A stretch of 64,000 bases of DNA, taken from the NCBI RefSeq assembly GCF_001262495.1, contig NZ_LGYE01000001.1, forward strand, positions 1,178,001-1,242,000, read 5' to 3'. The DNA comes from Microbacterium sp. GCS4 (GTDB taxonomy: Bacteria; Actinomycetota; Actinomycetes; Actinomycetales; Microbacteriaceae). This document shows, piece by piece, positions 1 through 64,000 of the stretch (positions within the stretch are counted from its first letter, which is position 1; each line of letters starts with the position of its first letter). Under the pieces are notes generated by a model. The model worked only from the letters and a program-made list of their open reading frames with translations, did not search any database and had not been told where the DNA came from. Both the position numbers and the translations under genes were made by a program.

Positions 1-163
1 CGGAGAGATCCACGTCCTCCTCGTCACCCTCGTCGTCCGTGGTCTGCTCGGGACCCGGGGTGGCCTCATCGGGATCCGGAGCGGGGTCGTTCGTCACGAA
101 GTCCGCGTCGACTCCCGTCGCGTCGATTCCGGCGTCGCCGTCGGGCATCTGCGGGTCTGACAT
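1..163 (-). CDS. Acidic protein, N-terminal part only
   Basis: This is the first 54 codons of a leftward gene cut by the window edge. It starts with ATG at 163, preceded by a good ribosome site (GGGAG, about 6 bases upstream). The visible part is very rich in Asp, Glu, Pro and Thr with no hydrophobic segment, so it looks like a disordered acidic tail ahead of a domain that lies outside the window. I do not recognise the family. That it is coding is fairly sure because start, spacing and codon bias agree; function is unknown. Confidence 0.6.
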   Translation of the reverse strand, partial: MSDPQMPDGDAGIDATGVDADFVTNDPAPDPDEATPGPEQTTDDEGDEEDVDLS

Positions 164-195
164 GATCGCTCCCATCGTCGGTGTACAGGAGGACC

Positions 196-225
196 ATCGT
201 CGGACGGCCGCCGCCGACCGACGAT
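196..225 (-). terminator. Hairpin between the SDR gene and the edge gene
   Basis: An 8-bp perfect inverted repeat (ATCGTCGG / CCGACGAT) with a 14-base loop lies just downstream of the leftward SDR stop. There is no clear U run, so intrinsic termination is possible but unproven. Confidence 0.4.
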
Positions 226-241
226 CCCCTTGACAGTCCGG

Positions 242-1033
242 TCAGAGGATGCCGGTGAGCACTCCCCCGTCGGCGCGGAGAGTCGCGCCGTTGGTCGCCG
301 AGGCCCGCGGGCTCGCGAGATAAGCCACGAGATTCGCGATCTCCGACGGCTCGAGGAACCGCTCGATGAGGGTCGTCGCGTTCTGGCCGATGATCGCGTC
401 GCGCATCGCCCCGGCGGACATCGACTGCGCCGCGGCGACCGCCGCGACGCTCGCGGCGACACCCTCCGAGTAAGTCGGGCCGCCGAGCACGGTGTTCACG
501 GTCACGGCGGTGCCGCGCGTGAGCTTCGCGAGCCCGTTGCCCAGCGCCATCATCGCCGCCTTGGTCGTGCCGTAGTGGATCATGTCGCGCGGCACGTTGA
601 CGCCTGACTCGCTGCTGACGAACACCACTCGTCCCCAGCCGCGCTCGATCATGCCCGGCAGAGCATGACGGGAGAGTCGGACGCCGCTCAGGACGTTGAC
701 CTCGAAGTAGCGCATCCACTCCTCGTCGCCGATCTGCGCGAACTCGGCCAGGCCGAACAGCCCGACGTTGTTCACGAGGATGTCGGTGTCGCCGAGAGCA
801 TCGACGAGGCGGTCGACCTCATCAGCGCGGGCGAAGTCCGCAGCGATCCCCGACACCTCGGCACCCGCGTGCGCCTGCCGCAGCCGCGACACCGCGTCGT
901 CGACCCGCGCCGGGTCTCGCCCGTTGAGCGTCACGCTGGCGCCTTCTGCCGCGAGCGCCGACGCCACGGCGTACCCGATCCCCTGGGTCGATCCGCTGAC
1001 GAAGGCCGTCCTCCCCTGGAGTCCGAGGTCCAT
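242..1033 (-). CDS. Short-chain dehydrogenase/reductase (SDR) family oxidoreductase
   Basis: A 263-residue classical SDR, expected to be a cytoplasmic NAD(P)-dependent oxidoreductase. The glycine-rich nucleotide motif sits at residues 13-20 (SGSTQGIG), NNVG at 88-91, the catalytic Ser near 141, Tyr154 and Lys158 in the YxxxK motif. I chose the ATG at 1033 because GGGAG lies about 7 bases upstream and it fits the usual N-terminus; a longer reading frame back to 1084 has no such support and would run into the operators. The gene diverges from a MarR regulator across about 100 bases with two copies of a palindrome, so it is probably a target of that regulator. The substrate cannot be inferred. 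Confidence 0.9.
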   Translation of the reverse strand: MDLGLQGRTAFVSGSTQGIGYAVASALAAEGASVTLNGRDPARVDDAVSRLRQAHAGAEVSGIAADFARADEVDRLVDALGDTDILVNNVGLFGLAEFAQIGDEEWMRYFEVNVLSGVRLSRHALPGMIERGWGRVVFVSSESGVNVPRDMIHYGTTKAAMMALGNGLAKLTRGTAVTVNTVLGGPTYSEGVAASVAAVAAAQSMSAGAMRDAIIGQNATTLIERFLEPSEIANLVAYLASPRASATNGATLRADGGVLTGIL

Positions 1034-1070
1034 GTCCACTCCCGTCTTCGACGTATCGCACGTCGACATC

Positions 1071-1118
1071 ACTTGCTTGAGCAAGCGACGCTACGCTCAA
1101 TGACTTGCTCGCGCAAGT
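1071..1118. promoter_or_regulatory. Two MarR-type operators in the divergent intergenic region
   Basis: Two near-identical palindromes, ACTTGCTTGAGCAAGC (1071-1086) and ACTTGCTCGCGCAAGT (1103-1118), match at 13 of 16 positions. The second belongs to a longer 8-bp-arm inverted repeat (1101-1120). Their centres are 32 bp apart, three helical turns. The second abuts the TAGGCT box (1123-1128) of the marR gene, so a bound dimer would cover that promoter. Assignment to the MarR protein is inference from position. Confidence 0.7.
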
Positions 1119-1134
1119 CATTTAGGCTGGAGCC

Positions 1135-1620
1135 ATGCCCGCCATGGACCACGCCCTCACGCCGGACGAGCTCGAGATCTGGGCGTCCGTCGCCTCGCTC
1201 CTCGAACGCCTTCCCGCCGCTCTCGACGCGCAGCTTCAGCGCGACAGCGGCCTCACGCACTTCGAGCAGGGCATCCTGCAGGCCCTCGACCTCGCTCCCG
1301 AGCGCACCCTGCGCCTGAGCGTCATCGCCGCCTACGCCAGCTGCACACTGTCGCGACTCTCGCGCGCGATCACCCGCCTGGAGACCCGCGGGTGGGTGCG
1401 TCGCGAGATCGACCCCGACGACGGGCGCTTCACCCTCGGCATCCTCACCCCCGCCGGCCACGATCAGGTCGCCGCCTCCACCCCGGGCCATCAGGCGCTC
1501 GTGCGCGAGCTGGTCTTCGACACCCTCACGGCCGCGCAGGCGCGACAACTCGGCGTGATCAGCCGACGCATCGCCACGTCGGTGGGGCCCGGCGAGCCCT
1601 GGAGTCCGCCGCGCCCCTGA
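1135..1620 (+). CDS. MarR family transcriptional regulator
   Basis: A 161-residue winged-helix regulator of the MarR family; such proteins bind palindromes as dimers and usually repress a neighbouring gene until a small ligand releases them. The DNA-binding domain spans roughly residues 45-115, with a recognition-helix region around LSRLSRAITRLETRG and a wing followed by the typical L-T-x-A-G segment. The start at 1135 lies 6 bases after a TAGGCT box, which suggests a leaderless transcript; an ATG at 1144 with GGAG 11 bases upstream is the alternative. It diverges from the SDR gene and is separated from it by two matching operators. Confidence 0.9.
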   Translation: MPAMDHALTPDELEIWASVASLLERLPAALDAQLQRDSGLTHFEQGILQALDLAPERTLRLSVIAAYASCTLSRLSRAITRLETRGWVRREIDPDDGRFTLGILTPAGHDQVAASTPGHQALVRELVFDTLTAAQARQLGVISRRIATSVGPGEPWSPPRP

Positions 1621-1635
1621 TCTCGTGCGCCGCCG

Positions 1636-1686
1636 TCACTCGTGCTCCGACCTCACTCGTGCTCCGACCTCACTCGTGCTCCGGCA
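1636..1686. repeat. Three tandem 17-bp copies of the end of dinB
   Basis: A 17-bp unit (TCACTCGTGCTCCGACC) occurs three times head to tail at 1636, 1653 and 1670; the third copy differs in its last bases. The third copy carries the last codons and stop of the leftward dinB gene (Pro-Glu-His-Glu-stop). The two outer copies therefore duplicate the gene end downstream of the real stop. Confidence 0.85.
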
Positions 1687-2869
1687 GCAGCGGCGTCGAC
1701 CATCCGGGATCGCGCCCCAGAAGCGTCCCGCGTGACACGGACGCCGCGCCGAATCTCTGCCGCACGGCGTCCAGCACGGTGTCGAGGCGCTCTCCGCCCT
1801 CCTCGTCGTCGAAGTCGAGCTCGGTCGGCGCGTCCGCGGCGCTGCTCAACTGCGACAGGGAGACGCCGATCAGGGTGATGCCCCGATCCGCGATCTCGAC
1901 GAGCGCTGCCGTGAGCAGACCCCTGGCCACGGCGAGGAGCACCGAGGTCCGGGCGGTCGGCGTACGCAGCGACCGCGATCTCGTCGCCTTCGCGAAGTCG
2001 CCGAACCGCAACCGCAGCACGACCGTGCGGCAGACCCGGTCGCGGTCGCGGAGCCGTCGGGAGAGTCCGTCGAGGATCTGCGTGAGGATGATGTCGAGCT
2101 CCTCCGGCGTGCGCGGCCTCATGCCGAGGGCGCGCTGCGACCCGATCGAGCTGCGGCGGCGAGCGGTGTCGACCGGGCGCGGGTCGCGCAGCCGAGCCAG
2201 GGCGTGCAGATGCGCTCCGGCCGCACGTCCGAGCAGACGCTCGGCTGTGGCCGCTTCGAGGTCGGCCAGTTCACCCACCGTGCGGATGCCGAGGCCATGC
2301 AGCTTCTCCGCCGTCTTGGCCCCGACGCCCCATAGGCGCTCGACCGGCAGCGGCAGCAGGAACGCCTGCTCGTGGGAGGGCTCGACCACGAGCAGGCCGT
2401 CGGGCTTGCTCACGGCGCTGGCGACCTTGGCGAGGAACTTCGTGCGCGCGACGCCCACCGAGATCGCGAGTCCGACTTCGACTCGCACACGCTCTCGCAG
2501 TCGTGCCGCGATCTGCTCGGGCGGCCCGGCGATGCGCCGCAGACCACCGACCTCGAGGAACGCCTCGTCGATCGAGATGCCCTCGACGAGCGGTGTCGTG
2601 TCGCGGAAGATCGCGAACACGTCCTTGCTCGCCTGGGAGTACACCTCCATTCGCGGCGGCACGACCACGGCATCCGGACAGAGGTCTCGCGCCTGCCGTC
2701 CGCCCATCGCGGTGCGGACACCACGGGCCTTCGCCTCATAGCTCGCCGCGAGAACGACTCCCCCGCCGACGATGACCGGACGACCGCGCAGCTCCGGGGA
2801 ATCGCGCTGCTCGACCGAGGCGTAGAACGCGTCGAGATCGGCATGCAGCACGGTGGCCTCCTCGCGCAT
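1670..2869 (-). CDS. dinB: DNA polymerase IV (Y-family translesion polymerase)
   Basis: A 399-residue Y-family polymerase that copies past damaged bases, at the cost of fidelity. Palm motifs are plain: HADLDAFYASVEQR at residues 9-22 holds the metal-binding Asp11, and SIDEAFLEV at 99-107 holds Asp101 and Glu102. A helix-hairpin-helix (around WGVGAKTAEKLHGLGI) and a little-finger domain follow. I chose the ATG at 2869 because GGGAGG lies 5 bases upstream; the open frame extends to 3052 without support. It is monocistronic. Its 3' end is the third copy of a 17-bp tandem repeat. The C-terminus (LLPEHE) is not a clear beta-clamp motif. Confidence 0.95.
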   Translation of the reverse strand: MREEATVLHADLDAFYASVEQRDSPELRGRPVIVGGGVVLAASYEAKARGVRTAMGGRQARDLCPDAVVVPPRMEVYSQASKDVFAIFRDTTPLVEGISIDEAFLEVGGLRRIAGPPEQIAARLRERVRVEVGLAISVGVARTKFLAKVASAVSKPDGLLVVEPSHEQAFLLPLPVERLWGVGAKTAEKLHGLGIRTVGELADLEAATAERLLGRAAGAHLHALARLRDPRPVDTARRRSSIGSQRALGMRPRTPEELDIILTQILDGLSRRLRDRDRVCRTVVLRLRFGDFAKATRSRSLRTPTARTSVLLAVARGLLTAALVEIADRGITLIGVSLSQLSSAADAPTELDFDDEEGGERLDTVLDAVRQRFGAASVSRGTLLGRDPGWSTPLLPEHE

Positions 2870-2928
2870 GACGCCTCCCGTTCGAGATCCGATCGCGACG
2901 AATCGTCGCACGGACCACCGACACAGGA

Positions 2929-2959
2929 GTGGCCGCCCCGAGACGACCGGAGCGGCCAC
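2929..2959 (-). terminator. Hairpin after the anchored phosphoesterase gene
   Basis: GTGGCCGC and GCGGCCAC form an 8-bp stem with a 15-base loop, starting 23 bases past the stop of the leftward gene at 2983. No U run follows. Confidence 0.45.
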
Positions 2960-2982
2960 GCGTGTCTTCGTGCGGGGAGGCG

Positions 2983-5103
2983 TTACTGCTGCTGCGCGCG
3001 ACGGCGGATCATCAGGATCCCTCCGGCGACGAGCGCAGCAAGAGCCGCCCACAGCGCCGCGCCGAACAGCACGCCGCCCGTCTGGGCGAGTTCGCCGGTC
3101 GAGGCACCACCCTGCGCCGCGGTCACGGTGACAGCGGAGCGCAGCTGCGTGCCGTCGGGCAGGATGACGACCAGCGTGTGCGCCCCCGCCGGGATCGCCG
3201 CGGGGATCGTCACGGTCGTCGCGAACTCGCCGGCGGCGGACGTCGTCACCGAGCCCAACGCGACGGGTGTGGAGTGCAGCTCGATCCGCAGCGCGGTACC
3301 GGCGGCGAAACCGCTGCCACTGACCTTCAGCGTGCCGCCCGCGACGACGCTCTGCGCGCCGATCGCGACGGTCGGCTCCTCGGCTCCGGGCTCCTCACCC
3401 GCGGCCGCCACGGTCACCGGCGCGCTGGTGGCCTCGGCCGGGGCGTATCCGTCGAGCGAGCCGCGCACGCGCACCGAGAGTCGCTGCGCCTCGGTGTTCG
3501 CCGGGATCGTGAACGTCGAGGAGGTCGCACCTTCGACCGGCTCACCGTCGATGAGCCATTGGAACGCGAATGCCGTGCCTTCGGTCCATGCGCCCGGGTT
3601 CGCCGTGACGGTCGCTCCGACCTCGGCCGTACCCGTGACCGAAGGCGTGCCGACGACGAGATCACCGGGCTCGGCCGCCGCCTGGCACGCCTCCCCGCAG
3701 ACGACGAATTCGGCCTGGAGGCCCTTGTGGTCGCTGGTCCAGAGCGTCTGCGGCGTGAAGATCTCCTCATCCGACACGGGAAGAGCACGGGCTCCGCGGA
3801 CGATATCGCCCTTCGGTCCGACGATCCGCGTGCTCTCGAGGGCGAGCCGGTCGTCCGGAGCGAAGAAGATGTAGTCGATGCGGTCGCGCTCGTCGGCCTC
3901 GGGCGCCCACGCGAGCTGCGAGACGCTGACGTTCGGGGTGTCGGCCGGCCAGGTGAACCCCGGGTGGGTCACGGGGTCGGGGTACTTCGCACGGTAGGCG
4001 TCGACGAGACCCGCGTCACGGAGGATGGCCGTGGTCTGCCACGGGGCCACGACGCCGTTGTGGTCGTAGAGGTCGGCGGTCTCGGGAGTCCAGTCCAGCG
4101 CGGACGGCTCGTTCATGTCGGCGCCCATCATGGTGAGGCGGCCCGCGGCGCGCTCGACGGCCATGTCCGCGGCCAGTGCGGATGCGGAGGCGGGCCGACC
4201 CGAGGCGTCGTTGGCGGCGAGGATCTGCTCCACGTCGGTCACCGGGGCGCTCAGCTTGTTCCATCCCCGCCACTCGGCCGGAAATCCGGGGGCGAGCACG
4301 TCGCCCGCGTAGCCGCGCGGAAGGTACGTGGCGTAATACCGGTACTCGAGGTGGCCGCCGTAGGCCGCGATCTGGGTGTCGCCGACCTGAACGATCGCCT
4401 TCATCCAGCCGCCCTGTGTCCCAGCGACCGTGACGACGCCCGCATCCACGATCGGGTAGCGCGAGATGACCGCGGCGCTGCCTCCCGTCGAGTGGACGTC
4501 GAAGCCGAGATCCCGGGCGAGCGCGGCGGCGCCGTTCTGCGCCTCCTCCACGAAGATCAGGTCGGCCCCGATCTCGTCGAGCATGACGGCATCCGTGCTC
4601 TTGCCCCACAGGTTGAGCTGCATGACCGAGAGACTGATGGGCTTCGTGGGGTCGACCTCGGAGCCTTCGTACGGCTGACCGGCGATCGTGAAGGTGGCGG
4701 GTTCGCTCACGCGCGTGTATCCGTCGTTGTAGAGGTATTCGACCCGGTAGGAGCCGGCCGGGAGATCGTTGCCGCCGCGGTCCTTGGTGGGGAGCTGGAT
4801 CGTGCCCGATGTTCCCGGTGCGTAGGCCCAGGCCATGCCGCACGCGTCGCAGGGCTCGGGCTTCGAGGCGGGGTAGATCGCCACCCAGTTCTTGGTGCTC
4901 GGGCGATCGGTGGCGAAGTCGACCGTGAGCGCGTCACCGACGCCGACCTCGGCGCTCGCGAGCGTGATCTGGGAGGGGACCGCCGCGGATGCCGGTGCGG
5001 CGAGCAACAGCGGGGATGCGATGAGCGCTCCCACGGCGACGACCGCCGTGAGCAGGGCGCTGCGCCGGCGTCGGCGCGTCCCGGGGGCGGGGGACGAAGA
5101 CAT
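2983..5103 (-). CDS. Secreted, wall-anchored endonuclease/exonuclease/phosphatase-fold protein
   Basis: A 706-residue exported protein. Residues 1-40 are a signal peptide (Arg-rich start, hydrophobic core, cut after APASA). Residues 43-142 form a beta-sandwich-like domain, and 155-468 an endonuclease/exonuclease/phosphatase (EEP) domain with Asn165, Glu186/187, His251, Asp329-x-Asn331, Asp410 and the closing Ser-Asp458-His459. Two Ig-like domains follow, then LAQTG at 672-676, a membrane segment and RRRAQQQ, a sorting signal of the LAXTG type. The start at 5103 has GGAAGG about 11 bases upstream. It should hydrolyse phosphodiesters at the cell surface; whether DNA, RNA or lipid is unknown. 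The 240 bases upstream hold no gene that I can see. Confidence 0.88.
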   Translation of the reverse strand: MSSSPAPGTRRRRRSALLTAVVAVGALIASPLLLAAPASAAVPSQITLASAEVGVGDALTVDFATDRPSTKNWVAIYPASKPEPCDACGMAWAYAPGTSGTIQLPTKDRGGNDLPAGSYRVEYLYNDGYTRVSEPATFTIAGQPYEGSEVDPTKPISLSVMQLNLWGKSTDAVMLDEIGADLIFVEEAQNGAAALARDLGFDVHSTGGSAAVISRYPIVDAGVVTVAGTQGGWMKAIVQVGDTQIAAYGGHLEYRYYATYLPRGYAGDVLAPGFPAEWRGWNKLSAPVTDVEQILAANDASGRPASASALAADMAVERAAGRLTMMGADMNEPSALDWTPETADLYDHNGVVAPWQTTAILRDAGLVDAYRAKYPDPVTHPGFTWPADTPNVSVSQLAWAPEADERDRIDYIFFAPDDRLALESTRIVGPKGDIVRGARALPVSDEEIFTPQTLWTSDHKGLQAEFVVCGEACQAAAEPGDLVVGTPSVTGTAEVGATVTANPGAWTEGTAFAFQWLIDGEPVEGATSSTFTIPANTEAQRLSVRVRGSLDGYAPAEATSAPVTVAAAGEEPGAEEPTVAIGAQSVVAGGTLKVSGSGFAAGTALRIELHSTPVALGSVTTSAAGEFATTVTIPAAIPAGAHTLVVILPDGTQLRSAVTVTAAQGGASTGELAQTGGVLFGAALWAALAALVAGGILMIRRRAQQQ

Positions 5104-5346
5104 GTCTGCGTGTTCCTTCCTGAGGATGACGACGCGACCTCGGGATCGCGCCGATCGAGAGCTCGGATGACCCTCTGCACGCGACAGAACCGCCGCAAGG
5201 TGGCCGATGGGTGAACGCGGTTCGACGAGATGGGGACGTCGCAGCGGATCGCGACCGTTCGAGGCGCCCTCTCTGCACAGCTGTCCAGATCGGCCCACGG
5301 GAAGGAGGTTCGAGGCGGCGCAGGCGCGGTTCCCCGGGAATGCAGA

Positions 5347-5369
5347 AAGCCCCGGAGAATCCGGGGCTT
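5347..5369 (-). terminator. Intrinsic terminator after tRNA-Met
   Basis: A 9-bp perfect stem (AAGCCCCGG / CCGGGGCTT) with a 5-base loop lies 8 bases beyond the tRNA-Met 3' end on the minus strand and runs into a short T stretch. Confidence 0.75.
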
Positions 5370-5376
5370 CGTTCTG

Positions 5377-5450
5377 TAGCAGGAGCGGGGCTTGAACCCG
5401 CGACCTCACGATTATGAGTCGTGCGCTCTCACCAACTGAGCTACCCTGCC
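5377..5450 (-). tRNA. tRNA-Met (anticodon CAT), elongator type
   Basis: The minus strand folds into a full cloverleaf of 74 bases with anticodon loop CTCATAA, T-loop GTTCAAGC and discriminator A. The acceptor stem (GGCAGGG with TCCTGCT) has a G-U pair at 1-72, unlike the unpaired start of initiator tRNA, so I call it elongator Met; tRNA-Ile with a lysidine-modified CAT is less likely. CCA is not encoded. The tRNA-Thr gene lies 34 bases upstream and they are probably co-transcribed. Confidence 0.92.
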
Positions 5451-5484
5451 GCACCGCATCCGCGACGTTTCCGCGGATGTTGCG

Positions 5485-5556
5485 AGCCCCGAGTCAGGAT
5501 TGAACTGACGACCCCTTCCTTACCATGGAAGTGCTCTGCCACTGAGCTATCGGGGC
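5485..5556 (-). tRNA. tRNA-Thr (anticodon GGT)
   Basis: A 72-base cloverleaf on the minus strand: acceptor GCCCCGA with TCGGGGC, anticodon stem CTTCC/GGAAG around loop ATGGTAA, and T-loop GTTCAATC. The discriminator is T and CCA is not encoded. Confidence 0.93.
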
Positions 5557-5624
5557 GTGCTGCCCCTCGCGGGGCAACCACACGAGAATACCATCACCAT
5601 GGCGTCCTCATGAAATCGAGGGGG

Positions 5625-6986
5625 TCAGTACGAGTACCGCCCGGCGTTCTCCCGCAGCCACGGGAGCGGGTCGATGGTCGACCCGTTGATGATGATCTCG
5701 AAGTGCAGGTGGGCACCGTAGGAGCGGCCCGTGTTACCGGTGTGACCGACGACGTCGCCGACCTTCACCGTCTGGCCGGCCTTGACCTGGAGTGAGCCGT
5801 ACTGCATGTGCGAGTAGTGGCTCGTGATGACCTGGCCATCGATCACGTGGTCGATGTAGACGGTCACGCCGTAGGCGCCGCCCTGCTCGGTCGCGATGCG
5901 CACGACGCCGTCGGCGATCGCCTGGATGGGCGCGCCCTCGCCGGGCACGAAGTCGATGCCCTCGTGCAGTCGTCCCCAGCGCATGCCGTAACCCGAGCTC
6001 ATCCCCACGCCGACCTTGAAGGGCCACTGGATCGCGGCCTCGGGGTCGTTCGTGAAGACCTCGTTGGAGTAGTTGATGCCCTCTTCGGAGGCGACCTGAA
6101 TGAGCGACATCGTCGAGAAGCTGTCAGAGCGCGCGAGCGACTCGTTCTGCACGTCGGACGAGGTCACGAAGGCCTGGATCTCGTCCTTGCCCTCTGCGGC
6201 GGCAGCGCCGGAGGCCACGAGCGAGGTGGACGAGAGCGACGTCGTGCCCTGGACGGCGGCGACAGCCTCGGCGGGGAGGGTCATGCCGACAGCGAGGAGA
6301 CCGGCGAGGCTCATGACGCCGACGGTCGCACCTGTGGCGAAGATCTTGCGGGCCGACGGACGGCGACGCGCGACGTGCTCGGTCGCTGCGGGCTGCACCC
6401 GCTCGGCGACGGGCTCGTCCGCGGCTTCGTCGGAAGCGGAGCCGGTCGCCGTCGGGCCGGTCTCGGACGAGACTGCGCGGAACGTGCGGGAGGCGGCCGC
6501 GAAGGCGTCAGTACTCGAGGCGGAGGTCGGCTCGGCCTCGGGCAGGGCCTCGGGCTCGGGGATCGCATCCGGCTCGGGCGCCGTGTGGGTCTCGACGGGC
6601 TCAGCAGCGGCGACGGTCTCGGCGGCGATGGCCTCAGCGGCGGGAGTATCGACCTGCGCTGCTACGGCGGCCCCGGAAGTGTCGATGTCCTCGACGGCTT
6701 CGGTGGACTCGGTCGCGGCTGATTCGGCGGATTCAGTCGCACCGACGGCTGCGGCGACGGCCGTCGCGGCGACGAAGACCTCGGCGGTGCTGAGTCGCTG
6801 GCGGGCGGCACGGCGCGAAAGCGGGGCTGCGGAGACGGGGGTCGTGTCTTCGGAGTCGGCTGCCTGCGCCTCTGCCGCGGGCGCCTCGGCGGGCGCGGTG
6901 CGGAGTCGGCAGGACCGGCGCGTGGGCGCAGAGGCAGCCTGGGGGTTCTCGAAGGGCAAAACGAATTCTCTCGGGTCAGACGTCAC
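5625..6986 (-). CDS. M23 family metallopeptidase (peptidoglycan endopeptidase)
   Basis: A LytM-type peptidase that should cut peptidoglycan cross-bridges outside the membrane. The C-terminal M23 domain carries the zinc ligands in GRLHEGIDF and in GAHLHFEI, and ends at NAGRYSY. Unusually, about 210 residues rich in Ala, Glu, Pro and Thr precede a single membrane segment (roughly residues 215-237, KIFATGATVGVMSLAGLLAV), so the catalytic part is outside and a long acidic tail inside. The start is uncertain: I use the GTG at 6986, because upstream codons read like promoter DNA; a GTG at 7079 is possible. The 90-base upstream gap holds GTAACG and GATAAAC on the plus strand, loosely like MtrA-type sites. 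Confidence 0.85.
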   Translation of the reverse strand: MTSDPREFVLPFENPQAASAPTRRSCRLRTAPAEAPAAEAQAADSEDTTPVSAAPLSRRAARQRLSTAEVFVAATAVAAAVGATESAESAATESTEAVEDIDTSGAAVAAQVDTPAAEAIAAETVAAAEPVETHTAPEPDAIPEPEALPEAEPTSASSTDAFAAASRTFRAVSSETGPTATGSASDEAADEPVAERVQPAATEHVARRRPSARKIFATGATVGVMSLAGLLAVGMTLPAEAVAAVQGTTSLSSTSLVASGAAAAEGKDEIQAFVTSSDVQNESLARSDSFSTMSLIQVASEEGINYSNEVFTNDPEAAIQWPFKVGVGMSSGYGMRWGRLHEGIDFVPGEGAPIQAIADGVVRIATEQGGAYGVTVYIDHVIDGQVITSHYSHMQYGSLQVKAGQTVKVGDVVGHTGNTGRSYGAHLHFEIIINGSTIDPLPWLRENAGRYSY

Positions 6987-7079
6987 GCGGGGGGCGTAGA
7001 GGACTTCCACCGTTCGGGCCGATGAAAGTAACGATCGGATAAACACTAGCCTGCAGAGGCTGGGAATGCCATGAATCAC

Positions 7080-7874
7080 TCACGATTCGTCCTCCACGAT
7101 ACCCCGGAGCCGGTCGTGAACCTGGATGCCACCCGCGATGAGCAACGGTCTCGTCGACGAGCGATCGATCAGGGACACCTGTCCGCCCGCCTCTGCGACG
7201 AGCAAAGCACCGGCGGCGAGGTCCCAGGGTTTGAGACCGCGCTCGAAGTAGCCGTCGAGTCGACCTGCCGCGACGAACGCGAGGTCGAGCGCGGCAGAAC
7301 CCGCACGTCGGAGATCCCGCGCCATCGTCATCACCCGCCGCACGGTCGCGAGGTCGCCGTCATGCGTCGACGGGTCGTAGCCGAACCCGGTCGCCAAGAG
7401 CGCGCCCGCCGGAGTCTCGGTCGTCACCGAGAGCCGGACCTCGCCCAGGAACGCCCCATCGCCGCGCGCCGCGTGAAACGTCTCGCCGCTGGCGGGGGCG
7501 TACACGACGCCGGCGAGCGCCTCCCACTCCCCCGGCACGACGCTCCCGCGCACTGCGGCGATGCTGACGGCATAGGACGGGATGCCGTAGGCGTAGTTCA
7601 CGGTGCCGTCGATCGGGTCGACGACCCAGGTGACCCCTGTCGAACCGTCGTCCGGCGCGGACTCCTCCCCGAGGAAGCCGTCGTCGGGTCGTGCTTCGCG
7701 CAGCCGGGCCCTGATGAGCGCCTCGACCTCGCGATCCGCATCGGTCACGATGTCGGCGATCGACGACTTCGTCGCGGCCAGGTGCACGCCCTCGGCGCGG
7801 CGGAGGCGCGCGAGCTCTCCGGCTTCCCGCGCGATCTCGACCGCGAGGTCGCGCAGGTCGGACTCAACGCTCAC
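7080..7874 (-). CDS. Inositol monophosphatase family protein
   Basis: A 264-residue member of the SuhB/IMPase family of Mg-dependent, Li-sensitive phosphatases; likely substrates are inositol-1-phosphate, histidinol phosphate or a similar sugar phosphate. Metal-binding motifs are complete: Glu70-Glu71 in GEES, DPIDGT at 86-91, and Asp218 in KPWDLAAGA. The start is a GTG at 7874, overlapping the TGA of the upstream membrane protein gene (GTGA), so translation is probably coupled. In actinobacteria such enzymes feed inositol lipids or histidine synthesis, but the neighbours do not decide which. Confidence 0.9.
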   Translation of the reverse strand: MSVESDLRDLAVEIAREAGELARLRRAEGVHLAATKSSIADIVTDADREVEALIRARLREARPDDGFLGEESAPDDGSTGVTWVVDPIDGTVNYAYGIPSYAVSIAAVRGSVVPGEWEALAGVVYAPASGETFHAARGDGAFLGEVRLSVTTETPAGALLATGFGYDPSTHDGDLATVRRVMTMARDLRRAGSAALDLAFVAAGRLDGYFERGLKPWDLAAGALLVAEAGGQVSLIDRSSTRPLLIAGGIQVHDRLRGIVEDES

Positions 7875-8854
7875 TGCGGCGGGAGGGGCGGAGCCGGCGG
7901 ATACGTCCCCGGGCCTTCGGGCGCCGGAGGCGTGGACGGGGGCGAGCTCGTCGGGGCGGCAGGAGCCGGCGGCACGGGAGGCGGCGGCGTCGGAGACGCA
8001 CCGGCCTGCGGGTACGGCGCCACGGGGAACGGCTGCGGCGCCGGCGCCGGGGCCGCGAGCTGCGGGTGCGCGGGAGTCAGCGCCGACGGCTGGCCCGTGT
8101 AGTAGGCGTTCCAGTCCGGCGACCCGTCGGGAAGAGCGGGCAGCGGTGTCACGCCGTCGGCGTACGTCGGCCAGGCGGGAGCGGTCGCGACGCCCTGGGC
8201 CACCGCAGCAGGCTTCTTGGGGGCGAACAGCGCGTTCAGCAGCGGGATGAGGGTGGTCCCGACCGCCGCGAGGATCGTGAGCGCCACCACGATGCGCCAG
8301 TACAGCTCGCTGTAGTCGAACGTGTGCGGGAACGTGAGGAAGAACACCAGCATCCCCACGAGTCCGGCGAGGAACACCAACGTGACGATGTAGATGACCC
8401 GGGTGAACGTCGTGCGGTGACGTTCGGCGGCGGGGGTGAACAGGCGGACGTGCAACAGAGCCAGCTGCAGGATGCCGACCACGAGGAGCAGCTGGAAGAA
8501 CCGCTCCGCTCCCGTGAAGAACATGCCGTCCTCGGGAAGCCAGATCTTCACCGCCCCGACCAGCAGCGCGACGATCCAGCTGACCATGCTCGCCAGCGCG
8601 AGCCAGTCCGGACGGTTGGGCGCGAGTCCCGCTTCCAGGATCGCGATTCCCGCGAACGCCGCGAGCAGCAGGATCGTGAGGAAGGCGCGGCCGATGAGAC
8701 CGTCCTGGTCACCGATCAGCACCCAGATGACGCACACGAGAGCGGCTGCGATGAGAGCGCCGATCGCGATCCAGATCGCTCCTCTGATGAGGAGTGACAT
8801 GTTCTTCTTCTCGACCAGCTGCGGCGGCTGCTGGGCGATCTCCGGCTGGGACAT
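7871..8854 (-). CDS. Six-helix membrane protein with a proline-rich C-terminus
   Basis: A 327-residue integral membrane protein of unknown function. I count about six hydrophobic helices between residues 20 and 230, then a tail of about 90 residues rich in Pro, Ala and Tyr. I chose the ATG at 8854 because AGAGGA stands 5 bases upstream; an ATG at 8887 would add NATPLNERNA without a site. It overlaps the IMPase start, so the two form an operon. No catalytic motif is visible. Confidence 0.75.
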   Translation of the reverse strand: MSQPEIAQQPPQLVEKKNMSLLIRGAIWIAIGALIAAALVCVIWVLIGDQDGLIGRAFLTILLLAAFAGIAILEAGLAPNRPDWLALASMVSWIVALLVGAVKIWLPEDGMFFTGAERFFQLLLVVGILQLALLHVRLFTPAAERHRTTFTRVIYIVTLVFLAGLVGMLVFFLTFPHTFDYSELYWRIVVALTILAAVGTTLIPLLNALFAPKKPAAVAQGVATAPAWPTYADGVTPLPALPDGSPDWNAYYTGQPSALTPAHPQLAAPAPAPQPFPVAPYPQAGASPTPPPPVPPAPAAPTSSPPSTPPAPEGPGTYPPAPPLPPQ

Positions 8855-8981
8855 CGCGTTCCTCTCGTTGAGCGGCGTTGCGTTCATCCTTGCACGGAGG
8901 CCGCCCGAACCGCCGTGCCGAACCGCGATCCCTCCGGCATCCGGGATGGATCGCCGTCCTGGCCGCGATGTGGAGGAGGGG

Positions 8982-9776
8982 TCAGCGCGACCCGCCACTG
9001 GACGAGGCGAAGGCGGCGATGCGCGCCTGCGCGTCCGGCGTGGCCATGGCCGCCCCGATGGATCGCGCCTCCTCGGTGAGCTGCTCCGCGAACGTGCGCT
9101 CGGGCTGCGAGCGCACGAGTCGCTTGGCGTGACCGTATGCCGCGGCGGCGCCGTCGAGCCAGAACCGGGCGATCTCCTCCGCACGCTGACGGACGAGCAC
9201 CGCCTCGGCCGCAGCATCCTCACCGGCGACCGCCTCGGCCGCGAGGCCCCAGTCGACCGCCTCCTCGGACGTGAGCAGGCGATCCTGCAGCACGAGCTGG
9301 AGCGCACGCCGCTGACCGACTGCGCGGGCGAGCTGCGCCGACACCGAAAGATCGGGGGTCAGGCCGATGTTCGCGTACAGGCTGCCGAGCTTCGAGCGCG
9401 CGCCGATGACGGCGTAGTCGCTGCTCAGCAGGATGCCGAGTCCGCCACCCGCCGTCGTGCCGTGAGCCGCCACGACGACCGGCACCGAGGACTCGGTGAG
9501 GGCGCGGATGCCGGTGTTGATGACCTCGGCGAGCGCCGCGATGTCCGTCGCGGAGCCACCGGTCGTCGCCATCTCGATCACGTCGCCGCCGGCGCAGAAC
9601 GCGGGACCGGCGGCGTCGATCAGCACGGCGCGCACGTCATCCCTCGTGGTGGCCTCCACCGTGGCGTCGCGCCATGCGTGCGCCAGCTCGGCGTTGAAGG
9701 CGTTCAACCGTTCCGGACGGTTCAGCGTGAGCCTCGCCAGCCCCTCGTCGACGGTGGACAGGATGACATCGCTCAT
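8982..9776 (-). CDS. Enoyl-CoA hydratase/isomerase (crotonase) family protein
   Basis: A 264-residue crotonase-fold enzyme acting on acyl-CoA thioesters. The oxyanion-hole segments are CAGGD at 61-65 and TTAGGGLG at 107-114. At the second catalytic site it has GLTPD (Asp142) instead of the hydratase Glu, a pattern of isomerase-like members such as PaaG; this favours isomerase or a related reaction over classic beta-oxidation hydratase. AAGGAG lies 5 bases before the ATG at 9776. It is monocistronic, so the pathway is not evident. Confidence 0.85.
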   Translation of the reverse strand: MSDVILSTVDEGLARLTLNRPERLNAFNAELAHAWRDATVEATTRDDVRAVLIDAAGPAFCAGGDVIEMATTGGSATDIAALAEVINTGIRALTESSVPVVVAAHGTTAGGGLGILLSSDYAVIGARSKLGSLYANIGLTPDLSVSAQLARAVGQRRALQLVLQDRLLTSEEAVDWGLAAEAVAGEDAAAEAVLVRQRAEEIARFWLDGAAAAYGHAKRLVRSQPERTFAEQLTEEARSIGAAMATPDAQARIAAFASSSGGSR

Positions 9777-9822
9777 GGCTTCTCCTTCGAGCACAGGACG
9801 TATGCCCCCAGGCTAATCACGA

Positions 9823-10314
9823 TCAGGACGCGCTCCACACGCGAGCGGCGAACGCCTCCATACGACGGCGCGTGCCGTCGAGGCGGAAGTCCACCTGACC
9901 AGCGGCCCGCACCTCGTTCGGCGCCAGCGGATGCGCGAGCCGCACGTTCTCGTGGCACGACAGGTCGGCGCAGATGTAGGTGCCGACGGAGTCGCCTCGT
10001 GCTCCGGCATCCCCCGTCCGCCGTGCGGCGAACAGCGAGACCTGGTTGCCCGGCTGCATCGTGTGGCAGATGTTGCACATGCCCGATCGCGCTCGCCCGG
10101 GATCCGTGGAACGCAGCACGATCCCGGCGACGCCGCCGTCGTGCTGGACGAGGATGTAGCCGCGGCGTCCCGCGCTGGGGTCGCGCCACGAGAAGAAGTC
10201 GAGGTAGTCCCAGTCGATCAGCATGAAGTCGTGCGGCATCTCCATGACCCGCATCTCGTCGGCATCCGCGTTGACGAAGGACGCACGGACCTCTGCCTCG
10301 GTGAGCGCTCGCAT
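9823..10314 (-). CDS. FBP-domain (FusB/EF-G-binding type) zinc-finger protein
   Basis: A 163-residue protein matching the C-terminal treble-clef zinc domain of FusB-type proteins, which bind elongation factor G and rescue it from fusidic acid in firmicutes. The four zinc ligands are Cys80 and Cys83 (CNIC) and Cys115 and Cys120 (CADLSC). The ATG at 10314 follows a TAGACT box by 6 bases, so the mRNA is probably leaderless. In actinobacteria this family is common and its role is not settled; I infer EF-G binding from the fold only. Confidence 0.8.
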   Translation of the reverse strand: MRALTEAEVRASFVNADADEMRVMEMPHDFMLIDWDYLDFFSWRDPSAGRRGYILVQHDGGVAGIVLRSTDPGRARSGMCNICHTMQPGNQVSLFAARRTGDAGARGDSVGTYICADLSCHENVRLAHPLAPNEVRAAGQVDFRLDGTRRRMEAFAARVWSAS

Positions 10315-10354
10315 CCGCCCAGTCTAGGCAGGTCGAGGACAGAGGCGGCCCGGC

Positions 10355-10789
10355 CTAGGCGGGCAGGAGCTCGGCCCGCCGCAGGGTGCGCAGCAGGGCG
10401 CGCGGCGGATGCGGTCGATCGAGCAGCGACGGCCGGACGATCGCCGCGATGCCGGCCACGGTCGCGCGGACCTCGTCGCCGTCACGCCGCAGCAGACGGA
10501 TCGTCGCCAGTGCGTCGATCCGAGGACGCTGCCGTGCAGCGGCGAAGGGGCCTCGTGCTCGGGTGGCGTCGATGACGGCCGTCTCGGTCAGAGGCTCTCC
10601 GCCACGCAGCTCGTGCTCGACGATCATGGCGAGGATCGCGCGCTGGCGGGCGCAGAGGTCGAGACCCCGGCGGTCGCCCCGCACGAGCTCCTCGTCGATG
10701 CTGAGATCGAGCACGGCGCGCCGCTGGAGGAGGGCCGCACCCTCTGCATCGCCGCTCACCGTGCCGTCCTGCGTGCTGATCGTCGTCAT
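10355..10789 (-). CDS. Hypothetical protein, possible winged-helix
   Basis: A 144-residue protein with no recognised family. Residues 55-120 (helical, then RIDALATIRLLRRDGDEVRA) resemble a winged helix with a short wing, but this is a weak impression. The start is unsure: the ATG at 10789 has only AGG one base upstream and GGAG 15 bases upstream, while 10819 is another option. It lies 53 bases or less after the BASS transporter gene and could share its transcript. Confidence 0.55.
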   Translation of the reverse strand: MTTISTQDGTVSGDAEGAALLQRRAVLDLSIDEELVRGDRRGLDLCARQRAILAMIVEHELRGGEPLTETAVIDATRARGPFAAARQRPRIDALATIRLLRRDGDEVRATVAGIAAIVRPSLLDRPHPPRALLRTLRRAELLPA

Positions 10790-10841
10790 ACCTATGAGAC
10801 GCGCTCCGCGGCACTTCATTACGCGACGCGCCGATGCGATC

Positions 10842-11705
10842 TCAGGTCTCCGACGCCGGGCGCTCGCGGATCAGGAAGCCGAAGCCGAACGCGATGAAGA
10901 ACATCAGCACTCCGTAGACGGCGGCGGGGAGGCTCAACTCGACGGAGCCGAGCACGGACTGCGCGATCACGATGGCGAGGGTGGCGTTGTGGATGCCGAT
11001 CTCGAACGAGGACGCGATCGCCTGTCGCCGCCCGACGCGGAGCAGTCGAGGCACCAGGAACCCGATCCCGAGACTGATGAGGCAGAACAGCACGGTGATG
11101 AGCGCGAGCCGGGTGAAGTTGTCGACGAGCAGCGCCCAGTTCGAGGCGACCGCGCCGGCGATCACGACGATGAGGATCACGACGGAGGCGATGCGCACCG
11201 GCCGGTCCATGCCGGAGGCGAAGCGCGGCCAGAGCCGCCGGATGAGCATGCCGACGGCGACGGGCAGCAGCACGATCGCGAACACCTCGAGCGCTTTGGA
11301 CCACTGGAGTCCGAGCTGGTCGTCGAAGGGCTGGAAGTAGGCGATCGCGAGGTTCGTGATGATGGGCAGGGTGATGACCGCGATCACCGAGTTCACTGCC
11401 GTCAGCGAGATGTTGAGCGCGATGTCGCCGCGAAACAGGTGGCTGTAGAGGTTGGCCGTGGTCCCGCCCGGCGACGCGGCGAGCATCATCATGCCGACCG
11501 CGAGCACGGGCGGCAGCTGGAACAGGAGCACGAGCCCGAAGCAGATCGCCGGCAGGAGCACGAGTTGGCACAGCAGGGCGATCAGCACCGCCTTCGGCTG
11601 CCTGAGCACGCGCGCGAAGTCGGCGAGGGTGAGGCTGAGCCCGAGTCCCAGCATGATGATGCCCAGTGCGACGGGCAGTCCGATGGTGGTCAACGCTGAT
11701 CCCAT
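10842..11705 (-). CDS. Bile acid:sodium symporter (BASS) family transporter
   Basis: A 287-residue membrane transporter with 9-10 predicted helices. Family hallmarks are SPGGTTANLYSHLFRGDIAL near residues 78-97 and FEIGIHNATLAI near 234-245, both in the crossing region that binds sodium in this fold. Bacterial members import organic anions such as pantoate, 2-oxo acids or sulfonates; the substrate here is unknown. It starts at ATG 11705 with no clear ribosome site and ends just before the small hypothetical gene. Confidence 0.88.
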   Translation of the reverse strand: MGSALTTIGLPVALGIIMLGLGLSLTLADFARVLRQPKAVLIALLCQLVLLPAICFGLVLLFQLPPVLAVGMMMLAASPGGTTANLYSHLFRGDIALNISLTAVNSVIAVITLPIITNLAIAYFQPFDDQLGLQWSKALEVFAIVLLPVAVGMLIRRLWPRFASGMDRPVRIASVVILIVVIAGAVASNWALLVDNFTRLALITVLFCLISLGIGFLVPRLLRVGRRQAIASSFEIGIHNATLAIVIAQSVLGSVELSLPAAVYGVLMFFIAFGFGFLIRERPASET

Positions 11706-11774
11706 GGCACTCAGTGTGGCGGATGCAGGACCTCGGTGTCACGCATCCGCCGTCCGTCCTCCGACGGCGCGGTA

Positions 11775-12482
11775 TCAGTCGGCGGCGCGCTGCATGGCCT
11801 CGTCCGCTTCGGAGACGATGTCGCGCATCGCGGCGGCGGCCGCTTCGGCCTCCCCGCTCGCGACCGCGAAGGCGACGTCGCGGTGCCATTGGACGGCGCT
11901 CTGGTTCGCGACGTGTGGCATCAGGTCGTGGAGCGTGCGGCCGCGCAGCACGGCTTCGACGGTGTCTCCGAGCGCGGCGAGCATCGAGTTGCCCGAGGCC
12001 TCGAGCAGGAGCCGGTGAAAGTGCACGTCGGCCGCAAGGTACCGCTCGCGATCCGCCTCATGGTCCTCCTGCCCCATCTCGACGACGAGCGAGACGAGGT
12101 CGACCTTCTGCGCTGCGGTCGCGTGGTCGGCGGCGAGCCGTGCTGCGAGGGGCTCGATCGCCGCCCGCAGTTGACTGAGCTCGCGGAGCTGCTCGTCGCG
12201 ACCCGGGCCGTCGAGCCGCCAGGCGATCACCTCGGGGGCATAGACGTTCCAGTCGCCGCGAGGACGGACCTCCACCCCCGACTTGCGCCGCACCCACACG
12301 AGCCCGAAGGACTCCAGCACACGCACGGCCTCTCGTGCGGCCGATCGGGACACCCCTCGCCGTTCGGCGATCTCGACCGTGAGCATCCGCGACCCTGGCC
12401 CGTGCACGCCGTCGACGATCGCGCGCCCGAGTTCGTCCACGAGGGAGTCGTGCACGGGACTGCCGATCCGAGGAGCACTCAT
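11775..12482 (-). CDS. FadR-subfamily GntR regulator of the gluconate genes
   Basis: A 235-residue GntR-family regulator: winged helix at residues 8-75 (with RGVSRSAAREAVRVLES as recognition helix) and an all-helical FCD ligand domain from about 95 to 225. It diverges from a gluconate permease and gluconokinase, so it is very probably their repressor, with gluconate or its phosphate as inducer. The ATG at 12482 follows CATACT by 6 bases, indicating a leaderless message. Two matching palindromes (ATGT-N3-ACAT) lie between it and the permease. Confidence 0.88.
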   Translation of the reverse strand: MSAPRIGSPVHDSLVDELGRAIVDGVHGPGSRMLTVEIAERRGVSRSAAREAVRVLESFGLVWVRRKSGVEVRPRGDWNVYAPEVIAWRLDGPGRDEQLRELSQLRAAIEPLAARLAADHATAAQKVDLVSLVVEMGQEDHEADRERYLAADVHFHRLLLEASGNSMLAALGDTVEAVLRGRTLHDLMPHVANQSAVQWHRDVAFAVASGEAEAAAAAMRDIVSEADEAMQRAAD

Positions 12483-12542
12483 ACGACGAGTATGCCGCTG
12501 GCGGGCCGATCAGGACGAGCCTGTGCGCTAACTCCTGCGGAT

Positions 12543-12587
12543 ATGTTGCACATGTCGTGGGATGCGTGCTTATTATGTACGACATAA
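12543..12587. promoter_or_regulatory. Paired GntR operators before the gluconate permease
   Basis: Two inverted repeats of the form ATGT-N3-ACAT: ATGTTGCACAT (12543-12553) and ATGTACGACAT (12575-12585), the latter extended to TTATGT-ACG-ACATAA (12573-12587). Their centres are 32 bp apart. The spacing and form suit FadR-type GntR dimers. Assignment to the adjacent regulator is inference. Confidence 0.7.
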
Positions 12588-12618
12588 GGCCGTTTCATCG
12601 CCCGGATCAAGGAAGCTC

Positions 12619-14028
12619 ATGGCATCGCTCATCCCGACCACCAGCACGCTCGCGGCAGCCGCCGGCGAGACCGCTGCGCCCACCCAGCCCGCAGCCCAGC
12701 TCATCGCCGCCGCCGTCATCGGCATCGCGATCATCATCGTGCTCATCACCTGGGTCAAACTGCACCCGTTCCTGTCGCTCACGGTCGGCGCGCTCGCGAC
12801 CGGCGCGATCGCCGGCATGGACATCGGCGCCTCGGTCACGAGCTTCTCGACCGGCTTCGGCTCGACCATGGGCGGCGTGGGCATCCTCATCGCGCTCGGC
12901 GCGATCTACGGCAAGCTCCTCGCGGACTCCGGCGGCGCCGACCGCATCGTCGACACGCTCGTATCGAGGGCGAGCGCCCGCTCCCTCCCGTGGGTCATGG
13001 GTCTGATCGGCGCCGTGATCGGCCTGCCGATGTTCTTCGAGGTCGGCCTCGTGCTGCTCGTGCCCGTGATCATCCTCGTCGCACGACGCTCGGGCCAGTC
13101 GCTCATGCGCATCGCGATCCCCACGCTCGCCGGCCTCTCGGCGATGCACGGTCTCGTGCCCCCGCACCCCGGCCCGCTCGCGGCCATCGACGCGCTCGGC
13201 GCGAACCTCGGGCTCACCCTCGCGTTCGGTGTGATCGTCGCGATCCCCGCCGTCATCATCTCCGGGCCGCTGTTCGCGCGGTTCGCGGCCCGCTGGGTCG
13301 ACGTCCCCGTCCCGGACCTGTTCGTCACCGCGGAGGACTCCGGCGAGGAGGCGAAGCGCCGCCCCTCGTTCGGCGCCACGCTGTTCAGCATCCTGCTCCC
13401 CGTGTTCCTCATGCTCGCGAAGGCGATCGCCGACATCGGCGCCGCCGGATCCGACGCGCCGTGGAAGCTGGCCCTCGACTTCCTCGGCACCCCCGTCATC
13501 GCCCTTCTGATCGCGGTGATCGCCGGGTTCTTCATCCTCGGCCGCGGAGCCGGGTTCGACCGTCAGCGCATCAACGACATCGTCGGGTCGTCACTCGGCC
13601 CGATCGCCGGCATTCTGCTGATCGTCGGCGCCGGCGGAGGATTCAAGCAGGTGCTGGTCGACACCGGCATCGGCGGCGTGATCGCCGAGTTCGTGTCGGG
13701 ATCCTCCGTCTCGGTGCTGGTGCTCGCATGGCTCGTGGCCGTCGTGATCCGCATCGCCACCGGCTCCGCGACCGTCGCGACCATCACCGCCGCCGGCATC
13801 CTGCAGCCTCTGACCGAGACCCTCGACTCCCCCATGGTCGCGCTCCTCGTGCTGGCGATCGGCTCGGGCTCGGTGTTCCTGTCGCACGTGAACGACGCCG
13901 GGTTCTGGCTCATCAAGGAGTACTTCGGTCTCAGCATCCCCCAGACGCTGAAGTCGTGGACCGTGCTCGAGTGCCTCATCTCGGTCACCGGCCTCGCCGG
14001 CACCCTGCTCTTGAGCCTGGTGGTGTGA
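12619..14028 (+). CDS. gntP: Gluconate:H+ symporter (GntP family)
   Basis: A 469-residue permease of the GntP family that imports gluconate with protons. It has about 12-14 hydrophobic helices and the family segments VPPHPGPLAAI and FLSHVNDAGFWLIKEYFG. I start it at ATG 12619, where AAGGAAG lies 5 bases upstream; the open frame reaches back to 12562 but those codons overlap the operator. It is followed 2 bases later by gluconokinase and diverges from a GntR regulator, forming a standard gluconate-use locus. Confidence 0.93.
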   Translation: MASLIPTTSTLAAAAGETAAPTQPAAQLIAAAVIGIAIIIVLITWVKLHPFLSLTVGALATGAIAGMDIGASVTSFSTGFGSTMGGVGILIALGAIYGKLLADSGGADRIVDTLVSRASARSLPWVMGLIGAVIGLPMFFEVGLVLLVPVIILVARRSGQSLMRIAIPTLAGLSAMHGLVPPHPGPLAAIDALGANLGLTLAFGVIVAIPAVIISGPLFARFAARWVDVPVPDLFVTAEDSGEEAKRRPSFGATLFSILLPVFLMLAKAIADIGAAGSDAPWKLALDFLGTPVIALLIAVIAGFFILGRGAGFDRQRINDIVGSSLGPIAGILLIVGAGGGFKQVLVDTGIGGVIAEFVSGSSVSVLVLAWLVAVVIRIATGSATVATITAAGILQPLTETLDSPMVALLVLAIGSGSVFLSHVNDAGFWLIKEYFGLSIPQTLKSWTVLECLISVTGLAGTLLLSLVV

Positions 14029-14030
14029 CC

Positions 14031-14549
14031 ATGATGGCTGCACAGGCTCCCGTCCTCGTCTTCATGGGCGTCGCCGGCACCGGGAAGTCCACGGTCGCCG
14101 CGATGCTCGCCGGACGCCTGGGATGGACGTTCGAAGAGGGCGACGACCTGCACCCCGAGGCGAACGTCAAGAAGATGGCATCGGGGACCCCTCTCGACGA
14201 CGAGGACCGCTGGCCGTGGCTCGACCGCATCGCGGAATGGATCGACGAGCGGATCGCCGCGGGAGAGCCCGGCATCATCACCTGCTCGGCGCTCAAGCGC
14301 AGCTACCGCGACGTCCTCCGGCGCGACGCCGTGACCTTCGTGCACTTCGCGGGCGACCGCGAGCTCATCCTCGAGCGGATGATGCGACGCCAGGGCCACT
14401 TCATGCCCACGGCGCTGCTCGACTCGCAGTTCGCGACCCTCCAGCCGTTGGATGCCGACGAGAAGGCCATCGAGGTCGCGATCGACGCCACGCCCCAGGA
14501 GCAGACCGCGGAGATCGCGACACGGCTCCGGTTGCACGCCGACTACTGA
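14031..14549 (+). CDS. gntK: Gluconokinase
   Basis: A 172-residue gluconokinase that phosphorylates gluconate to 6-phosphogluconate for the pentose phosphate pathway. The P-loop is GVAGTGKST at residues 13-21, followed by EGDDLHP, CSALKRSYRD and QFATLQPLDADE, all typical of the GntK family. The ATG (14031) is 2 bases after the permease stop; an in-frame GTG at 14025 overlaps that stop and is an alternative, so translation is coupled. A strong bidirectional terminator follows. Confidence 0.95.
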   Translation: MMAAQAPVLVFMGVAGTGKSTVAAMLAGRLGWTFEEGDDLHPEANVKKMASGTPLDDEDRWPWLDRIAEWIDERIAAGEPGIITCSALKRSYRDVLRRDAVTFVHFAGDRELILERMMRRQGHFMPTALLDSQFATLQPLDADEKAIEVAIDATPQEQTAEIATRLRLHADY

Positions 14550-14577
14550 GTACTCGTCCCGCAGGTGTGCGGGCATG

Positions 14578-14617
14578 CGAGAGGGGCGGGGCCGCGCATG
14601 CAGCCCCGCCCCTCTCG
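14578..14617. terminator. Bidirectional terminator between gntK and the CsbD gene
   Basis: A 15-bp perfect GC-rich stem (14578-14592 with 14603-14617) and a 10-base loop sit between two convergent genes. It can act in both directions; T runs are short. Confidence 0.8.
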
Positions 14618-14628
14618 TCGATCGACGC

Positions 14629-14802
14629 TCAGCCGTTGAAGGCGTCCTTGACGTTCTCGCCCGCCTTCTTGACGCTGGCCTTGGCCTGGTCGGCCTTGCC
14701 CTCGGCCTCGAGCTTCTCGTTGTCGGTCACCTTGCCGACGGTCTCCTTCGCCTTGCCGGCGAGGTCCTGAGCGGCGTTCTTGATCTTGTCGTCGAGTCCC
14801 AT
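14629..14802 (-). CDS. CsbD family stress protein
   Basis: A 57-residue protein of the CsbD family: MGLDDKIKNAAQDLAGKAKE at the start, a Gly-Lys-rich repeat pattern, and VKKAGENVKDAFNG at the end. CsbD-like proteins are small, hydrophilic, stress-induced proteins of unclear mechanism; in Bacillus csbD belongs to the sigma-B regulon. AAGGGA lies 7 bases before the ATG at 14802. It sits downstream of the Asp23 envelope operon, which fits a shared stress theme, but a hairpin at 14840 separates them. Confidence 0.88.
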   Translation of the reverse strand: MGLDDKIKNAAQDLAGKAKETVGKVTDNEKLEAEGKADQAKASVKKAGENVKDAFNG

Positions 14803-14839
14803 GAGATGTCCCTTCGTGGTGATGGATGGTGGATCCTGT

Positions 14840-14860
14840 CGGCGAGATGTTCTCTCGCCG
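14840..14860 (-). terminator. Hairpin after the Asp23 operon
   Basis: CGGCGAGA and TCTCGCCG form an 8-bp stem with a 5-base loop between the last gene of the Asp23 operon (stop at 14916) and the CsbD gene. It probably ends the operon or limits read-through. Confidence 0.5.
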
Positions 14861-14915
14861 TCCTATCGACGGCCTGTGAGGAACCGACGATAAGTCTGTG
14901 TACGTCGCCCGACGA

Positions 14916-15530
14916 TCAGGAGAGGCGGCGCTGGTCGTGTGCGAGCCGCGCGCGGAGCCCGGTGTGGATCGACACGTACGTCGCCGTCTCGCGGCCCGTG
15001 AGGGTCGCCAGGTTCGTCAGCAGCCGGTCGAGGTGGTCGACCAGGTCACGCGGGTCGGTGTTCTGCCGCGGGGTGACCGCGACGTGCAGCACCGGCTCGC
15101 GGTGGATGTCGTTCGCCGTGACGCTGGTCGAGAGGATCTCGTCTCGACCAGCGAGCGAGTTCTTGACCGCATCCGACACGAACGACTCGGTGACCGTCAC
15201 CCGCCCGAGCGGATTCTGCGATCCGCTGGAGCGCAGCGCGGTCCTCGACCGACGACCGGCGACGCTCGTGAGCGCGAGGATCAAGAGGACGATCACGACG
15301 ATGATCGCCGCCACAGCGCCGATCGCGATCCAGGAGACGCTGCTTCCTGCGACAGTCGTCGCGGCGATCGCCTGGTCGAGCCAGGACTCGGAGGTCTTTC
15401 CGGCCTCGCTCCAGATCTGGCCGGCCGTCGGCCAGCTCATGATCGTGATGCCCACGGCGCCCAGCGCCAGGAACAGGAGACCGATGATGAACAGCAGGAT
15501 GCGGTTCAGGGCGCGATTCGTGTTGTTCAC
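14916..15530 (-). CDS. Asp23-operon membrane protein with two helices (AmaP-like)
   Basis: A 204-residue protein with two membrane segments (about residues 10-31 and 65-88) followed by a soluble domain of about 110 residues with an alpha/beta pattern. In firmicutes the Asp23 operon encodes AmaP, a two-helix membrane anchor for Asp23; position and topology suggest an equivalent role, which I infer and cannot prove from similarity. It overlaps the preceding gene by ATGA and is the last gene of the operon. Confidence 0.7.
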   Translation of the reverse strand: MNNTNRALNRILLFIIGLLFLALGAVGITIMSWPTAGQIWSEAGKTSESWLDQAIAATTVAGSSVSWIAIGAVAAIIVVIVLLILALTSVAGRRSRTALRSSGSQNPLGRVTVTESFVSDAVKNSLAGRDEILSTSVTANDIHREPVLHVAVTPRQNTDPRDLVDHLDRLLTNLATLTGRETATYVSIHTGLRARLAHDQRRLS

Positions 15531-16111
15531 AGCTCGTCATCCTCCTGAGTCGGGCGTTCGATGCGCACGCGGGTGCGGACGCTGCGGGTGAGACGGTAGG
15601 TCTCGATCTCGGCATCGGCCGCCGACTGCACGGCGGCCTTGTCGACGGGGATGCCGACTCCCGGCCGCACGGTGACGTCGACGCTGCGGTGTCCGACCCC
15701 GACGGTGATGTCCTCGCGGGCGAGCCCCGTCTCCTCGGCGAGGTGCTGGGCGAGAGCGCTCGCGATCACGCCGTTGTCGATCACGACGGCGCGGTCGCCG
15801 GCGTCGATCGTGTGGCGGGAGAGCCTTCCGGGAGTCACGGCCAGCCAGAGGAAGACGAGGCCGATGACGGCGAGCACGACGCTGCCGGCGATGACGAGGC
15901 CGACGGGCTGCGCTGCGGGCAGTCCGACGAGCCAGCCCGCCGCCGCAGCCGGGCCGAGCAGGAGTGCGGGCTGCGCCAGCAGGCTCAGCACGATCTCGAG
16001 CCCGATGTAGGCGAGGGCGAGGATCAGGAGGATGACCGCGACGAACATCGCGACGGTGCGCGGTGAGTGGGTCTCGCGTCGTACGACGCGACGCAGTGCC
16101 GGGCTGGTCAT
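15527..16111 (-). CDS. Asp23-operon membrane protein, DUF6286-like
   Basis: A 194-residue protein with two or three hydrophobic segments (near 20-45, 48-68 and 70-95) and a soluble C-terminal domain (VGVGHRSVDVTVRPGVGIPV) resembling the one in its downstream neighbour, so the two are probably paralogues. I recall this type as DUF6286, seen in actinobacterial Asp23 loci. Start ATG at 16111 overlaps the upstream stop by four bases; the stop overlaps the next start in the same way. Confidence 0.72.
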   Translation of the reverse strand: MTSPALRRVVRRETHSPRTVAMFVAVILLILALAYIGLEIVLSLLAQPALLLGPAAAAGWLVGLPAAQPVGLVIAGSVVLAVIGLVFLWLAVTPGRLSRHTIDAGDRAVVIDNGVIASALAQHLAEETGLAREDITVGVGHRSVDVTVRPGVGIPVDKAAVQSAADAEIETYRLTRSVRTRVRIERPTQEDDEL

Positions 16112-16503
16112 CGCACTCGTCTCCTTTCGGGAATCGTCGCGCCGGTGATGGTCAGCGAGATACGGCTCACATCGCGGCCGAGGATGCCGGTGAGGCGGTG
16201 CTGCAGTTGCTCCTGCAGCGCCTTGGCGCGATCGAGGACGGGGGTGGTGTGGGAGATCGCGACGGTGTCGTCGAGATCGGGGACGGGGAGCGGGCTGGAG
16301 ATGCGGAAGGCGATCCCTGCGCCGCGCTCGATCACGTCGGCCTTCACGTCACTGCGGGAGACGCCGATCAACGACGCGGAGGTCTGCTCCACGACGGTGC
16401 GATAGACGCGTTCCCGCACGGTGACGCGGCCGGGAAGGGCCTCCCCGCCGGTGGCGTGCCCCGAGGGGCCGCCACCGGCGATGACGTTCTGGTCGACGGT
16501 CAT
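16108..16503 (-). CDS. Second Asp23/Gls24-like protein
   Basis: A 131-residue soluble protein with the Asp23-type beta-alpha pattern (ASLIGVSRSDVKADVI and ISLTITGATI) but shorter and more divergent than the first Asp23 protein of the operon. Its ATG overlaps the stop of the small membrane protein (TGATG) and there is no ribosome site of its own, so it depends on coupled translation. The open frame continues upstream to 16800, but that part overlaps real genes in another frame. Confidence 0.72.
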   Translation of the reverse strand: MTVDQNVIAGGGPSGHATGGEALPGRVTVRERVYRTVVEQTSASLIGVSRSDVKADVIERGAGIAFRISSPLPVPDLDDTVAISHTTPVLDRAKALQEQLQHRLTGILGRDVSRISLTITGATIPERRRVR

Positions 16504-16691
16504 CAGGAGGTTCGCCGCCCCGTGAAGACGTCGGCGAGGCTGCGGACGTCGAGCTTGCCCGAGGCGATGCGACCCACGAGCGCTCCGATCCCGGCGAGCA
16601 CGGCGACGAGGAGGAATCCCCAGAAGCCGAAGGCCAGGGCGGCGAGCGCCAGGAGGGCACCGATCAGGGCGCCAGTGGTCGTGGGGCTCAT
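16503..16691 (-). CDS. Small membrane protein (DUF2273-like)
   Basis: A 62-residue protein with two closely spaced hydrophobic helices (residues 8-45) and a basic end (TGRRTS). Small proteins of the DUF2273 type sit in Asp23 operons of firmicutes and actinobacteria, and this one matches in size and place. It overlaps the Asp23 gene by ATGA and the next gene by TGATG. Confidence 0.75.
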   Translation of the reverse strand: MSPTTTGALIGALLALAALAFGFWGFLLVAVLAGIGALVGRIASGKLDVRSLADVFTGRRTS

Positions 16692-17203
16692 GAGACGCGC
16701 GACTCCTCGTTGTCGGAGTTGTCGTCACCGGGCACGTGCACGTCGTTGACCTCGACGTTGACCTCGACGACCTCGAGGCCGACGAGACGCGTGATCGCAC
16801 CGGCGACTGCGGCGCGGACGTTGTTCGCGACCTCCTGGATGGGAGCCGGGTACTCGACGACGATGGTGATGTCGGCGGCGGCCTGGGTCTCCCCGACCTC
16901 GACCTTCACACCCTGCGCGAGGTCGGTCGCGTTGATCACGTCGCGGATCGCACCGAAGGCACGGGCTCCGCCGCCACCGAGCGCGTACACGCCGGGGATC
17001 TCACGAGCCGCGATGCCGGCGACCTTCGCGACGACGCCATCGGCGATCGTCGTGGTGCCCGCGGCGTTCACGTCGGACGGGACCCGCGAGGTCGAGAACG
17101 ACGAGGCGCGATCGACGCGTCCCGCGGGCTTCGCCGCTGCGGTGGTGTCGGCCAGCTCCTTCTCGGCGGGGCTGGTGCTGTTCTTCTGGTCCTGCGTTGC
17201 CAT
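16688..17203 (-). CDS. Asp23/Gls24 family envelope stress response protein
   Basis: A 171-residue Asp23-family protein. The first 48 residues are a polar, probably disordered tail; the conserved domain covers about 49-158, with TTIADGVVAKVAGIAAREIPGV at its start (here split: TTIADGVVAKVAG, then IAAREIPGV) and DITIVVEYPAPIQEVANNVR later. In Staphylococcus Asp23 is a membrane-associated protein linked to cell-envelope homeostasis. It is the first of five overlapping genes. AGGA lies 8 bases before the ATG. The promoter must lie in 17204-17400. Confidence 0.9.
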   Translation of the reverse strand: MATQDQKNSTSPAEKELADTTAAAKPAGRVDRASSFSTSRVPSDVNAAGTTTIADGVVAKVAGIAAREIPGVYALGGGGARAFGAIRDVINATDLAQGVKVEVGETQAAADITIVVEYPAPIQEVANNVRAAVAGAITRLVGLEVVEVNVEVNDVHVPGDDNSDNEESRVS

Positions 17204-17825
17204 GACGAGTCCTATCTGTATCGACGGCCGGCAGGTTCCCAGAGGGCCGGCCGGGAGCGTGTGTCTGTGTCGCTCATAGATAAGACGGGTGAGGTGCGGG
17301 ATTCGTCACAAAGAAGTTCGGGGAAGTTCTGGCGTCGTCCTCGCGGCGCCGGTGCGGACGGTCGCACGAAACGGTCAGCGGTCTTCTTCTGCGCGGGAAT
17401 CGGACGGTGACTGGTCGTTGTCTTCGGGCAACGCGCGCAGTGTTCGTCCGATCCCACTCAGCTCAGGGAGGATGCAGAGGACTGCGATGAAGCCGATCGT
17501 GAGGGCCACACCGACGACCGCATCCACGAACACCTCGCGAACGAAGCAGACGAGCAAGACTTCGCCGCAAAGGCATTCCCCCCTCTTGAAGCAAGAGAAC
17601 GTTCGTCAGGCGAACGAGCTTGGTGGCGTGCCCGGCGATTGGACATCTCGCTTCGACGTGGATGGCTCCGCCGCACGCCCGCGCGGAGCGACCACGACCT
17701 CCTATGCCTCTGTCAGCGTGCTTGTCTTCGAGGGTCCGCTGGACGCCGATATTTCCTGATGTCGGCCGAGCGTCAGCGCCAAAGGCCTTCCCCACCAGTG
17801 CGCCGTCCGCGGTACATTCGGCCCC
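17204..17825. other. Intergenic stretch at the left edge of the accessory island
   Basis: About 620 bases without a firm gene. It must hold the Asp23 operon promoter; a direct repeat GAACTTCCCCGAACTTC is readable on the minus strand near 17305. A 21-codon leftward frame (17212-17277) ends inside the Asp23 leader. On the plus strand, 17586-17759 could code about 57 residues ending LVFEGPLDADIS, with fair codon bias but no recognisable family, so it may be a remnant. The TACATT box of the next gene is at 17813. Confidence 0.5.
17375..17533 (-). CDS. Possible small membrane protein
   Basis: A frame of about 52 codons encodes one hydrophobic helix (VDAVVGVALTIGFIAVLCI) and an acidic, polar tail ending AEEDR. 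The composition looks protein-like. Start codons are only GTG (17533 or 17527) or TTG (17557), and the ribosome site is weak. It would run ahead of the Asp23 operon. I keep it at low confidence. Confidence 0.35.
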   Translation of the reverse strand: MFVDAVVGVALTIGFIAVLCILPELSGIGRTLRALPEDNDQSPSDSRAEEDR

Positions 17826-18092
17826 ATGGAGATCACCCGGTACGACGGTAACGGCAACGAGCTTCGTCCAGGTCTGCGCAGCCGCCACCGACACAACTCC
17901 GAGAACCTGAAGTTTGAGATCTACACCGTGCTGGACGCAGTCGGACCGGACAGCTGGCATGCAGAAGTCGAGCTCTTCCACGAGGTCATCATCCACGTCC
18001 CCGACCCGTTCCCGGATCACATCGCGGCGTTGAGGGCAGCTGAGGCGGCGCTCCGGCAGCGCGCTATCGAGGTCTTCCGCGAACCGCGCTGA
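17826..18092 (+). CDS. Small hypothetical protein
   Basis: An 88-residue soluble protein of unknown function with a mixed alpha/beta pattern: two beta strands (FEIYTVLDAV and EVELFHEVIIHV) then a helix of about 25 residues rich in Ala and Arg. The ATG lies 7 bases after a TACATT box, so transcription is probably leaderless, and the third codon positions are GC-rich, both arguing that it is real. It is convergent with the ABC permease gene, 25 bases from its end. Confidence 0.65.
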   Translation: MEITRYDGNGNELRPGLRSRHRHNSENLKFEIYTVLDAVGPDSWHAEVELFHEVIIHVPDPFPDHIAALRAAEAALRQRAIEVFREPR

Positions 18093-18117
18093 CGGAAGCA
18101 TGTGCCGATACCAGCCG

Positions 18118-19269
18118 TCAGGCGCGCAGGAGTTCGCTCGGGGAGACTCGAGTCGCGGCCCACGCGGGGATGAGCGCACTGATGCATCCCAGTACCGCTG
18201 CGGCGCCGGGTAGGACAAGCAGAACCGTGGGCAGGATGAACATGGGGTATGACCCTGCGCTGACTGCGGCCGCGACGAGTGTGCCGACAAGGAATCCGAC
18301 AACCCCGCCGAGTGCGCCGACGATGGTGCCTTCTACGACGATCTGGCCGGAGACGAAGGACCGGGTGTACCCCAGGGCAAGGTAGAGGCCCATCTCTCGA
18401 CGACGTTCCGTCAGCGACGCGAAGGTCGTGGCGGCAAGCGTGAGGAAGGCCGTGGCGCCGGCGATGATTCCAATGAGACCGGTGAGGCTGGTGCCTCTGT
18501 TCAGAATCTCGGTTCGCAGTTCTTGTGCACTAGGGGAACTGAGCACGGTGACCGTATCCGGAGCCGCGGGTTCTATGGCGAGTGCGATTCGCTGCTGGAG
18601 GCGTTTGGTCACGTTCCCCTCGGTGGACACGGTGATGACCCGGTTGTCCGGAAGATACCCGCCGGCCTTCGCGGAGTCAGGCGGGAACACCACACTGGCC
18701 GACATCCATGCCTCGTCGCTCGCGATGATCCCGATGACCGTGAACTCGCGCCCGTCGATGAGCACGGGGCCAGCTGCCACATCCGGGTACTCCAGCTCCC
18801 TGGCAACACGAGTACCGAGATAGACGACGCCCTCCTCTCCGGAGATGACTTCGTCTGCGCCGAGGCCACCGGACTTCACGGTCGCGTCGCCCGTTCGCAG
18901 TCCGCTGGGTGTGGCCACCCCGATGGCGGACTCGACCGTCCGATCCGTCCTCGGGTTCGTGATGACGACGGAACCGTCGGTGCGGTCCGGGGGGACGAGT
19001 GTGCCTGCGTCAACGACCTGCGGTTGGGAGCCCAGCACGCTGAGGAGCGTTGATTCCTCGGCCTCCCAGGAAGTTGCAGGGAGCAGCACGGTGATGCGGG
19101 AGCTTGTGGCCGACTCCAGTCGGGCGGTGACGGCCTCAGACGAGCCGACCGCTAACGATGACGGGATGACGACCGCGGCAACGCCTGCGCCGACGACAAC
19201 GAGGGAGACGAGGTTTCGTCGCCATCGTCGGATGACGGATTTCACCGCGAGGCGCACCGTGCCGCTCAC
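18118..19269 (-). CDS. ABC transporter permease, MacB/FtsX type
   Basis: A 383-residue permease with the MacB plan: one N-terminal helix (about 20-42), an extracytoplasmic domain of some 210 residues, then three helices (about 265-375) with the motif RRREMGLYLALGYTRS and a C-terminal VSPSELLRA. MacB-type systems do not move substrate through the membrane; they use ATP to drive extracytoplasmic changes that expel or release peptides, toxins or lipoproteins. It overlaps the ATPase gene by ATGA and is the last gene of the five-gene operon. Confidence 0.88.
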   Translation of the reverse strand: MSGTVRLAVKSVIRRWRRNLVSLVVVGAGVAAVVIPSSLAVGSSEAVTARLESATSSRITVLLPATSWEAEESTLLSVLGSQPQVVDAGTLVPPDRTDGSVVITNPRTDRTVESAIGVATPSGLRTGDATVKSGGLGADEVISGEEGVVYLGTRVARELEYPDVAAGPVLIDGREFTVIGIIASDEAWMSASVVFPPDSAKAGGYLPDNRVITVSTEGNVTKRLQQRIALAIEPAAPDTVTVLSSPSAQELRTEILNRGTSLTGLIGIIAGATAFLTLAATTFASLTERRREMGLYLALGYTRSFVSGQIVVEGTIVGALGGVVGFLVGTLVAAAVSAGSYPMFILPTVLLVLPGAAAVLGCISALIPAWAATRVSPSELLRA

Positions 19270-19946
19270 GAGGTGACGCTTTCAGCCAGACCGTCCCGGA
19301 CGCGTATCCGCCGCATGCATCGCGCGGCGAGTTCCTCGTCATGTGTGACGATGACGACCGCGGTGGACGGTGACACGGAGGAGAGCAGGGCGTCGACCAC
19401 TATCGCCCCGTTTGCACTGTCCAGGTTGCCGGTGGGCTCATCACAGAGGAGAAGGCGCGGCTCACGGACGAGCGCTCGGGCGATGGCCACCCGCTGCTGC
19501 TCGCCTCCGGAAAGAGTCCGCGGGTAGGCGTCACGGTGGTTGGTGAGGCCGAGCGCTGTGACATGTTCGCGGACGCGTGCCCGCCGAGATGCCGGCTTCT
19601 CATCTTGTTGGTGCAGCCCCAGCGTCACGTTCTCTTCAACAGTCAGGTGGGGTACGAGGTGGAACGCCTGGAAGATGAACGAGATCTCCGCGCGTCGAGC
19701 GTGAGCAACAGCCCGGGGCGTGACCGAGAGGGCGTCGCGTCCGAGGATGTCGAGCGTGCCTGCGGTGGGGGTCTCCAACATTCCCAACATGCTGAGCAAC
19801 GTTGTCTTGCCGGATCCGCTGGGCCCCACGATGGCGACGGACGTGTTCGCTTCGATGGTGAACGTCGCAGACCTGACCCCCTGCTCGCCCGGCTCGAACA
19901 CTCGGCGCGCATTCTCGGCGGTGACGAGGGCGCTGGGCTCATCCAA
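19266..19946 (-). CDS. ABC transporter ATP-binding protein, MacB/LolD type
   Basis: A 226-residue ATPase with Walker A GPSGSGKTT at 41-49, a Q-loop FIFQAFHLVPHL, signature LSGGEQQR, Walker B LLLCDEPTGNLDS and the H-loop in VIVTHDEE. It belongs to the MacB/LolD/FtsE group that pairs with FtsX-like permeases. The start is TTG at 19946, eight bases inside the end of the adaptor gene, so translation depends on coupling. It forms the motor for the downstream permease. Confidence 0.92.
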   Translation of the reverse strand: MDEPSALVTAENARRVFEPGEQGVRSATFTIEANTSVAIVGPSGSGKTTLLSMLGMLETPTAGTLDILGRDALSVTPRAVAHARRAEISFIFQAFHLVPHLTVEENVTLGLHQQDEKPASRRARVREHVTALGLTNHRDAYPRTLSGGEQQRVAIARALVREPRLLLCDEPTGNLDSANGAIVVDALLSSVSPSTAVVIVTHDEELAARCMRRIRVRDGLAESVTS

Positions 19947-21060
19947 GGAGGATGACCTTCATGCCGTCGACGATTCCCTCGCCAGTGACTGCACAGTATC
20001 CACCCGCGCAGAGTGTGACCTCGACGGGGCGGTCACGACCCTTGCCCGATCCCGATGAAGGTTCCCGTATGAACGTCGCTCCGTCGGCGGTCTCACGGAT
20101 CGCGGTCGATGGCACTCGCAGCGCGTCCTCGGGCGAGCTTTCGACGATGACTTCCGCAGTTTCTCGGAGGTCTTGTTGCGCCTCAGCGGGGATACCGTCG
20201 AGCACGTACCACCGCCGCGAATCGCTCGCATCCGTCTCCTCCTCATCCGAGACATCAAGGATGGGCGTGGTGGGATCACCGATGGTCGCGGGGATCTCTG
20301 CACCGGAGGACGTCGACAGGGTCAGGGCAAGGCCGGTGAGATCCTGCTCAGCATCGCTGGCTACGGCAACTGCCGTGCTTTGAGAGTTCAGGACGCATTT
20401 CAGGCTGTCTGCTGTCTGTCCCACCCGTCCGCAGTCGCTCCCGACGATGACGGGTGTCGAGGCAGCGAAGACATACCGAGACAGCGGAAGGCCCGTGTCG
20501 CGCCAGTTCTCCGCGCGTGCCCCGTCGGCCGTGACGACGGCGAAGTTGCGGCTCTTGTAGTGCTCGAAGAGGGCGCCGGCAGTGGACGGCCCGAACACGC
20601 CCGCCTTGTCGTCGATGGTGAGGCCAGTTCGACGGAGGTACTCCTGCAGCTGGGCGACGTCTCCGCCCTCAGCGCCCTGAGCCAGGCTGCGATACGCGGG
20701 AAGCGCCCCTTGAATCACTATGACCGGTTGTTCGCTCACACTCAGCAGCACCCCGCCGTCGTCAACCGTCGCCGGTGCGACGCCAGTGACGATCCCGACG
20801 CCGAACTGCGCTGCGGGAACCTCCAACGTCGACAGGGGCCTCGTGTGCACGTCAACCGATAGCGCCTTCTGCACCGATCCCGTATCGACGGATGCGACCA
20901 CATCTACGGGCGCTTCGTCGGTCGCCTGGGTGACTTGGAAGTTGCCGACACCGATGACGACCAGCACTCCCACTGAGGCGACCGCGATGACCAGCGCGGT
21001 GACAACCGAGGCGACGGTGATGAGAACTGATGCGCGTGCTCGCCGCTTCATGTCACCCAT
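19939..21060 (-). CDS. Membrane-anchored adaptor with a peptidoglycan-binding domain
   Basis: A 373-residue protein with an N-terminal membrane anchor (15-38), a region like the barrel part of MacA/HlyD adaptors (40-125), and a PG_binding_1-type motif at 126-168 (GAEGGDVAQLQEYLRRTGLT). The C-terminal part (IREPSSGSGKGRDRPVEVTL and VTGEGIVDGMKVIL) matches the membrane-proximal end of adaptors. Two Cys (in SDCGRVG and LKCVLN) may form a disulphide. ATG at 21060 lies inside the lipoprotein gene end; ATG at 21051 is an alternative. It probably links the ABC pump to the wall. Confidence 0.8.
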   Translation of the reverse strand: MGDMKRRARASVLITVASVVTALVIAVASVGVLVVIGVGNFQVTQATDEAPVDVVASVDTGSVQKALSVDVHTRPLSTLEVPAAQFGVGIVTGVAPATVDDGGVLLSVSEQPVIVIQGALPAYRSLAQGAEGGDVAQLQEYLRRTGLTIDDKAGVFGPSTAGALFEHYKSRNFAVVTADGARAENWRDTGLPLSRYVFAASTPVIVGSDCGRVGQTADSLKCVLNSQSTAVAVASDAEQDLTGLALTLSTSSGAEIPATIGDPTTPILDVSDEEETDASDSRRWYVLDGIPAEAQQDLRETAEVIVESSPEDALRVPSTAIRETADGATFIREPSSGSGKGRDRPVEVTLCAGGYCAVTGEGIVDGMKVILLG

Positions 21061-21970
21061 TGATGATGTCGACAGCTCGCTCCTTCACGAGCTGCAGCTC
21101 CTCCTGCATCGCCAGAAGCCTACCCTCGTTGGCTTTCAACCAATCGGCGGACTGGCTCGCGAAAGTGGAAGCGACAGTGTCACGGAGGTCCACCTCGGTC
21201 TGACAATTGAAGTCCGCTTCCGCCAGCGCCTGCTCCTCAGAGCTGGGGGCTTCCCCGGGGGCGCGGTAGGTCCCGAAAAGTTCTAGCGCGAGCGCCGGGG
21301 CGTCGAAGTCGTTGACGTCGTAGCCCTGCGCGTCCATGCACTTTTCGTAGTCGGGCGCGAGCGCAGAGACCTGGGCGTCACGTTCGTTACCGGCGTCGCC
21401 CGCGGTCGACAGATACTCGTTCACGAGGCCCGCGAACGCCAGCGCGTCCTCGACGGAGCCGTACAAAGCTGTCTGAGCGTCGGCGATGCAGCCTTCCTTT
21501 GATGTGGAGAGCTTCATGCCGTTGTCGAGGCTGACTTCGATCTGCTCCCCGCCGTCGGGACCGAACAGCGCGCTGTAGTACTTCTCACGGTCGCTGCTGC
21601 TCAACGACTTCTCCCACTCGCTGACGACATCCGCTCCCTCGCTGATGGTCGTGGCGTACCCCGTCCGTCGAGCCTCGTCTGCGGACGAGAACAGGTTCGA
21701 CAGCCCGTAGGACAGCGGGGTGGACTGCGCAGCATCCGAGTCGAACGGCATGTTCAACCCGGCTGCTCGCACGCATTCTTGAACGCTGAGCGCTTGGGCG
21801 ATGCTGATCTCCGGCGGAAACGCGGTGAGGGTAGATGCGGCATCGAGTGTCTCCTCGGAGATGTCGCCTGCGTCTGCCCCTCCGGTGCAACCGGCAAGAA
21901 GTAGGGCCGAGCCCAGGCCCGCAACCATGATGAGGTTGCGGACCTGAACCCGAGAGTTGATGCGTGTCAT
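21053..21970 (-). CDS. Lipoprotein of unknown function in the MacAB-like operon
   Basis: A 305-residue lipoprotein: basic start, hydrophobic core and lipobox LLAGC with the acylated Cys28. The mature part is acidic and largely helical with paired Cys (QECVRAAG, EGCIADAQ, EKCMDAQG, FNCQTEV), which could form two disulphides. I do not recognise the family. It lies 10 bases after the secreted-peptide gene and overlaps the adaptor by eight bases. Given the operon, it could be an immunity or receptor protein; this is only a suggestion from context. Confidence 0.82.
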   Translation of the reverse strand: MTRINSRVQVRNLIMVAGLGSALLLAGCTGGADAGDISEETLDAASTLTAFPPEISIAQALSVQECVRAAGLNMPFDSDAAQSTPLSYGLSNLFSSADEARRTGYATTISEGADVVSEWEKSLSSSDREKYYSALFGPDGGEQIEVSLDNGMKLSTSKEGCIADAQTALYGSVEDALAFAGLVNEYLSTAGDAGNERDAQVSALAPDYEKCMDAQGYDVNDFDAPALALELFGTYRAPGEAPSSEEQALAEADFNCQTEVDLRDTVASTFASQSADWLKANEGRLLAMQEELQLVKERAVDIING

Positions 21971-21980
21971 GAAGGTGTGC

Positions 21981-22322
21981 TCACGCCTTGCGGTAGTGAT
22001 CGATCTTGTTGTTGTTGCCGCTGAAGCTGCTTACGCTCGCGCCGGCGGGGATGTACGCCAGCGTCTCCTCCTGACCGAACGCGGTGTTGTTCTTCGCGTT
22101 GTAGTTCTTGCTGGTCTTGTTCTGCGCGGAGTTGGTGACGTCGTCGGGAACCTCGACGAAATCGCCGTTTCCTCCCTGCCAGGTCGTTCCGCCGTAGCTG
22201 TTGGCGTCGTACGAGCACATGTTGCTGGTGTTGCATGTCGCCGCGTGAGCGGGGGCGACTCCGAGGCCGACCATCAGAGCGGCTGCGGCAGCTGCGGTGA
22301 TGGCGCCGGTCTTCTTCTTCAC
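21981..22322 (-). CDS. Secreted small crystallin/peptidase-inhibitor I36-like protein
   Basis: A 113-residue protein with a clear Sec signal peptide cut after APAHA (27), giving a mature protein of 86 residues. It has one Cys pair (Cys30 and Cys36, CNTSNMC), a VPDDV turn near 58-62, NSAQNKTSKNYN and a second half ending IPAGASVSSF..NNKIDHYR; this two-motif layout resembles the gamma-crystallin-like fold of peptidase inhibitor family I36. The start is GTG at 22322 with AAGGAG 8 bases upstream; the frame extends further up without support. It is the first gene of the MacAB-like operon. Alternatives are a bacteriocin or a signal protein. Confidence 0.75.
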   Translation of the reverse strand: MKKKTGAITAAAAAALMVGLGVAPAHAATCNTSNMCSYDANSYGGTTWQGGNGDFVEVPDDVTNSAQNKTSKNYNAKNNTAFGQEETLAYIPAGASVSSFSGNNNKIDHYRKA

Positions 22323-22903
22323 AGCGGTTCTCCTTGAATCAGGGGCTATGAGTGAATGAGGCCTCAGGGTCTTTCTAGCTGTGGATGACGCCGTCGTCTG
22401 TCCGCCATATGGGGGACACGGACACGCAGAGTAACGGGTCGTCAGGCAAGTCGGGCAGAGATCCTCCGGAGCACCGGCGGACACGGCCCGTGATTTGTCC
22501 GGTTCAGAGTGCATTTGCGAGCGAGACCAGTGGCGGGCGCACATCGAGGGACGACTCGGAATAGCAACCTTGAAGCATTCTGAGATACCGGAATGAAACT
22601 GCCGAGTTCGGATATCCCGCGCCGGATCATCTCCCTCCGTCCATGACGAAGCCATCGTCGTCACCGTCGACTCCGGTGGACCTCCTCACAGGATCTACCC
22701 TCGATGCCATCGAGAACGACCAGCGCAGAAAGCGACTGCGCTCTGGAAACCGGGCTGCAACCGTTCACGATGTCCTCGACACCAAAATGGTTCTGATGAG
22801 TTGCGACAGAGATCGCTGCCATCACGGTCCGGTAGCGGCTGACCGGGGACAGTCTGCATGGGGTCACGATCGCCTGCCGGGCTACTGGCGCAACGACAAG
22901 AAG
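22323..22903. other. Long leader and intergenic region before the secreted-peptide operon
   Basis: About 580 bases with no gene I can support. Open frames on both strands run into the tRNA or have no ribosome site. The 22400-22417 palindrome and the AAGGAG site next to 22322 are the only clear signals; the promoter for the leftward operon must be here. The stretch is less GC-rich than its surroundings. Confidence 0.6.
22400..22417. promoter_or_regulatory. Palindromic operator candidate upstream of the secreted-peptide operon
   Basis: GTCC-G-CCATATGG-G-GGAC is an 18-bp near-perfect palindrome (one mismatched pair) with a perfect CCATATGG core, 78 bases before the GTG start. No regulator gene is adjacent, so the binding protein would be encoded elsewhere. 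Confidence 0.5.
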
Positions 22904-22927
22904 GAGCCCGGCCGATGGCCGGGCTCT
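22904..22927 (-). terminator. Terminator after tRNA-Tyr
   Basis: GAGCCCGG and CCGGGCTC form an 8-bp stem with an 8-base loop, about 40 bases beyond the tRNA-Tyr 3' end on the minus strand, followed by a short CCTTCTTG run. Confidence 0.65.
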
Positions 22928-22964
22928 TCCTCCAACATGTCGCCTATGACGCGACTCAACACAT

Positions 22965-23048
22965 GGTGGCGAGTGAGGGATTCGAACCCCCGAATGCAGT
23001 GCAGTCTGATTTACAGTCAGATCCCTTTGGCCGCTTGGGTAACTCGCC
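22965..23048 (-). tRNA. tRNA-Tyr (anticodon GTA), CCA encoded
   Basis: An 84-base class II tRNA on the minus strand: acceptor GGCGAGT with ACTCGCC, anticodon loop CTGTAAA, a variable arm, T-loop GTTCGAAT, discriminator A and an encoded CCA (22965-22967). Its 3' end faces the accessory island at 17.2-22.9 kb. I found no repeated copy of the tRNA end at the other boundary. Confidence 0.95.
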
Positions 23049-23134
23049 AATGCGCGCCCGTCCGACTTCTTCAGCCAACCGGGGGCACGAGTCACAATCA
23101 TACCTGTCCGCGGCGACCCTGAGAAATCGAGGGC

Positions 23135-24055
23135 TCAGCTGCCGTGCACGCCCCTCTCGGACTCGCGCAGCGACTCCGGCGTCCGCAGCAGGCCGCCCTC
23201 CGCGCGGACGGTCGCCGCTGCGACCTCCATCGCACGATCGAGCAGTTCCTGCCAGCCTTCGACTGCCCCAGGCGTGCCGTCGACCAGCCCCGCCGACACC
23301 GCTGCAAGGGTCGCATCGCCCGCGCCGACCGTGTCGACGACGCGGCCGGGCAGCGTCGCGATCGGCGCGCGTACCGCGCCGGCATCCGTCTCGAGGATCG
23401 CGCCATCCGCACCCGCAGTGGCGAGCACGGCGCGCACGCCGAGTCCGCGCAGCCGTGTACGCAGGGTGTCGAGGTCTCCGTCATAGAGCAGGGCCGCGTC
23501 ATCCGCCCCGACCTTCACGATCGCCGTGTCGGCAACGAGGCGCTCGAATCCGCGCACGAACTCGGCGCGGTCGCTCAGCATGCCCGACCGCGGGTTCGGG
23601 TCGATCGCGAGGCGCGCGCCGCCCACGGCATCCGCGAGCGCGTCGACCTCGTCCGGAACATCGAACGGGAAGCAGCTGATCGCGACCAGCGACGCCTGCG
23701 CGATCGCCGTCCGCGCTTCCTCGGAGTACCGGATGCTGCGCCGCTGCGCCGCCTCGTTGAAGAGGTACACGGGTTCGCCGTCGGACCCGCGTTGCACGAT
23801 GGCGCGGGACGACCCGCGCGGAGCCGGCGTCTCGATCAGACGCACCCCGTGATCGACCAGGTACTCGCGGATGTGCGCTCCCGCCTCGTCGTCGCCGACC
23901 ATCGCGATGAGCGCGGTGTCGACGCCGAGACGACGGAGTCCGACCGCGACGTTGAGGGCCGCGCCGCCGACCAGCTCGCGCACGCCGGCGTCATCCCGGA
24001 TCTCGTCGATGAGGGCGTCGCCGATGACGACCGCTGCGGGGGAATCAGTGCTCAT
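23135..24055 (-). CDS. PfkB family carbohydrate kinase
   Basis: A 306-residue sugar kinase of the PfkB/ribokinase fold. The N-terminal GGAALNVAVGLRRLG (30-44) is the first signature and DTVGAGDAT (241-249) the second, with catalytic Asp247 in the anion hole. Fructokinase or a related activity is most likely from overall similarity, but the substrate is not determined. The ATG follows a TAGTCT box by 7 bases, so it is probably leaderless and monocistronic. Confidence 0.88.
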   Translation of the reverse strand: MSTDSPAAVVIGDALIDEIRDDAGVRELVGGAALNVAVGLRRLGVDTALIAMVGDDEAGAHIREYLVDHGVRLIETPAPRGSSRAIVQRGSDGEPVYLFNEAAQRRSIRYSEEARTAIAQASLVAISCFPFDVPDEVDALADAVGGARLAIDPNPRSGMLSDRAEFVRGFERLVADTAIVKVGADDAALLYDGDLDTLRTRLRGLGVRAVLATAGADGAILETDAGAVRAPIATLPGRVVDTVGAGDATLAAVSAGLVDGTPGAVEGWQELLDRAMEVAAATVRAEGGLLRTPESLRESERGVHGS

Positions 24056-24135
24056 TCAGCCGAGACTACCGGCCCGGGGAGCGCGATACGCCGCGAATGA
24101 CGGCCCGCGGCGACGGGGGCGAGTACGGTGGGGCC

Positions 24136-24720
24136 ATGAATGGTCGACTCGCCGCCGCAGCAGCGGCCCTCCTGCTCACCGCCGTGCTCGCAGGATGCGG
24201 ATCGACCGGCGCGGATGCCGACAAGCCGTCCGCCTCACCCGAGCCCTCGGCGACCTCGACGCCGGAGGGCTCCCCCTCCCCCACGCCGACCCCGACGACT
24301 TCGCAGATCGCACTGCCCACCGACTGCCGCGCGATCCTCTCCGACGACGTGCTCACCCAGCTCGACGGCATCCCCCTCAACGACGCCGCGTTCGGCCCGT
24401 CAGGCGTAGGCGACGACGGCACGCTCACCTGCATCTGGGGCGACCCGCGCGCCGACACGACCAACCTCGTGACCACCATCTCCCACGAGGACCGCGGCCC
24501 GGCTCTCGACATGCTCAACGCCCTGGTCGCGAACGAGGGCTTCACGTGCTTCACCCCCGACGGCGGCACCCGCTGCGAGAAGACGTTCCAGAACCCGCAG
24601 TATCCCGTCACCGACGGTCGCACGCTCTTCTATCGGGATGACGTGCTCATCGACACGCGCTACTCGAACCTCGCCCCCACGGGCTACACCGCCAGCATCG
24701 TCGCGCACCTGTTCGGCTGA
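24136..24720 (+). CDS. Lipoprotein of unknown function
   Basis: A 194-residue lipoprotein with signal peptide and lipobox VLAGC (Cys21), a Pro-Ser-Thr-rich linker to about residue 55, and a domain with four Cys (TDCRAIL, LTCIWG, FTCFTPDGGTRCEK) likely in two disulphides. Such DUF3558-like lipoproteins are common in actinobacteria; the match is only suggestive. ATG 24136 lies 6 bases after TACGGT, indicating a leaderless message. It diverges from the PfkB kinase. Confidence 0.8.
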   Translation: MNGRLAAAAAALLLTAVLAGCGSTGADADKPSASPEPSATSTPEGSPSPTPTPTTSQIALPTDCRAILSDDVLTQLDGIPLNDAAFGPSGVGDDGTLTCIWGDPRADTTNLVTTISHEDRGPALDMLNALVANEGFTCFTPDGGTRCEKTFQNPQYPVTDGRTLFYRDDVLIDTRYSNLAPTGYTASIVAHLFG

Positions 24721-24724
24721 CGAC

Positions 24725-24797
24725 CGGGCGCACGCTCGCGCCCACCCGGGCACACGCTCGCGCCCACCCTGGCGCACGCTCGCGCCCACCCGGGCAC
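24725..24797. repeat. Tandem 22-bp repeat, three and a third copies
   Basis: Units at 24725, 24747 and 24769 share the core CACGCTCGCGCCCACC, followed by the start of a fourth copy (24791). They lie just after the lipoprotein stop. There are no spacers, so it is not a CRISPR array. Confidence 0.85.
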
Positions 24798-24902
24798 AAC
24801 TTCGGATGCCGCGCGCGACACGCCGCCCCGGCATCCGTCCGCCCGGCGTGTCGTCGCCGACCTCCGAATCCGTGCCCACCCGACACAGCCCCGACGCACG
24901 AA

Positions 24903-24932
24903 GAAGGCCCCGGGCAGATGCCCGGGGCCTTC
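24903..24932 (-). terminator. Intrinsic terminator of the rpoBC operon
   Basis: A long GC-rich stem (GAAGGCCCCGGG with CCCGGGGCCTTC, plus CA/TG near the loop) starts 17 bases after the rpoC stop and ends in CTTC on the minus strand. Confidence 0.82.
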
Positions 24933-24948
24933 TCACTCACTCAGAACC

Positions 24949-28824
<3,876 letters not shown>

Positions 28825-28860
28825 TAGTTCTCCTGTGTCGGAATTCTGTTGAGAAATCGG

Positions 28861-28907
28861 GCTTCGGCGGGCTCAGCGGCGATGTGCGGCGCTGAGCCCG
28901 TCGAGGC
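28861..28907. repeat. Hairpin element between rpoB and rpoC
   Basis: Two 18-base arms (GCTTCGGCGGGCTCAGCG and CGCTGAGCCCGTCGAGGC) pair at 16 of 18 positions around an 11-base loop. The CTTCGxCGGGCTCAG core resembles repeats common in actinobacterial genomes. In the rpoBC message it forms a strong stem ahead of rpoC, which may slow or trim the transcript. Confidence 0.7.
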
Positions 28908-28909
28908 GT

Positions 28910-32410
<3,501 letters not shown>

Positions 32411-32536
32411 GGGAATAACCTCCGTGAGCCCCGCAGGGCTTCTCGATTCCTTTGTCGTCAGGTGGAGTGCGCGCTCGAATGCTCAACGAGATGCCGACCA
32501 CCATATGAGGGCACGGAGAAGCGAGCGCAACTACCA

Positions 32537-32565
32537 ACTATAGACGCGATTGTGCGACATGGCAA
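32537..32565 (-). promoter_or_regulatory. Promoter of the rpoBC operon
   Basis: On the minus strand TTGCCA (32565-32560) and TATAGT (32542-32537) are separated by 17 bases, close to the sigma-A consensus. Transcription would start near 32530, giving a leader of about 120 bases before the rpoB start. Confidence 0.75.
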
Positions 32566-32629
32566 GCGCAGTCCTTGACCAATTTCGGATGCTGCGGTAA
32601 AAGCCCGCTCCCCACCCGTCCCCACCCGT

Positions 32630-32686
32630 CTATTTCTGCCGAACGACGCAAACAGAGGGTCCGTCTCTGCCGTTCGGCAGAAATAG
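32630..32686. repeat. 16-bp inverted repeat after the peptide transporter operon
   Basis: CTATTTCTGCCGAACG (32630-32645) and its perfect complement (32671-32686) flank 25 bases. The right arm also contains a smaller palindrome, TCTGCCG-TT-CGGCAGA. It sits 15 bases after the last gene of the leftward ABC operon and before the rpoB promoter. It may act as terminator, though no T run follows on the minus strand. Confidence 0.75.
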
Positions 32687-32700
32687 CGGGGCTTGGGAGG

Positions 32701-34383
<1,683 letters not shown>

Positions 34384-34427
34384 CCGATTCTCCTTCGTGT
34401 CGTACATGTCGTCTCCCGTGTCGCGCA

Positions 34428-35393
34428 TCATCGCGCCCTCGTCCGGGGATCCATGGCCTCGCGCAGCGCCTCGCCGAACAGGGTGAACCCGAGCGCGGTG
34501 ACCGCGATGCAGATGCCGGGGAAGAACGCCAGCCACGGCGCGATCGACAGCTCGTTCTGCGCGTAGGTCAGCATGCGCCCCCACTCCGCGGTCTCGGGGC
34601 GCCCGCCGCCGAGCCCCAGGAACGACAGCGCGGCGGCGTCGATCACGGCGGTCGCGAGGGTCAGCGTGCCCTGCACGATGACCGGTCCGATCGCGTTCGG
34701 CAGCACGTGCGACATCGTGATGCGACCGCGTCCGAGGCCGAGCGTCTGCGCCGAGAGCACGTAGTCGCTCGACCGCTGCTGCAGCATCGACGCGCGCAGC
34801 AGTCGGGCGAAGATCGGCACCTGCGAGGCACCGATCGCGATCATCACCGCGAACGGGGTCTGGCCGAGGATCGCCGCGATCGAGACCGCGAGCAGCAGGT
34901 TCGGCACCGACAGGATGATGTCGACCACGCGCATGATGATCGTGTCGACCCAGCCTCCGAAGGTTCCGGCGACGAGCCCGAGCAGCATGCCGCCGACGAG
35001 TCCGAGTGCGGTCGAGATGACGCCGACGAGCAGGGACGCCTGTGCGCCCCAGATCAGCTTCGACAGCACGTCGCCGCCGAAGCGGTCGAGACCGAGCGGG
35101 AACTCCGGCAGGTCACCTGGTCCGGGGATGTACGTCGGCGTGATGGACTTGGCTCCGGGGAGCGCGGTCTCGGGGTACGGCGCCAGGATCGGCGCGAGCA
35201 CCGCGACCAGCAGGAACGCGAAGACGATCGCCGCGCCGACCCACGCGGTCGGGTTGCGACGCAGACGGCGGAACACGTCCCGCCAGAATCCGCCTGGTCC
35301 CTCTTTCAGTCCGGCCTGCGCGACCGCGACCGTGTCGACGACCTCGCCGCCTGCCGCGGACGGACCCTGTGCCGGGGGGAGCGAGACGCTCAT
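34428..35393 (-). CDS. Oligopeptide ABC transporter permease (DppC type)
   Basis: A 321-residue permease with an N-terminal cytoplasmic tail, six helices and the family loop (IMRVVDIILSVPNLLLAVSI and, further on, GLGRGRITMSHVLPNAIGPV) that contacts the ATPase. SPH and GLDRFGGDVLS segments match DppC/OppC proteins. ATG 35393 has GGAGG 6 bases upstream. It forms the inner-membrane channel with the DppB-type permease and is followed by the fused ATPase. Confidence 0.92.
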   Translation of the reverse strand: MSVSLPPAQGPSAAGGEVVDTVAVAQAGLKEGPGGFWRDVFRRLRRNPTAWVGAAIVFAFLLVAVLAPILAPYPETALPGAKSITPTYIPGPGDLPEFPLGLDRFGGDVLSKLIWGAQASLLVGVISTALGLVGGMLLGLVAGTFGGWVDTIIMRVVDIILSVPNLLLAVSIAAILGQTPFAVMIAIGASQVPIFARLLRASMLQQRSSDYVLSAQTLGLGRGRITMSHVLPNAIGPVIVQGTLTLATAVIDAAALSFLGLGGGRPETAEWGRMLTYAQNELSIAPWLAFFPGICIAVTALGFTLFGEALREAMDPRTRAR

Positions 35394-35427
35394 GACGTCG
35401 CCTCCTTCAGATAGACGAGAGCGGCCA

Positions 35428-36432
35428 TCACTGCACCCGCACTCTCGGATCGATCAGGCTGTACGACACATCGACCGCCAGGTTGATGAGCGCGTACGCG
35501 ATCGCGATGAAGATGATGAACCCCTGGAGCACCGGGAAGTCCCGCGTGAAGATGGCCCTCGCGAGGAACGAGCCGATGCCGGGGAACGCGAACACGGTCT
35601 CGGTGAGCACCGCGCCGGAGATCAGCAGACCGGTCTGCAGACCGATCGTCGTGACGACCGGCAGCATCGCGTTGCGCAGGATGAACCTGTTGCGCAGCGT
35701 GGAGGCACCGACGCCCTTCGCCCTGCCCGTGCGCACGTAGTCCGCGTTCTGCACCTCGAGCACGCTGGCCCTGGTGATGCGCACGATGATCGCGAGCGGG
35801 ATGGTGCCGAGCGCGAGCGCCGGGAGGATCAGGTGCAGGATGGCATCCCACGAGGCGTCGAACTCCCCGGTGATGATGCCGTCCCAGACGTAGAACCCCG
35901 TGGGATGGGTCGCGTCTATCCTCGGATTCTGCCGTCCGTCCGAGGGCAGCCACCCGAGCTGCACCGCGAAGACGTACTTGAGGATGAACGCCAGGAAGAA
36001 CACCGGGATGGTGATGCCGATGAGGCTCAGCACCACGGAGGCGTGGTCGGTGAACTTGCCGTGACGTCGAGCAGCCCAGTATCCGAGAGGGATGCCGACG
36101 CCGACCGCGAAGATGAGAGCCATGACGCTCAGCTCCATCGTCGCCGGGAAGCGTCGGAAGAACTCCTCCACGACGGGACGATTCGTCTGGATCGAGGTTC
36201 CGAAGTCCCCTTGGAGGAGACGTCCGACCCAGACGAAGTACTGCTCGAGGATCGGACGGTCGAAACCGTACAGCTCGTTGATCCGGGCGACGGCCTCGGG
36301 GGTCGCCTTCTCACCGAGGAGGGCGACGGCCGGGCCGCCGGGAAGGGCCCTGACCCAGGCGAACAGCAGGATGCTGAGACCGACGAGGGTGGGAATGAGG
36401 AACAGCAGTCGCCTGCCGATGGTGCGCAGCAC
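35428..36432 (-). CDS. Oligopeptide ABC transporter permease (DppB type)
   Basis: A 334-residue permease of the DppB/OppB group: N-terminal helix, a large loop (GFDRPILEQYFVWVGRLLQG), five more helices and the ATPase-contact loop (RTGRAKGVGASTLRNRFILR). Start is GTG at 36432 with AGGAG 8 bases upstream. It is the second gene of the operon, separated from the binding-protein gene by an imperfect inverted pair of interspersed repeats. Confidence 0.92.
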   Translation of the reverse strand: MLRTIGRRLLFLIPTLVGLSILLFAWVRALPGGPAVALLGEKATPEAVARINELYGFDRPILEQYFVWVGRLLQGDFGTSIQTNRPVVEEFFRRFPATMELSVMALIFAVGVGIPLGYWAARRHGKFTDHASVVLSLIGITIPVFFLAFILKYVFAVQLGWLPSDGRQNPRIDATHPTGFYVWDGIITGEFDASWDAILHLILPALALGTIPLAIIVRITRASVLEVQNADYVRTGRAKGVGASTLRNRFILRNAMLPVVTTIGLQTGLLISGAVLTETVFAFPGIGSFLARAIFTRDFPVLQGFIIFIAIAYALINLAVDVSYSLIDPRVRVQ

Positions 36433-36459
36433 GAAGAACTCCTATCACTCGGTCGCACA

Positions 36460-36550
36460 CCGGTCGTCGAGCGAGGAACCGAGTGACGAGACGAAACGCG
36501 TCCCCGCGGGGAGAGCGCGTTTCGTCTCGCTTCGCTCGCTCGACGACCGG
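36460..36550. repeat. Inverted pair of interspersed repeats between binding-protein and permease genes
   Basis: A 41-bp copy (36460-36500) and a 35-bp copy (36516-36550) lie head to head around the small hairpin CCCCGCGGGG. The arms pair except for one 6-base difference in the middle, giving a long stem in the mRNA right after the binding-protein stop. Such stems between genes can protect upstream mRNA and lower downstream expression. Confidence 0.85.
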
Positions 36551-36566
36551 ATGTGACCGGTGGCCG

Positions 36567-38240
36567 TTACTTGGTGAGGACGATGTCCGTGAAGACTTCG
36601 TCGTTCACCGGGCTGGCCGGGTAGCTCTTCACGCGCGAGTCGAACGCGAGGGTCGGTGCCGGGTGCGCGAGCGGGACGCCGGGGATGAACTCCGCGACCA
36701 TCTCGTTGATGTCCTCGTACAGCGCCGTCTGGTCCTCGAGGCTCGGGACGCCACGCGCCTCCGTCAGCTTCTGGAACAGCTCGGGGTTGTCGAAGCCCCA
36801 CTCCGCGCTCTGCTGGCCGAAGAACACGCCGACGAAGTTGTCGGTGTCGTTGTAGTCACCGGTCCAGCCGAGCAGGTGGATGCCGTGATCCGGCGTACCC
36901 GTGATGCGGTCGAGGTACTCGCCCCACTCCTGCGACACCGGCGTCGTCTGCACGCCGACCTCGGACAGCTGCGAGGACAGCACGGTGAAGATCTGCTCGG
37001 GGTCCGGCATGTACGGACGCGAGACGTTGACCGGGTAGTTGAAGTCCAGCGCCAGCGGGTTGGCCTCGGTGTAGCCGGCCTCCGCGAGCAGCGCCTTGGC
37101 CTTCTCGGGGTCGTAGTCGTACGTCGTGACGTCGGGGTTGTAGCCGTTGACCGTGTCGGGCACGAACTCGATCGCCTTCTCCGTGCCCTCGGGCAGGACC
37201 TGGCTGATCAGGGCGTCCTTGTCGATCGCGTACGAGAGCGCCTCACGGACCTTGGGGTCCTGCAGCTCGGGGAGAGCCTGGTTGAACGCCAGGTAGAGAA
37301 CCGTGAACGGCGGACGCGAGACCATCGTGAAGCCGTCGTCCTCGAGCGCCTTGGTGTCGGCCGGGCCGACGAGGTCGTAGCCGTCGATCGAGCCGGACTC
37401 GAGCGCCTGGCGACGCGCCGTCGGGTCGTCGATCGTGCGGAAGATGATCTCGTCGATCTGTCCGGCCTCGCCCCAGTAGTCGCCGTAGGCCTTGAGCGTG
37501 ACCTGCTCGCCCGGCGCCCACTCCTCGAACTGGTAGGGGCCGGTGCCGACCGGGTGGCCCATCGCGTACTCCGAGAGCACGGGCGCCTCGGCGGTGCCGC
37601 TGACGTCGTCGGCGCCGAACTCGGCCATCGCCGAGGGGCTCTGCATGCCGAAGGCGGGCAGCGACAGGGAGGCGACGAAGCCGGCGAACGGCTTGTTCAG
37701 GTCGATCGTGACGGAGTAGTCGCCGTCCGGGGTGCACGACTTGTAGACCGCGTTCGCGGGGTCGGACGCGTAGCCCTTGAAGAGCTTGTTGTAGTAGTAG
37801 CCCAGAGCCTCGGATGCCGCGAGACCGGTCCAGTTGTACCAGCGGTCGAAGTTCGCGCACACGGCCTCGGCGTTGAACGGAGTGCCGTCGTGGAAGGTCA
37901 CGTCCTGCTTGAGCGTGAAGGTGTGGCTCATGCCGTCCTCGGACGACTCCCACTTCTCGGCGAGCAGCGGCGCGGGATCCGCCGTGCCGGGCTCGGTGCC
38001 GACCAGTCCCTCGAAGATCTGGCGGGAGACGCGGAAGGTCTCGCCGTCCTGAGCGAAGGCGGGGTCGAGGCTCGCAGGATCCGACGACGCCGCGAACACG
38101 AAGGTGCCGTCGACGTCTCCGGATGCTCCGCCGTCGTCGTCTCCGCGTTCGCTGGCGACACAGGCTGACAGGACCAGCGCGGCCAGCGCAGCTCCGGTGA
38201 CGACGGCGAGACCTCGCCGACGCGTGATCGAGTGGTGCAT
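36567..38240 (-). CDS. Oligopeptide ABC transporter substrate-binding lipoprotein
   Basis: A 557-residue SBP_bac_5-family binding protein that captures peptides (or nickel/heme-type ligands in relatives) outside the membrane. The signal peptide and lipobox VLSAC put the acylated Cys at 27. The family pattern LAEKWESSEDGMSHTFTLK, DVTFHDGTPFNAEAV and VGTGPYQFEEW is clear. GGAAGG precedes the ATG by about 9 bases, and a small GGGGTG-AAAG-CACCCC hairpin sits in the leader. First gene of the operon. Confidence 0.93.
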   Translation of the reverse strand: MHHSITRRRGLAVVTGAALAALVLSACVASERGDDDGGASGDVDGTFVFAASSDPASLDPAFAQDGETFRVSRQIFEGLVGTEPGTADPAPLLAEKWESSEDGMSHTFTLKQDVTFHDGTPFNAEAVCANFDRWYNWTGLAASEALGYYYNKLFKGYASDPANAVYKSCTPDGDYSVTIDLNKPFAGFVASLSLPAFGMQSPSAMAEFGADDVSGTAEAPVLSEYAMGHPVGTGPYQFEEWAPGEQVTLKAYGDYWGEAGQIDEIIFRTIDDPTARRQALESGSIDGYDLVGPADTKALEDDGFTMVSRPPFTVLYLAFNQALPELQDPKVREALSYAIDKDALISQVLPEGTEKAIEFVPDTVNGYNPDVTTYDYDPEKAKALLAEAGYTEANPLALDFNYPVNVSRPYMPDPEQIFTVLSSQLSEVGVQTTPVSQEWGEYLDRITGTPDHGIHLLGWTGDYNDTDNFVGVFFGQQSAEWGFDNPELFQKLTEARGVPSLEDQTALYEDINEMVAEFIPGVPLAHPAPTLAFDSRVKSYPASPVNDEVFTDIVLTK

Positions 38241-38409
38241 GTGTATGACCTTCCCTGTGGGGCGCTTCCTTGCGCGATCGGGGTGCTTTCACCCCGGCTC
38301 ACGGTGATTCCTACGAACGTACCCAGGCGATCCACAGATGCCAAACACCGGCATGTTGCAATCCGGTATCGACTCCCCGGCCGCACGGCGATCCGGTAAT
38401 GTCCAGATC

Positions 38410-39330
38410 GTGCCCGACACGTCTCCCCTCGCCGTGTGCGTCGGCGAGGGTCTGATCTCGCTCATCCCCGCCACCGCCGCCCCGCTCGAGGACAATCGCA
38501 CGTTCCATCGCTCGCTCGCCGGAGCCGAATGGAACACCGCGATCGCCCTCGCCGCCGCCGGTGTGCGCAGCGCCGTCGTGTCGCGAGTGGGCGACGACGG
38601 CTTCGGGCGGTTCCTCACTGCGGAGCTGCGCCGACTCGACGTCGACGCGAGTGCGGTGCAGGTCGATCCGCACGCGCCGACCGGGTTGTACGTCAAGGAG
38701 CTGTCGACGCGACCCGACGGGTCGATCGACGGCATGATGCACTACTACCGCGCGGGGTCGGCCGCAGCCGGGCTCTCGCCCGACACGCTCGCCGCGCCTG
38801 CGGCATCCGCCCTGCTCGCCGAGGCCGCCCTGGTGCACACCTCGGGGATCACCCCCGCACTGTCGGGCTCCGCACGGGCAGCGCAGGACGCGCTGTTCGC
38901 CGAGGACGCGCCCGCGCGGATCCGGAGCTTCGACGTCAACTGGCGCCCGGCACTATGGCGCGGCCGCGAGGAGGAGGGGCGCAGGGTCGTCGCCGGATAC
39001 GCGCACCGCGCCGACGTCGTGTTCTGCACCCGCCCCGACGGCGACGCCGTGTTCGGGACCGACGATCCGGACGCGCTGCGCGCGCTGCTCCCCGAGCCGC
39101 GTTTCCTGCTCGTGACCGATCCGCAGGGTGCCGTGGCCTTCGATGGCGACGAACGTCAGCAGAGCGACGCCCTCGATGTCCCCGTGGTCGAGACGATCGG
39201 CGCGGGAGACGCGTTCGCCGCAGGATACCTCGCCGGAGTGCTCACCGGTCTGTCGCTGAGCGGAAGCCTCGCACGAGCGCACCGCATCGCGACGCGGGCA
39301 CTGACGAGCACCCGCGACCACATCGACTGA
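38410..39330 (+). CDS. PfkB family carbohydrate kinase (KDG kinase-like)
   Basis: A 306-residue sugar kinase of the PfkB family. It starts MPDTSPLAVCVGEGLISLIP, has the GAEWNTAIALAAAG signature, an FDVNWRPALW segment typical of 2-keto-3-deoxygluconate kinase-like members, and ETIGAGDAFAAGY with the catalytic Asp. The GTG at 38410 lies 7 bases after TAATGT, so the message is probably leaderless; an upstream in-frame ATG at 38338 would precede the promoter box. The substrate is not certain. It diverges from the peptide-transporter operon. Confidence 0.85.
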   Translation: MPDTSPLAVCVGEGLISLIPATAAPLEDNRTFHRSLAGAEWNTAIALAAAGVRSAVVSRVGDDGFGRFLTAELRRLDVDASAVQVDPHAPTGLYVKELSTRPDGSIDGMMHYYRAGSAAAGLSPDTLAAPAASALLAEAALVHTSGITPALSGSARAAQDALFAEDAPARIRSFDVNWRPALWRGREEEGRRVVAGYAHRADVVFCTRPDGDAVFGTDDPDALRALLPEPRFLLVTDPQGAVAFDGDERQQSDALDVPVVETIGAGDAFAAGYLAGVLTGLSLSGSLARAHRIATRALTSTRDHID

Positions 39331-39368
39331 CGCACCTGCGCCGACGAGGCCGCCCCGGAGATCGCGCG

Positions 39369-40250
39369 TCACCACTCCCAGTCGATCGAGATGCTCCCGG
39401 GTCCGAAGTCGAACTCGACGTGCGACGCTGTCGATCCATTCAGCACCAGGGGATGCGAGCGGGACGACGATGCCGACGAGATGAAAGCGGTGCAGCGCCT
39501 GGGGATGCAGGCCGGGTCGAAGATGACGGCGAGCCCCACTTCGACCTGACGTCGCGGCGCGACGACGGTGAATCCCGAGGCCCGGTCGTCTCCGTCGTAC
39601 TGACGATCGAAGGACTCGCGCTCGGTCAGCGCGAGCTCTCCCTTCGGGATCGGGGAGTCCAGCCGGAGGGTCGCCCGCATCAGACGCGCGTCCATATCCG
39701 CTACGACATCGGTCAGCTCGCATCCGATCTTCCCCCGCACCCGAGGTGGCCGCGACTCCGAGGGATCGATGCCGAAGAACACGGTGACGCGCTGCGCCTC
39801 ATCCACTCTCGCCTGCCAGAGCGTGCGGTTGACGGTGCCTCGGATCCGCCCGCGGGCGTCCAACGAGACGACTATCGACCCCGACCTCTCCGAGAGGTCC
39901 CTGACCGCCTCCTCGTCTGCCAACCCACCGAGGTCCTCGCCGCTCAGCTCCGCGAACGTCGCATTGCGATCCTCCGCAACCCGCACACGGGGTCGAAGCG
40001 TGCTGACGAGCTCTCCGGACGCCACACCCAGGATGTCCTCGAGCTCGGGGACGATCTCCCAGGCGACATCCGTCCTCGGCGTGCGGACCCCGTTCTGCCA
40101 CACCGACAGGCTGGCGACGCTGATGTCGTACCCGCGCTCCTGCAATCTCTGGCGGATCGCGCGCAAGGACAGCCCTCGCCGGCTGATGGCGGCACGCAGC
40201 GCCTCGGCGAAGTCGACGCGCGAGTGCGCGCCCTGCGCGTCGTGCTCCAT
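39369..40250 (-). CDS. HTH (XRE-like) transcriptional regulator with a beta-rich C-terminal domain
   Basis: A 293-residue protein with an XRE-type helix-turn-helix at about 12-65 (AISRRGLSLRAIRQRLQERG and SVASLSVWQNGVRTP) and an extra region of some 200 residues that is beta-rich (VVSLDARGRIRGTVNRTLWQ, later CTAFISSASS). The C-terminal domain is not one I can name. GGGGAG precedes the ATG at 40250. It is convergent with the PfkB gene and lies between it and the RpiR operon; its targets are unknown. Confidence 0.75.
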   Translation of the reverse strand: MEHDAQGAHSRVDFAEALRAAISRRGLSLRAIRQRLQERGYDISVASLSVWQNGVRTPRTDVAWEIVPELEDILGVASGELVSTLRPRVRVAEDRNATFAELSGEDLGGLADEEAVRDLSERSGSIVVSLDARGRIRGTVNRTLWQARVDEAQRVTVFFGIDPSESRPPRVRGKIGCELTDVVADMDARLMRATLRLDSPIPKGELALTERESFDRQYDGDDRASGFTVVAPRRQVEVGLAVIFDPACIPRRCTAFISSASSSRSHPLVLNGSTASHVEFDFGPGSISIDWEW

Positions 40251-40373
40251 CGCTCCCCGCTCGTCCGTGCCGCCTCCTGTCGAGGATCGTACATCGGACC
40301 GGGCATCGGAAGGAGCCGGAGGTGCCGTTACGCCCGTGAGCGAGTGAAGCGGTGCTCGCGGCGCGGTCCGATG

Positions 40374-41249
40374 TCAGCGTCGCGGGGCGCGACGTCGCGT
40401 CGCGGCCGCCTCGTGCGTGAGCTGCAGCGGGATCGCGACGGGCTCGCCGCGCAACTGCACCACTCGGACGAAGAGGATGTCGACGAGCGCGAGCTGCGCG
40501 ATCCTGCTCGACATCGCCGCCATCCGGAACGGCGACTCCTGCGCGTAGGTCAACAGCACGACATCGGCGGCGAGGGCGAGCGACGAGTCCGGGACGCTCG
40601 TCACGGCCACGCTCAACGCACCGGCGTCGCGGGCGACCTCCACCGCGCGCACCACCTCCTGGGTCTCCCCGCCGTGGGAGAAGGCGATCGCCACATCCTC
40701 CCGCGTCCGCAGCGACGCCGCGGTGAGGGCGAGGTGCGGATCCGCGGAGTGTGCGACCGAGCATCCGATGCGCGACAGCTTCTGCTGCAGGTCCTGCGCC
40801 GTGAGCGAGGATGCGGCCTGCCCGAAGACGTCGACGTGCCGGGCCGCGACCACCGCCCGGGCGACCCGGTCGAGCGCCGCGGCATCGAGACCGAGCGCGG
40901 TCTTCTCGATCGCGTCGATCTCCTGCGCCGCGAGCTTGGCCGCGATGGCCGGTGGCTCGTCCTCGGGGTCGATCGCGGTCGTGTCGAGACTGAAACGGGC
41001 CTGCTGCGCCTGCGCGAGCGTCACGGTGCGGGCCACCGCGACGCGCAGCTCGCGATAGCCGCTGAAACCGAGCGACTGCGCGAAGCGCGCGACGGTCGAC
41101 AGCGACGTGTTGCACAACCGGGCGAGGTCGTTGATGGCGAGGTCGACGACGAGCGTGGGGTCGCCGAGGATCGTCTCCGCGACCCGTGCCTCGGCGGCAG
41201 TCAGGCGGGGGATCGATCGGCGCACCAGCGCGAGAACGTCAGCGTCCAC
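40374..41249 (-). CDS. MurR/RpiR family transcriptional regulator
   Basis: A 291-residue regulator with an RpiR helix-turn-helix (residues 1-75, LARLCNTSLSTVARFAQSLG) and a SIS sugar-phosphate-binding domain (about 125-250, ARHVDVFGQAASSL and VAIAFSHGGETQEVV). Members control amino-sugar genes, with MurNAc-6-P or GlcNAc-6-P as effector. It starts with GTG at 41249, 14 bases after the GH3 gene stop, as last gene of the importer/hexosaminidase operon, and probably regulates that operon. Confidence 0.9.
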   Translation of the reverse strand: MDADVLALVRRSIPRLTAAEARVAETILGDPTLVVDLAINDLARLCNTSLSTVARFAQSLGFSGYRELRVAVARTVTLAQAQQARFSLDTTAIDPEDEPPAIAAKLAAQEIDAIEKTALGLDAAALDRVARAVVAARHVDVFGQAASSLTAQDLQQKLSRIGCSVAHSADPHLALTAASLRTREDVAIAFSHGGETQEVVRAVEVARDAGALSVAVTSVPDSSLALAADVVLLTYAQESPFRMAAMSSRIAQLALVDILFVRVVQLRGEPVAIPLQLTHEAAATRRRAPRR

Positions 41250-41263
41250 GGTGCCATCCTGCC

Positions 41264-42766
41264 TCAGTCGACCCGACCTGCGCTCACCCGAGAGGGGAAG
41301 GATGCTCCGCGCAGGCGCTCCCCGGCGATCTCGGCGCCGATCCGGCTGGCCGCTCCGACCTGGACGACCGGGAGCGGCAGCTCGTGCTCCGGGGCCAGCC
41401 CGACGTTCACGACCACCGCGCGCGGATCCCGCTGCGCCGCCCTCTGGACGAGGTCGCGCTGCGCGGCATCCGCCTCCGGACGGTCGACGAGGATCACGGT
41501 CAGTCCGTCAGCCGCGACCGCGGCGTCGAGCGCGGCGTCCTGCTCCTCGATCGAGGCGCGGGCGACGTCGAGACGCTGCCGGTGGTCGCCTTGCGCGAGC
41601 GCCTCCGCCACGAAGGAGGAGGCGCTGTCGACGGCGAGAGACGATCGGCGGCGGGCGTCCACCACGGCGAGAGCGACGGCGTCGGCGACCGCCCCGGTGA
41701 CGGCAGCACCGACCACGGCACGTGCGTCGAACGGCGGGGCCTCGACGGCCCCGGCGCCGCGCGCGCGCAGCTTCGCAGCGAGAGTCGTCACGCGGGCGGC
41801 GGCCTCCTCGACGCGCTCGCGCGGGAGCGATCCGTCGCGCAGCGCCGTGACGATGCCGTCGCGCGCCGCGCGGAAGTCGCGCTCGTCCTGGTCGGCCAGC
41901 GCGGCATCGCCGGGGTTCGTGGGGTTGCCGATGCACAGCAGGTCGGCGCCGGCGGCGAGAGCGAGCGCCGCTCCCCCGCCGATGCCGACGGTCTCGCGGA
42001 TCGCCGCCATGTCGAGCGCGTCCGTGATGACGACGCCGTAGAAGCCCCACTCGCGCAGCATCCCGAGCACCCGCGGGTTTAGCGTGGCGGGCGCCTCGCC
42101 CCACGCGGGGACGACGATGTGGGCGGTCATGATCGAGTCCACTCCCGCGTCGATCGCGGCGCGGAACGGCGCGAGGTGCGCGCGCTCGAACTCCTCGAGG
42201 TCGAGGGTGATCTCGGGCAGCGAGTGGTGCGAGTCGAGGTGCGTGTCGCCGTGGCCGGGGAAGTGCTTGACGCACGCCGCGACCCCTCCGCGCTGGATGC
42301 CTTCGACCTCTGCGACGGCATGCCGCGAGACGAGCGACTCCTCGCTGCCGAACGAGCGCACACCGATCACCGGGTTCCGCGGATCGGTGTTGACGTCCGC
42401 CACGGGTCCGAGCACGACGTTGCCGCCGATCGCGGCCACGCGCCGCGCGAGCTCGGCTCCGGTCGCGCGTGTGGCCGCGAGATCGTCGAGCTGTCCGAGC
42501 TGGGCGGCGCCGGGAAGGGTCGAGCCCGTCGCGGACTCGAGCCGCGTGACGCTGCCGCCCTCCTCATCGATGCCGATCAGGGCGTCCGGGTTCGCTTCCA
42601 GGATCGCGTCGCTGAGCGCCGACAGCCCCTCTCCGATGTTCTGCCCGAAATACACGACCCCGGCGAGTCCGTCGCGGAGCTCGGCGAGCAGCCACTCCGG
42701 AGCCTCGGTGCCGAAGAAGCCGGGCCACAGCACTCGGTTCGCGAGCCGCTCGAGGTCGTCGCTCAT
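41264..42766 (-). CDS. Glycoside hydrolase family 3, beta-N-acetylhexosaminidase (NagZ-like)
   Basis: A 500-residue GH3 enzyme with no signal peptide, so cytoplasmic. GIDEEGGSVTRL (65-76), the dyad motif KHFPGHGDTHLDSH (167-180, with Asp178 and His180) and the nucleophile Asp249 in VITDALDM identify the NagZ group, which removes terminal beta-GlcNAc. A second C-terminal domain of about 160 residues follows, as in two-domain NagZ. The ATG at 42766 overlaps the permease stop (ATGA). Together with the ABC importer and RpiR gene it suggests use of amino-sugar disaccharides from cell walls or chitin. Confidence 0.92.
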   Translation of the reverse strand: MSDDLERLANRVLWPGFFGTEAPEWLLAELRDGLAGVVYFGQNIGEGLSALSDAILEANPDALIGIDEEGGSVTRLESATGSTLPGAAQLGQLDDLAATRATGAELARRVAAIGGNVVLGPVADVNTDPRNPVIGVRSFGSEESLVSRHAVAEVEGIQRGGVAACVKHFPGHGDTHLDSHHSLPEITLDLEEFERAHLAPFRAAIDAGVDSIMTAHIVVPAWGEAPATLNPRVLGMLREWGFYGVVITDALDMAAIRETVGIGGGAALALAAGADLLCIGNPTNPGDAALADQDERDFRAARDGIVTALRDGSLPRERVEEAAARVTTLAAKLRARGAGAVEAPPFDARAVVGAAVTGAVADAVALAVVDARRRSSLAVDSASSFVAEALAQGDHRQRLDVARASIEEQDAALDAAVAADGLTVILVDRPEADAAQRDLVQRAAQRDPRAVVVNVGLAPEHELPLPVVQVGAASRIGAEIAGERLRGASFPSRVSAGRVD

Positions 42767-43596
42767 CCCTTGACCGCTCCCGCCACCATGCCGGCCGAGA
42801 GACGGCGCTGCACGATCACGAAGAAGATCATGACCGGGAGGGTGATGATCGTCGACGCGGCCATGATGCTGCCCCAGTCGTTCGCGTACAGGCCGAAGAA
42901 CGACTTGAGCCCGATCGAGACCGTGTACTGGTCGGTCTGCGCGCCGAGGATCGTCATCGCGAAGATGAACTCGTTCCAGGCCGTGATGAAGCTGAAAATG
43001 CTGGTCGCGACGAGACCCGGCATCACGAGCGGCAGCAGGATCGAGCGGAACATGCGCCACCAGCTCGCGCCGTCGATGTACGCCGCCTCCTCAAGCTCCA
43101 CCGGCACTGCCGCGACGAAACCGCGCAGCATCCAGATGCCGAAGGCGAGCGACAGCGCCACGTACACGACCATGAGTCCCAGGATGCTGTTGAGCAGCCC
43201 GAGCGTCTTGACCTGGAGGAACAGCGGGATCACGAGGGCCTCGAGCGGCACCATCTGCACCACGAGGATCATCATCAGGATCGTGGTGCGGAACTTGAAC
43301 TTGAACCGGGCGACGGCCACGGCCGCGAGCAGGCACACCAGGGCGCTCACGAGGACCGTGACGAGCGCCACGATCGCCGAGTTCCGGAGGAAGGTGCCGA
43401 ACCCGCCCTCGGTGAGCACGAAGGCGAAGTTGTCGAAGGTGAACTCCTGCGGGAGCAGCGACTGCCCACCCGACGACGCCTTCTTGTCGAAGGCGCTGGA
43501 GACCATCCAGTAGACGGGGAACAGCGTGAAGAGTAGGACGGCGGCGACGCCGATCCCGACGCCGATGCGCGAACGGAGCCTGGGGCGCGGGTTCAC
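42763..43596 (-). CDS. Carbohydrate ABC transporter permease (MalG type)
   Basis: A 277-residue permease with six helices and the EAA loop (ELEEAAYIDGASWWRMFRSI), of the MalG/CUT1 group that imports di- and oligosaccharides. It starts with GTG at 43596, overlapping the previous stop (GTGA) with AAGGAGG 7 bases upstream. Its stop overlaps the GH3 start. The long open frame upstream to 44181 lies over the partner permease gene. Confidence 0.92.
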   Translation of the reverse strand: MNPRPRLRSRIGVGIGVAAVLLFTLFPVYWMVSSAFDKKASSGGQSLLPQEFTFDNFAFVLTEGGFGTFLRNSAIVALVTVLVSALVCLLAAVAVARFKFKFRTTILMMILVVQMVPLEALVIPLFLQVKTLGLLNSILGLMVVYVALSLAFGIWMLRGFVAAVPVELEEAAYIDGASWWRMFRSILLPLVMPGLVATSIFSFITAWNEFIFAMTILGAQTDQYTVSIGLKSFFGLYANDWGSIMAASTIITLPVMIFFVIVQRRLSAGMVAGAVKG

Positions 43597-44570
43597 AGCT
43601 CGTCCTCCTTCATGAGGGAGCGGATGTAGACGATCGTGATGCCGATCAGCACGAGCGTGAGCAGCACGGCGAGCGCCGCACCGAAGCCGTAGCGGTTCTG
43701 CCCGAAGGACTCCACGTACGACCACACGCCGAGGTTGAGCACCTGACGGTTGCCGCCGCTGCCGCCGGGCATCAGGTACACCTGCGCGAAGACCTTGAAG
43801 TCCCAGATGGTCGACAGGATGATGACGACCGAGAATACGGGCTTGAGGGTCGGGAAGATGATCTTCCAGAAGCGCGTCCACGCACCTGCTCCGTCGAGGG
43901 CAGCCGCCTCGAGCATCTCCTTGGAGACGCCCAGGAGTCCGGCGAGCACCGTGATCGCCACGAACGGGAAGCCGTGGTGCACGACGTTGAGCAGGACGAT
44001 GGCGTAGAACGACCACTGGTTCGTGAACCAGTTGACCGAGCCGTCCATTAGACCGAGGTCCTTGAGCACGGTGTTGAAGATGCCACGGTCGGCATCGAAG
44101 ATGAAGGTCCAGACGTACGTGCCGGTCACGGCGGGCATCGCCCACGCGACCATGATGCAGCTGGAGACGATGGTGCGCCACACCGGGCCGAGGCGAGCGA
44201 GCAGCAGCGCGACGAGCGTGCCGACGGCCACGGTGACGAACACGGCGACGGCGGCGAAGCCGACGGTGTTCGGCAGCACCACCGTCCAGAGGGTCGGGTT
44301 GGTGAGCGCCTCAGCGTAGTTCTCGAGGCCGATCCAGTTGCTCTCCCCCGTGTTGATCTCGCGCAGACCGTAGTCCTGCAGGGAGTAGATGACCACCTGG
44401 ACGAGCGGCCAGAGCATGAGCACCGCGAGGATGATCAGCCCGGGAGCGAGGAGGAGCCAGGGGCGGGCCGTGATCAGCGAGAGGCCCCGCTTCTTCGGCC
44501 GGCCGCCGGCCACGGAGGCGGAGGTGGACTCCGCCTTCGTGGCCGGCAGTGGCGCTTGCACCATCGACAT
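43593..44570 (-). CDS. Carbohydrate ABC transporter permease (MalF type)
   Basis: A 325-residue permease with six helices and the EAA loop (MLEAAALDGAGAWTRFWKII), the MalF-like partner in a CUT1 sugar importer. The N-terminal 30 residues are polar and cytoplasmic. Start ATG at 44570 is 22 bases after the binding-protein stop; no strong ribosome site is visible, so coupling is likely. No ATPase gene is in the operon, so a shared MsiK-type ATPase elsewhere must power it. Confidence 0.92.
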   Translation of the reverse strand: MSMVQAPLPATKAESTSASVAGGRPKKRGLSLITARPWLLLAPGLIILAVLMLWPLVQVVIYSLQDYGLREINTGESNWIGLENYAEALTNPTLWTVVLPNTVGFAAVAVFVTVAVGTLVALLLARLGPVWRTIVSSCIMVAWAMPAVTGTYVWTFIFDADRGIFNTVLKDLGLMDGSVNWFTNQWSFYAIVLLNVVHHGFPFVAITVLAGLLGVSKEMLEAAALDGAGAWTRFWKIIFPTLKPVFSVVIILSTIWDFKVFAQVYLMPGGSGGNRQVLNLGVWSYVESFGQNRYGFGAALAVLLTLVLIGITIVYIRSLMKEDEL

Positions 44571-44592
44571 GAGGTGATATTGCCTAACTGTC

Positions 44593-45891
44593 TTACTGGT
44601 TGAGGAGGTCGGTCATCTCCACGGCGGCGTCCTTCGTCGCGGTCGCGACGTCCTTCTGCCCGCTGAGGATGGCCTGGATCATGGCGTTGGTCGTCTTCTT
44701 GGCCTGGACGGCTCCGAAGTTCGGGGTGACCGGCACGGATGCGCCTCCCTCGACCATCTGCTCCGCGAACGGCGCGACCAGCGGGTCGGTCGAGGCGAGG
44801 GCCTCTTCCATAGCCGACTGGACGCCCGGGAAGTATCCGGTCTCGTTCGCCCACTTCTCGGCGAACTCGCCCGTGGTCATGAGCTGCACGAACTTCCATG
44901 CGAGGTCGGCGTTCTTCGTGGTGTTGAACACCGACAGGTGCGAGCCGCCGAGCACGGACGGGGCGATGCCGCCGTCCTCACCGGGGATCACGGCCGCGCC
45001 GATCTTGCCCTCGAGGTCGGGGTTCGCCTCGATCAGCGCCTTCGGGGTCCACGAGCCCGAGAGCATCATGGCGACGTTGCCCTGGGTGAACGCGTCACGC
45101 AGGTCGGTCTCCTTCCAGGTGGTCGCACCCGCGGAGGAGAAGCCGTGCTCGGTCGCGAGACCTGTGTAGAACTCGATGCCGGCCTGCGACTCCGCGCTGT
45201 CGAGCTCGCTGGTCCACTCGCCGCCCTTCTGCGTAGCGACCTCGCCGCCCGCGCCCCAGACCCAGGGGTAGACCTGGAACTCGGCGTCGCCCGGGACCGG
45301 GAACGGCAGCATGTCGGGCTTGGCGGCCTTGATGGCGTCGCCCGCGGCGACGATGTCGTCCCACGTCTTCGGGGCTTCGAGGCCGAGCTCCTCGAACACG
45401 TCGGTGCGGTAGACGATCGAACGGACACCGGCGTACCACGGCATGCCGTAGAGCTCGTCCTCGTAGGTGCCGGCGACCGCGAGACCCTCGACGAGGTCGT
45501 CGCGCAGGCCCTTCTCAGCGTCGACATAGGAGTCGAGCGGCTCGAGCGCGCCGGCGTCGGCGAACTCCGCGGTCCAGGTGGTGCCGGTCTCGGCGACGTC
45601 GGGGGTCGTGCCGCCGGCGATCGAGGTGACGAACCGGTCGTGGGCGTCGGCCCACTGGATCTCCTCGATCGTGACCGTCGCGCCGGTCTCGTCCTCGAAG
45701 GCCTTCGAGACCTCGTCGTAGAAGGCGCTGGAGTCGGGGTTGGTGCCCTTCATGATCCAGACGGTGAGCTCCTGGCCTTCGCCGTCGACTGCTCCGCCGT
45801 TGTCGCCGCCGGTGCTTCCGCCGGCGCAGGCCGCCAGGCCCAGGGTGGCCACGGCGCCGAGCGCCACGACCGGAAGGATGCGCTTGTGCAT
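44593..45891 (-). CDS. Sugar ABC transporter substrate-binding lipoprotein
   Basis: A 432-residue extracellular binding lipoprotein of the CUT1 group. Signal peptide and lipobox LAAC give the acylated Cys22; YDEVSKAFEDETGATVTIEE, AGGTTPDVAETGTTW, MPWYAGVRSIVYR and AAVIPGEDGG are typical. GAGGAG precedes the ATG at 45891. It is the first gene of the operon ABC-GH3-RpiR, and its ligand is probably a GlcNAc-containing disaccharide, by association. Confidence 0.93.
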   Translation of the reverse strand: MHKRILPVVALGAVATLGLAACAGGSTGGDNGGAVDGEGQELTVWIMKGTNPDSSAFYDEVSKAFEDETGATVTIEEIQWADAHDRFVTSIAGGTTPDVAETGTTWTAEFADAGALEPLDSYVDAEKGLRDDLVEGLAVAGTYEDELYGMPWYAGVRSIVYRTDVFEELGLEAPKTWDDIVAAGDAIKAAKPDMLPFPVPGDAEFQVYPWVWGAGGEVATQKGGEWTSELDSAESQAGIEFYTGLATEHGFSSAGATTWKETDLRDAFTQGNVAMMLSGSWTPKALIEANPDLEGKIGAAVIPGEDGGIAPSVLGGSHLSVFNTTKNADLAWKFVQLMTTGEFAEKWANETGYFPGVQSAMEEALASTDPLVAPFAEQMVEGGASVPVTPNFGAVQAKKTTNAMIQAILSGQKDVATATKDAAVEMTDLLNQ

Positions 45892-46046
45892 CAGGGATCT
45901 CCTCTTTGAACGTCCTGGCGGCATCGGGGTGCCTACCACGTAGGAAAAAGTATTCACGACTAACAAATTTCCTGCAAGTTATTCTCAGAAACGTCACGCA
46001 GCCGTAACATCAGGCGTCGTCAGGGTTCCCGGGTAGGCTCTGCGGC
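45892..46046. promoter_or_regulatory. Divergent promoter region with an AT-rich patch
   Basis: The 155 bases between the sugar-binding gene and the LCP gene contain an unusually AT-rich stretch (about 45935-45990) with AGGAAA ... TTTCCT and TTATTC motifs. On the minus strand TTGCAG or TTGTTA could pair with TACTTT or TACGTG as a promoter; the RpiR operator is probably here. The LCP TAGGCT box is at 46034-46039. Confidence 0.5.
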
Positions 46047-47303
46047 ATGTCAGGCGCCCTCGACGATCCGAGACGGTCCACGGTCGCGCGTCACGCGACT
46101 CTCCCGACACCCACAGCCTTCTCATCCTTCCTCAAGATCCTGGGGATCTCTCTCAGCGTGCTGCTGGTATCGGCGGTCGCCGTGGCCGGGTTCGTCGCGA
46201 GCGACCTGCTGAACCGCGTCGGCGAAGGTGCGGTCGCTCTCGAGGGCTCGGGCGAGGTCGCCCCTCCCTCGCTCGGCGCCTACCCCGACGACAAGGCGTT
46301 CAGCATCCTGGTCGTCGGAACCGACGAATGCGGCGAGATCACGACGCAGCTGCTCGGAGAGCGCTGCGAGGATCAGGACGGCGGCGTGCGCAACGACGTC
46401 AACCTCCTCGTGCACGTCTCGGCGGCACCGCGCAACGTCACCGTGGTGTCCTTCCCGCGCGATCTCATGGTCGAGGTGCCGGAGTGCACGAAGGACGACG
46501 GCTCGACGGCGTCGTCGATGTCGAAGGCGCCGCTCAACTCGGTGTTCGAACACGCGGGCGTCTCCTGCGTCGCGAAGACCGTCACGGGGCTCAGCGACAT
46601 CCCGATCGAGTTCGCCGCCAAGATCAGCTTCGACGGTGTGATCGAGATCACCGACGCGATCGGCGGAGTCGAGGTGTGCGTCGCCGGAGACGGCATCCGC
46701 GACTCGCAGGCCGGCATAAACCTGCCCGTCGGAACCCACACGGTGTCGGGCGCCGACGCCCTCGCGTTCATCCGCACCCGTCACGGCGTGGGGGACGAGA
46801 GCGACCTCGCGCGCATCTCGAATCAGCAGCAGTACATGTCGCGCCTGGCGAAGAAGATCCTCAGCGCCGAGACCCTGAGCGACCCCTCGACGGTGCTGCG
46901 GCTCGCCAACACGGTCGCCGACAACATCGTGCCCAGCGAGTCGCTGAGCAACCCGCTGACCCTGAGCCAGCTCGCGCTCGCGCTCAAGGACGTGCGATTC
47001 TCGGACTTCGTGTTCGTGCAATACCCCAACCTCGACGACCCGGACAACCCCGGAGTCAAGGTCGTGCCCGACGAGTCAGCGGCAGAACCGCTGTGGGCGG
47101 CGCTCGCGGCGGGCGAGCCGATCACGCTGTCCGGCGACGTGGCGACGAACGACAGCGTCGAGCTCTCGACACCCGACCCCGCACCCGACGACGCGGCCGC
47201 GACGCCCGACGCCACGGCGGCCCCGCGCGCCACCCTCCCGCCCGAGATCTCGGGGCAGAGCGTCGACCAGGAGACCTGCTCGGTCGGCAACCAGTCACGC
47301 TGA
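46047..47303 (+). CDS. LytR-CpsA-Psr (LCP) family wall-polymer ligase
   Basis: A 418-residue LCP protein that attaches teichoic-acid-type or other polymers to peptidoglycan outside the membrane. A membrane anchor at 28-52 precedes the catalytic domain with VGTDECGEITTQLLGERC-like entry, GGVRNDVNLLVHV (Arg-Asn-Asp), SFPRDLMVEVP, FIRTRHGVGDESDLARISNQ (the Arg cluster) and a Pro-Ala-rich tail. The ATG is 7 bases after TAGGCT, indicating a leaderless message. Confidence 0.9.
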   Translation: MSGALDDPRRSTVARHATLPTPTAFSSFLKILGISLSVLLVSAVAVAGFVASDLLNRVGEGAVALEGSGEVAPPSLGAYPDDKAFSILVVGTDECGEITTQLLGERCEDQDGGVRNDVNLLVHVSAAPRNVTVVSFPRDLMVEVPECTKDDGSTASSMSKAPLNSVFEHAGVSCVAKTVTGLSDIPIEFAAKISFDGVIEITDAIGGVEVCVAGDGIRDSQAGINLPVGTHTVSGADALAFIRTRHGVGDESDLARISNQQQYMSRLAKKILSAETLSDPSTVLRLANTVADNIVPSESLSNPLTLSQLALALKDVRFSDFVFVQYPNLDDPDNPGVKVVPDESAAEPLWAALAAGEPITLSGDVATNDSVELSTPDPAPDDAAATPDATAAPRATLPPEISGQSVDQETCSVGNQSR

Positions 47304-47334
47304 TCGCCGGCCGCGGAGCGCGTAGTCTCGGAGC

Positions 47335-48195
47335 ATGGGCAGGACTCGCGCACGGGATACGGAGCACCCGCAGGCACGGCTCGACCACGGCGGCCTCGCG
47401 CGCATCGTCCCCTCCGACTTCACGAACGGCTTCGAGCTGATCGTCGACGACACCCCGCAGTCGCACGTCGACCTCGACGACCCCACGCACCTGCACTTCG
47501 AGTACATCGTGCGGATGGGCGCCGTGATCGACCAGCTGCCCGACGGCCCCCTCACTGCCGTGCACCTCGGCGCCGGCGCGCTCACGATCCCCCGCTACGT
47601 CGAGGCCACTCGTCCCGGTTCGCGCCAGCAGGTCATCGAGCTCGAAGCGCCGCTCGCGGCCCTCGTGCGCGAGCACCTGCCGCTCCCCCGCGGCGCAGCG
47701 ATCCGCGTGCGCATCGGAGACGCCCGCGAGGGAGTCGGACGTCTGCCCGCCGCGCTGCAGGACAGCAGCGATCTCGTCGTGTCCGACGTCTACTCCGGGG
47801 CGCAGACCCCCGCGCATCTCACCAGCGTCGAGTTCTACCGCGAGCTGCGTGCTCTGCTCGCCCCCGCCGGCGTGCTCCTCGTGAACGTCGCCGACGGACC
47901 GGGACTCGCGTTCGCGCGGCGCCAGGTCGCGACGATCGCCGAAGTGCTCCCCGAGATCGGCGTGCTCGCCGACACCCAGGTGGTCAAGGGCCGACGCTTC
48001 GGCAACCTCGTGATCGCCGCCTCCGCCTCACCGCTGCCCACGGAATGGCTCCCGCGGATGCTCGCCGCAGGACCGCATCCCGCGAAGATCGCGCAGGGAG
48101 CCGAGGTCGCAGCCTTCATCCAGGGGGCACGCCTCGTGACCGATGCGGACGCCGTCGCCTCGCCGCGTCCCGACGCCTCCCTCTTCCTGCGCTGA
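47335..48195 (+). CDS. Spermidine synthase-like / SAM-dependent methyltransferase-fold protein
   Basis: A 286-residue protein with the Rossmann fold of spermidine synthases: GAGAL at 79-83, Glu102, Asp129 and the Asp151 of VSDVYSGAQ. In actinobacteria such free-standing proteins are usually annotated spermidine synthase or methyltransferase, but polyamine synthesis is unproven. The ATG follows TAGTCT by 6 bases (leaderless). Confidence 0.75.
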   Translation: MGRTRARDTEHPQARLDHGGLARIVPSDFTNGFELIVDDTPQSHVDLDDPTHLHFEYIVRMGAVIDQLPDGPLTAVHLGAGALTIPRYVEATRPGSRQQVIELEAPLAALVREHLPLPRGAAIRVRIGDAREGVGRLPAALQDSSDLVVSDVYSGAQTPAHLTSVEFYRELRALLAPAGVLLVNVADGPGLAFARRQVATIAEVLPEIGVLADTQVVKGRRFGNLVIAASASPLPTEWLPRMLAAGPHPAKIAQGAEVAAFIQGARLVTDADAVASPRPDASLFLR

Positions 48196-48295
48196 TCCGC
48201 GGACCTGATCCAGATGCGCGCGTCCGGGGCGTGCCGCCCCGGCGTTCGCGGCCTCGGAAGGCACACTGGTCTGGGGATGCTGCGGAAGGAGAGCA

Positions 48296-48823
48296 ATGAG
48301 TGTCATCCGAGGATACGACCGGGACAGTCTTCGCGAACTGGTCGATCCCGAGGAATGCGCGGCGCGGCTCGCGGAGATCGAGAGCCAGCGCAGCCTCCCC
48401 GCCCTGCTCGAGCGGGTCTTCCTCCTCAAGGTGCTGAACCGCCTCGACGAGGCACTCGCGCTCGCCGACGACACCGTGCGTCAGGCCCGCATGGCCGGCA
48501 CCCGCAGAGACGTCATCCGCGCGCGCGTGCTGCACGCCACGGTGCTGCAGAACCGCCGGGCGCACGCGGCGGCCGAGCAGGAGCTCGCGACCTGCGCGTC
48601 CGAGGCGGAGGGCCAGAGGTGGGTGTCGATCGCCGCGTTCGCACACCACCACCACGGCCGGAACGCCTACGAGGCGGGTGACTACGACACGGCCCGCGAG
48701 AGCTTCAAGCAGTCCCTGTTCCTGCGCCGGGAGGCCGGAGCGGACGACCGCGAACTGGAGACCGTTCTCCTCGCGATCGAGGCGGCGGAGCGCCGACGCT
48801 CCTCGGAGCTCCTCGCAGGCTGA
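48296..48823 (+). CDS. TPR-like hypothetical protein
   Basis: A 175-residue, all-helical soluble protein. Repeating pairs of helices (ALLERVFLLKVLNRLDEALA; VIRARVLHATVLQNRRAHAA; AFAHHHHGRNAYEAGDYDTA) resemble tetratricopeptide repeats; the last one, with GDYDTARESFKQSL, is the clearest. AAGGAG is 4 bases before the ATG. Function is unknown. Confidence 0.72.
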   Translation: MSVIRGYDRDSLRELVDPEECAARLAEIESQRSLPALLERVFLLKVLNRLDEALALADDTVRQARMAGTRRDVIRARVLHATVLQNRRAHAAAEQELATCASEAEGQRWVSIAAFAHHHHGRNAYEAGDYDTARESFKQSLFLRREAGADDRELETVLLAIEAAERRRSSELLAG

Positions 48824-48879
48824 GATCATCCGGGTCGACCCTGCCCCGCGATGTCGGCGGCATGGCTTAGCCTGAGCGC

Positions 48880-49368
48880 ATGGCGGAACTGGAACGAGTG
48901 CGCGTCTGGGGCGAGGCACTCATCGCGATGCACCTCGACGACACCTGGTCGTTCGGCTTCGACCATGCGAAGAGACGTGCGGGGCAGTGCGACTACTCCA
49001 AGAAGCGCATCACCGTCTCGCGATACCTCGCCGCGCGGTTCGACGACGACGAGATCCATCAGGTGCTGCTGCACGAGGTCGCGCACGCGCTGGCCGGTCA
49101 CGCCGCCGCGCACGGCCCGACGTGGAAGCGCGTGGCGCGCGACCTCGGCTACGTCGGGGGCACGACGCATCACGGCGAGACCGCGGTCGAGCTCGCACCC
49201 TGGGTCGGCAGCTGCCCGGCCGGGCACGTGACCTACCGGCACCGTCGTCCGACGAGGGCCACCTCCTGCGCCCGATGCTCACGGAGCTTCGACGCGCGGT
49301 ACGTGTTCACCTGGACCCGGCGCGAGATCGGCGCCGACGTGCGACTCGCCGCGCAGATGTCTCGCTGA
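48880..49368 (+). CDS. SprT-like zinc metalloprotein
   Basis: A 162-residue SprT-type protein: HEVAH at 65-69 with a third ligand in the following HAAAHG, and a C-terminal Cys4 zinc finger (SCPAGH, SCARCSR). SprT-like domains occur in DNA-repair proteases such as SPRTN; the bacterial role is not established. The ATG lies 6 bases after TAGCCT, so probably leaderless. It is convergent with the DUF3054 gene, only 11 bases away. Confidence 0.85.
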   Translation: MAELERVRVWGEALIAMHLDDTWSFGFDHAKRRAGQCDYSKKRITVSRYLAARFDDDEIHQVLLHEVAHALAGHAAAHGPTWKRVARDLGYVGGTTHHGETAVELAPWVGSCPAGHVTYRHRRPTRATSCARCSRSFDARYVFTWTRREIGADVRLAAQMSR

Positions 49369-49379
49369 CCCGCCCGACG

Positions 49380-49883
49380 TCAGGGGCGACGATCGGTCCC
49401 GTCGGAGTCGGGATGCGTCGCCTCGGGACGTTCGTGAGCGTCTGCGTCCGCGATCATCGGATCGACGATCGGGTCGTCTTCGGCCGGTTCCGCTGAGGTG
49501 CGCACGTCATCCGCGTCAACTCCGCGCGCTGCGCGTCGGCGGAGGAACGCGGCGACCGCCCGCCATCCCACGAGCAGCACACCCAGCGTGATCGTCGCGA
49601 CGATCACGAAGGCGATCTGCGCGGTGTCGCCCGACACGAGGCGAAGCAGGATGCCGCCCACGACCGTCACGACCCACACCACGACACCCCACAGCAGCGA
49701 CCACGGTCGGCGCGGACGCGCGGGCAGCAGCGCCGCCACGAGGTGCCCGAGCAGCAGAGCGACGAGGAAGGGCCAGGCGGTGACGAGGAAGCCGCCGGGG
49801 TCCTCCTGATGCGAGGCGCGGCCGATGACCGCGAAGACGAGCACGAAGACGGCGTCGAGTATGACCGCGGGGACGTACCTCAT
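49380..49883 (-). CDS. DUF3054 family membrane protein
   Basis: A 167-residue membrane protein with four helices (residues 5-22, 33-52, 60-83 and 90-112) and an acidic, likely disordered tail. The pattern (DAVFVLVFAVIGRASH, then PFLVALLLGHLVA and WGVVVWVVTVVGGILLRL) is typical of the uncharacterised DUF3054 family. ATG 49883 follows TAGGGT by 6 bases, so leaderless. Function unknown. Confidence 0.82.
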   Translation of the reverse strand: MRYVPAVILDAVFVLVFAVIGRASHQEDPGGFLVTAWPFLVALLLGHLVAALLPARPRRPWSLLWGVVVWVVTVVGGILLRLVSGDTAQIAFVIVATITLGVLLVGWRAVAAFLRRRAARGVDADDVRTSAEPAEDDPIVDPMIADADAHERPEATHPDSDGTDRRP

Positions 49884-49946
49884 GTCCCGACCCTACGATG
49901 CGCCTGCGACTTCACGCGCAGGACTCACCCGAACGGGGCCGACGCC

Positions 49947-50603
49947 TCAGTCGAACGCGACGAACTCCCCGTCACGCAGCACCGGGACGACGTCGAGCGC
50001 GTCGATCTCCGCCGCCGCGGCCGCCGTGGTCGGCGTGATCCCCGCCTCCGTCATGCGCTCGGTCGCCGACACTCCCTCGGCGATCTCGCGCGCGGACCCG
50101 CTGGCGCTGATCATGTGACGCAGAGCACGGCGCAACGCGCGGAACCCCTCGGCTGCGACCGCGGCGTCGGGGGCCGTGTGGTCGATGCCACGGCTCGTGA
50201 GGGCGTCGATCACCGCGCCGGCTCCGAGGTGGTCCTCGACGGCGAAACGCAGCACGCCGTCGGCGTCGGACTCGCCCGCCGCGATGACCGCGACCGAGGT
50301 GCGGGCCTGGCGGCGCTCCTGCAGGGTCGTGATCGCCGTCGCGACGGCGGTCGCGTTGCGGATCCCTCCCACGAGCACGATCGCGTCGCCGGCGGCGGCA
50401 GCCACGGCGGCGCCGTTGCGCGACCAGCCCAGAGCCCCATCGAGGGCGACCGATGCGCCGGCTGCGACGGCATCCGCGACGGTCGAGGAGAACCGCAGCA
50501 CGTCGATCACCACGACGATGTCGGCCGGAGCCAGACGGGCGAGCCCGTCCGTCCCCCAGTCGAGGCGCACCTGATACGTGGACTGGTCGAAGGGCGTCGG
50601 CAT
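49947..50603 (-). CDS. 2-phosphosulfolactate phosphatase (ComB) family protein
   Basis: A 218-residue ComB-fold protein with VVVIDVLRFSST (Asp34), GGIRNA and AAGESDADG motifs of this Mg-dependent phosphatase family. In methanogens ComB acts in coenzyme M synthesis; actinobacteria lack that route, so the physiological substrate here is unknown. The ATG is 6 bases after TAGGCT, so leaderless. It is transcribed leftward between the DUF3054 gene and the FtsX permease, with about 65-base gaps, so probably monocistronic. Confidence 0.85.
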   Translation of the reverse strand: MPTPFDQSTYQVRLDWGTDGLARLAPADIVVVIDVLRFSSTVADAVAAGASVALDGALGWSRNGAAVAAAAGDAIVLVGGIRNATAVATAITTLQERRQARTSVAVIAAGESDADGVLRFAVEDHLGAGAVIDALTSRGIDHTAPDAAVAAEGFRALRRALRHMISASGSAREIAEGVSATERMTEAGITPTTAAAAAEIDALDVVPVLRDGEFVAFD

Positions 50604-50670
50604 CCGTCCAGCCTAGGGCGCGACGACACCCCCGCCCTCCGGAGAAGGCGAGGGTGTCGAAAGATGACGG

Positions 50671-52143
50671 TCAGTCCGCGGCCAGGGCCTCGACGGGCGC
50701 GACCCGCGTCGCGAGCCGCGTCGGCGTCGCCGCGGCGACGAGCGTGAGCACCGCGGTCGCCACGACGATGATGACCACGGGCAGCCACGGCACGTGCGGG
50801 GCGACCAGTCCCGCCGGCTCGAAGTCGGGCAGCGTGGGCGTCGACCCCAGCAGCGACTGCGCCGCGATCCACCCGTACACGACTCCGAGGACCAGACCGG
50901 TGAGCGTCGCCGCCACCGTGATGTGGGTCGCTTCCAGCAGCACCATGCGACGGACCTGCGCGTTCGACAGACCGATCGACCGCAGCAGCCCGAGTTCGCG
51001 ACGGCGCTGCACGACCCCGATCGTGAGGAGGTTCACGAGCCCGACGGCGGCGATCACGGCCGACACGGCGACGAGCACCATCATGACCCCGGCGAAGGCG
51101 TCGAAGGGTGCGAAGAACTCGTCGGGGATCGACCCCTCGGACTGACCGATCAGCATCTGCTTGACCGACTCGAGCGCCACGGCGAACATCGTCACGAGCG
51201 TCACGCCCATGACCACGCCGATCGCCATGCGCGAGGACCGCTCGGGGTAGCGCAGGGCGTTCTCGGCCGCGAGCTTCGCGGTGGCGCTCGAGCCGAACAT
51301 CCGCCCCACGAGCCGCAGCACCGGGGGCATGAACAGCACCGAGCCGAGGGCGAGGCCGGTGAACGAGAGCAGGCCGCCCACGAAGGCGACGGCGACGCCG
51401 ATCGGGTGCAGCAGCCCGACGACCACGCCGGCGGCGAGCAGCAGCGCTCCGGTCACGAGCAGCACCCACGCCCCGATGTGTCGGCCCGCGCGCGATACCT
51501 CGTCATGAGTGCGCTCCACCGAGCCCCCGATCGCCTGCAGCGGGGTGACCGTCAACACACGACGCGACCCCGCCCATGCGGCCGCCCACGTCGTGAGGGC
51601 GACCCCGACGGCGGGCAGCGGCACGAACGGCTGCGCGAGCGTGAAGTCCCCCGGCACGTTCGCGATCAGGGAGGATCCGATCTGCACGCCGATCGCCGCG
51701 ATGCCGACGCCGACGAGAAGCCCGAGCGCGGCGCCGATCACGCCGACCACGAGACCCTGACGCCCCACCTCCGCACGCTGCGACCGCGCGGTCGCCCCGA
51801 TCAGGCGCATCAGCGCGATCTGCCTGGTCCGCCCCGCGATGATGGTCGAGAACGTGTTGGCCGTGACGATCGCCGCGACGTACATCGCGACGGCGGTGAG
51901 CAGCACCGAGAGGAGTCCGACGACGACCGCGAGCGTCTCGCTGTCGCCGATGAACGGATCGGCCTGCAGCACGGCGCCGAGGTACGCGGTGGTCTCGACG
52001 AGCACGACGCCGAAGGCGGCCGACAGCGCCGCGACGAGGAGGCTGGCACCCATCCCCCGATCGCGCAGCCAGGCCAGGCGCGGAGCGGTCGCCGCGCTCT
52101 CCGGCACGATCGTGCGCGTGAGCGGTGCGGCGACGGCGCTCAT
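50671..52143 (-). CDS. ABC transporter permease with FtsX-like domains
   Basis: A 490-residue FtsX-family permease with about eight helices: two FtsX-like blocks, each with the loop motif (RTRQIALMRLIGATARS and RRRELGLLRSIGLSNAQ). This type pairs with a LolD/MacB-like ATPase and often exports or removes antimicrobial peptides or lipids. It overlaps the ATPase gene by ATGA, and a histidine kinase/response regulator pair lies upstream in the same direction. Confidence 0.9.
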   Translation of the reverse strand: MSAVAAPLTRTIVPESAATAPRLAWLRDRGMGASLLVAALSAAFGVVLVETTAYLGAVLQADPFIGDSETLAVVVGLLSVLLTAVAMYVAAIVTANTFSTIIAGRTRQIALMRLIGATARSQRAEVGRQGLVVGVIGAALGLLVGVGIAAIGVQIGSSLIANVPGDFTLAQPFVPLPAVGVALTTWAAAWAGSRRVLTVTPLQAIGGSVERTHDEVSRAGRHIGAWVLLVTGALLLAAGVVVGLLHPIGVAVAFVGGLLSFTGLALGSVLFMPPVLRLVGRMFGSSATAKLAAENALRYPERSSRMAIGVVMGVTLVTMFAVALESVKQMLIGQSEGSIPDEFFAPFDAFAGVMMVLVAVSAVIAAVGLVNLLTIGVVQRRRELGLLRSIGLSNAQVRRMVLLEATHITVAATLTGLVLGVVYGWIAAQSLLGSTPTLPDFEPAGLVAPHVPWLPVVIIVVATAVLTLVAAATPTRLATRVAPVEALAAD

Positions 52144-52901
52144 GCCGCCACCTCCGCGGCGAGCATGTATGCCGAGATCTCCTCGGCGGTCTGCCGCGGG
52201 TGGTCGGCGACGATGCGGCCGTCCCCGAGGAACAGCACCCGGTCGGCGTGGCTCGCCGCGATCGCGTCGTGCGTGACCATCGCGATCGACTGGCCGTGCT
52301 CGCGGCTCGCGGCGGCGAGCAGCCGCAGCACCTCGCGGCCGGTCTTCGAATCGAGATTGCCGGTGGGTTCGTCGGCGAACACGAGGTCGGGCGCAGTGGC
52401 GAGTGCACGGGCGATCGCGACGCGCTGCTGCTGACCGCCCGACAGCTGGTGCGGGCGGTGCTGCAGACGGGCACCGAGGCCGAGGGTGTCGATCAGTCCG
52501 TCGATCCGCGCCTTCTCGAGGGCGCTGGGTCGCCGGCCGTCGAGCTCGAACGGCAGCATGATGTTGCCGAGGGCCGTGAGCGTGGGCACCAGGTTGAACG
52601 CCTGGAAGATGAAGCCGACCCGGCGCCGACGCAGGATGGTGAGGTCGAGGTCACCGAGGCCGGTGATCTCGGTGTCGCCGATCCAGGCGCGGCCCCCGGT
52701 CGGCGTGTCGAGTCCGGCCATGATGTGCATGAGCGTGGATTTGCCGGAACCGGAGGGTCCCATGATCGCGGTGAACTGCCCACGACGGATGCCGACGCTG
52801 ATGTCGTCGAGCGCGTGGACCGTGCCCTCGCCCGAGCCGTAGGTCTTGGTGAGGTGCTGGACGCGGGCGGCGAGCCCGAGGTCGGTGGTCGTGATCTCCA
52901 T
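52140..52901 (-). CDS. ABC transporter ATP-binding protein (FtsX partner)
   Basis: A 253-residue ATPase with Walker A GPSGSGKST at 48-56, Q-loop, signature LSGGQQQR, Walker B DEPTGNLDS and the MVTHDAI H-loop, of the MacB/LolD group. I chose ATG 52901, 7 bases after a TAGCGT box, over the longer frame that starts at 53009; the message is therefore probably leaderless. It is separated by about 95 bases from the response regulator. Confidence 0.92.
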   Translation of the reverse strand: MEITTTDLGLAARVQHLTKTYGSGEGTVHALDDISVGIRRGQFTAIMGPSGSGKSTLMHIMAGLDTPTGGRAWIGDTEITGLGDLDLTILRRRRVGFIFQAFNLVPTLTALGNIMLPFELDGRRPSALEKARIDGLIDTLGLGARLQHRPHQLSGGQQQRVAIARALATAPDLVFADEPTGNLDSKTGREVLRLLAAASREHGQSIAMVTHDAIAASHADRVLFLGDGRIVADHPRQTAEEISAYMLAAEVAA

Positions 52902-52995
52902 GTCACCGACGCTATTTCCGGCCCCGCGCCGGGCGCGTCGGCCTGTCGACGCATCCCCGTACATCTCGAGGATGATCCCGTCTCGAACCCTGTGG

Positions 52996-53631
52996 TCAGG
53001 CGAGGCCATGCTCGAACGCGAACACCACGAGCTGCACCCGGTCGCGCAGCGACAGCTTGGTGAGGATGCGGCTGATGTGCGTCTTCACGGTCGCCTCACT
53101 GAGATACTCCCGCGCGGCGATCTCGGAGTTCGACAGGCCGCGGGCGGCGAGGGCGAAGATCTCCTGCTCGCGGTCGGTGAGCGCCGAGAACTGCGCGGGC
53201 ACGGGTTTCGGCGCCTCGGCGAAGTGCTCGAAGAGCTCCCGAGTGGCGGAGGCGGCGATCACGCTCGACCCGGAGTGCACGGTGCGGATGGCCGCAAGGA
53301 GGAACTCGGGATCCGCGTCCTTGAGCAGGAAGCCGCTCGCCCCCTGCCGGATCGCCCGGGCAGCGGCCTCGTCGAGGTCGAACGTCGTGAGCATCACGAT
53401 GCGCGGCGGATCCGGCTGCGCGAGGATCTCGGCGGTCGCGGTGAGCCCGTCCATGACCGGCATCCGGATGTCCATCAGCACGACGTCCGGCCGCACGGCG
53501 CGCACGAGGTCGATCGCCTCGCGTCCGTCGCCGGCCTCGCCCACCACATCGAGGTCGGGCTGCGACGCGATGAGCATGCGGATCCCGGCGCGGAACAGCG
53601 CCTGGTCGTCCACGAGTGCAACCCTGATCAT
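52996..53631 (-). CDS. NarL/LuxR family response regulator
   Basis: A 211-residue response regulator with receiver domain (phospho-acceptor Asp54 in VLMDIRM) and a LuxR helix-turn-helix at about 145-205 (LTDREQEIFALAARGLSNSEIA). It overlaps the kinase gene by ATGA and should control the adjacent ABC genes, by position. Confidence 0.93.
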   Translation of the reverse strand: MIRVALVDDQALFRAGIRMLIASQPDLDVVGEAGDGREAIDLVRAVRPDVVLMDIRMPVMDGLTATAEILAQPDPPRIVMLTTFDLDEAAARAIRQGASGFLLKDADPEFLLAAIRTVHSGSSVIAASATRELFEHFAEAPKPVPAQFSALTDREQEIFALAARGLSNSEIAAREYLSEATVKTHISRILTKLSLRDRVQLVVFAFEHGLA

Positions 53632-54806
53632 GCGACCTCCCCGATCGGGAGCGAGGCGTGCACGACGAACTGCGGGCCTTGACGCTCCGCCTGAAGGCTA
53701 CCTCCCACGAGCTGAGCCCGTTCGCGCATGCCGATGACCCCGTGCCCGCCGATCGACGGTGTGCTCTCGCGCGCGACGGTGTTGTGCACGTGGATGTCGA
53801 CGCGATCCGCCAGCCAGGCGAGATGCACGTCGACCGATCCGTCGCCGTGCCGGATCGCGTTCGTGAGCGCCTCCTGCAGGATGCGGTAGACAGCGAGCTG
53901 GATCGCGCCCGGCGGTTCGCCGGGCGGCGTCGGATCGATCGTGATGCGCGGTTCGATGCCGGCCTGTCGCACCTGCGCGAACAGCGCCTCGAGGTCGGCG
54001 AGCGTCGGCTGCGGGCCGTCGCCCTGGCGATGCCGTAGCTGCGTGAGCAGCAGCCGCACGTCGCTCAGCGCCCCGCGGGCGGTCTGAGCGATCGTGCCGA
54101 GTGCCTCGGTCGCCATCTCGGGCTTCGCGGCGGCGGCGTAGCGCGCGCCGTCGGCCTGGGCGATCACGACCGCGAGCGAATGCGCGACGATGTCGTGCAT
54201 GTCGCGCGCGATCCGCACTCGCTCCTGTTCCTCCGCCGCGAGGGACTCCGCCTGCAGCTGCGCCGCACGGGTGCGCCGGGATCGCAGGATGACGCGCCAC
54301 AGCAGTCCGCACACCCACGCGAACCCGAGCGCGAGCAGCGACAGGACGAGCAGCAGCGTGCCCGCGGTGATCTTGTCCCAGCCGCTTCCGGTGCCGAATG
54401 CGACGCCGTTCACGATGACCATGTAGATCGCCGCGACGAAGCCGCCGACGATGGCCGAGCCGAAGCCCCACCACAGCACGGTCCTCGTCCCCCACGCGGC
54501 CGTCGCGTAGAGCACCATCAGGATCGCGATGTCGATGGGCAGCGGCCCGAATCCCGCGAGCATCTGCAGCACCGCGCCGACCCAGGCGGCGATCAGCGCC
54601 AGCCCCGGCGACAGCCGACCGATCGCGACGCCGCCGAACATGAGCAGGCTCGCGATCACGACGGCCGCGGCCGACGTTCCGGAGGTGTCGCCGCCGCCCG
54701 CGCCCGGTCCGTAGAACGCGATCGACATCGGGGTGAACACGATGAAGAGCAGCGACGCCCCGACGATGTCGAGGACGAGCGCGGTGCGCGAGAGCGGGCG
54801 GATCAC
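53628..54806 (-). CDS. Sensor histidine kinase (HisKA_3 type)
   Basis: A 392-residue kinase with six hydrophobic helices (residues 8-170), no large extracytoplasmic sensor, the phospho-acceptor His204 in RDMHDIVAHSL and an HATPase_c domain with EALTNAIRHG and GGHGVIGMRERA. It senses in the membrane, as in intramembrane-sensing kinases. GTG 54806 lies 6 bases after TAGCGT. Same operon as the response regulator. Confidence 0.92.
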   Translation of the reverse strand: MIRPLSRTALVLDIVGASLLFIVFTPMSIAFYGPGAGGGDTSGTSAAAVVIASLLMFGGVAIGRLSPGLALIAAWVGAVLQMLAGFGPLPIDIAILMVLYATAAWGTRTVLWWGFGSAIVGGFVAAIYMVIVNGVAFGTGSGWDKITAGTLLLVLSLLALGFAWVCGLLWRVILRSRRTRAAQLQAESLAAEEQERVRIARDMHDIVAHSLAVVIAQADGARYAAAAKPEMATEALGTIAQTARGALSDVRLLLTQLRHRQGDGPQPTLADLEALFAQVRQAGIEPRITIDPTPPGEPPGAIQLAVYRILQEALTNAIRHGDGSVDVHLAWLADRVDIHVHNTVARESTPSIGGHGVIGMRERAQLVGGSLQAERQGPQFVVHASLPIGEVA

Positions 54807-54873
54807 TCCCCCACGCTACGCGGCGTCGACCTCGACCCGCATCCGTCTGGGGATGTATCCGGCGGGGCGGAGG

Positions 54874-55665
54874 TCACGCCCGCGCGATGATCTCGCCGTG
54901 CGGCACGAGGAACCAGCCGTCGCCGTCGTCGGCCCAGCGTCGCCAGGCGTCGCTGATCTCCTGCAGGTCGGTGCGCGAGGCCATCTCGCCGTCGAGCAGC
55001 TGTCGGGTCAACGCGGATTCCAGGATGCGGTCGGCCCACATGCCGCCCCACCAGGCGCGATCCTCGGGAGTGGCGTAGCACCACGTGGATGCCGTCGCCG
55101 TGACCTCCTCGAAGCCGGCGGCGCGCGCCCAGGACAGCAGGCGGCGGCCCGCGTCGGGCTCGCCGCCGTTCGCTCGCGCCGCCCGCCGGTACAGGTCGAG
55201 CCAGGTGTCGAGCTCGGGAAGCACCGGGAACCAGTGGAACCCGGCGTAGTCCGCATCCCGGGCAGCTACGACCCCGCCCGGCACCGTGACACGCCTCATC
55301 TCGCGCAGCGCCCGCACGGGGTCGGCCACGTGCTGCAGCACCTGGTGCGCGTGCACGACGTCGAAGGAGTCGTCGGCGAACGTCAGCGCGTGCACGTCCT
55401 CGACCGAGAAGTCGAGGTTCTCGAGGCCGAGGCTCGCCGCGAGATCGCGGGAGAGCGCCAGCGCCCGCTCGTCGATCTCGGTCGCCGTCACGTGCGCGAC
55501 CACGCCTGCGAAGTCGACGGTGATGCTGCCGGGGCCGGCGCCGACGTCGAGGAGTCGTGTGTCGGCCGTCAGATGCGGTCGCAGGTACGCGGCGGAGTTC
55601 GCGATGTCGCGGATGCGGTGCGAGCGGAGGACGGACTCGTGGTGCCCGTGCGTGTAGGTGGCCAT
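54874..55665 (-). CDS. Class I SAM-dependent methyltransferase (UbiE/MenG-like)
   Basis: A 263-residue methyltransferase with the SAM motif LLDVGAGPG at 38-46 (LLDVGAGPGSI), Glu-rich acidic turn, and VVHAHQVLQHVADP. Neighbouring menE and menB might suggest a menaquinone methyltransferase, but MenG-specific features are not clear, so I keep it general. A GGAG is close to the start (ATG 55665). Confidence 0.82.
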   Translation of the reverse strand: MATYTHGHHESVLRSHRIRDIANSAAYLRPHLTADTRLLDVGAGPGSITVDFAGVVAHVTATEIDERALALSRDLAASLGLENLDFSVEDVHALTFADDSFDVVHAHQVLQHVADPVRALREMRRVTVPGGVVAARDADYAGFHWFPVLPELDTWLDLYRRAARANGGEPDAGRRLLSWARAAGFEEVTATASTWCYATPEDRAWWGGMWADRILESALTRQLLDGEMASRTDLQEISDAWRRWADDGDGWFLVPHGEIIARA

Positions 55666-55676
55666 GCTCCAGTGTG

Positions 55677-56765
55677 TCAGGAACGCGGGTGGGGTCGATC
55701 CGGACGGTCGTCTGCGGCGAGCGCCGTGCGCACGGCGCGGGTCGCGGCGGTCGCGTCGAGTCCGGAGGTGTCGACGACGAGCACACCCGGCACATCCGAC
55801 CGGGACCCCTGCGCGGCGATCAGCGCCTCGATCTCCGCGTCGGTTGCTCCGACCACGTCGTCACCAGCGAGGATCGGCCCTCGCCCCGTGCGGCGTTCGT
55901 CGGCCCGCGCACGCCGCGAACGCTCGTCGGCCTCGAGCCGGACGATGACCACATCGGCGTGCGGGAAGGCGGCGACGACGTCATCCGGCGCCATCCGGCC
56001 CGGGGCGACCACCACGAGGGACTCGGCCCCGACGTCGGCGAAGACCTCGTGCAGCGCGACCACCCCGGCGACCGCTGCACCGCGCGCATCGGGTGCGAAC
56101 GCCAGCTGCGCGGCATCCGCGAAACCCGTACGGACTCCCGCCGCCCAGTGCTCGGAGACGATCCGCCAGCCGACGGTTGACGCACCGGCCAGTCGCGGAC
56201 CGGTGATCCAGAGCACGGTCCCGCGCGCGCGAGAGGCGGCGGTCTCCCGGCGATCAGGCCCGGGAGCCGAGAGATCTGCGAGCAGCAGAGTGTCGAGCAC
56301 CCGGTGGACGACCTCCTCGACCGGGAGGTCGTCGGTGGGCAGCCGGATCCACTCCGGATGCGCGTGGGCGGACTCCGCAGTGCCCGCGGTCAGCGCCTGC
56401 CGCACCTGCTGCTCCGTCCAGTCCCTGGCGGTCAGCCGAGCGCGACGCACCGGCTCCGCGGCATCCAGCCAGATCGACGTCACGGGATGCCCGTGCCGAG
56501 GCGGCGGGATACGGGCCTCCGCGACGCCCGACACCACGAGCATCTGCGCCCCCGCGGACTCGTGTCCCCGCGCGATCCGCTCCAGCGCCCGTTCCTTGAG
56601 AGCCCACCGGTCCGGATCGTCGTGCGGTGCGGGGTAGCACATGCCCAGCTGGTCGATGTCGACGTACGCGATGCGGACGCCGTCGGCGCGGAGGCGCTGC
56701 GCGACCTGCCAGGCGACGGCGCTCTTGCCGACACCGGGGCCTCCGGCCAACCGCAGGATCTCCAC
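55677..56765 (-). CDS. Double P-loop NTPase-fold protein, second site degenerate
   Basis: A 362-residue protein of two kinase-like halves. The first has GGPGVGKSA at 8-16, an intact Walker A; the second (about 185-355) has GPRLAGAST at 189-197, with Ala195 where Walker A needs Lys. Both halves share the pattern of small-molecule kinases or nucleotide-binding proteins (beta-Walker-helix, DGADE-like turn). GTG 56765 lies 6 bases after TAGGCT. The role is unknown; see the findings. Confidence 0.75.
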   Translation of the reverse strand: MEILRLAGGPGVGKSAVAWQVAQRLRADGVRIAYVDIDQLGMCYPAPHDDPDRWALKERALERIARGHESAGAQMLVVSGVAEARIPPPRHGHPVTSIWLDAAEPVRRARLTARDWTEQQVRQALTAGTAESAHAHPEWIRLPTDDLPVEEVVHRVLDTLLLADLSAPGPDRRETAASRARGTVLWITGPRLAGASTVGWRIVSEHWAAGVRTGFADAAQLAFAPDARGAAVAGVVALHEVFADVGAESLVVVAPGRMAPDDVVAAFPHADVVIVRLEADERSRRARADERRTGRGPILAGDDVVGATDAEIEALIAAQGSRSDVPGVLVVDTSGLDATAATRAVRTALAADDRPDRPHPRS

Positions 56766-56802
56766 GCGGCCAGCCTATGGTGCGCCGGATCTCCGCCGGA
56801 CG

Positions 56803-57957
56803 TCAGCGCAGGTCGGCCACGGCGCGACGGATCGCCTCCCGGTCGGGCTTGCCCGAGGCGAGGACGTCGAGCTCGTCGACGAGCACCATGCGGGCGGGGC
56901 GCGCATGCTTGCCGAGCTCCTCGGCCACGGCCTCGCGGGCCTGCACGAGCTGATCCGACTCGCTGCGACGCAGGGCCTCGCCGCGCGCGGCGACGATCAC
57001 CGAGGCCTCACCCCAGCGCGCATCGTCGACGCCCACCACGACGGCACCGCTGAGACCGGGGATGCGGCGCACGATCCGCTCGACCCGGTCGAGCGAGACG
57101 TTGATGCCGCCTGACACGATCACGTTGTCGGCGCGGCCGTGCACGCGCACCACCCCGTCGTCGACGAGGCCGAGGTCGCCCGTGCGGTACCAGCGGATGC
57201 CGTGCTCGTCGTGCGTGAAGTTCCGCGCCGTGAGGTCGCCGTCGCCGAGGTAGCCGTCCGCGAGCATGGGACCGGCGATGCGCAGCTCGCCGTCCACCGC
57301 CCGCACCGCCACGGATTCCAACGGCACGCCGTCGTACACGCATCCACCGCTCGTCTCGGTCGATCCGTAGGTGCGCACGAGGCGCACGCCGAGGTCGGCC
57401 GCTCGTTCGCGCAGTGGCTCCGGCAGCGCTTGACCGCCCACCAGGATCGCCCGGTAGGCGCGCAGCGCCGCGCGGATGGGGGCGTCGGCTGCCGCATCGA
57501 GCAGCGTCGACAGCTGCGCCGGCACGAGGGACGTGTAGAGCTCGGGGATGCCGTCGCCCGACACCGGCCGCAGCATCGACAGCGTCGCCTCGGCGAAGGT
57601 CTGCGGTGAGAACCTGCCATCGAGCGCGACCGGCTCCGTGCCGGCGAGGATCGAGCGAACCACGACCTGCAGCCCCGCGACATAGCCGCCGGGAAGCGCG
57701 AGCAGCCAGCGCCCGGACCCGATGCGCTGCGCCGTGGCCTCGGCGCTCGCGCGCAGCGCCTCCCCGCTCAGGGCGACACGTTTGGGGACCCCGCTGGACC
57801 CCGAGGTCGCGATCACCACGGCCGTGCCGCGCGGCACCCAATCCGGCGCGTCGCCGATCATGCCGAAGCCCAGGGCCTGTCCGCCGTCGAGGGCCCGGGC
57901 GAGCGCATCCCGCAGCCGTGCCGGATCCTCGGCATCCATCGAGATCAGTCCGACCAT
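56803..57957 (-). CDS. menE: o-Succinylbenzoate-CoA ligase (AMP-forming)
   Basis: A 384-residue acyl-CoA synthetase with the AMP-binding loop ATSGSSGVPKR (50-60), YGSTETSGG, the WYRTGDLG hinge and C-terminal GKPDREAIRR with the catalytic Lys. It is shorter than typical MenE (about 450-500 residues), lacking the first subdomain, as often seen in Microbacteriaceae. It lies 34 bases after menB, so it is read in the same menaquinone cluster. Confidence 0.88.
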   Translation of the reverse strand: MVGLISMDAEDPARLRDALARALDGGQALGFGMIGDAPDWVPRGTAVVIATSGSSGVPKRVALSGEALRASAEATAQRIGSGRWLLALPGGYVAGLQVVVRSILAGTEPVALDGRFSPQTFAEATLSMLRPVSGDGIPELYTSLVPAQLSTLLDAAADAPIRAALRAYRAILVGGQALPEPLRERAADLGVRLVRTYGSTETSGGCVYDGVPLESVAVRAVDGELRIAGPMLADGYLGDGDLTARNFTHDEHGIRWYRTGDLGLVDDGVVRVHGRADNVIVSGGINVSLDRVERIVRRIPGLSGAVVVGVDDARWGEASVIVAARGEALRRSESDQLVQAREAVAEELGKHARPARMVLVDELDVLASGKPDREAIRRAVADLR

Positions 57958-57991
57958 GTCCGTCCCGTCCTCTGCCCGATCCCGCGGGACC

Positions 57992-58924
57992 TCAGTAGTG
58001 CCAGGGGAACGACGACCAGTCGGGGTCGCGCTTCTCGAGGAAGGAGTCGCGGCCCTCCACGGCCTCGTCCGTGCCGTAGGCGAGGCGTGTCGCCTCCCCC
58101 GCGAACACCTGCTGGCCGACGAGCCCGTCGTCGACCGCGTTGAACGCGAACTTCAGCATGCGGATCGCCGTCGGCGACTTCGTGAGCACGGTCCGCGCCA
58201 TCGCCAGCGCCTCGCGCTCGAGCTCGGCATGCGGCACGACGCGGTTCACGGCTCCGGCCTCATACGCGCGCTGCGCCGAGTACTCCTCCGCGAGGAAGAA
58301 CACCTCCCGCGCGAACTTCTGCCCGGTCTGCCGCGCCATGTACGCCGAACCGTAGCCCGCGTCGAAGCTGCCGACGTCGGCATCCGTCTGCTTGAACCGC
58401 GCCTCCTCCGACGAGGCGATCGTGAGGTCGCACACCACGTGCAGCGAGTGCCCTCCCCCTGCTGCCCAGCCCGGGACGACCGCGATCACGACCTTGGGCA
58501 TGAAGCGGATGAGTCGCTGCACCTCGAGGATGTGGAGGCGTCCGGCGCGTGCGCGCGTTTCGTCTCGCTCCGCTCGCTCAACGACCGAATCCTCGGCCTC
58601 GGAGTACTTGTACCCGTCGCGTCCGCGGATGCGCTGGTCGCCGCCGGAGCAGAACGCCCAGCCGCCGTCCTTGGGACTCGGCCCGTTGCCGGTGAGCAGC
58701 ACGGCCCCGATGCGCGGGTCCTGGCGGGCGATGTCCAGTGCCCGATACAGCTCGTCGACCGTGTGCGGGCGGAACGCGTTGCGCACCTCGGGTCGGTCGA
58801 ACGCGATGCGCGCGACACCGCCGTCGTGCGTGACGTGCGCGGTGATGTCGGTGTAGTCCTCGGCGCCGGGCGCGAGAGTCCACTCGTCGGGGTCGAACAG
58901 GTCGGAGACGAATGCGCTGGTCAC
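57992..58924 (-). CDS. menB: 1,4-Dihydroxy-2-naphthoyl-CoA synthase
   Basis: A 310-residue crotonase-family enzyme that closes the second ring of menaquinone. FCSGGDQRIRG (91-101), GWAAGGGHSLHVVCDL and the DVGSFDAGYGSAYMAR segment are family hallmarks. Residues 113-124 (SVVERAERDETR) are extra: they are encoded by a 35-bp interspersed repeat (58554-58588) inserted in frame just before RLHILEV. The start is GTG 58924, 7 bases after TAGGCT (leaderless). First of the leftward pair with menE. Confidence 0.95.
   Translation of the reverse strand: MTSAFVSDLFDPDEWTLAPGAEDYTDITAHVTHDGGVARIAFDRPEVRNAFRPHTVDELYRALDIARQDPRIGAVLLTGNGPSPKDGGWAFCSGGDQRIRGRDGYKYSEAEDSVVERAERDETRARAGRLHILEVQRLIRFMPKVVIAVVPGWAAGGGHSLHVVCDLTIASSEEARFKQTDADVGSFDAGYGSAYMARQTGQKFAREVFFLAEEYSAQRAYEAGAVNRVVPHAELEREALAMARTVLTKSPTAIRMLKFAFNAVDDGLVGQQVFAGEATRLAYGTDEAVEGRDSFLEKRDPDWSSFPWHY
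58554..58588. repeat. Interspersed repeat inserted in frame in menB (35-bp form)
   Basis: This copy matches the 35-bp copy at 36516-36550 at 32 of 35 bases. It keeps the reading frame and adds about 12 residues to MenB. Confidence 0.85.
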
Positions 58925-58969
58925 GGCATCCAGCCTATTCCTGTCGAGATCGCCGACGGGATGCGCGGA

Positions 58970-59962
58970 TCAACCACGACGGGCCCGCGCCGTCTTGATC
59001 CAGCCGTCCACGATGTCCCACCCGACGCCCAGCGCGATGCCGAAGCCGAGGAGCACGGCGAGGATCCGGAAGATCCCTCCCTCATCCGCGGCCTTCGCGT
59101 CGCCGGCGGCGAAGCCCTCGCCGCCCGCCGCGACGATGTGCGAGAGGAACTCGGGGTTCACGAGCTCGCCGCGCAGCAGCAGGATCAGGCTCCATGCGAG
59201 GAAGGCGACCGCCAGAACCGTGTTGACGACGGCGAGCCCGGTGCTCCAGCCGCGTCTGCGGTACAGGACGACGGCGAAGACGGCCTCGGCGACGATGAGC
59301 AACCCCAGCGTCGCGACGCCCCAGGGCCACAGCTGCGGGTTGAGGATCGGAAGTGCGTCACCCTCGACCTGCACGAATCCGCGGAACCGATCCCACAGCA
59401 GCGCGCCGACGGCGATGCCCAGGAAGACGAGCGACGCGATCAGCTCGGATCGCCCCACCCCCTTCTCGCGCGCCTCGGGAAGCTGATCCACGTCCCACTT
59501 CACACCGGTGTCGGCACCGGCGCGCTCGAGGATCACGAAGACGAGCGTGGTCCAGAAGCACAGGTGCAGGATCGTGCCACCCGTCGCCACCACGGCGGTC
59601 GAGATGATCTCGCCCACGGGTGCAGCAGCGATCGTCTGCCCGAGGGCGACCGCGGCGAGCACGCAGACCGGCACGATCATCAGCAGCAGCTTCAGCAGCC
59701 GCCACCAGGTGAGGTAGTAGCGCGGCCCGATCAGGTACAGCGGCCGGTCTGCGTACCCTGCGGCGAGCGCACCGGGATCGCCGAGCTCGGTGAGCACCGC
59801 ACGCTCGGCGGCATCCGGGCTCTCGCCCTGCTCGAGTCGGGCTTCGACAGCATCCGCGATGGATGCTTCGAGCTCGGCGCGCACGTCGTCCTGCGCCTCC
59901 GGGCGCAGGCTGCGGACGGTCGCGTCGATGTAGCGCTCGGTGAGGGTTGCGGTGCTGGGCAT
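58970..59962 (-). CDS. Membrane protein with permease-prefix domain, PadR-linked
   Basis: A 330-residue membrane protein. The first 80 residues (TERYIDATVRSLRPEAQDDV and ELGDPGALAAGYADRP) form the soluble permease-prefix helix bundle common next to PadR regulators; six or seven helices follow. GAGGAG precedes the ATG at 59962. It lies one base after the PadR stop, so it is co-expressed with, and probably controlled by, that regulator. Function unknown. Confidence 0.82.
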   Translation of the reverse strand: MPSTATLTERYIDATVRSLRPEAQDDVRAELEASIADAVEARLEQGESPDAAERAVLTELGDPGALAAGYADRPLYLIGPRYYLTWWRLLKLLLMIVPVCVLAAVALGQTIAAAPVGEIISTAVVATGGTILHLCFWTTLVFVILERAGADTGVKWDVDQLPEAREKGVGRSELIASLVFLGIAVGALLWDRFRGFVQVEGDALPILNPQLWPWGVATLGLLIVAEAVFAVVLYRRRGWSTGLAVVNTVLAVAFLAWSLILLLRGELVNPEFLSHIVAAGGEGFAAGDAKAADEGGIFRILAVLLGFGIALGVGWDIVDGWIKTARARRG

Positions 59963-59963
59963 G

Positions 59964-60296
59964 TCAGTTCTCCTCGGAGGTGAGGGAGGCGATGGCGGTG
60001 GTGAGGGCGCGCCATTCTTCGGTGAGGGTGTCGGCGAGCCGGATGCCGGCCTCCGATGTGCGGTAGAACTTGCGGGGCCGTGCCTCGTCGGTGTTCCACT
60101 CGCTCGTGAGGTACTCCTGCTTCTCGAGACGTCGCAGGAGCGGGTACAGCGTGTTGGCGTCGGTCGCGAAGCCGCGCGCCTCGAGCTGCTCGAGCAGCGC
60201 ATAGCCGTAGTCCGCGGTGCGCAGCAGCTGCAGGCAGGCCAGCACCACGGTGCCGCGGCGCAGTTCCTGCAGGTGCGTGTCGAGCGTCTCGTTCAT
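59964..60296 (-). CDS. PadR family transcriptional regulator
   Basis: A 110-residue PadR winged-helix regulator (YGYALLEQLEARGFATDANTLYPLLRRLEKQ). I use ATG 60296 because it follows the TAATGT box by 7 bases; the open frame reaches back to 60320 over the promoter. Near-consensus TTGACA and TAATGT with 18-base spacing overlap a TGTG-CGT-CACA palindrome, so it may repress itself and the downstream membrane protein. Confidence 0.9.
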   Translation of the reverse strand: MNETLDTHLQELRRGTVVLACLQLLRTADYGYALLEQLEARGFATDANTLYPLLRRLEKQEYLTSEWNTDEARPRKFYRTSEAGIRLADTLTEEWRALTTAIASLTSEEN

Positions 60297-60303
60297 GCCC
60301 GTC

Positions 60304-60333
60304 ACATTACTGTGCGTCACACACTATTGTCAA
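60304..60333 (-). promoter_or_regulatory. PadR promoter with embedded palindrome, leaderless
   Basis: Minus strand TTGACA (60333-60328), 18-base spacer, TAATGT (60309-60304), then 7 bases to the ATG: a leaderless sigma-A promoter. TGTG-CGT-CACA (60311-60321) lies in the spacer and is the likely PadR operator. Confidence 0.75.
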
Positions 60334-60391
60334 CGACACGGGTATGGATGAGGTCCACCACAGTCGACGGCCGCCTCGATAGCGTGGAGGG

Positions 60392-61411
60392 ATGCCCCTC
60401 GACCTCCGACTCATCGACCCTTTCGACGATGCAGCCGTCGATGCCTGGTGGGACGCCTACGCGGCCGCCGAGCGAGCCGATCGCGGTCACGACGCGATCG
60501 TGTGGACGCGCGAGGAGTCGCGCAGCGAACTCCAACAGGACTCGGAGGTCGTCGACCGGCGCGCGTACCTGATCCACGATGACGATGCCGTTGTCGGGTC
60601 GGCCAGCCTCGCACTGCCCCTCAAGGACAACACCCACGTCGCCCATCTCGGCTTGAGCGTGCCGCCGGAGTGCCGGCGACGCGGCATCGGCTCCCGCGCG
60701 CTCGCGCTGCTCGAGAACGAGGCCCAGGACGCGGGACGCACGACAGTCCAGGGTTCGGCGTCGTGGCCCCACGCTCTCGGATCCGACGGCGCAGGCTCAC
60801 CCGGCCGGGAGTTCGCCCGCCGCCACGGCTACGCCCTCGCCCTCGGCGATGTCATGAGCCGCCTCGACCTGCCCCTCGATGAAGACGTGCTCCGCGCGCA
60901 CGAGCGCACGACCGCCGCGTCGAGCAGCAGGTACGGCCTGAGGTCCTGGATCGGCCGCGTGCCCGACGATCTGATCGAGCAGTGGGCGATCCTCGACGCC
61001 TCGCTCGAGACCGAGGCACCGACCGGCGACAAGGACATCGACCCGCAGGCACCCGACGTCGACAGCATCCGCGAGAGCGACGACCTGATCGAGCGCCAGC
61101 GCCGCATCTCCGTCGGCACGATCGCGGTGGCGCCCGACGGTTCCGCCGCCGCGTACTCGCAGCTCGTCGTGTCGACCGACGACGGCAACGCCTACCAGTG
61201 GGGCACGCTCGTACGATCACGGGACCGCGGTCACCGCCTCGGCCTCGCCGTGAAGATCGCCAACCTCCGCATGCTGAGCCTTACGGCGCCCGAGGTCGGA
61301 GCCGTATACACGCACAACGCGGAGTCGAACGAGCACATGCTCGCCGTGAACACGCTGCTCGGATTCCGCCCCGTCGAACGCCTCGGCGAACTGCAGAAGC
61401 GACTCGGCTGA
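60392..61411 (+). CDS. GNAT family acetyltransferase, two-domain
   Basis: A 339-residue protein with two GNAT-like halves. The first (1-160) has the acetyl-CoA loop RRRGIGSRALALLE; the second (200-339) has the related RDRGHRLGLAVKIANL with the YTHNAESNEHMLAVNTLLGF segment. Two-domain GNATs of this sort are known for modifying small molecules, substrates unknown. ATG 60392 lies 6 bases after TAGCGT, so leaderless. Confidence 0.85.
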   Translation: MPLDLRLIDPFDDAAVDAWWDAYAAAERADRGHDAIVWTREESRSELQQDSEVVDRRAYLIHDDDAVVGSASLALPLKDNTHVAHLGLSVPPECRRRGIGSRALALLENEAQDAGRTTVQGSASWPHALGSDGAGSPGREFARRHGYALALGDVMSRLDLPLDEDVLRAHERTTAASSSRYGLRSWIGRVPDDLIEQWAILDASLETEAPTGDKDIDPQAPDVDSIRESDDLIERQRRISVGTIAVAPDGSAAAYSQLVVSTDDGNAYQWGTLVRSRDRGHRLGLAVKIANLRMLSLTAPEVGAVYTHNAESNEHMLAVNTLLGFRPVERLGELQKRLG

Positions 61412-61468
61412 TCCCGACGCACGAGCGCACCTCCCCTGTGCTCCGCTCGAGCGGAGCAGAATGGGCAC

Positions 61469-62446
61469 ATGCTCCCGCCGCTCGCAGACCTGCTCGACTC
61501 GGCCCGCGTCGTCTCGCTCCCGATGCACACGCGCTTCCGCGGGGTCGACACCCGCGAGGCGCTGCTGTTCGAAGGACCGGAAGGGTGGGCCGAGTTCTCC
61601 CCCTTTCTCGAATACGAGGATGCGGAAGCGTCGACCTGGCTCGCCGCCGCCATCGACTTCGCGTGGCGCCCGCAACCCGCGCCCGTGCGGGACCTTATCC
61701 GGGTCAACGCGACGGTGCCCGCCGTGGACCCCGCCCGCGTGGCCGAGGTGCTCGCTCGGTTCCCAGGATGCCGGACGGCGAAGGTGAAGGTCGCGGAGCC
61801 CGGCCACTCGCTCGCGGACGATGTCGCCCGCGTGCGCGCGGTGCGTGAGGCGATGGGGCCGGAGGGGCGCATCCGCGTCGACGCGAACGGGCTGTGGAAC
61901 GTCGACGAGGCCGAGCACGCCGTGCACGCGCTCGCGGAGTTCGACCTCGAGTACGTCGAGCAGCCGTGCGCGTCGGTCGAGGAGCTCGCCGAGCTGCGCA
62001 CGCGCGTGAAGTACATGGGCATACCGGTCGCCGCCGACGAGAGCGTGCGCAAGTCCGATGACCCGCTCGCGGTCGCCCGCGCGAAGGCCGCCGACCTCCT
62101 CGTCATCAAGGCGCAACCGCTCGGCGGCGTCACTCACGCCCTGCAGATCGTCACGGCCGCCGGCCTCCCCGTGGTCGTGTCCAGCGCGCTCGACACCGCG
62201 ATCGGGCTCTCACAGGGGGCGGCATTGGCTGCGGCGCTGCCTGCGCTGGAGTTCGACTGCGGCCTGGGAACGGCATCCCTGTTCCTCGACGACGTCGCCG
62301 ATCGCCGCCCGGTCGACGGGGCGATCCCGGCCGCGCGGGCGGTGCCGGACGCCAGTGCGCTCGACCGCCTCGCCGCTGCCCCCGACCGTCGCGACTGGTG
62401 GCTGGAGCGTCTCGGCCGTTGCCACGCCGTGCTCGCGGCGCGCTGA
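61469..62446 (+). CDS. menC: o-Succinylbenzoate synthase
   Basis: A 325-residue enolase-superfamily enzyme that dehydrates SHCHC to o-succinylbenzoate in menaquinone synthesis. Catalytic residues are readable: Lys105/Lys107 in KVKV, Asp138 in RVDANG, Glu164 in EQP, Asp190 in ADES and Lys214 in KAQPLGG. It sits about 2.5 kb from menB on the opposite strand, part of a scattered men cluster. Confidence 0.93.
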   Translation: MLPPLADLLDSARVVSLPMHTRFRGVDTREALLFEGPEGWAEFSPFLEYEDAEASTWLAAAIDFAWRPQPAPVRDLIRVNATVPAVDPARVAEVLARFPGCRTAKVKVAEPGHSLADDVARVRAVREAMGPEGRIRVDANGLWNVDEAEHAVHALAEFDLEYVEQPCASVEELAELRTRVKYMGIPVAADESVRKSDDPLAVARAKAADLLVIKAQPLGGVTHALQIVTAAGLPVVVSSALDTAIGLSQGAALAAALPALEFDCGLGTASLFLDDVADRRPVDGAIPAARAVPDASALDRLAAAPDRRDWWLERLGRCHAVLAAR

Positions 62447-62482
62447 GACGCGTCGCACGCCCTTCCGCTCGGGTGACGCCGC

Positions 62483-63103
62483 TCAGACGAGGAGCAGCTG
62501 CACGAGGCGCCCGAGCTCCTCGCTGCCGGAGTGGCGCAGCTGCGCCGCATCGCGGCCGGCCATCGCCCCGCGCACGGTCATGCCCTCCCAGATGATCATG
62601 AGCATGCGTGCTGCCGCCTCAGCCGGGATGCGGAGCTCGAGCGTGCTCGCGTCGACGATGTCGGAGACGATCTTCGCGATGCTCGACACCATCTCGCGTT
62701 CCTGCGTGAGATAGGCGGCGCCGAACTGCGGATCCCGCAGCGCACGGATGCGGATCTCGCTCATCAGCATGACGTTCAGGCGGTCGTCGCTCCCGGCATC
62801 CATGATCTGCTGCACGAGTTCGATCGGGTCGCAGTCCTCGGCGAGCCCGCCGTCGGCGGCGATCTCGTCGACGCGGTCGCGTACGGCGTTCACGCGCTGC
62901 TCCGCGACGCTGCCGGCGAGCATGAGGAACAGCTCGTCCTTGGATTCGAAGTTCGAGTAGAACGCGCCACGGGTGAAGCCGGCGCGATCGCACACCGCCT
63001 CGACCGAGGCGCCGTCGAGACCGACTTCGGCGAACACCTGGGCTGCGGCGTCGAGCAGTCGCGCTCGGGTGTTCTCGCGGCTGCGGGTTGCGGGCGACGT
63101 CAT
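62483..63103 (-). CDS. TetR family transcriptional regulator
   Basis: A 206-residue TetR regulator: helix-turn-helix in residues 12-60 (VCDRAGFTRGAFYSNFESKDELF) and a helical ligand domain. I chose ATG 63103 because GGAGGAGG precedes it by about 6 bases; the frame extends to 63142. It diverges from an MMPL exporter, with a pair of ATACA-N4-TGTAT operators between, so it is the likely repressor of that exporter. Confidence 0.92.
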   Translation of the reverse strand: MTSPATRSRENTRARLLDAAAQVFAEVGLDGASVEAVCDRAGFTRGAFYSNFESKDELFLMLAGSVAEQRVNAVRDRVDEIAADGGLAEDCDPIELVQQIMDAGSDDRLNVMLMSEIRIRALRDPQFGAAYLTQEREMVSSIAKIVSDIVDASTLELRIPAEAAARMLMIIWEGMTVRGAMAGRDAAQLRHSGSEELGRLVQLLLV

Positions 63104-63171
63104 CGGTACCTCCTCCGGACCATTCATTCTCACACCCTGCACACAGGATGCGGTGACGGGATCCCCTTACG

Positions 63172-63204
63172 ATACAGATATGTATTGGATACACCTGTGT
63201 ATCC
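63172..63204. promoter_or_regulatory. Doubled TetR operator ahead of the MMPL exporter
   Basis: Two sites share ATACA-N4-TGTAT: 63172-63185 and 63189-63202, centres 17 bp apart; the second lies in an 18-bp perfect palindrome GGATACAC-CT-GTGTATCC (63187-63204). They lie between divergent starts at 63103 and 63229. Confidence 0.78.
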
Positions 63205-63228
63205 AGCCCGCATTCTCCGAGGAGCCCC

Positions 63229-64000
63229 GTGTCCACTCTCCTGTCGTCGCTCGGCCGCTGGTCCTACCGGCACCCCTGGCGAGTCCTCGTCTCGTGGCTG
63301 CTCGCCCTCGGCCTCGCCGGAGCCGGTGCGCTCGTACTCGGCGCGGGCACGGACAACTCGTTCTCGATCCCCGGCACCGAGTCGCAGGCCGGTCTCGAGC
63401 AGCTGAACCGCTCCTTCCCCCAGGTCAGCGGCACCAGTGCGCAGATCATCGTCGTGGCCGCCGACGGCGACTCGATCGCCGATGACCCGTACCGCCAGGA
63501 CATAGAGGATGCCGTCGAGAGACTCGCCGACCTCGATGACTCCGTGCTGTCGGCCACCTCGCCGTACGACGAGAACGTCAGCGGCATGATCAACGACGAC
63601 GAGACCGCCGGCATCATCCGTCTGCAGTTCGACGGGCAGTCGACCGACGTGTCCGCCGAGACCCAGGACGATCTGCGCGCGGTGGTCGCCGATCTCGCGG
63701 AGGAGCTGCCGGAAGGATCGCAGACCGCGCTCGGCGGCGAGCTGTTCGCGACGTCGATCCCCGGCGTGACCCTCACCGAGGCGGTCGGACTCCTCATCGC
63801 GCTGCTCGTGCTGATCGTGACGTTCCGCTCCTTCGTCGTGGCGGGGCTCCCCCTGCTCACGGCCGTGCTCGGCGTCGGCATCTCGATGGCGGGGATCTTC
63901 GCAGCGACCGCGTTCGCGACCGTCTCATCGACGACCCCGCTGCTCGCCCTCATGCTCGGTCTCGCCGTCGGCATCGACTACGCGCTGTTCATCATGGCGA
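63229..64000 (+). CDS. MMPL/RND family transporter, partial at the edge
   Basis: The first 257 codons of an MMPL-type exporter, cut by the window edge. It starts with GTG at 63229, GAGGAG 4 bases upstream. A helix (about 20-40), an extracytoplasmic domain (GTDNSFSIPGTESQAGLEQL) and several helices (LLIALLVLIVTFRSFVVAG, then LMLGLAVGIDYALFIMA) match the Trypanosoma-like MMPL group, including the GxxxDY that carries proton coupling. Controlled by the TetR gene upstream, it is probably a drug or lipid exporter. Confidence 0.9.
   Translation, partial: MSTLLSSLGRWSYRHPWRVLVSWLLALGLAGAGALVLGAGTDNSFSIPGTESQAGLEQLNRSFPQVSGTSAQIIVVAADGDSIADDPYRQDIEDAVERLADLDDSVLSATSPYDENVSGMINDDETAGIIRLQFDGQSTDVSAETQDDLRAVVADLAEELPEGSQTALGGELFATSIPGVTLTEAVGLLIALLVLIVTFRSFVVAGLPLLTAVLGVGISMAGIFAATAFATVSSTTPLLALMLGLAVGIDYALFIMA

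Follow-up and report, generated by a model that had tools for sequence, protein, structure and literature searches.

The window analysed here--that is, the whole 64,000-nucleotide stretch of the Microbacterium sp. GCS4 genome (termed here G000, with other genomes labelled likewise)--contains on its minus strand the menB gene, which codes for 1,4-dihydroxy-2-naphthoyl-CoA synthase (Table 1). The frame is intact and the product exceeds curated equivalog cut-offs, scoring 544.9 bits against NCBIfam model NF006186 (cut-off 378) and 399.8 bits against TIGR01929 (cut-off 342.7); over the best segment it is 92-93 per cent identical to the MenB of named Microbacterium relatives.

Within a variable loop of this enzyme, the codons for SVVERAERDETR are at the same time a copy of a short interspersed repeat (termed here family A), whose core, GTTTCGTCTCGCTNCGCTCGCTCAACGACC in plus-strand orientation, is matched perfectly and runs opposite to menB. 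A sequence-only reading had proposed that an interspersed repeat codes for this part of MenB, directly ahead of the conserved RLHILEV segment. Both points are confirmed: the core is exact and, when searched for genome-wide with up to 3 mismatches, yields 84 copies (44 forward and 40 reverse), as against 0 for a reversed control. The assignment of the repeat to these codons stands; its start, previously put at 58554, does not, and is corrected in Table 1. The longest exact match between the loop and the repeat consensus is 36 nt, and the copy is single, in that it has no inverted partner within 110 nt. Relative to the most common loop of the genus the net gain is 7 codons (32 residues against 25), which is less than a repeat unit; thus the event was not a clean insertion. 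An Rfam search over window positions 57900-59400 gave one weak snoRNA match, below the gathering score and outside the repeat, which was taken as chance.

Table 1. Features of the window discussed in the text
Feature	Position	Strand	Basis or context
menB, 1,4-dihydroxy-2-naphthoyl-CoA synthase, 310 aa, frame intact	57992..58924	-	ORF list; NCBIfam NF006186 and TIGR01929 above cut-off
Codons of the variable loop, residues 97-128 (QRIRG...RAG)	58541..58636	-	read between CSGGD and RLH
In-frame repeat copy coding SVVERAERDETR, residues 113-124	58553..58588	-	menB codons
Family A core, 30 nt, 0 mismatches, opposite to menB	58557..58586	+	genome and window searches
Second copy of family A, 1 mismatch	36519..36548	+	between called ORFs 35428-36432 and 36567-38240, both on the minus strand
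Decayed inverted partner arm (36-nt form) of the 36519 copy	36462..36497	-	locus L201, score 37, gap 21 nt

According to the available part of PMC3637252, residues 88-106 of E. coli MenB constitute a so-called A-loop, which is disordered without ligand and which folds when a product analogue binds. Mapped through the QxxRG and tyrosine motifs, the repeat insert would lie within this A-loop, with the conserved tyrosines on one side and the LHILEV patch on the other; judged by these motifs, it would occupy the same induced-fit loop, folding over the active site upon ligand binding, as that described in PMC3637252, but here the loop has been lengthened by a repeat. In an AlphaFold2 model of the protein (mean pLDDT 66.9), residues 90-129 score under 50; this agrees with a mobile loop, though weakly, given that the underlying alignment holds only 35 sequences. 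In the solved MenB chain 1q51, which we take to be that of M. tuberculosis, the loop is six residues shorter and lacks the insert.

Anatomy and distribution of the repeats

Searching the window for the family A core with up to 3 mismatches returns 2 copies, as against 0 in 100 dinucleotide shuffles; the second copy and its decayed partner arm are listed in Table 1. The window also contains two tandem repeats: a 17-bp repeat of 3.6 copies (1622-1683), which directly follows ORF 1135-1620 (presumably MarR-like) and overlaps the 3' end of ORF 1670-2869 (presumably DinB-like), and a 22-bp repeat of 3.3 copies (24724-24795) just past the stop codon of ORF 24097-24720.

For a census of gene context, genes around the copies were called with our own codon-usage caller, and 85 copies, including one at 4 mismatches, were classified. 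Sixty-seven are intergenic, 2 lie over a stop codon and 16 fall inside called ORFs, one of which is a 36-residue ORF that was taken as spurious and left out. Genic copies are strongly under-represented, since the coding fraction of the window according to the same caller is 0.91. The neighbours of the intergenic copies are convergent in 35 cases, point in the same direction in 29 and are divergent in 3.

Further coding copies, for which the sequence-only reading had proposed a search in all frames, do exist: in this genome 15 copies are in frame within 11 genes, and four reading frames are used. (One frame holds a TGA and necessarily goes unused; the remaining one was not seen in this genome.) Single copies occur in MenB, a DUF3516 helicase, HrpA, the tail of an ABC ATPase, KdpB, IleRS and a DUF993 protein; multiple copies occur in the tail of ResB (3, in tandem), the tail of a GntR/FCD regulator (2) and CydD (2, inverted); and the remaining gene, at locus L068, is without a match at the thresholds used. 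In the ResB gene (L051:1405-3030) the three copies form a 102-bp tandem array, which encodes a Ser/Gly/Glu-rich C-terminal tail. In KdpB (gene at L187:698-2914), residues 409-491 (about 83 residues) stand in place of a single residue in the solved chain 5mrw, which we take to be from E. coli; this extra stretch contains three clear family A arms and, by eye, a decayed fourth.

An inverted partner lies within 110 nt of 42 of the 85 copies: 37 of the 67 between genes, 4 of the 15 within genes and 1 of the 2 at stop codons. In most pairs this partner has the same sequence lengthened by six bases, so that an arm of 30 nt faces one of 36 nt. For such an arm pair the computed fold has -62.6 kcal/mol (z -7.5). 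A unit on its own is no more stable than shuffled sequences (z 0.99 and -0.29), nor is the menB copy (z 0.82), and the notion of the unit itself as a palindrome is ruled out by the folding of the single unit. Read from the sequence, family A has five of its six frames open with any of three of the four possible bases at the variable position, and the peptides encoded by its inserts are hydrophilic (VVERAERDET, RSLSERSETKR, VSSRSARSTT and RFVSLRSLND).

Allowing up to 2 mismatches, family A is present in 66 of the 119 genus genomes. When 150 Microbacteriaceae genomes were drawn (this one and one other of the genus among them) and searched with up to 1 mismatch, it was found in 4, two of which belong to other genera with one copy each; because matches in other genera are so few in this draw, family A looks nearly confined to the genus. 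A second, unrelated repeat (termed here family B), with core CCCTTCGACAAGCTCAGGGACC, was not found in G000 with up to 2 mismatches.

Reuse of protein loops across the genus

The MenB loop, from CSGGD to RLHILEV, could be read in 116 of the 119 genus genomes, the other three being without a match at the threshold used. Its length is 25 residues in 83 of the 116 and 24 in 9, and ranges from 19 to 75 among the MenB genes read. In six of the 116 loops there is a whole or partial repeat. Family A occurs in G000, in G022 (22 nt exact) and, decayed, in G113 (VVERAEGES); family B occurs in G045 (15 nt exact), in G005 (decayed) and in G019, where 23 nt are exact and are followed by a tandem expansion that lengthens the loop to 75 residues. 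An intact family A copy occurs in the G000 gene only: the residues in question are not carried by every MenB independently of the repeat, for the 115 other genus genes that were read are without an intact copy and chain 1q51 is without the insert. In the remaining 110 genes the longest exact match to either consensus is at most 10 nt. Codon shuffling, which was run on the 14 best-scoring loops only, set these six apart as the top six, with the observed score of each, including that of G000, reached in 0 of 200 shuffles; the best of the other eight (G082, family B, 2 of 200) is a near miss and was not counted.

In the G019 loop (L039), about six SGTGEAS-like repeats come after a single family B unit and seem to have arisen from it by tandem growth. 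Outside the genus, the MenB proteins of Agromyces, Leucobacter and Salinibacterium (L102, L103, L120, L128 and L130) have loops of 46-51 residues that match neither family; these may have other repeats inside. The MenB at L083 was flagged for family B at 5 mismatches and was left out of the counts.

In all six genomes the MenB insert belongs to whichever family has more copies there: family A and B copies number 83 and 0 in G000, 27 and 2 in G022, and 7 and 0 in G113, where the insert is family A, and 24 and 109 in G005, 4 and 47 in G045, and 0 and 93 in G019, where it is family B. By label permutation, insert type is associated with copy number at p = 4e-4, and the 25 genomes in which neither family was found with up to 2 mismatches have no MenB insert. 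G014 has 45 copies of family A and a MenB without an insert.

How often repeats entered this loop was judged from insert position and from a tree of MenB built, by a quick method, with the loop removed. The tree calls for three changes for each family, of which the starred branches (only 14 of 113) force two each; three changes can also be read as one gain and two losses. The G000 and G113 proteins have the junction residues EDS-VVERAE in common, so their inserts may stem from one event, and the repeat pieces in G022, G005, G045 and G019 lie at different points of the loop. On this basis we judge that there were at least five entries.

A similar pattern was found in three further proteins (IleRS, HrpA and CydD), for each of which 59 genomes were searched and the best 20 loci read, a loop being counted if it scored 28 or more and no more than one shuffle reached that score. 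Among these best loci, 4 of 20 IleRS loops contain a repeat (family A in G000 and G022; family B in G045 and G051), as do 4 of 20 HrpA loops (family A in G000, G051 and G056; family B in G005) and 6 of the 19 CydD linkers that could be read (family A in G000, G005, G022, G004 and G067; family B in G043), one CydD locus not being matched by the reading pattern. Two of these calls are marginal: that in G022 CydD was reached by 1 of 300 shuffles, and that in G056 HrpA by 1 of 200, with the absence of family A (up to 2 mismatches) from the G056 genome counting against it. In G043 HrpA a family A score of 26 (0 of 200 shuffles) is a near miss and was not counted. Because CydD of G005 and G043 and HrpA of G051 contain the rarer family, abundance does not predict every insertion site. 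The loops of MenB, IleRS, HrpA and CydD are reused by family A or by the unrelated family B across species. Since related species have the same or the other repeat in the same loops, it seems that protein loops have repeatedly gained variation from repeat DNA.

How the copies may have arisen

That MenB contains a copy of the repeat is an observation. As to its origin, the reading we favour, with a probability of roughly 0.8, is that the 36 nt derive from family A, an interspersed repeat of the genus, a copy of which was placed in frame among the codons of an active-site loop, at the cost of a few loop codons. More generally, units or fragments of an expanding repeat would be copied to many genomic sites, whether by transposition or by template switching during repair, and selection would remove those that break genes, leaving intergenic copies near gene ends together with in-frame copies. 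Coding copies would last only if they leave an open frame and extra residues are tolerated at the site, as in loops, linkers and C-terminal tails, and would afterwards be eroded by point mutations or lengthen as tandem arrays. Family A should be easily tolerated because, with most bases at its variable position, five of its six frames are open and because the resulting peptides are hydrophilic.

A RAYT-type transposase is unlikely to be the general cause of such copying. A profile search for Y1_Tnp (PF01797) found none in G000 and one among the 119 genus genomes, as against matches in 5 of 14 named genomes for the control; because of these searches, and within the sensitivity of the model, a RAYT as general mobiliser was rejected, PF01797 not being found in G000 or in 118 of the 119. 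The sole match (G056:C15:20980-21342, locus L281) is in a genome with 0 family A copies and 1 family B copy at up to 2 mismatches.

A related proposal, which departs from the favoured reading in the manner of copying only, is that the coding pieces were copied from intergenic copies by template switching or gene conversion during repair, with local codons lost in the process. It would account for the fragments of 22 nt in G022 MenB and 15 nt in G045 MenB (although decay could also shorten a match), for net gains below unit length in both MenB and IleRS of G000, for the absence of a partner arm within 110 nt from 11 of 15 genic as against 30 of 67 intergenic copies, and for the near absence of Y1_Tnp just described. 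The arm pairs in CydD (two copies), KdpB and the L068 gene are, however, what a mobile unit would leave, and IleRS of G022 exceeds its G005 counterpart by 33 nt, which is near one unit. With the fragments and the gains below unit length on its side, template switching stands at somewhat less than even odds; the KdpB and CydD pairs speak for a mobile unit. It is a good deal less probable that the copies are kept as a working DNA or RNA motif, such as a bidirectional terminator or protein binding site, of which the coding copies would be functional instances. The 35 of 67 intergenic copies between convergent genes, with 3 between divergent ones, and the strong fold of the arm pair would suit a motif of this kind; the MenB copy, however, has neither a nearby partner arm nor a fold better than that of shuffled sequences, the decayed copies in G113 and G005 keep the frame and not the motif, and two unrelated motifs occupy the same loops.

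Two other explanations carry very little weight. Repeats can mislead assembly, so that an artefact of assembly or sequencing might be suspected, but menB has an unbroken frame, and repeats occupy the same loops in independently assembled genomes of other species; an artefact is accordingly very improbable. More improbable still is a chance likeness of a fast-changing loop: the MenB loop does vary greatly in length among the genes read, but chance would have to produce a 36-nt exact match, scores unmatched by 200 codon shuffles in each of six loops, and the association with genome copy number.

Relation to known repeats and significance

The sequence-only reading had likened the MenB insert to the palindromic elements of Rickettsia, which, according to the available part of PMC10969869 (citing Ogata et al. 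2000, 2002), are dispersed, are found in frame in unrelated metabolic genes to which they add peptide, are about 150 bp long and lie nearly half in ORFs. As to outcome the comparison holds: family A likewise occurs in frame in several unrelated, conserved genes. In detail it does not: the family A core is shorter (30-36 nt) and not self-palindromic, no RAYT was found in this genome, 67 of 85 copies are intergenic and the host is an actinobacterium.

Closer in size are the GTAG and CGTC REPs, which in the available text of PMC3733652 are 20-40 bp long, mostly intergenic next to convergent or same-direction genes, and include dimers. Family A resembles them in size, copy number, mainly intergenic position and convergent or same-direction neighbours, but not in having a stem-loop within the unit, which folding reveals in neither family (the family B unit has a 4-bp stem, with z between -0.04 and 0.77). 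The same text describes such REPs inside genes at times, including those for tRNA synthetases and helicases, reports different REPs at about the same site of Xanthomonas recB, suggests that REP inserts are placed in flexible linkers and loops, and argues that in-gene inserts may be neutral; nothing in the present data contradicts that last view. Nowhere does the main text of PMC3733652 use the words 'actinobacteria', 'actinomycet' or 'Microbacterium'. REPINs, as characterised in the available part of PMC3116915, consist of two inverted units close together, an arrangement found here in 42 of 85 family A copies; unlike REPINs with a RAYT, the pairs seen here have unequal arms and no such enzyme beyond the one genus match. 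Tandem coding repeats in other proteins, as described in the available part of PMC2996958, were set aside. A literature search by the family A and B sequence strings, and by Microbacterium together with REP, found neither repeat reported.

In-frame repeat insertion itself is thus already known from Rickettsia and from REP-rich bacteria, as the available parts of PMC10969869 and PMC3733652 attest. What seems new is that the host is an actinobacterium, that the unit is non-palindromic and its arms unequal, that no RAYT was found, and that two families reuse the same loops. A more speculative and rather doubtful extension is that certain flexible loops and linkers of housekeeping proteins--the MenB A-loop, those of IleRS, HrpA and CydD, and perhaps that of KdpB--are standing landing places for whichever repeat happens to expand, and that the repeats persist in part through having been selected to read as harmless hydrophilic peptides in most frames, with arm lengths that keep the frame. 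If this were true, loop evolution in essential enzymes would be driven by repeat invasions and not by point changes and slippage. Two unlinked families recur in the same loops, among them a loop of a tRNA synthetase and, in a menaquinone enzyme, what looks like the induced-fit loop, and a genus with genomes from more than 100 species offers replicated natural experiments on the tolerance of loops, the rate at which inserts decay and the copying of repeats without a RAYT.
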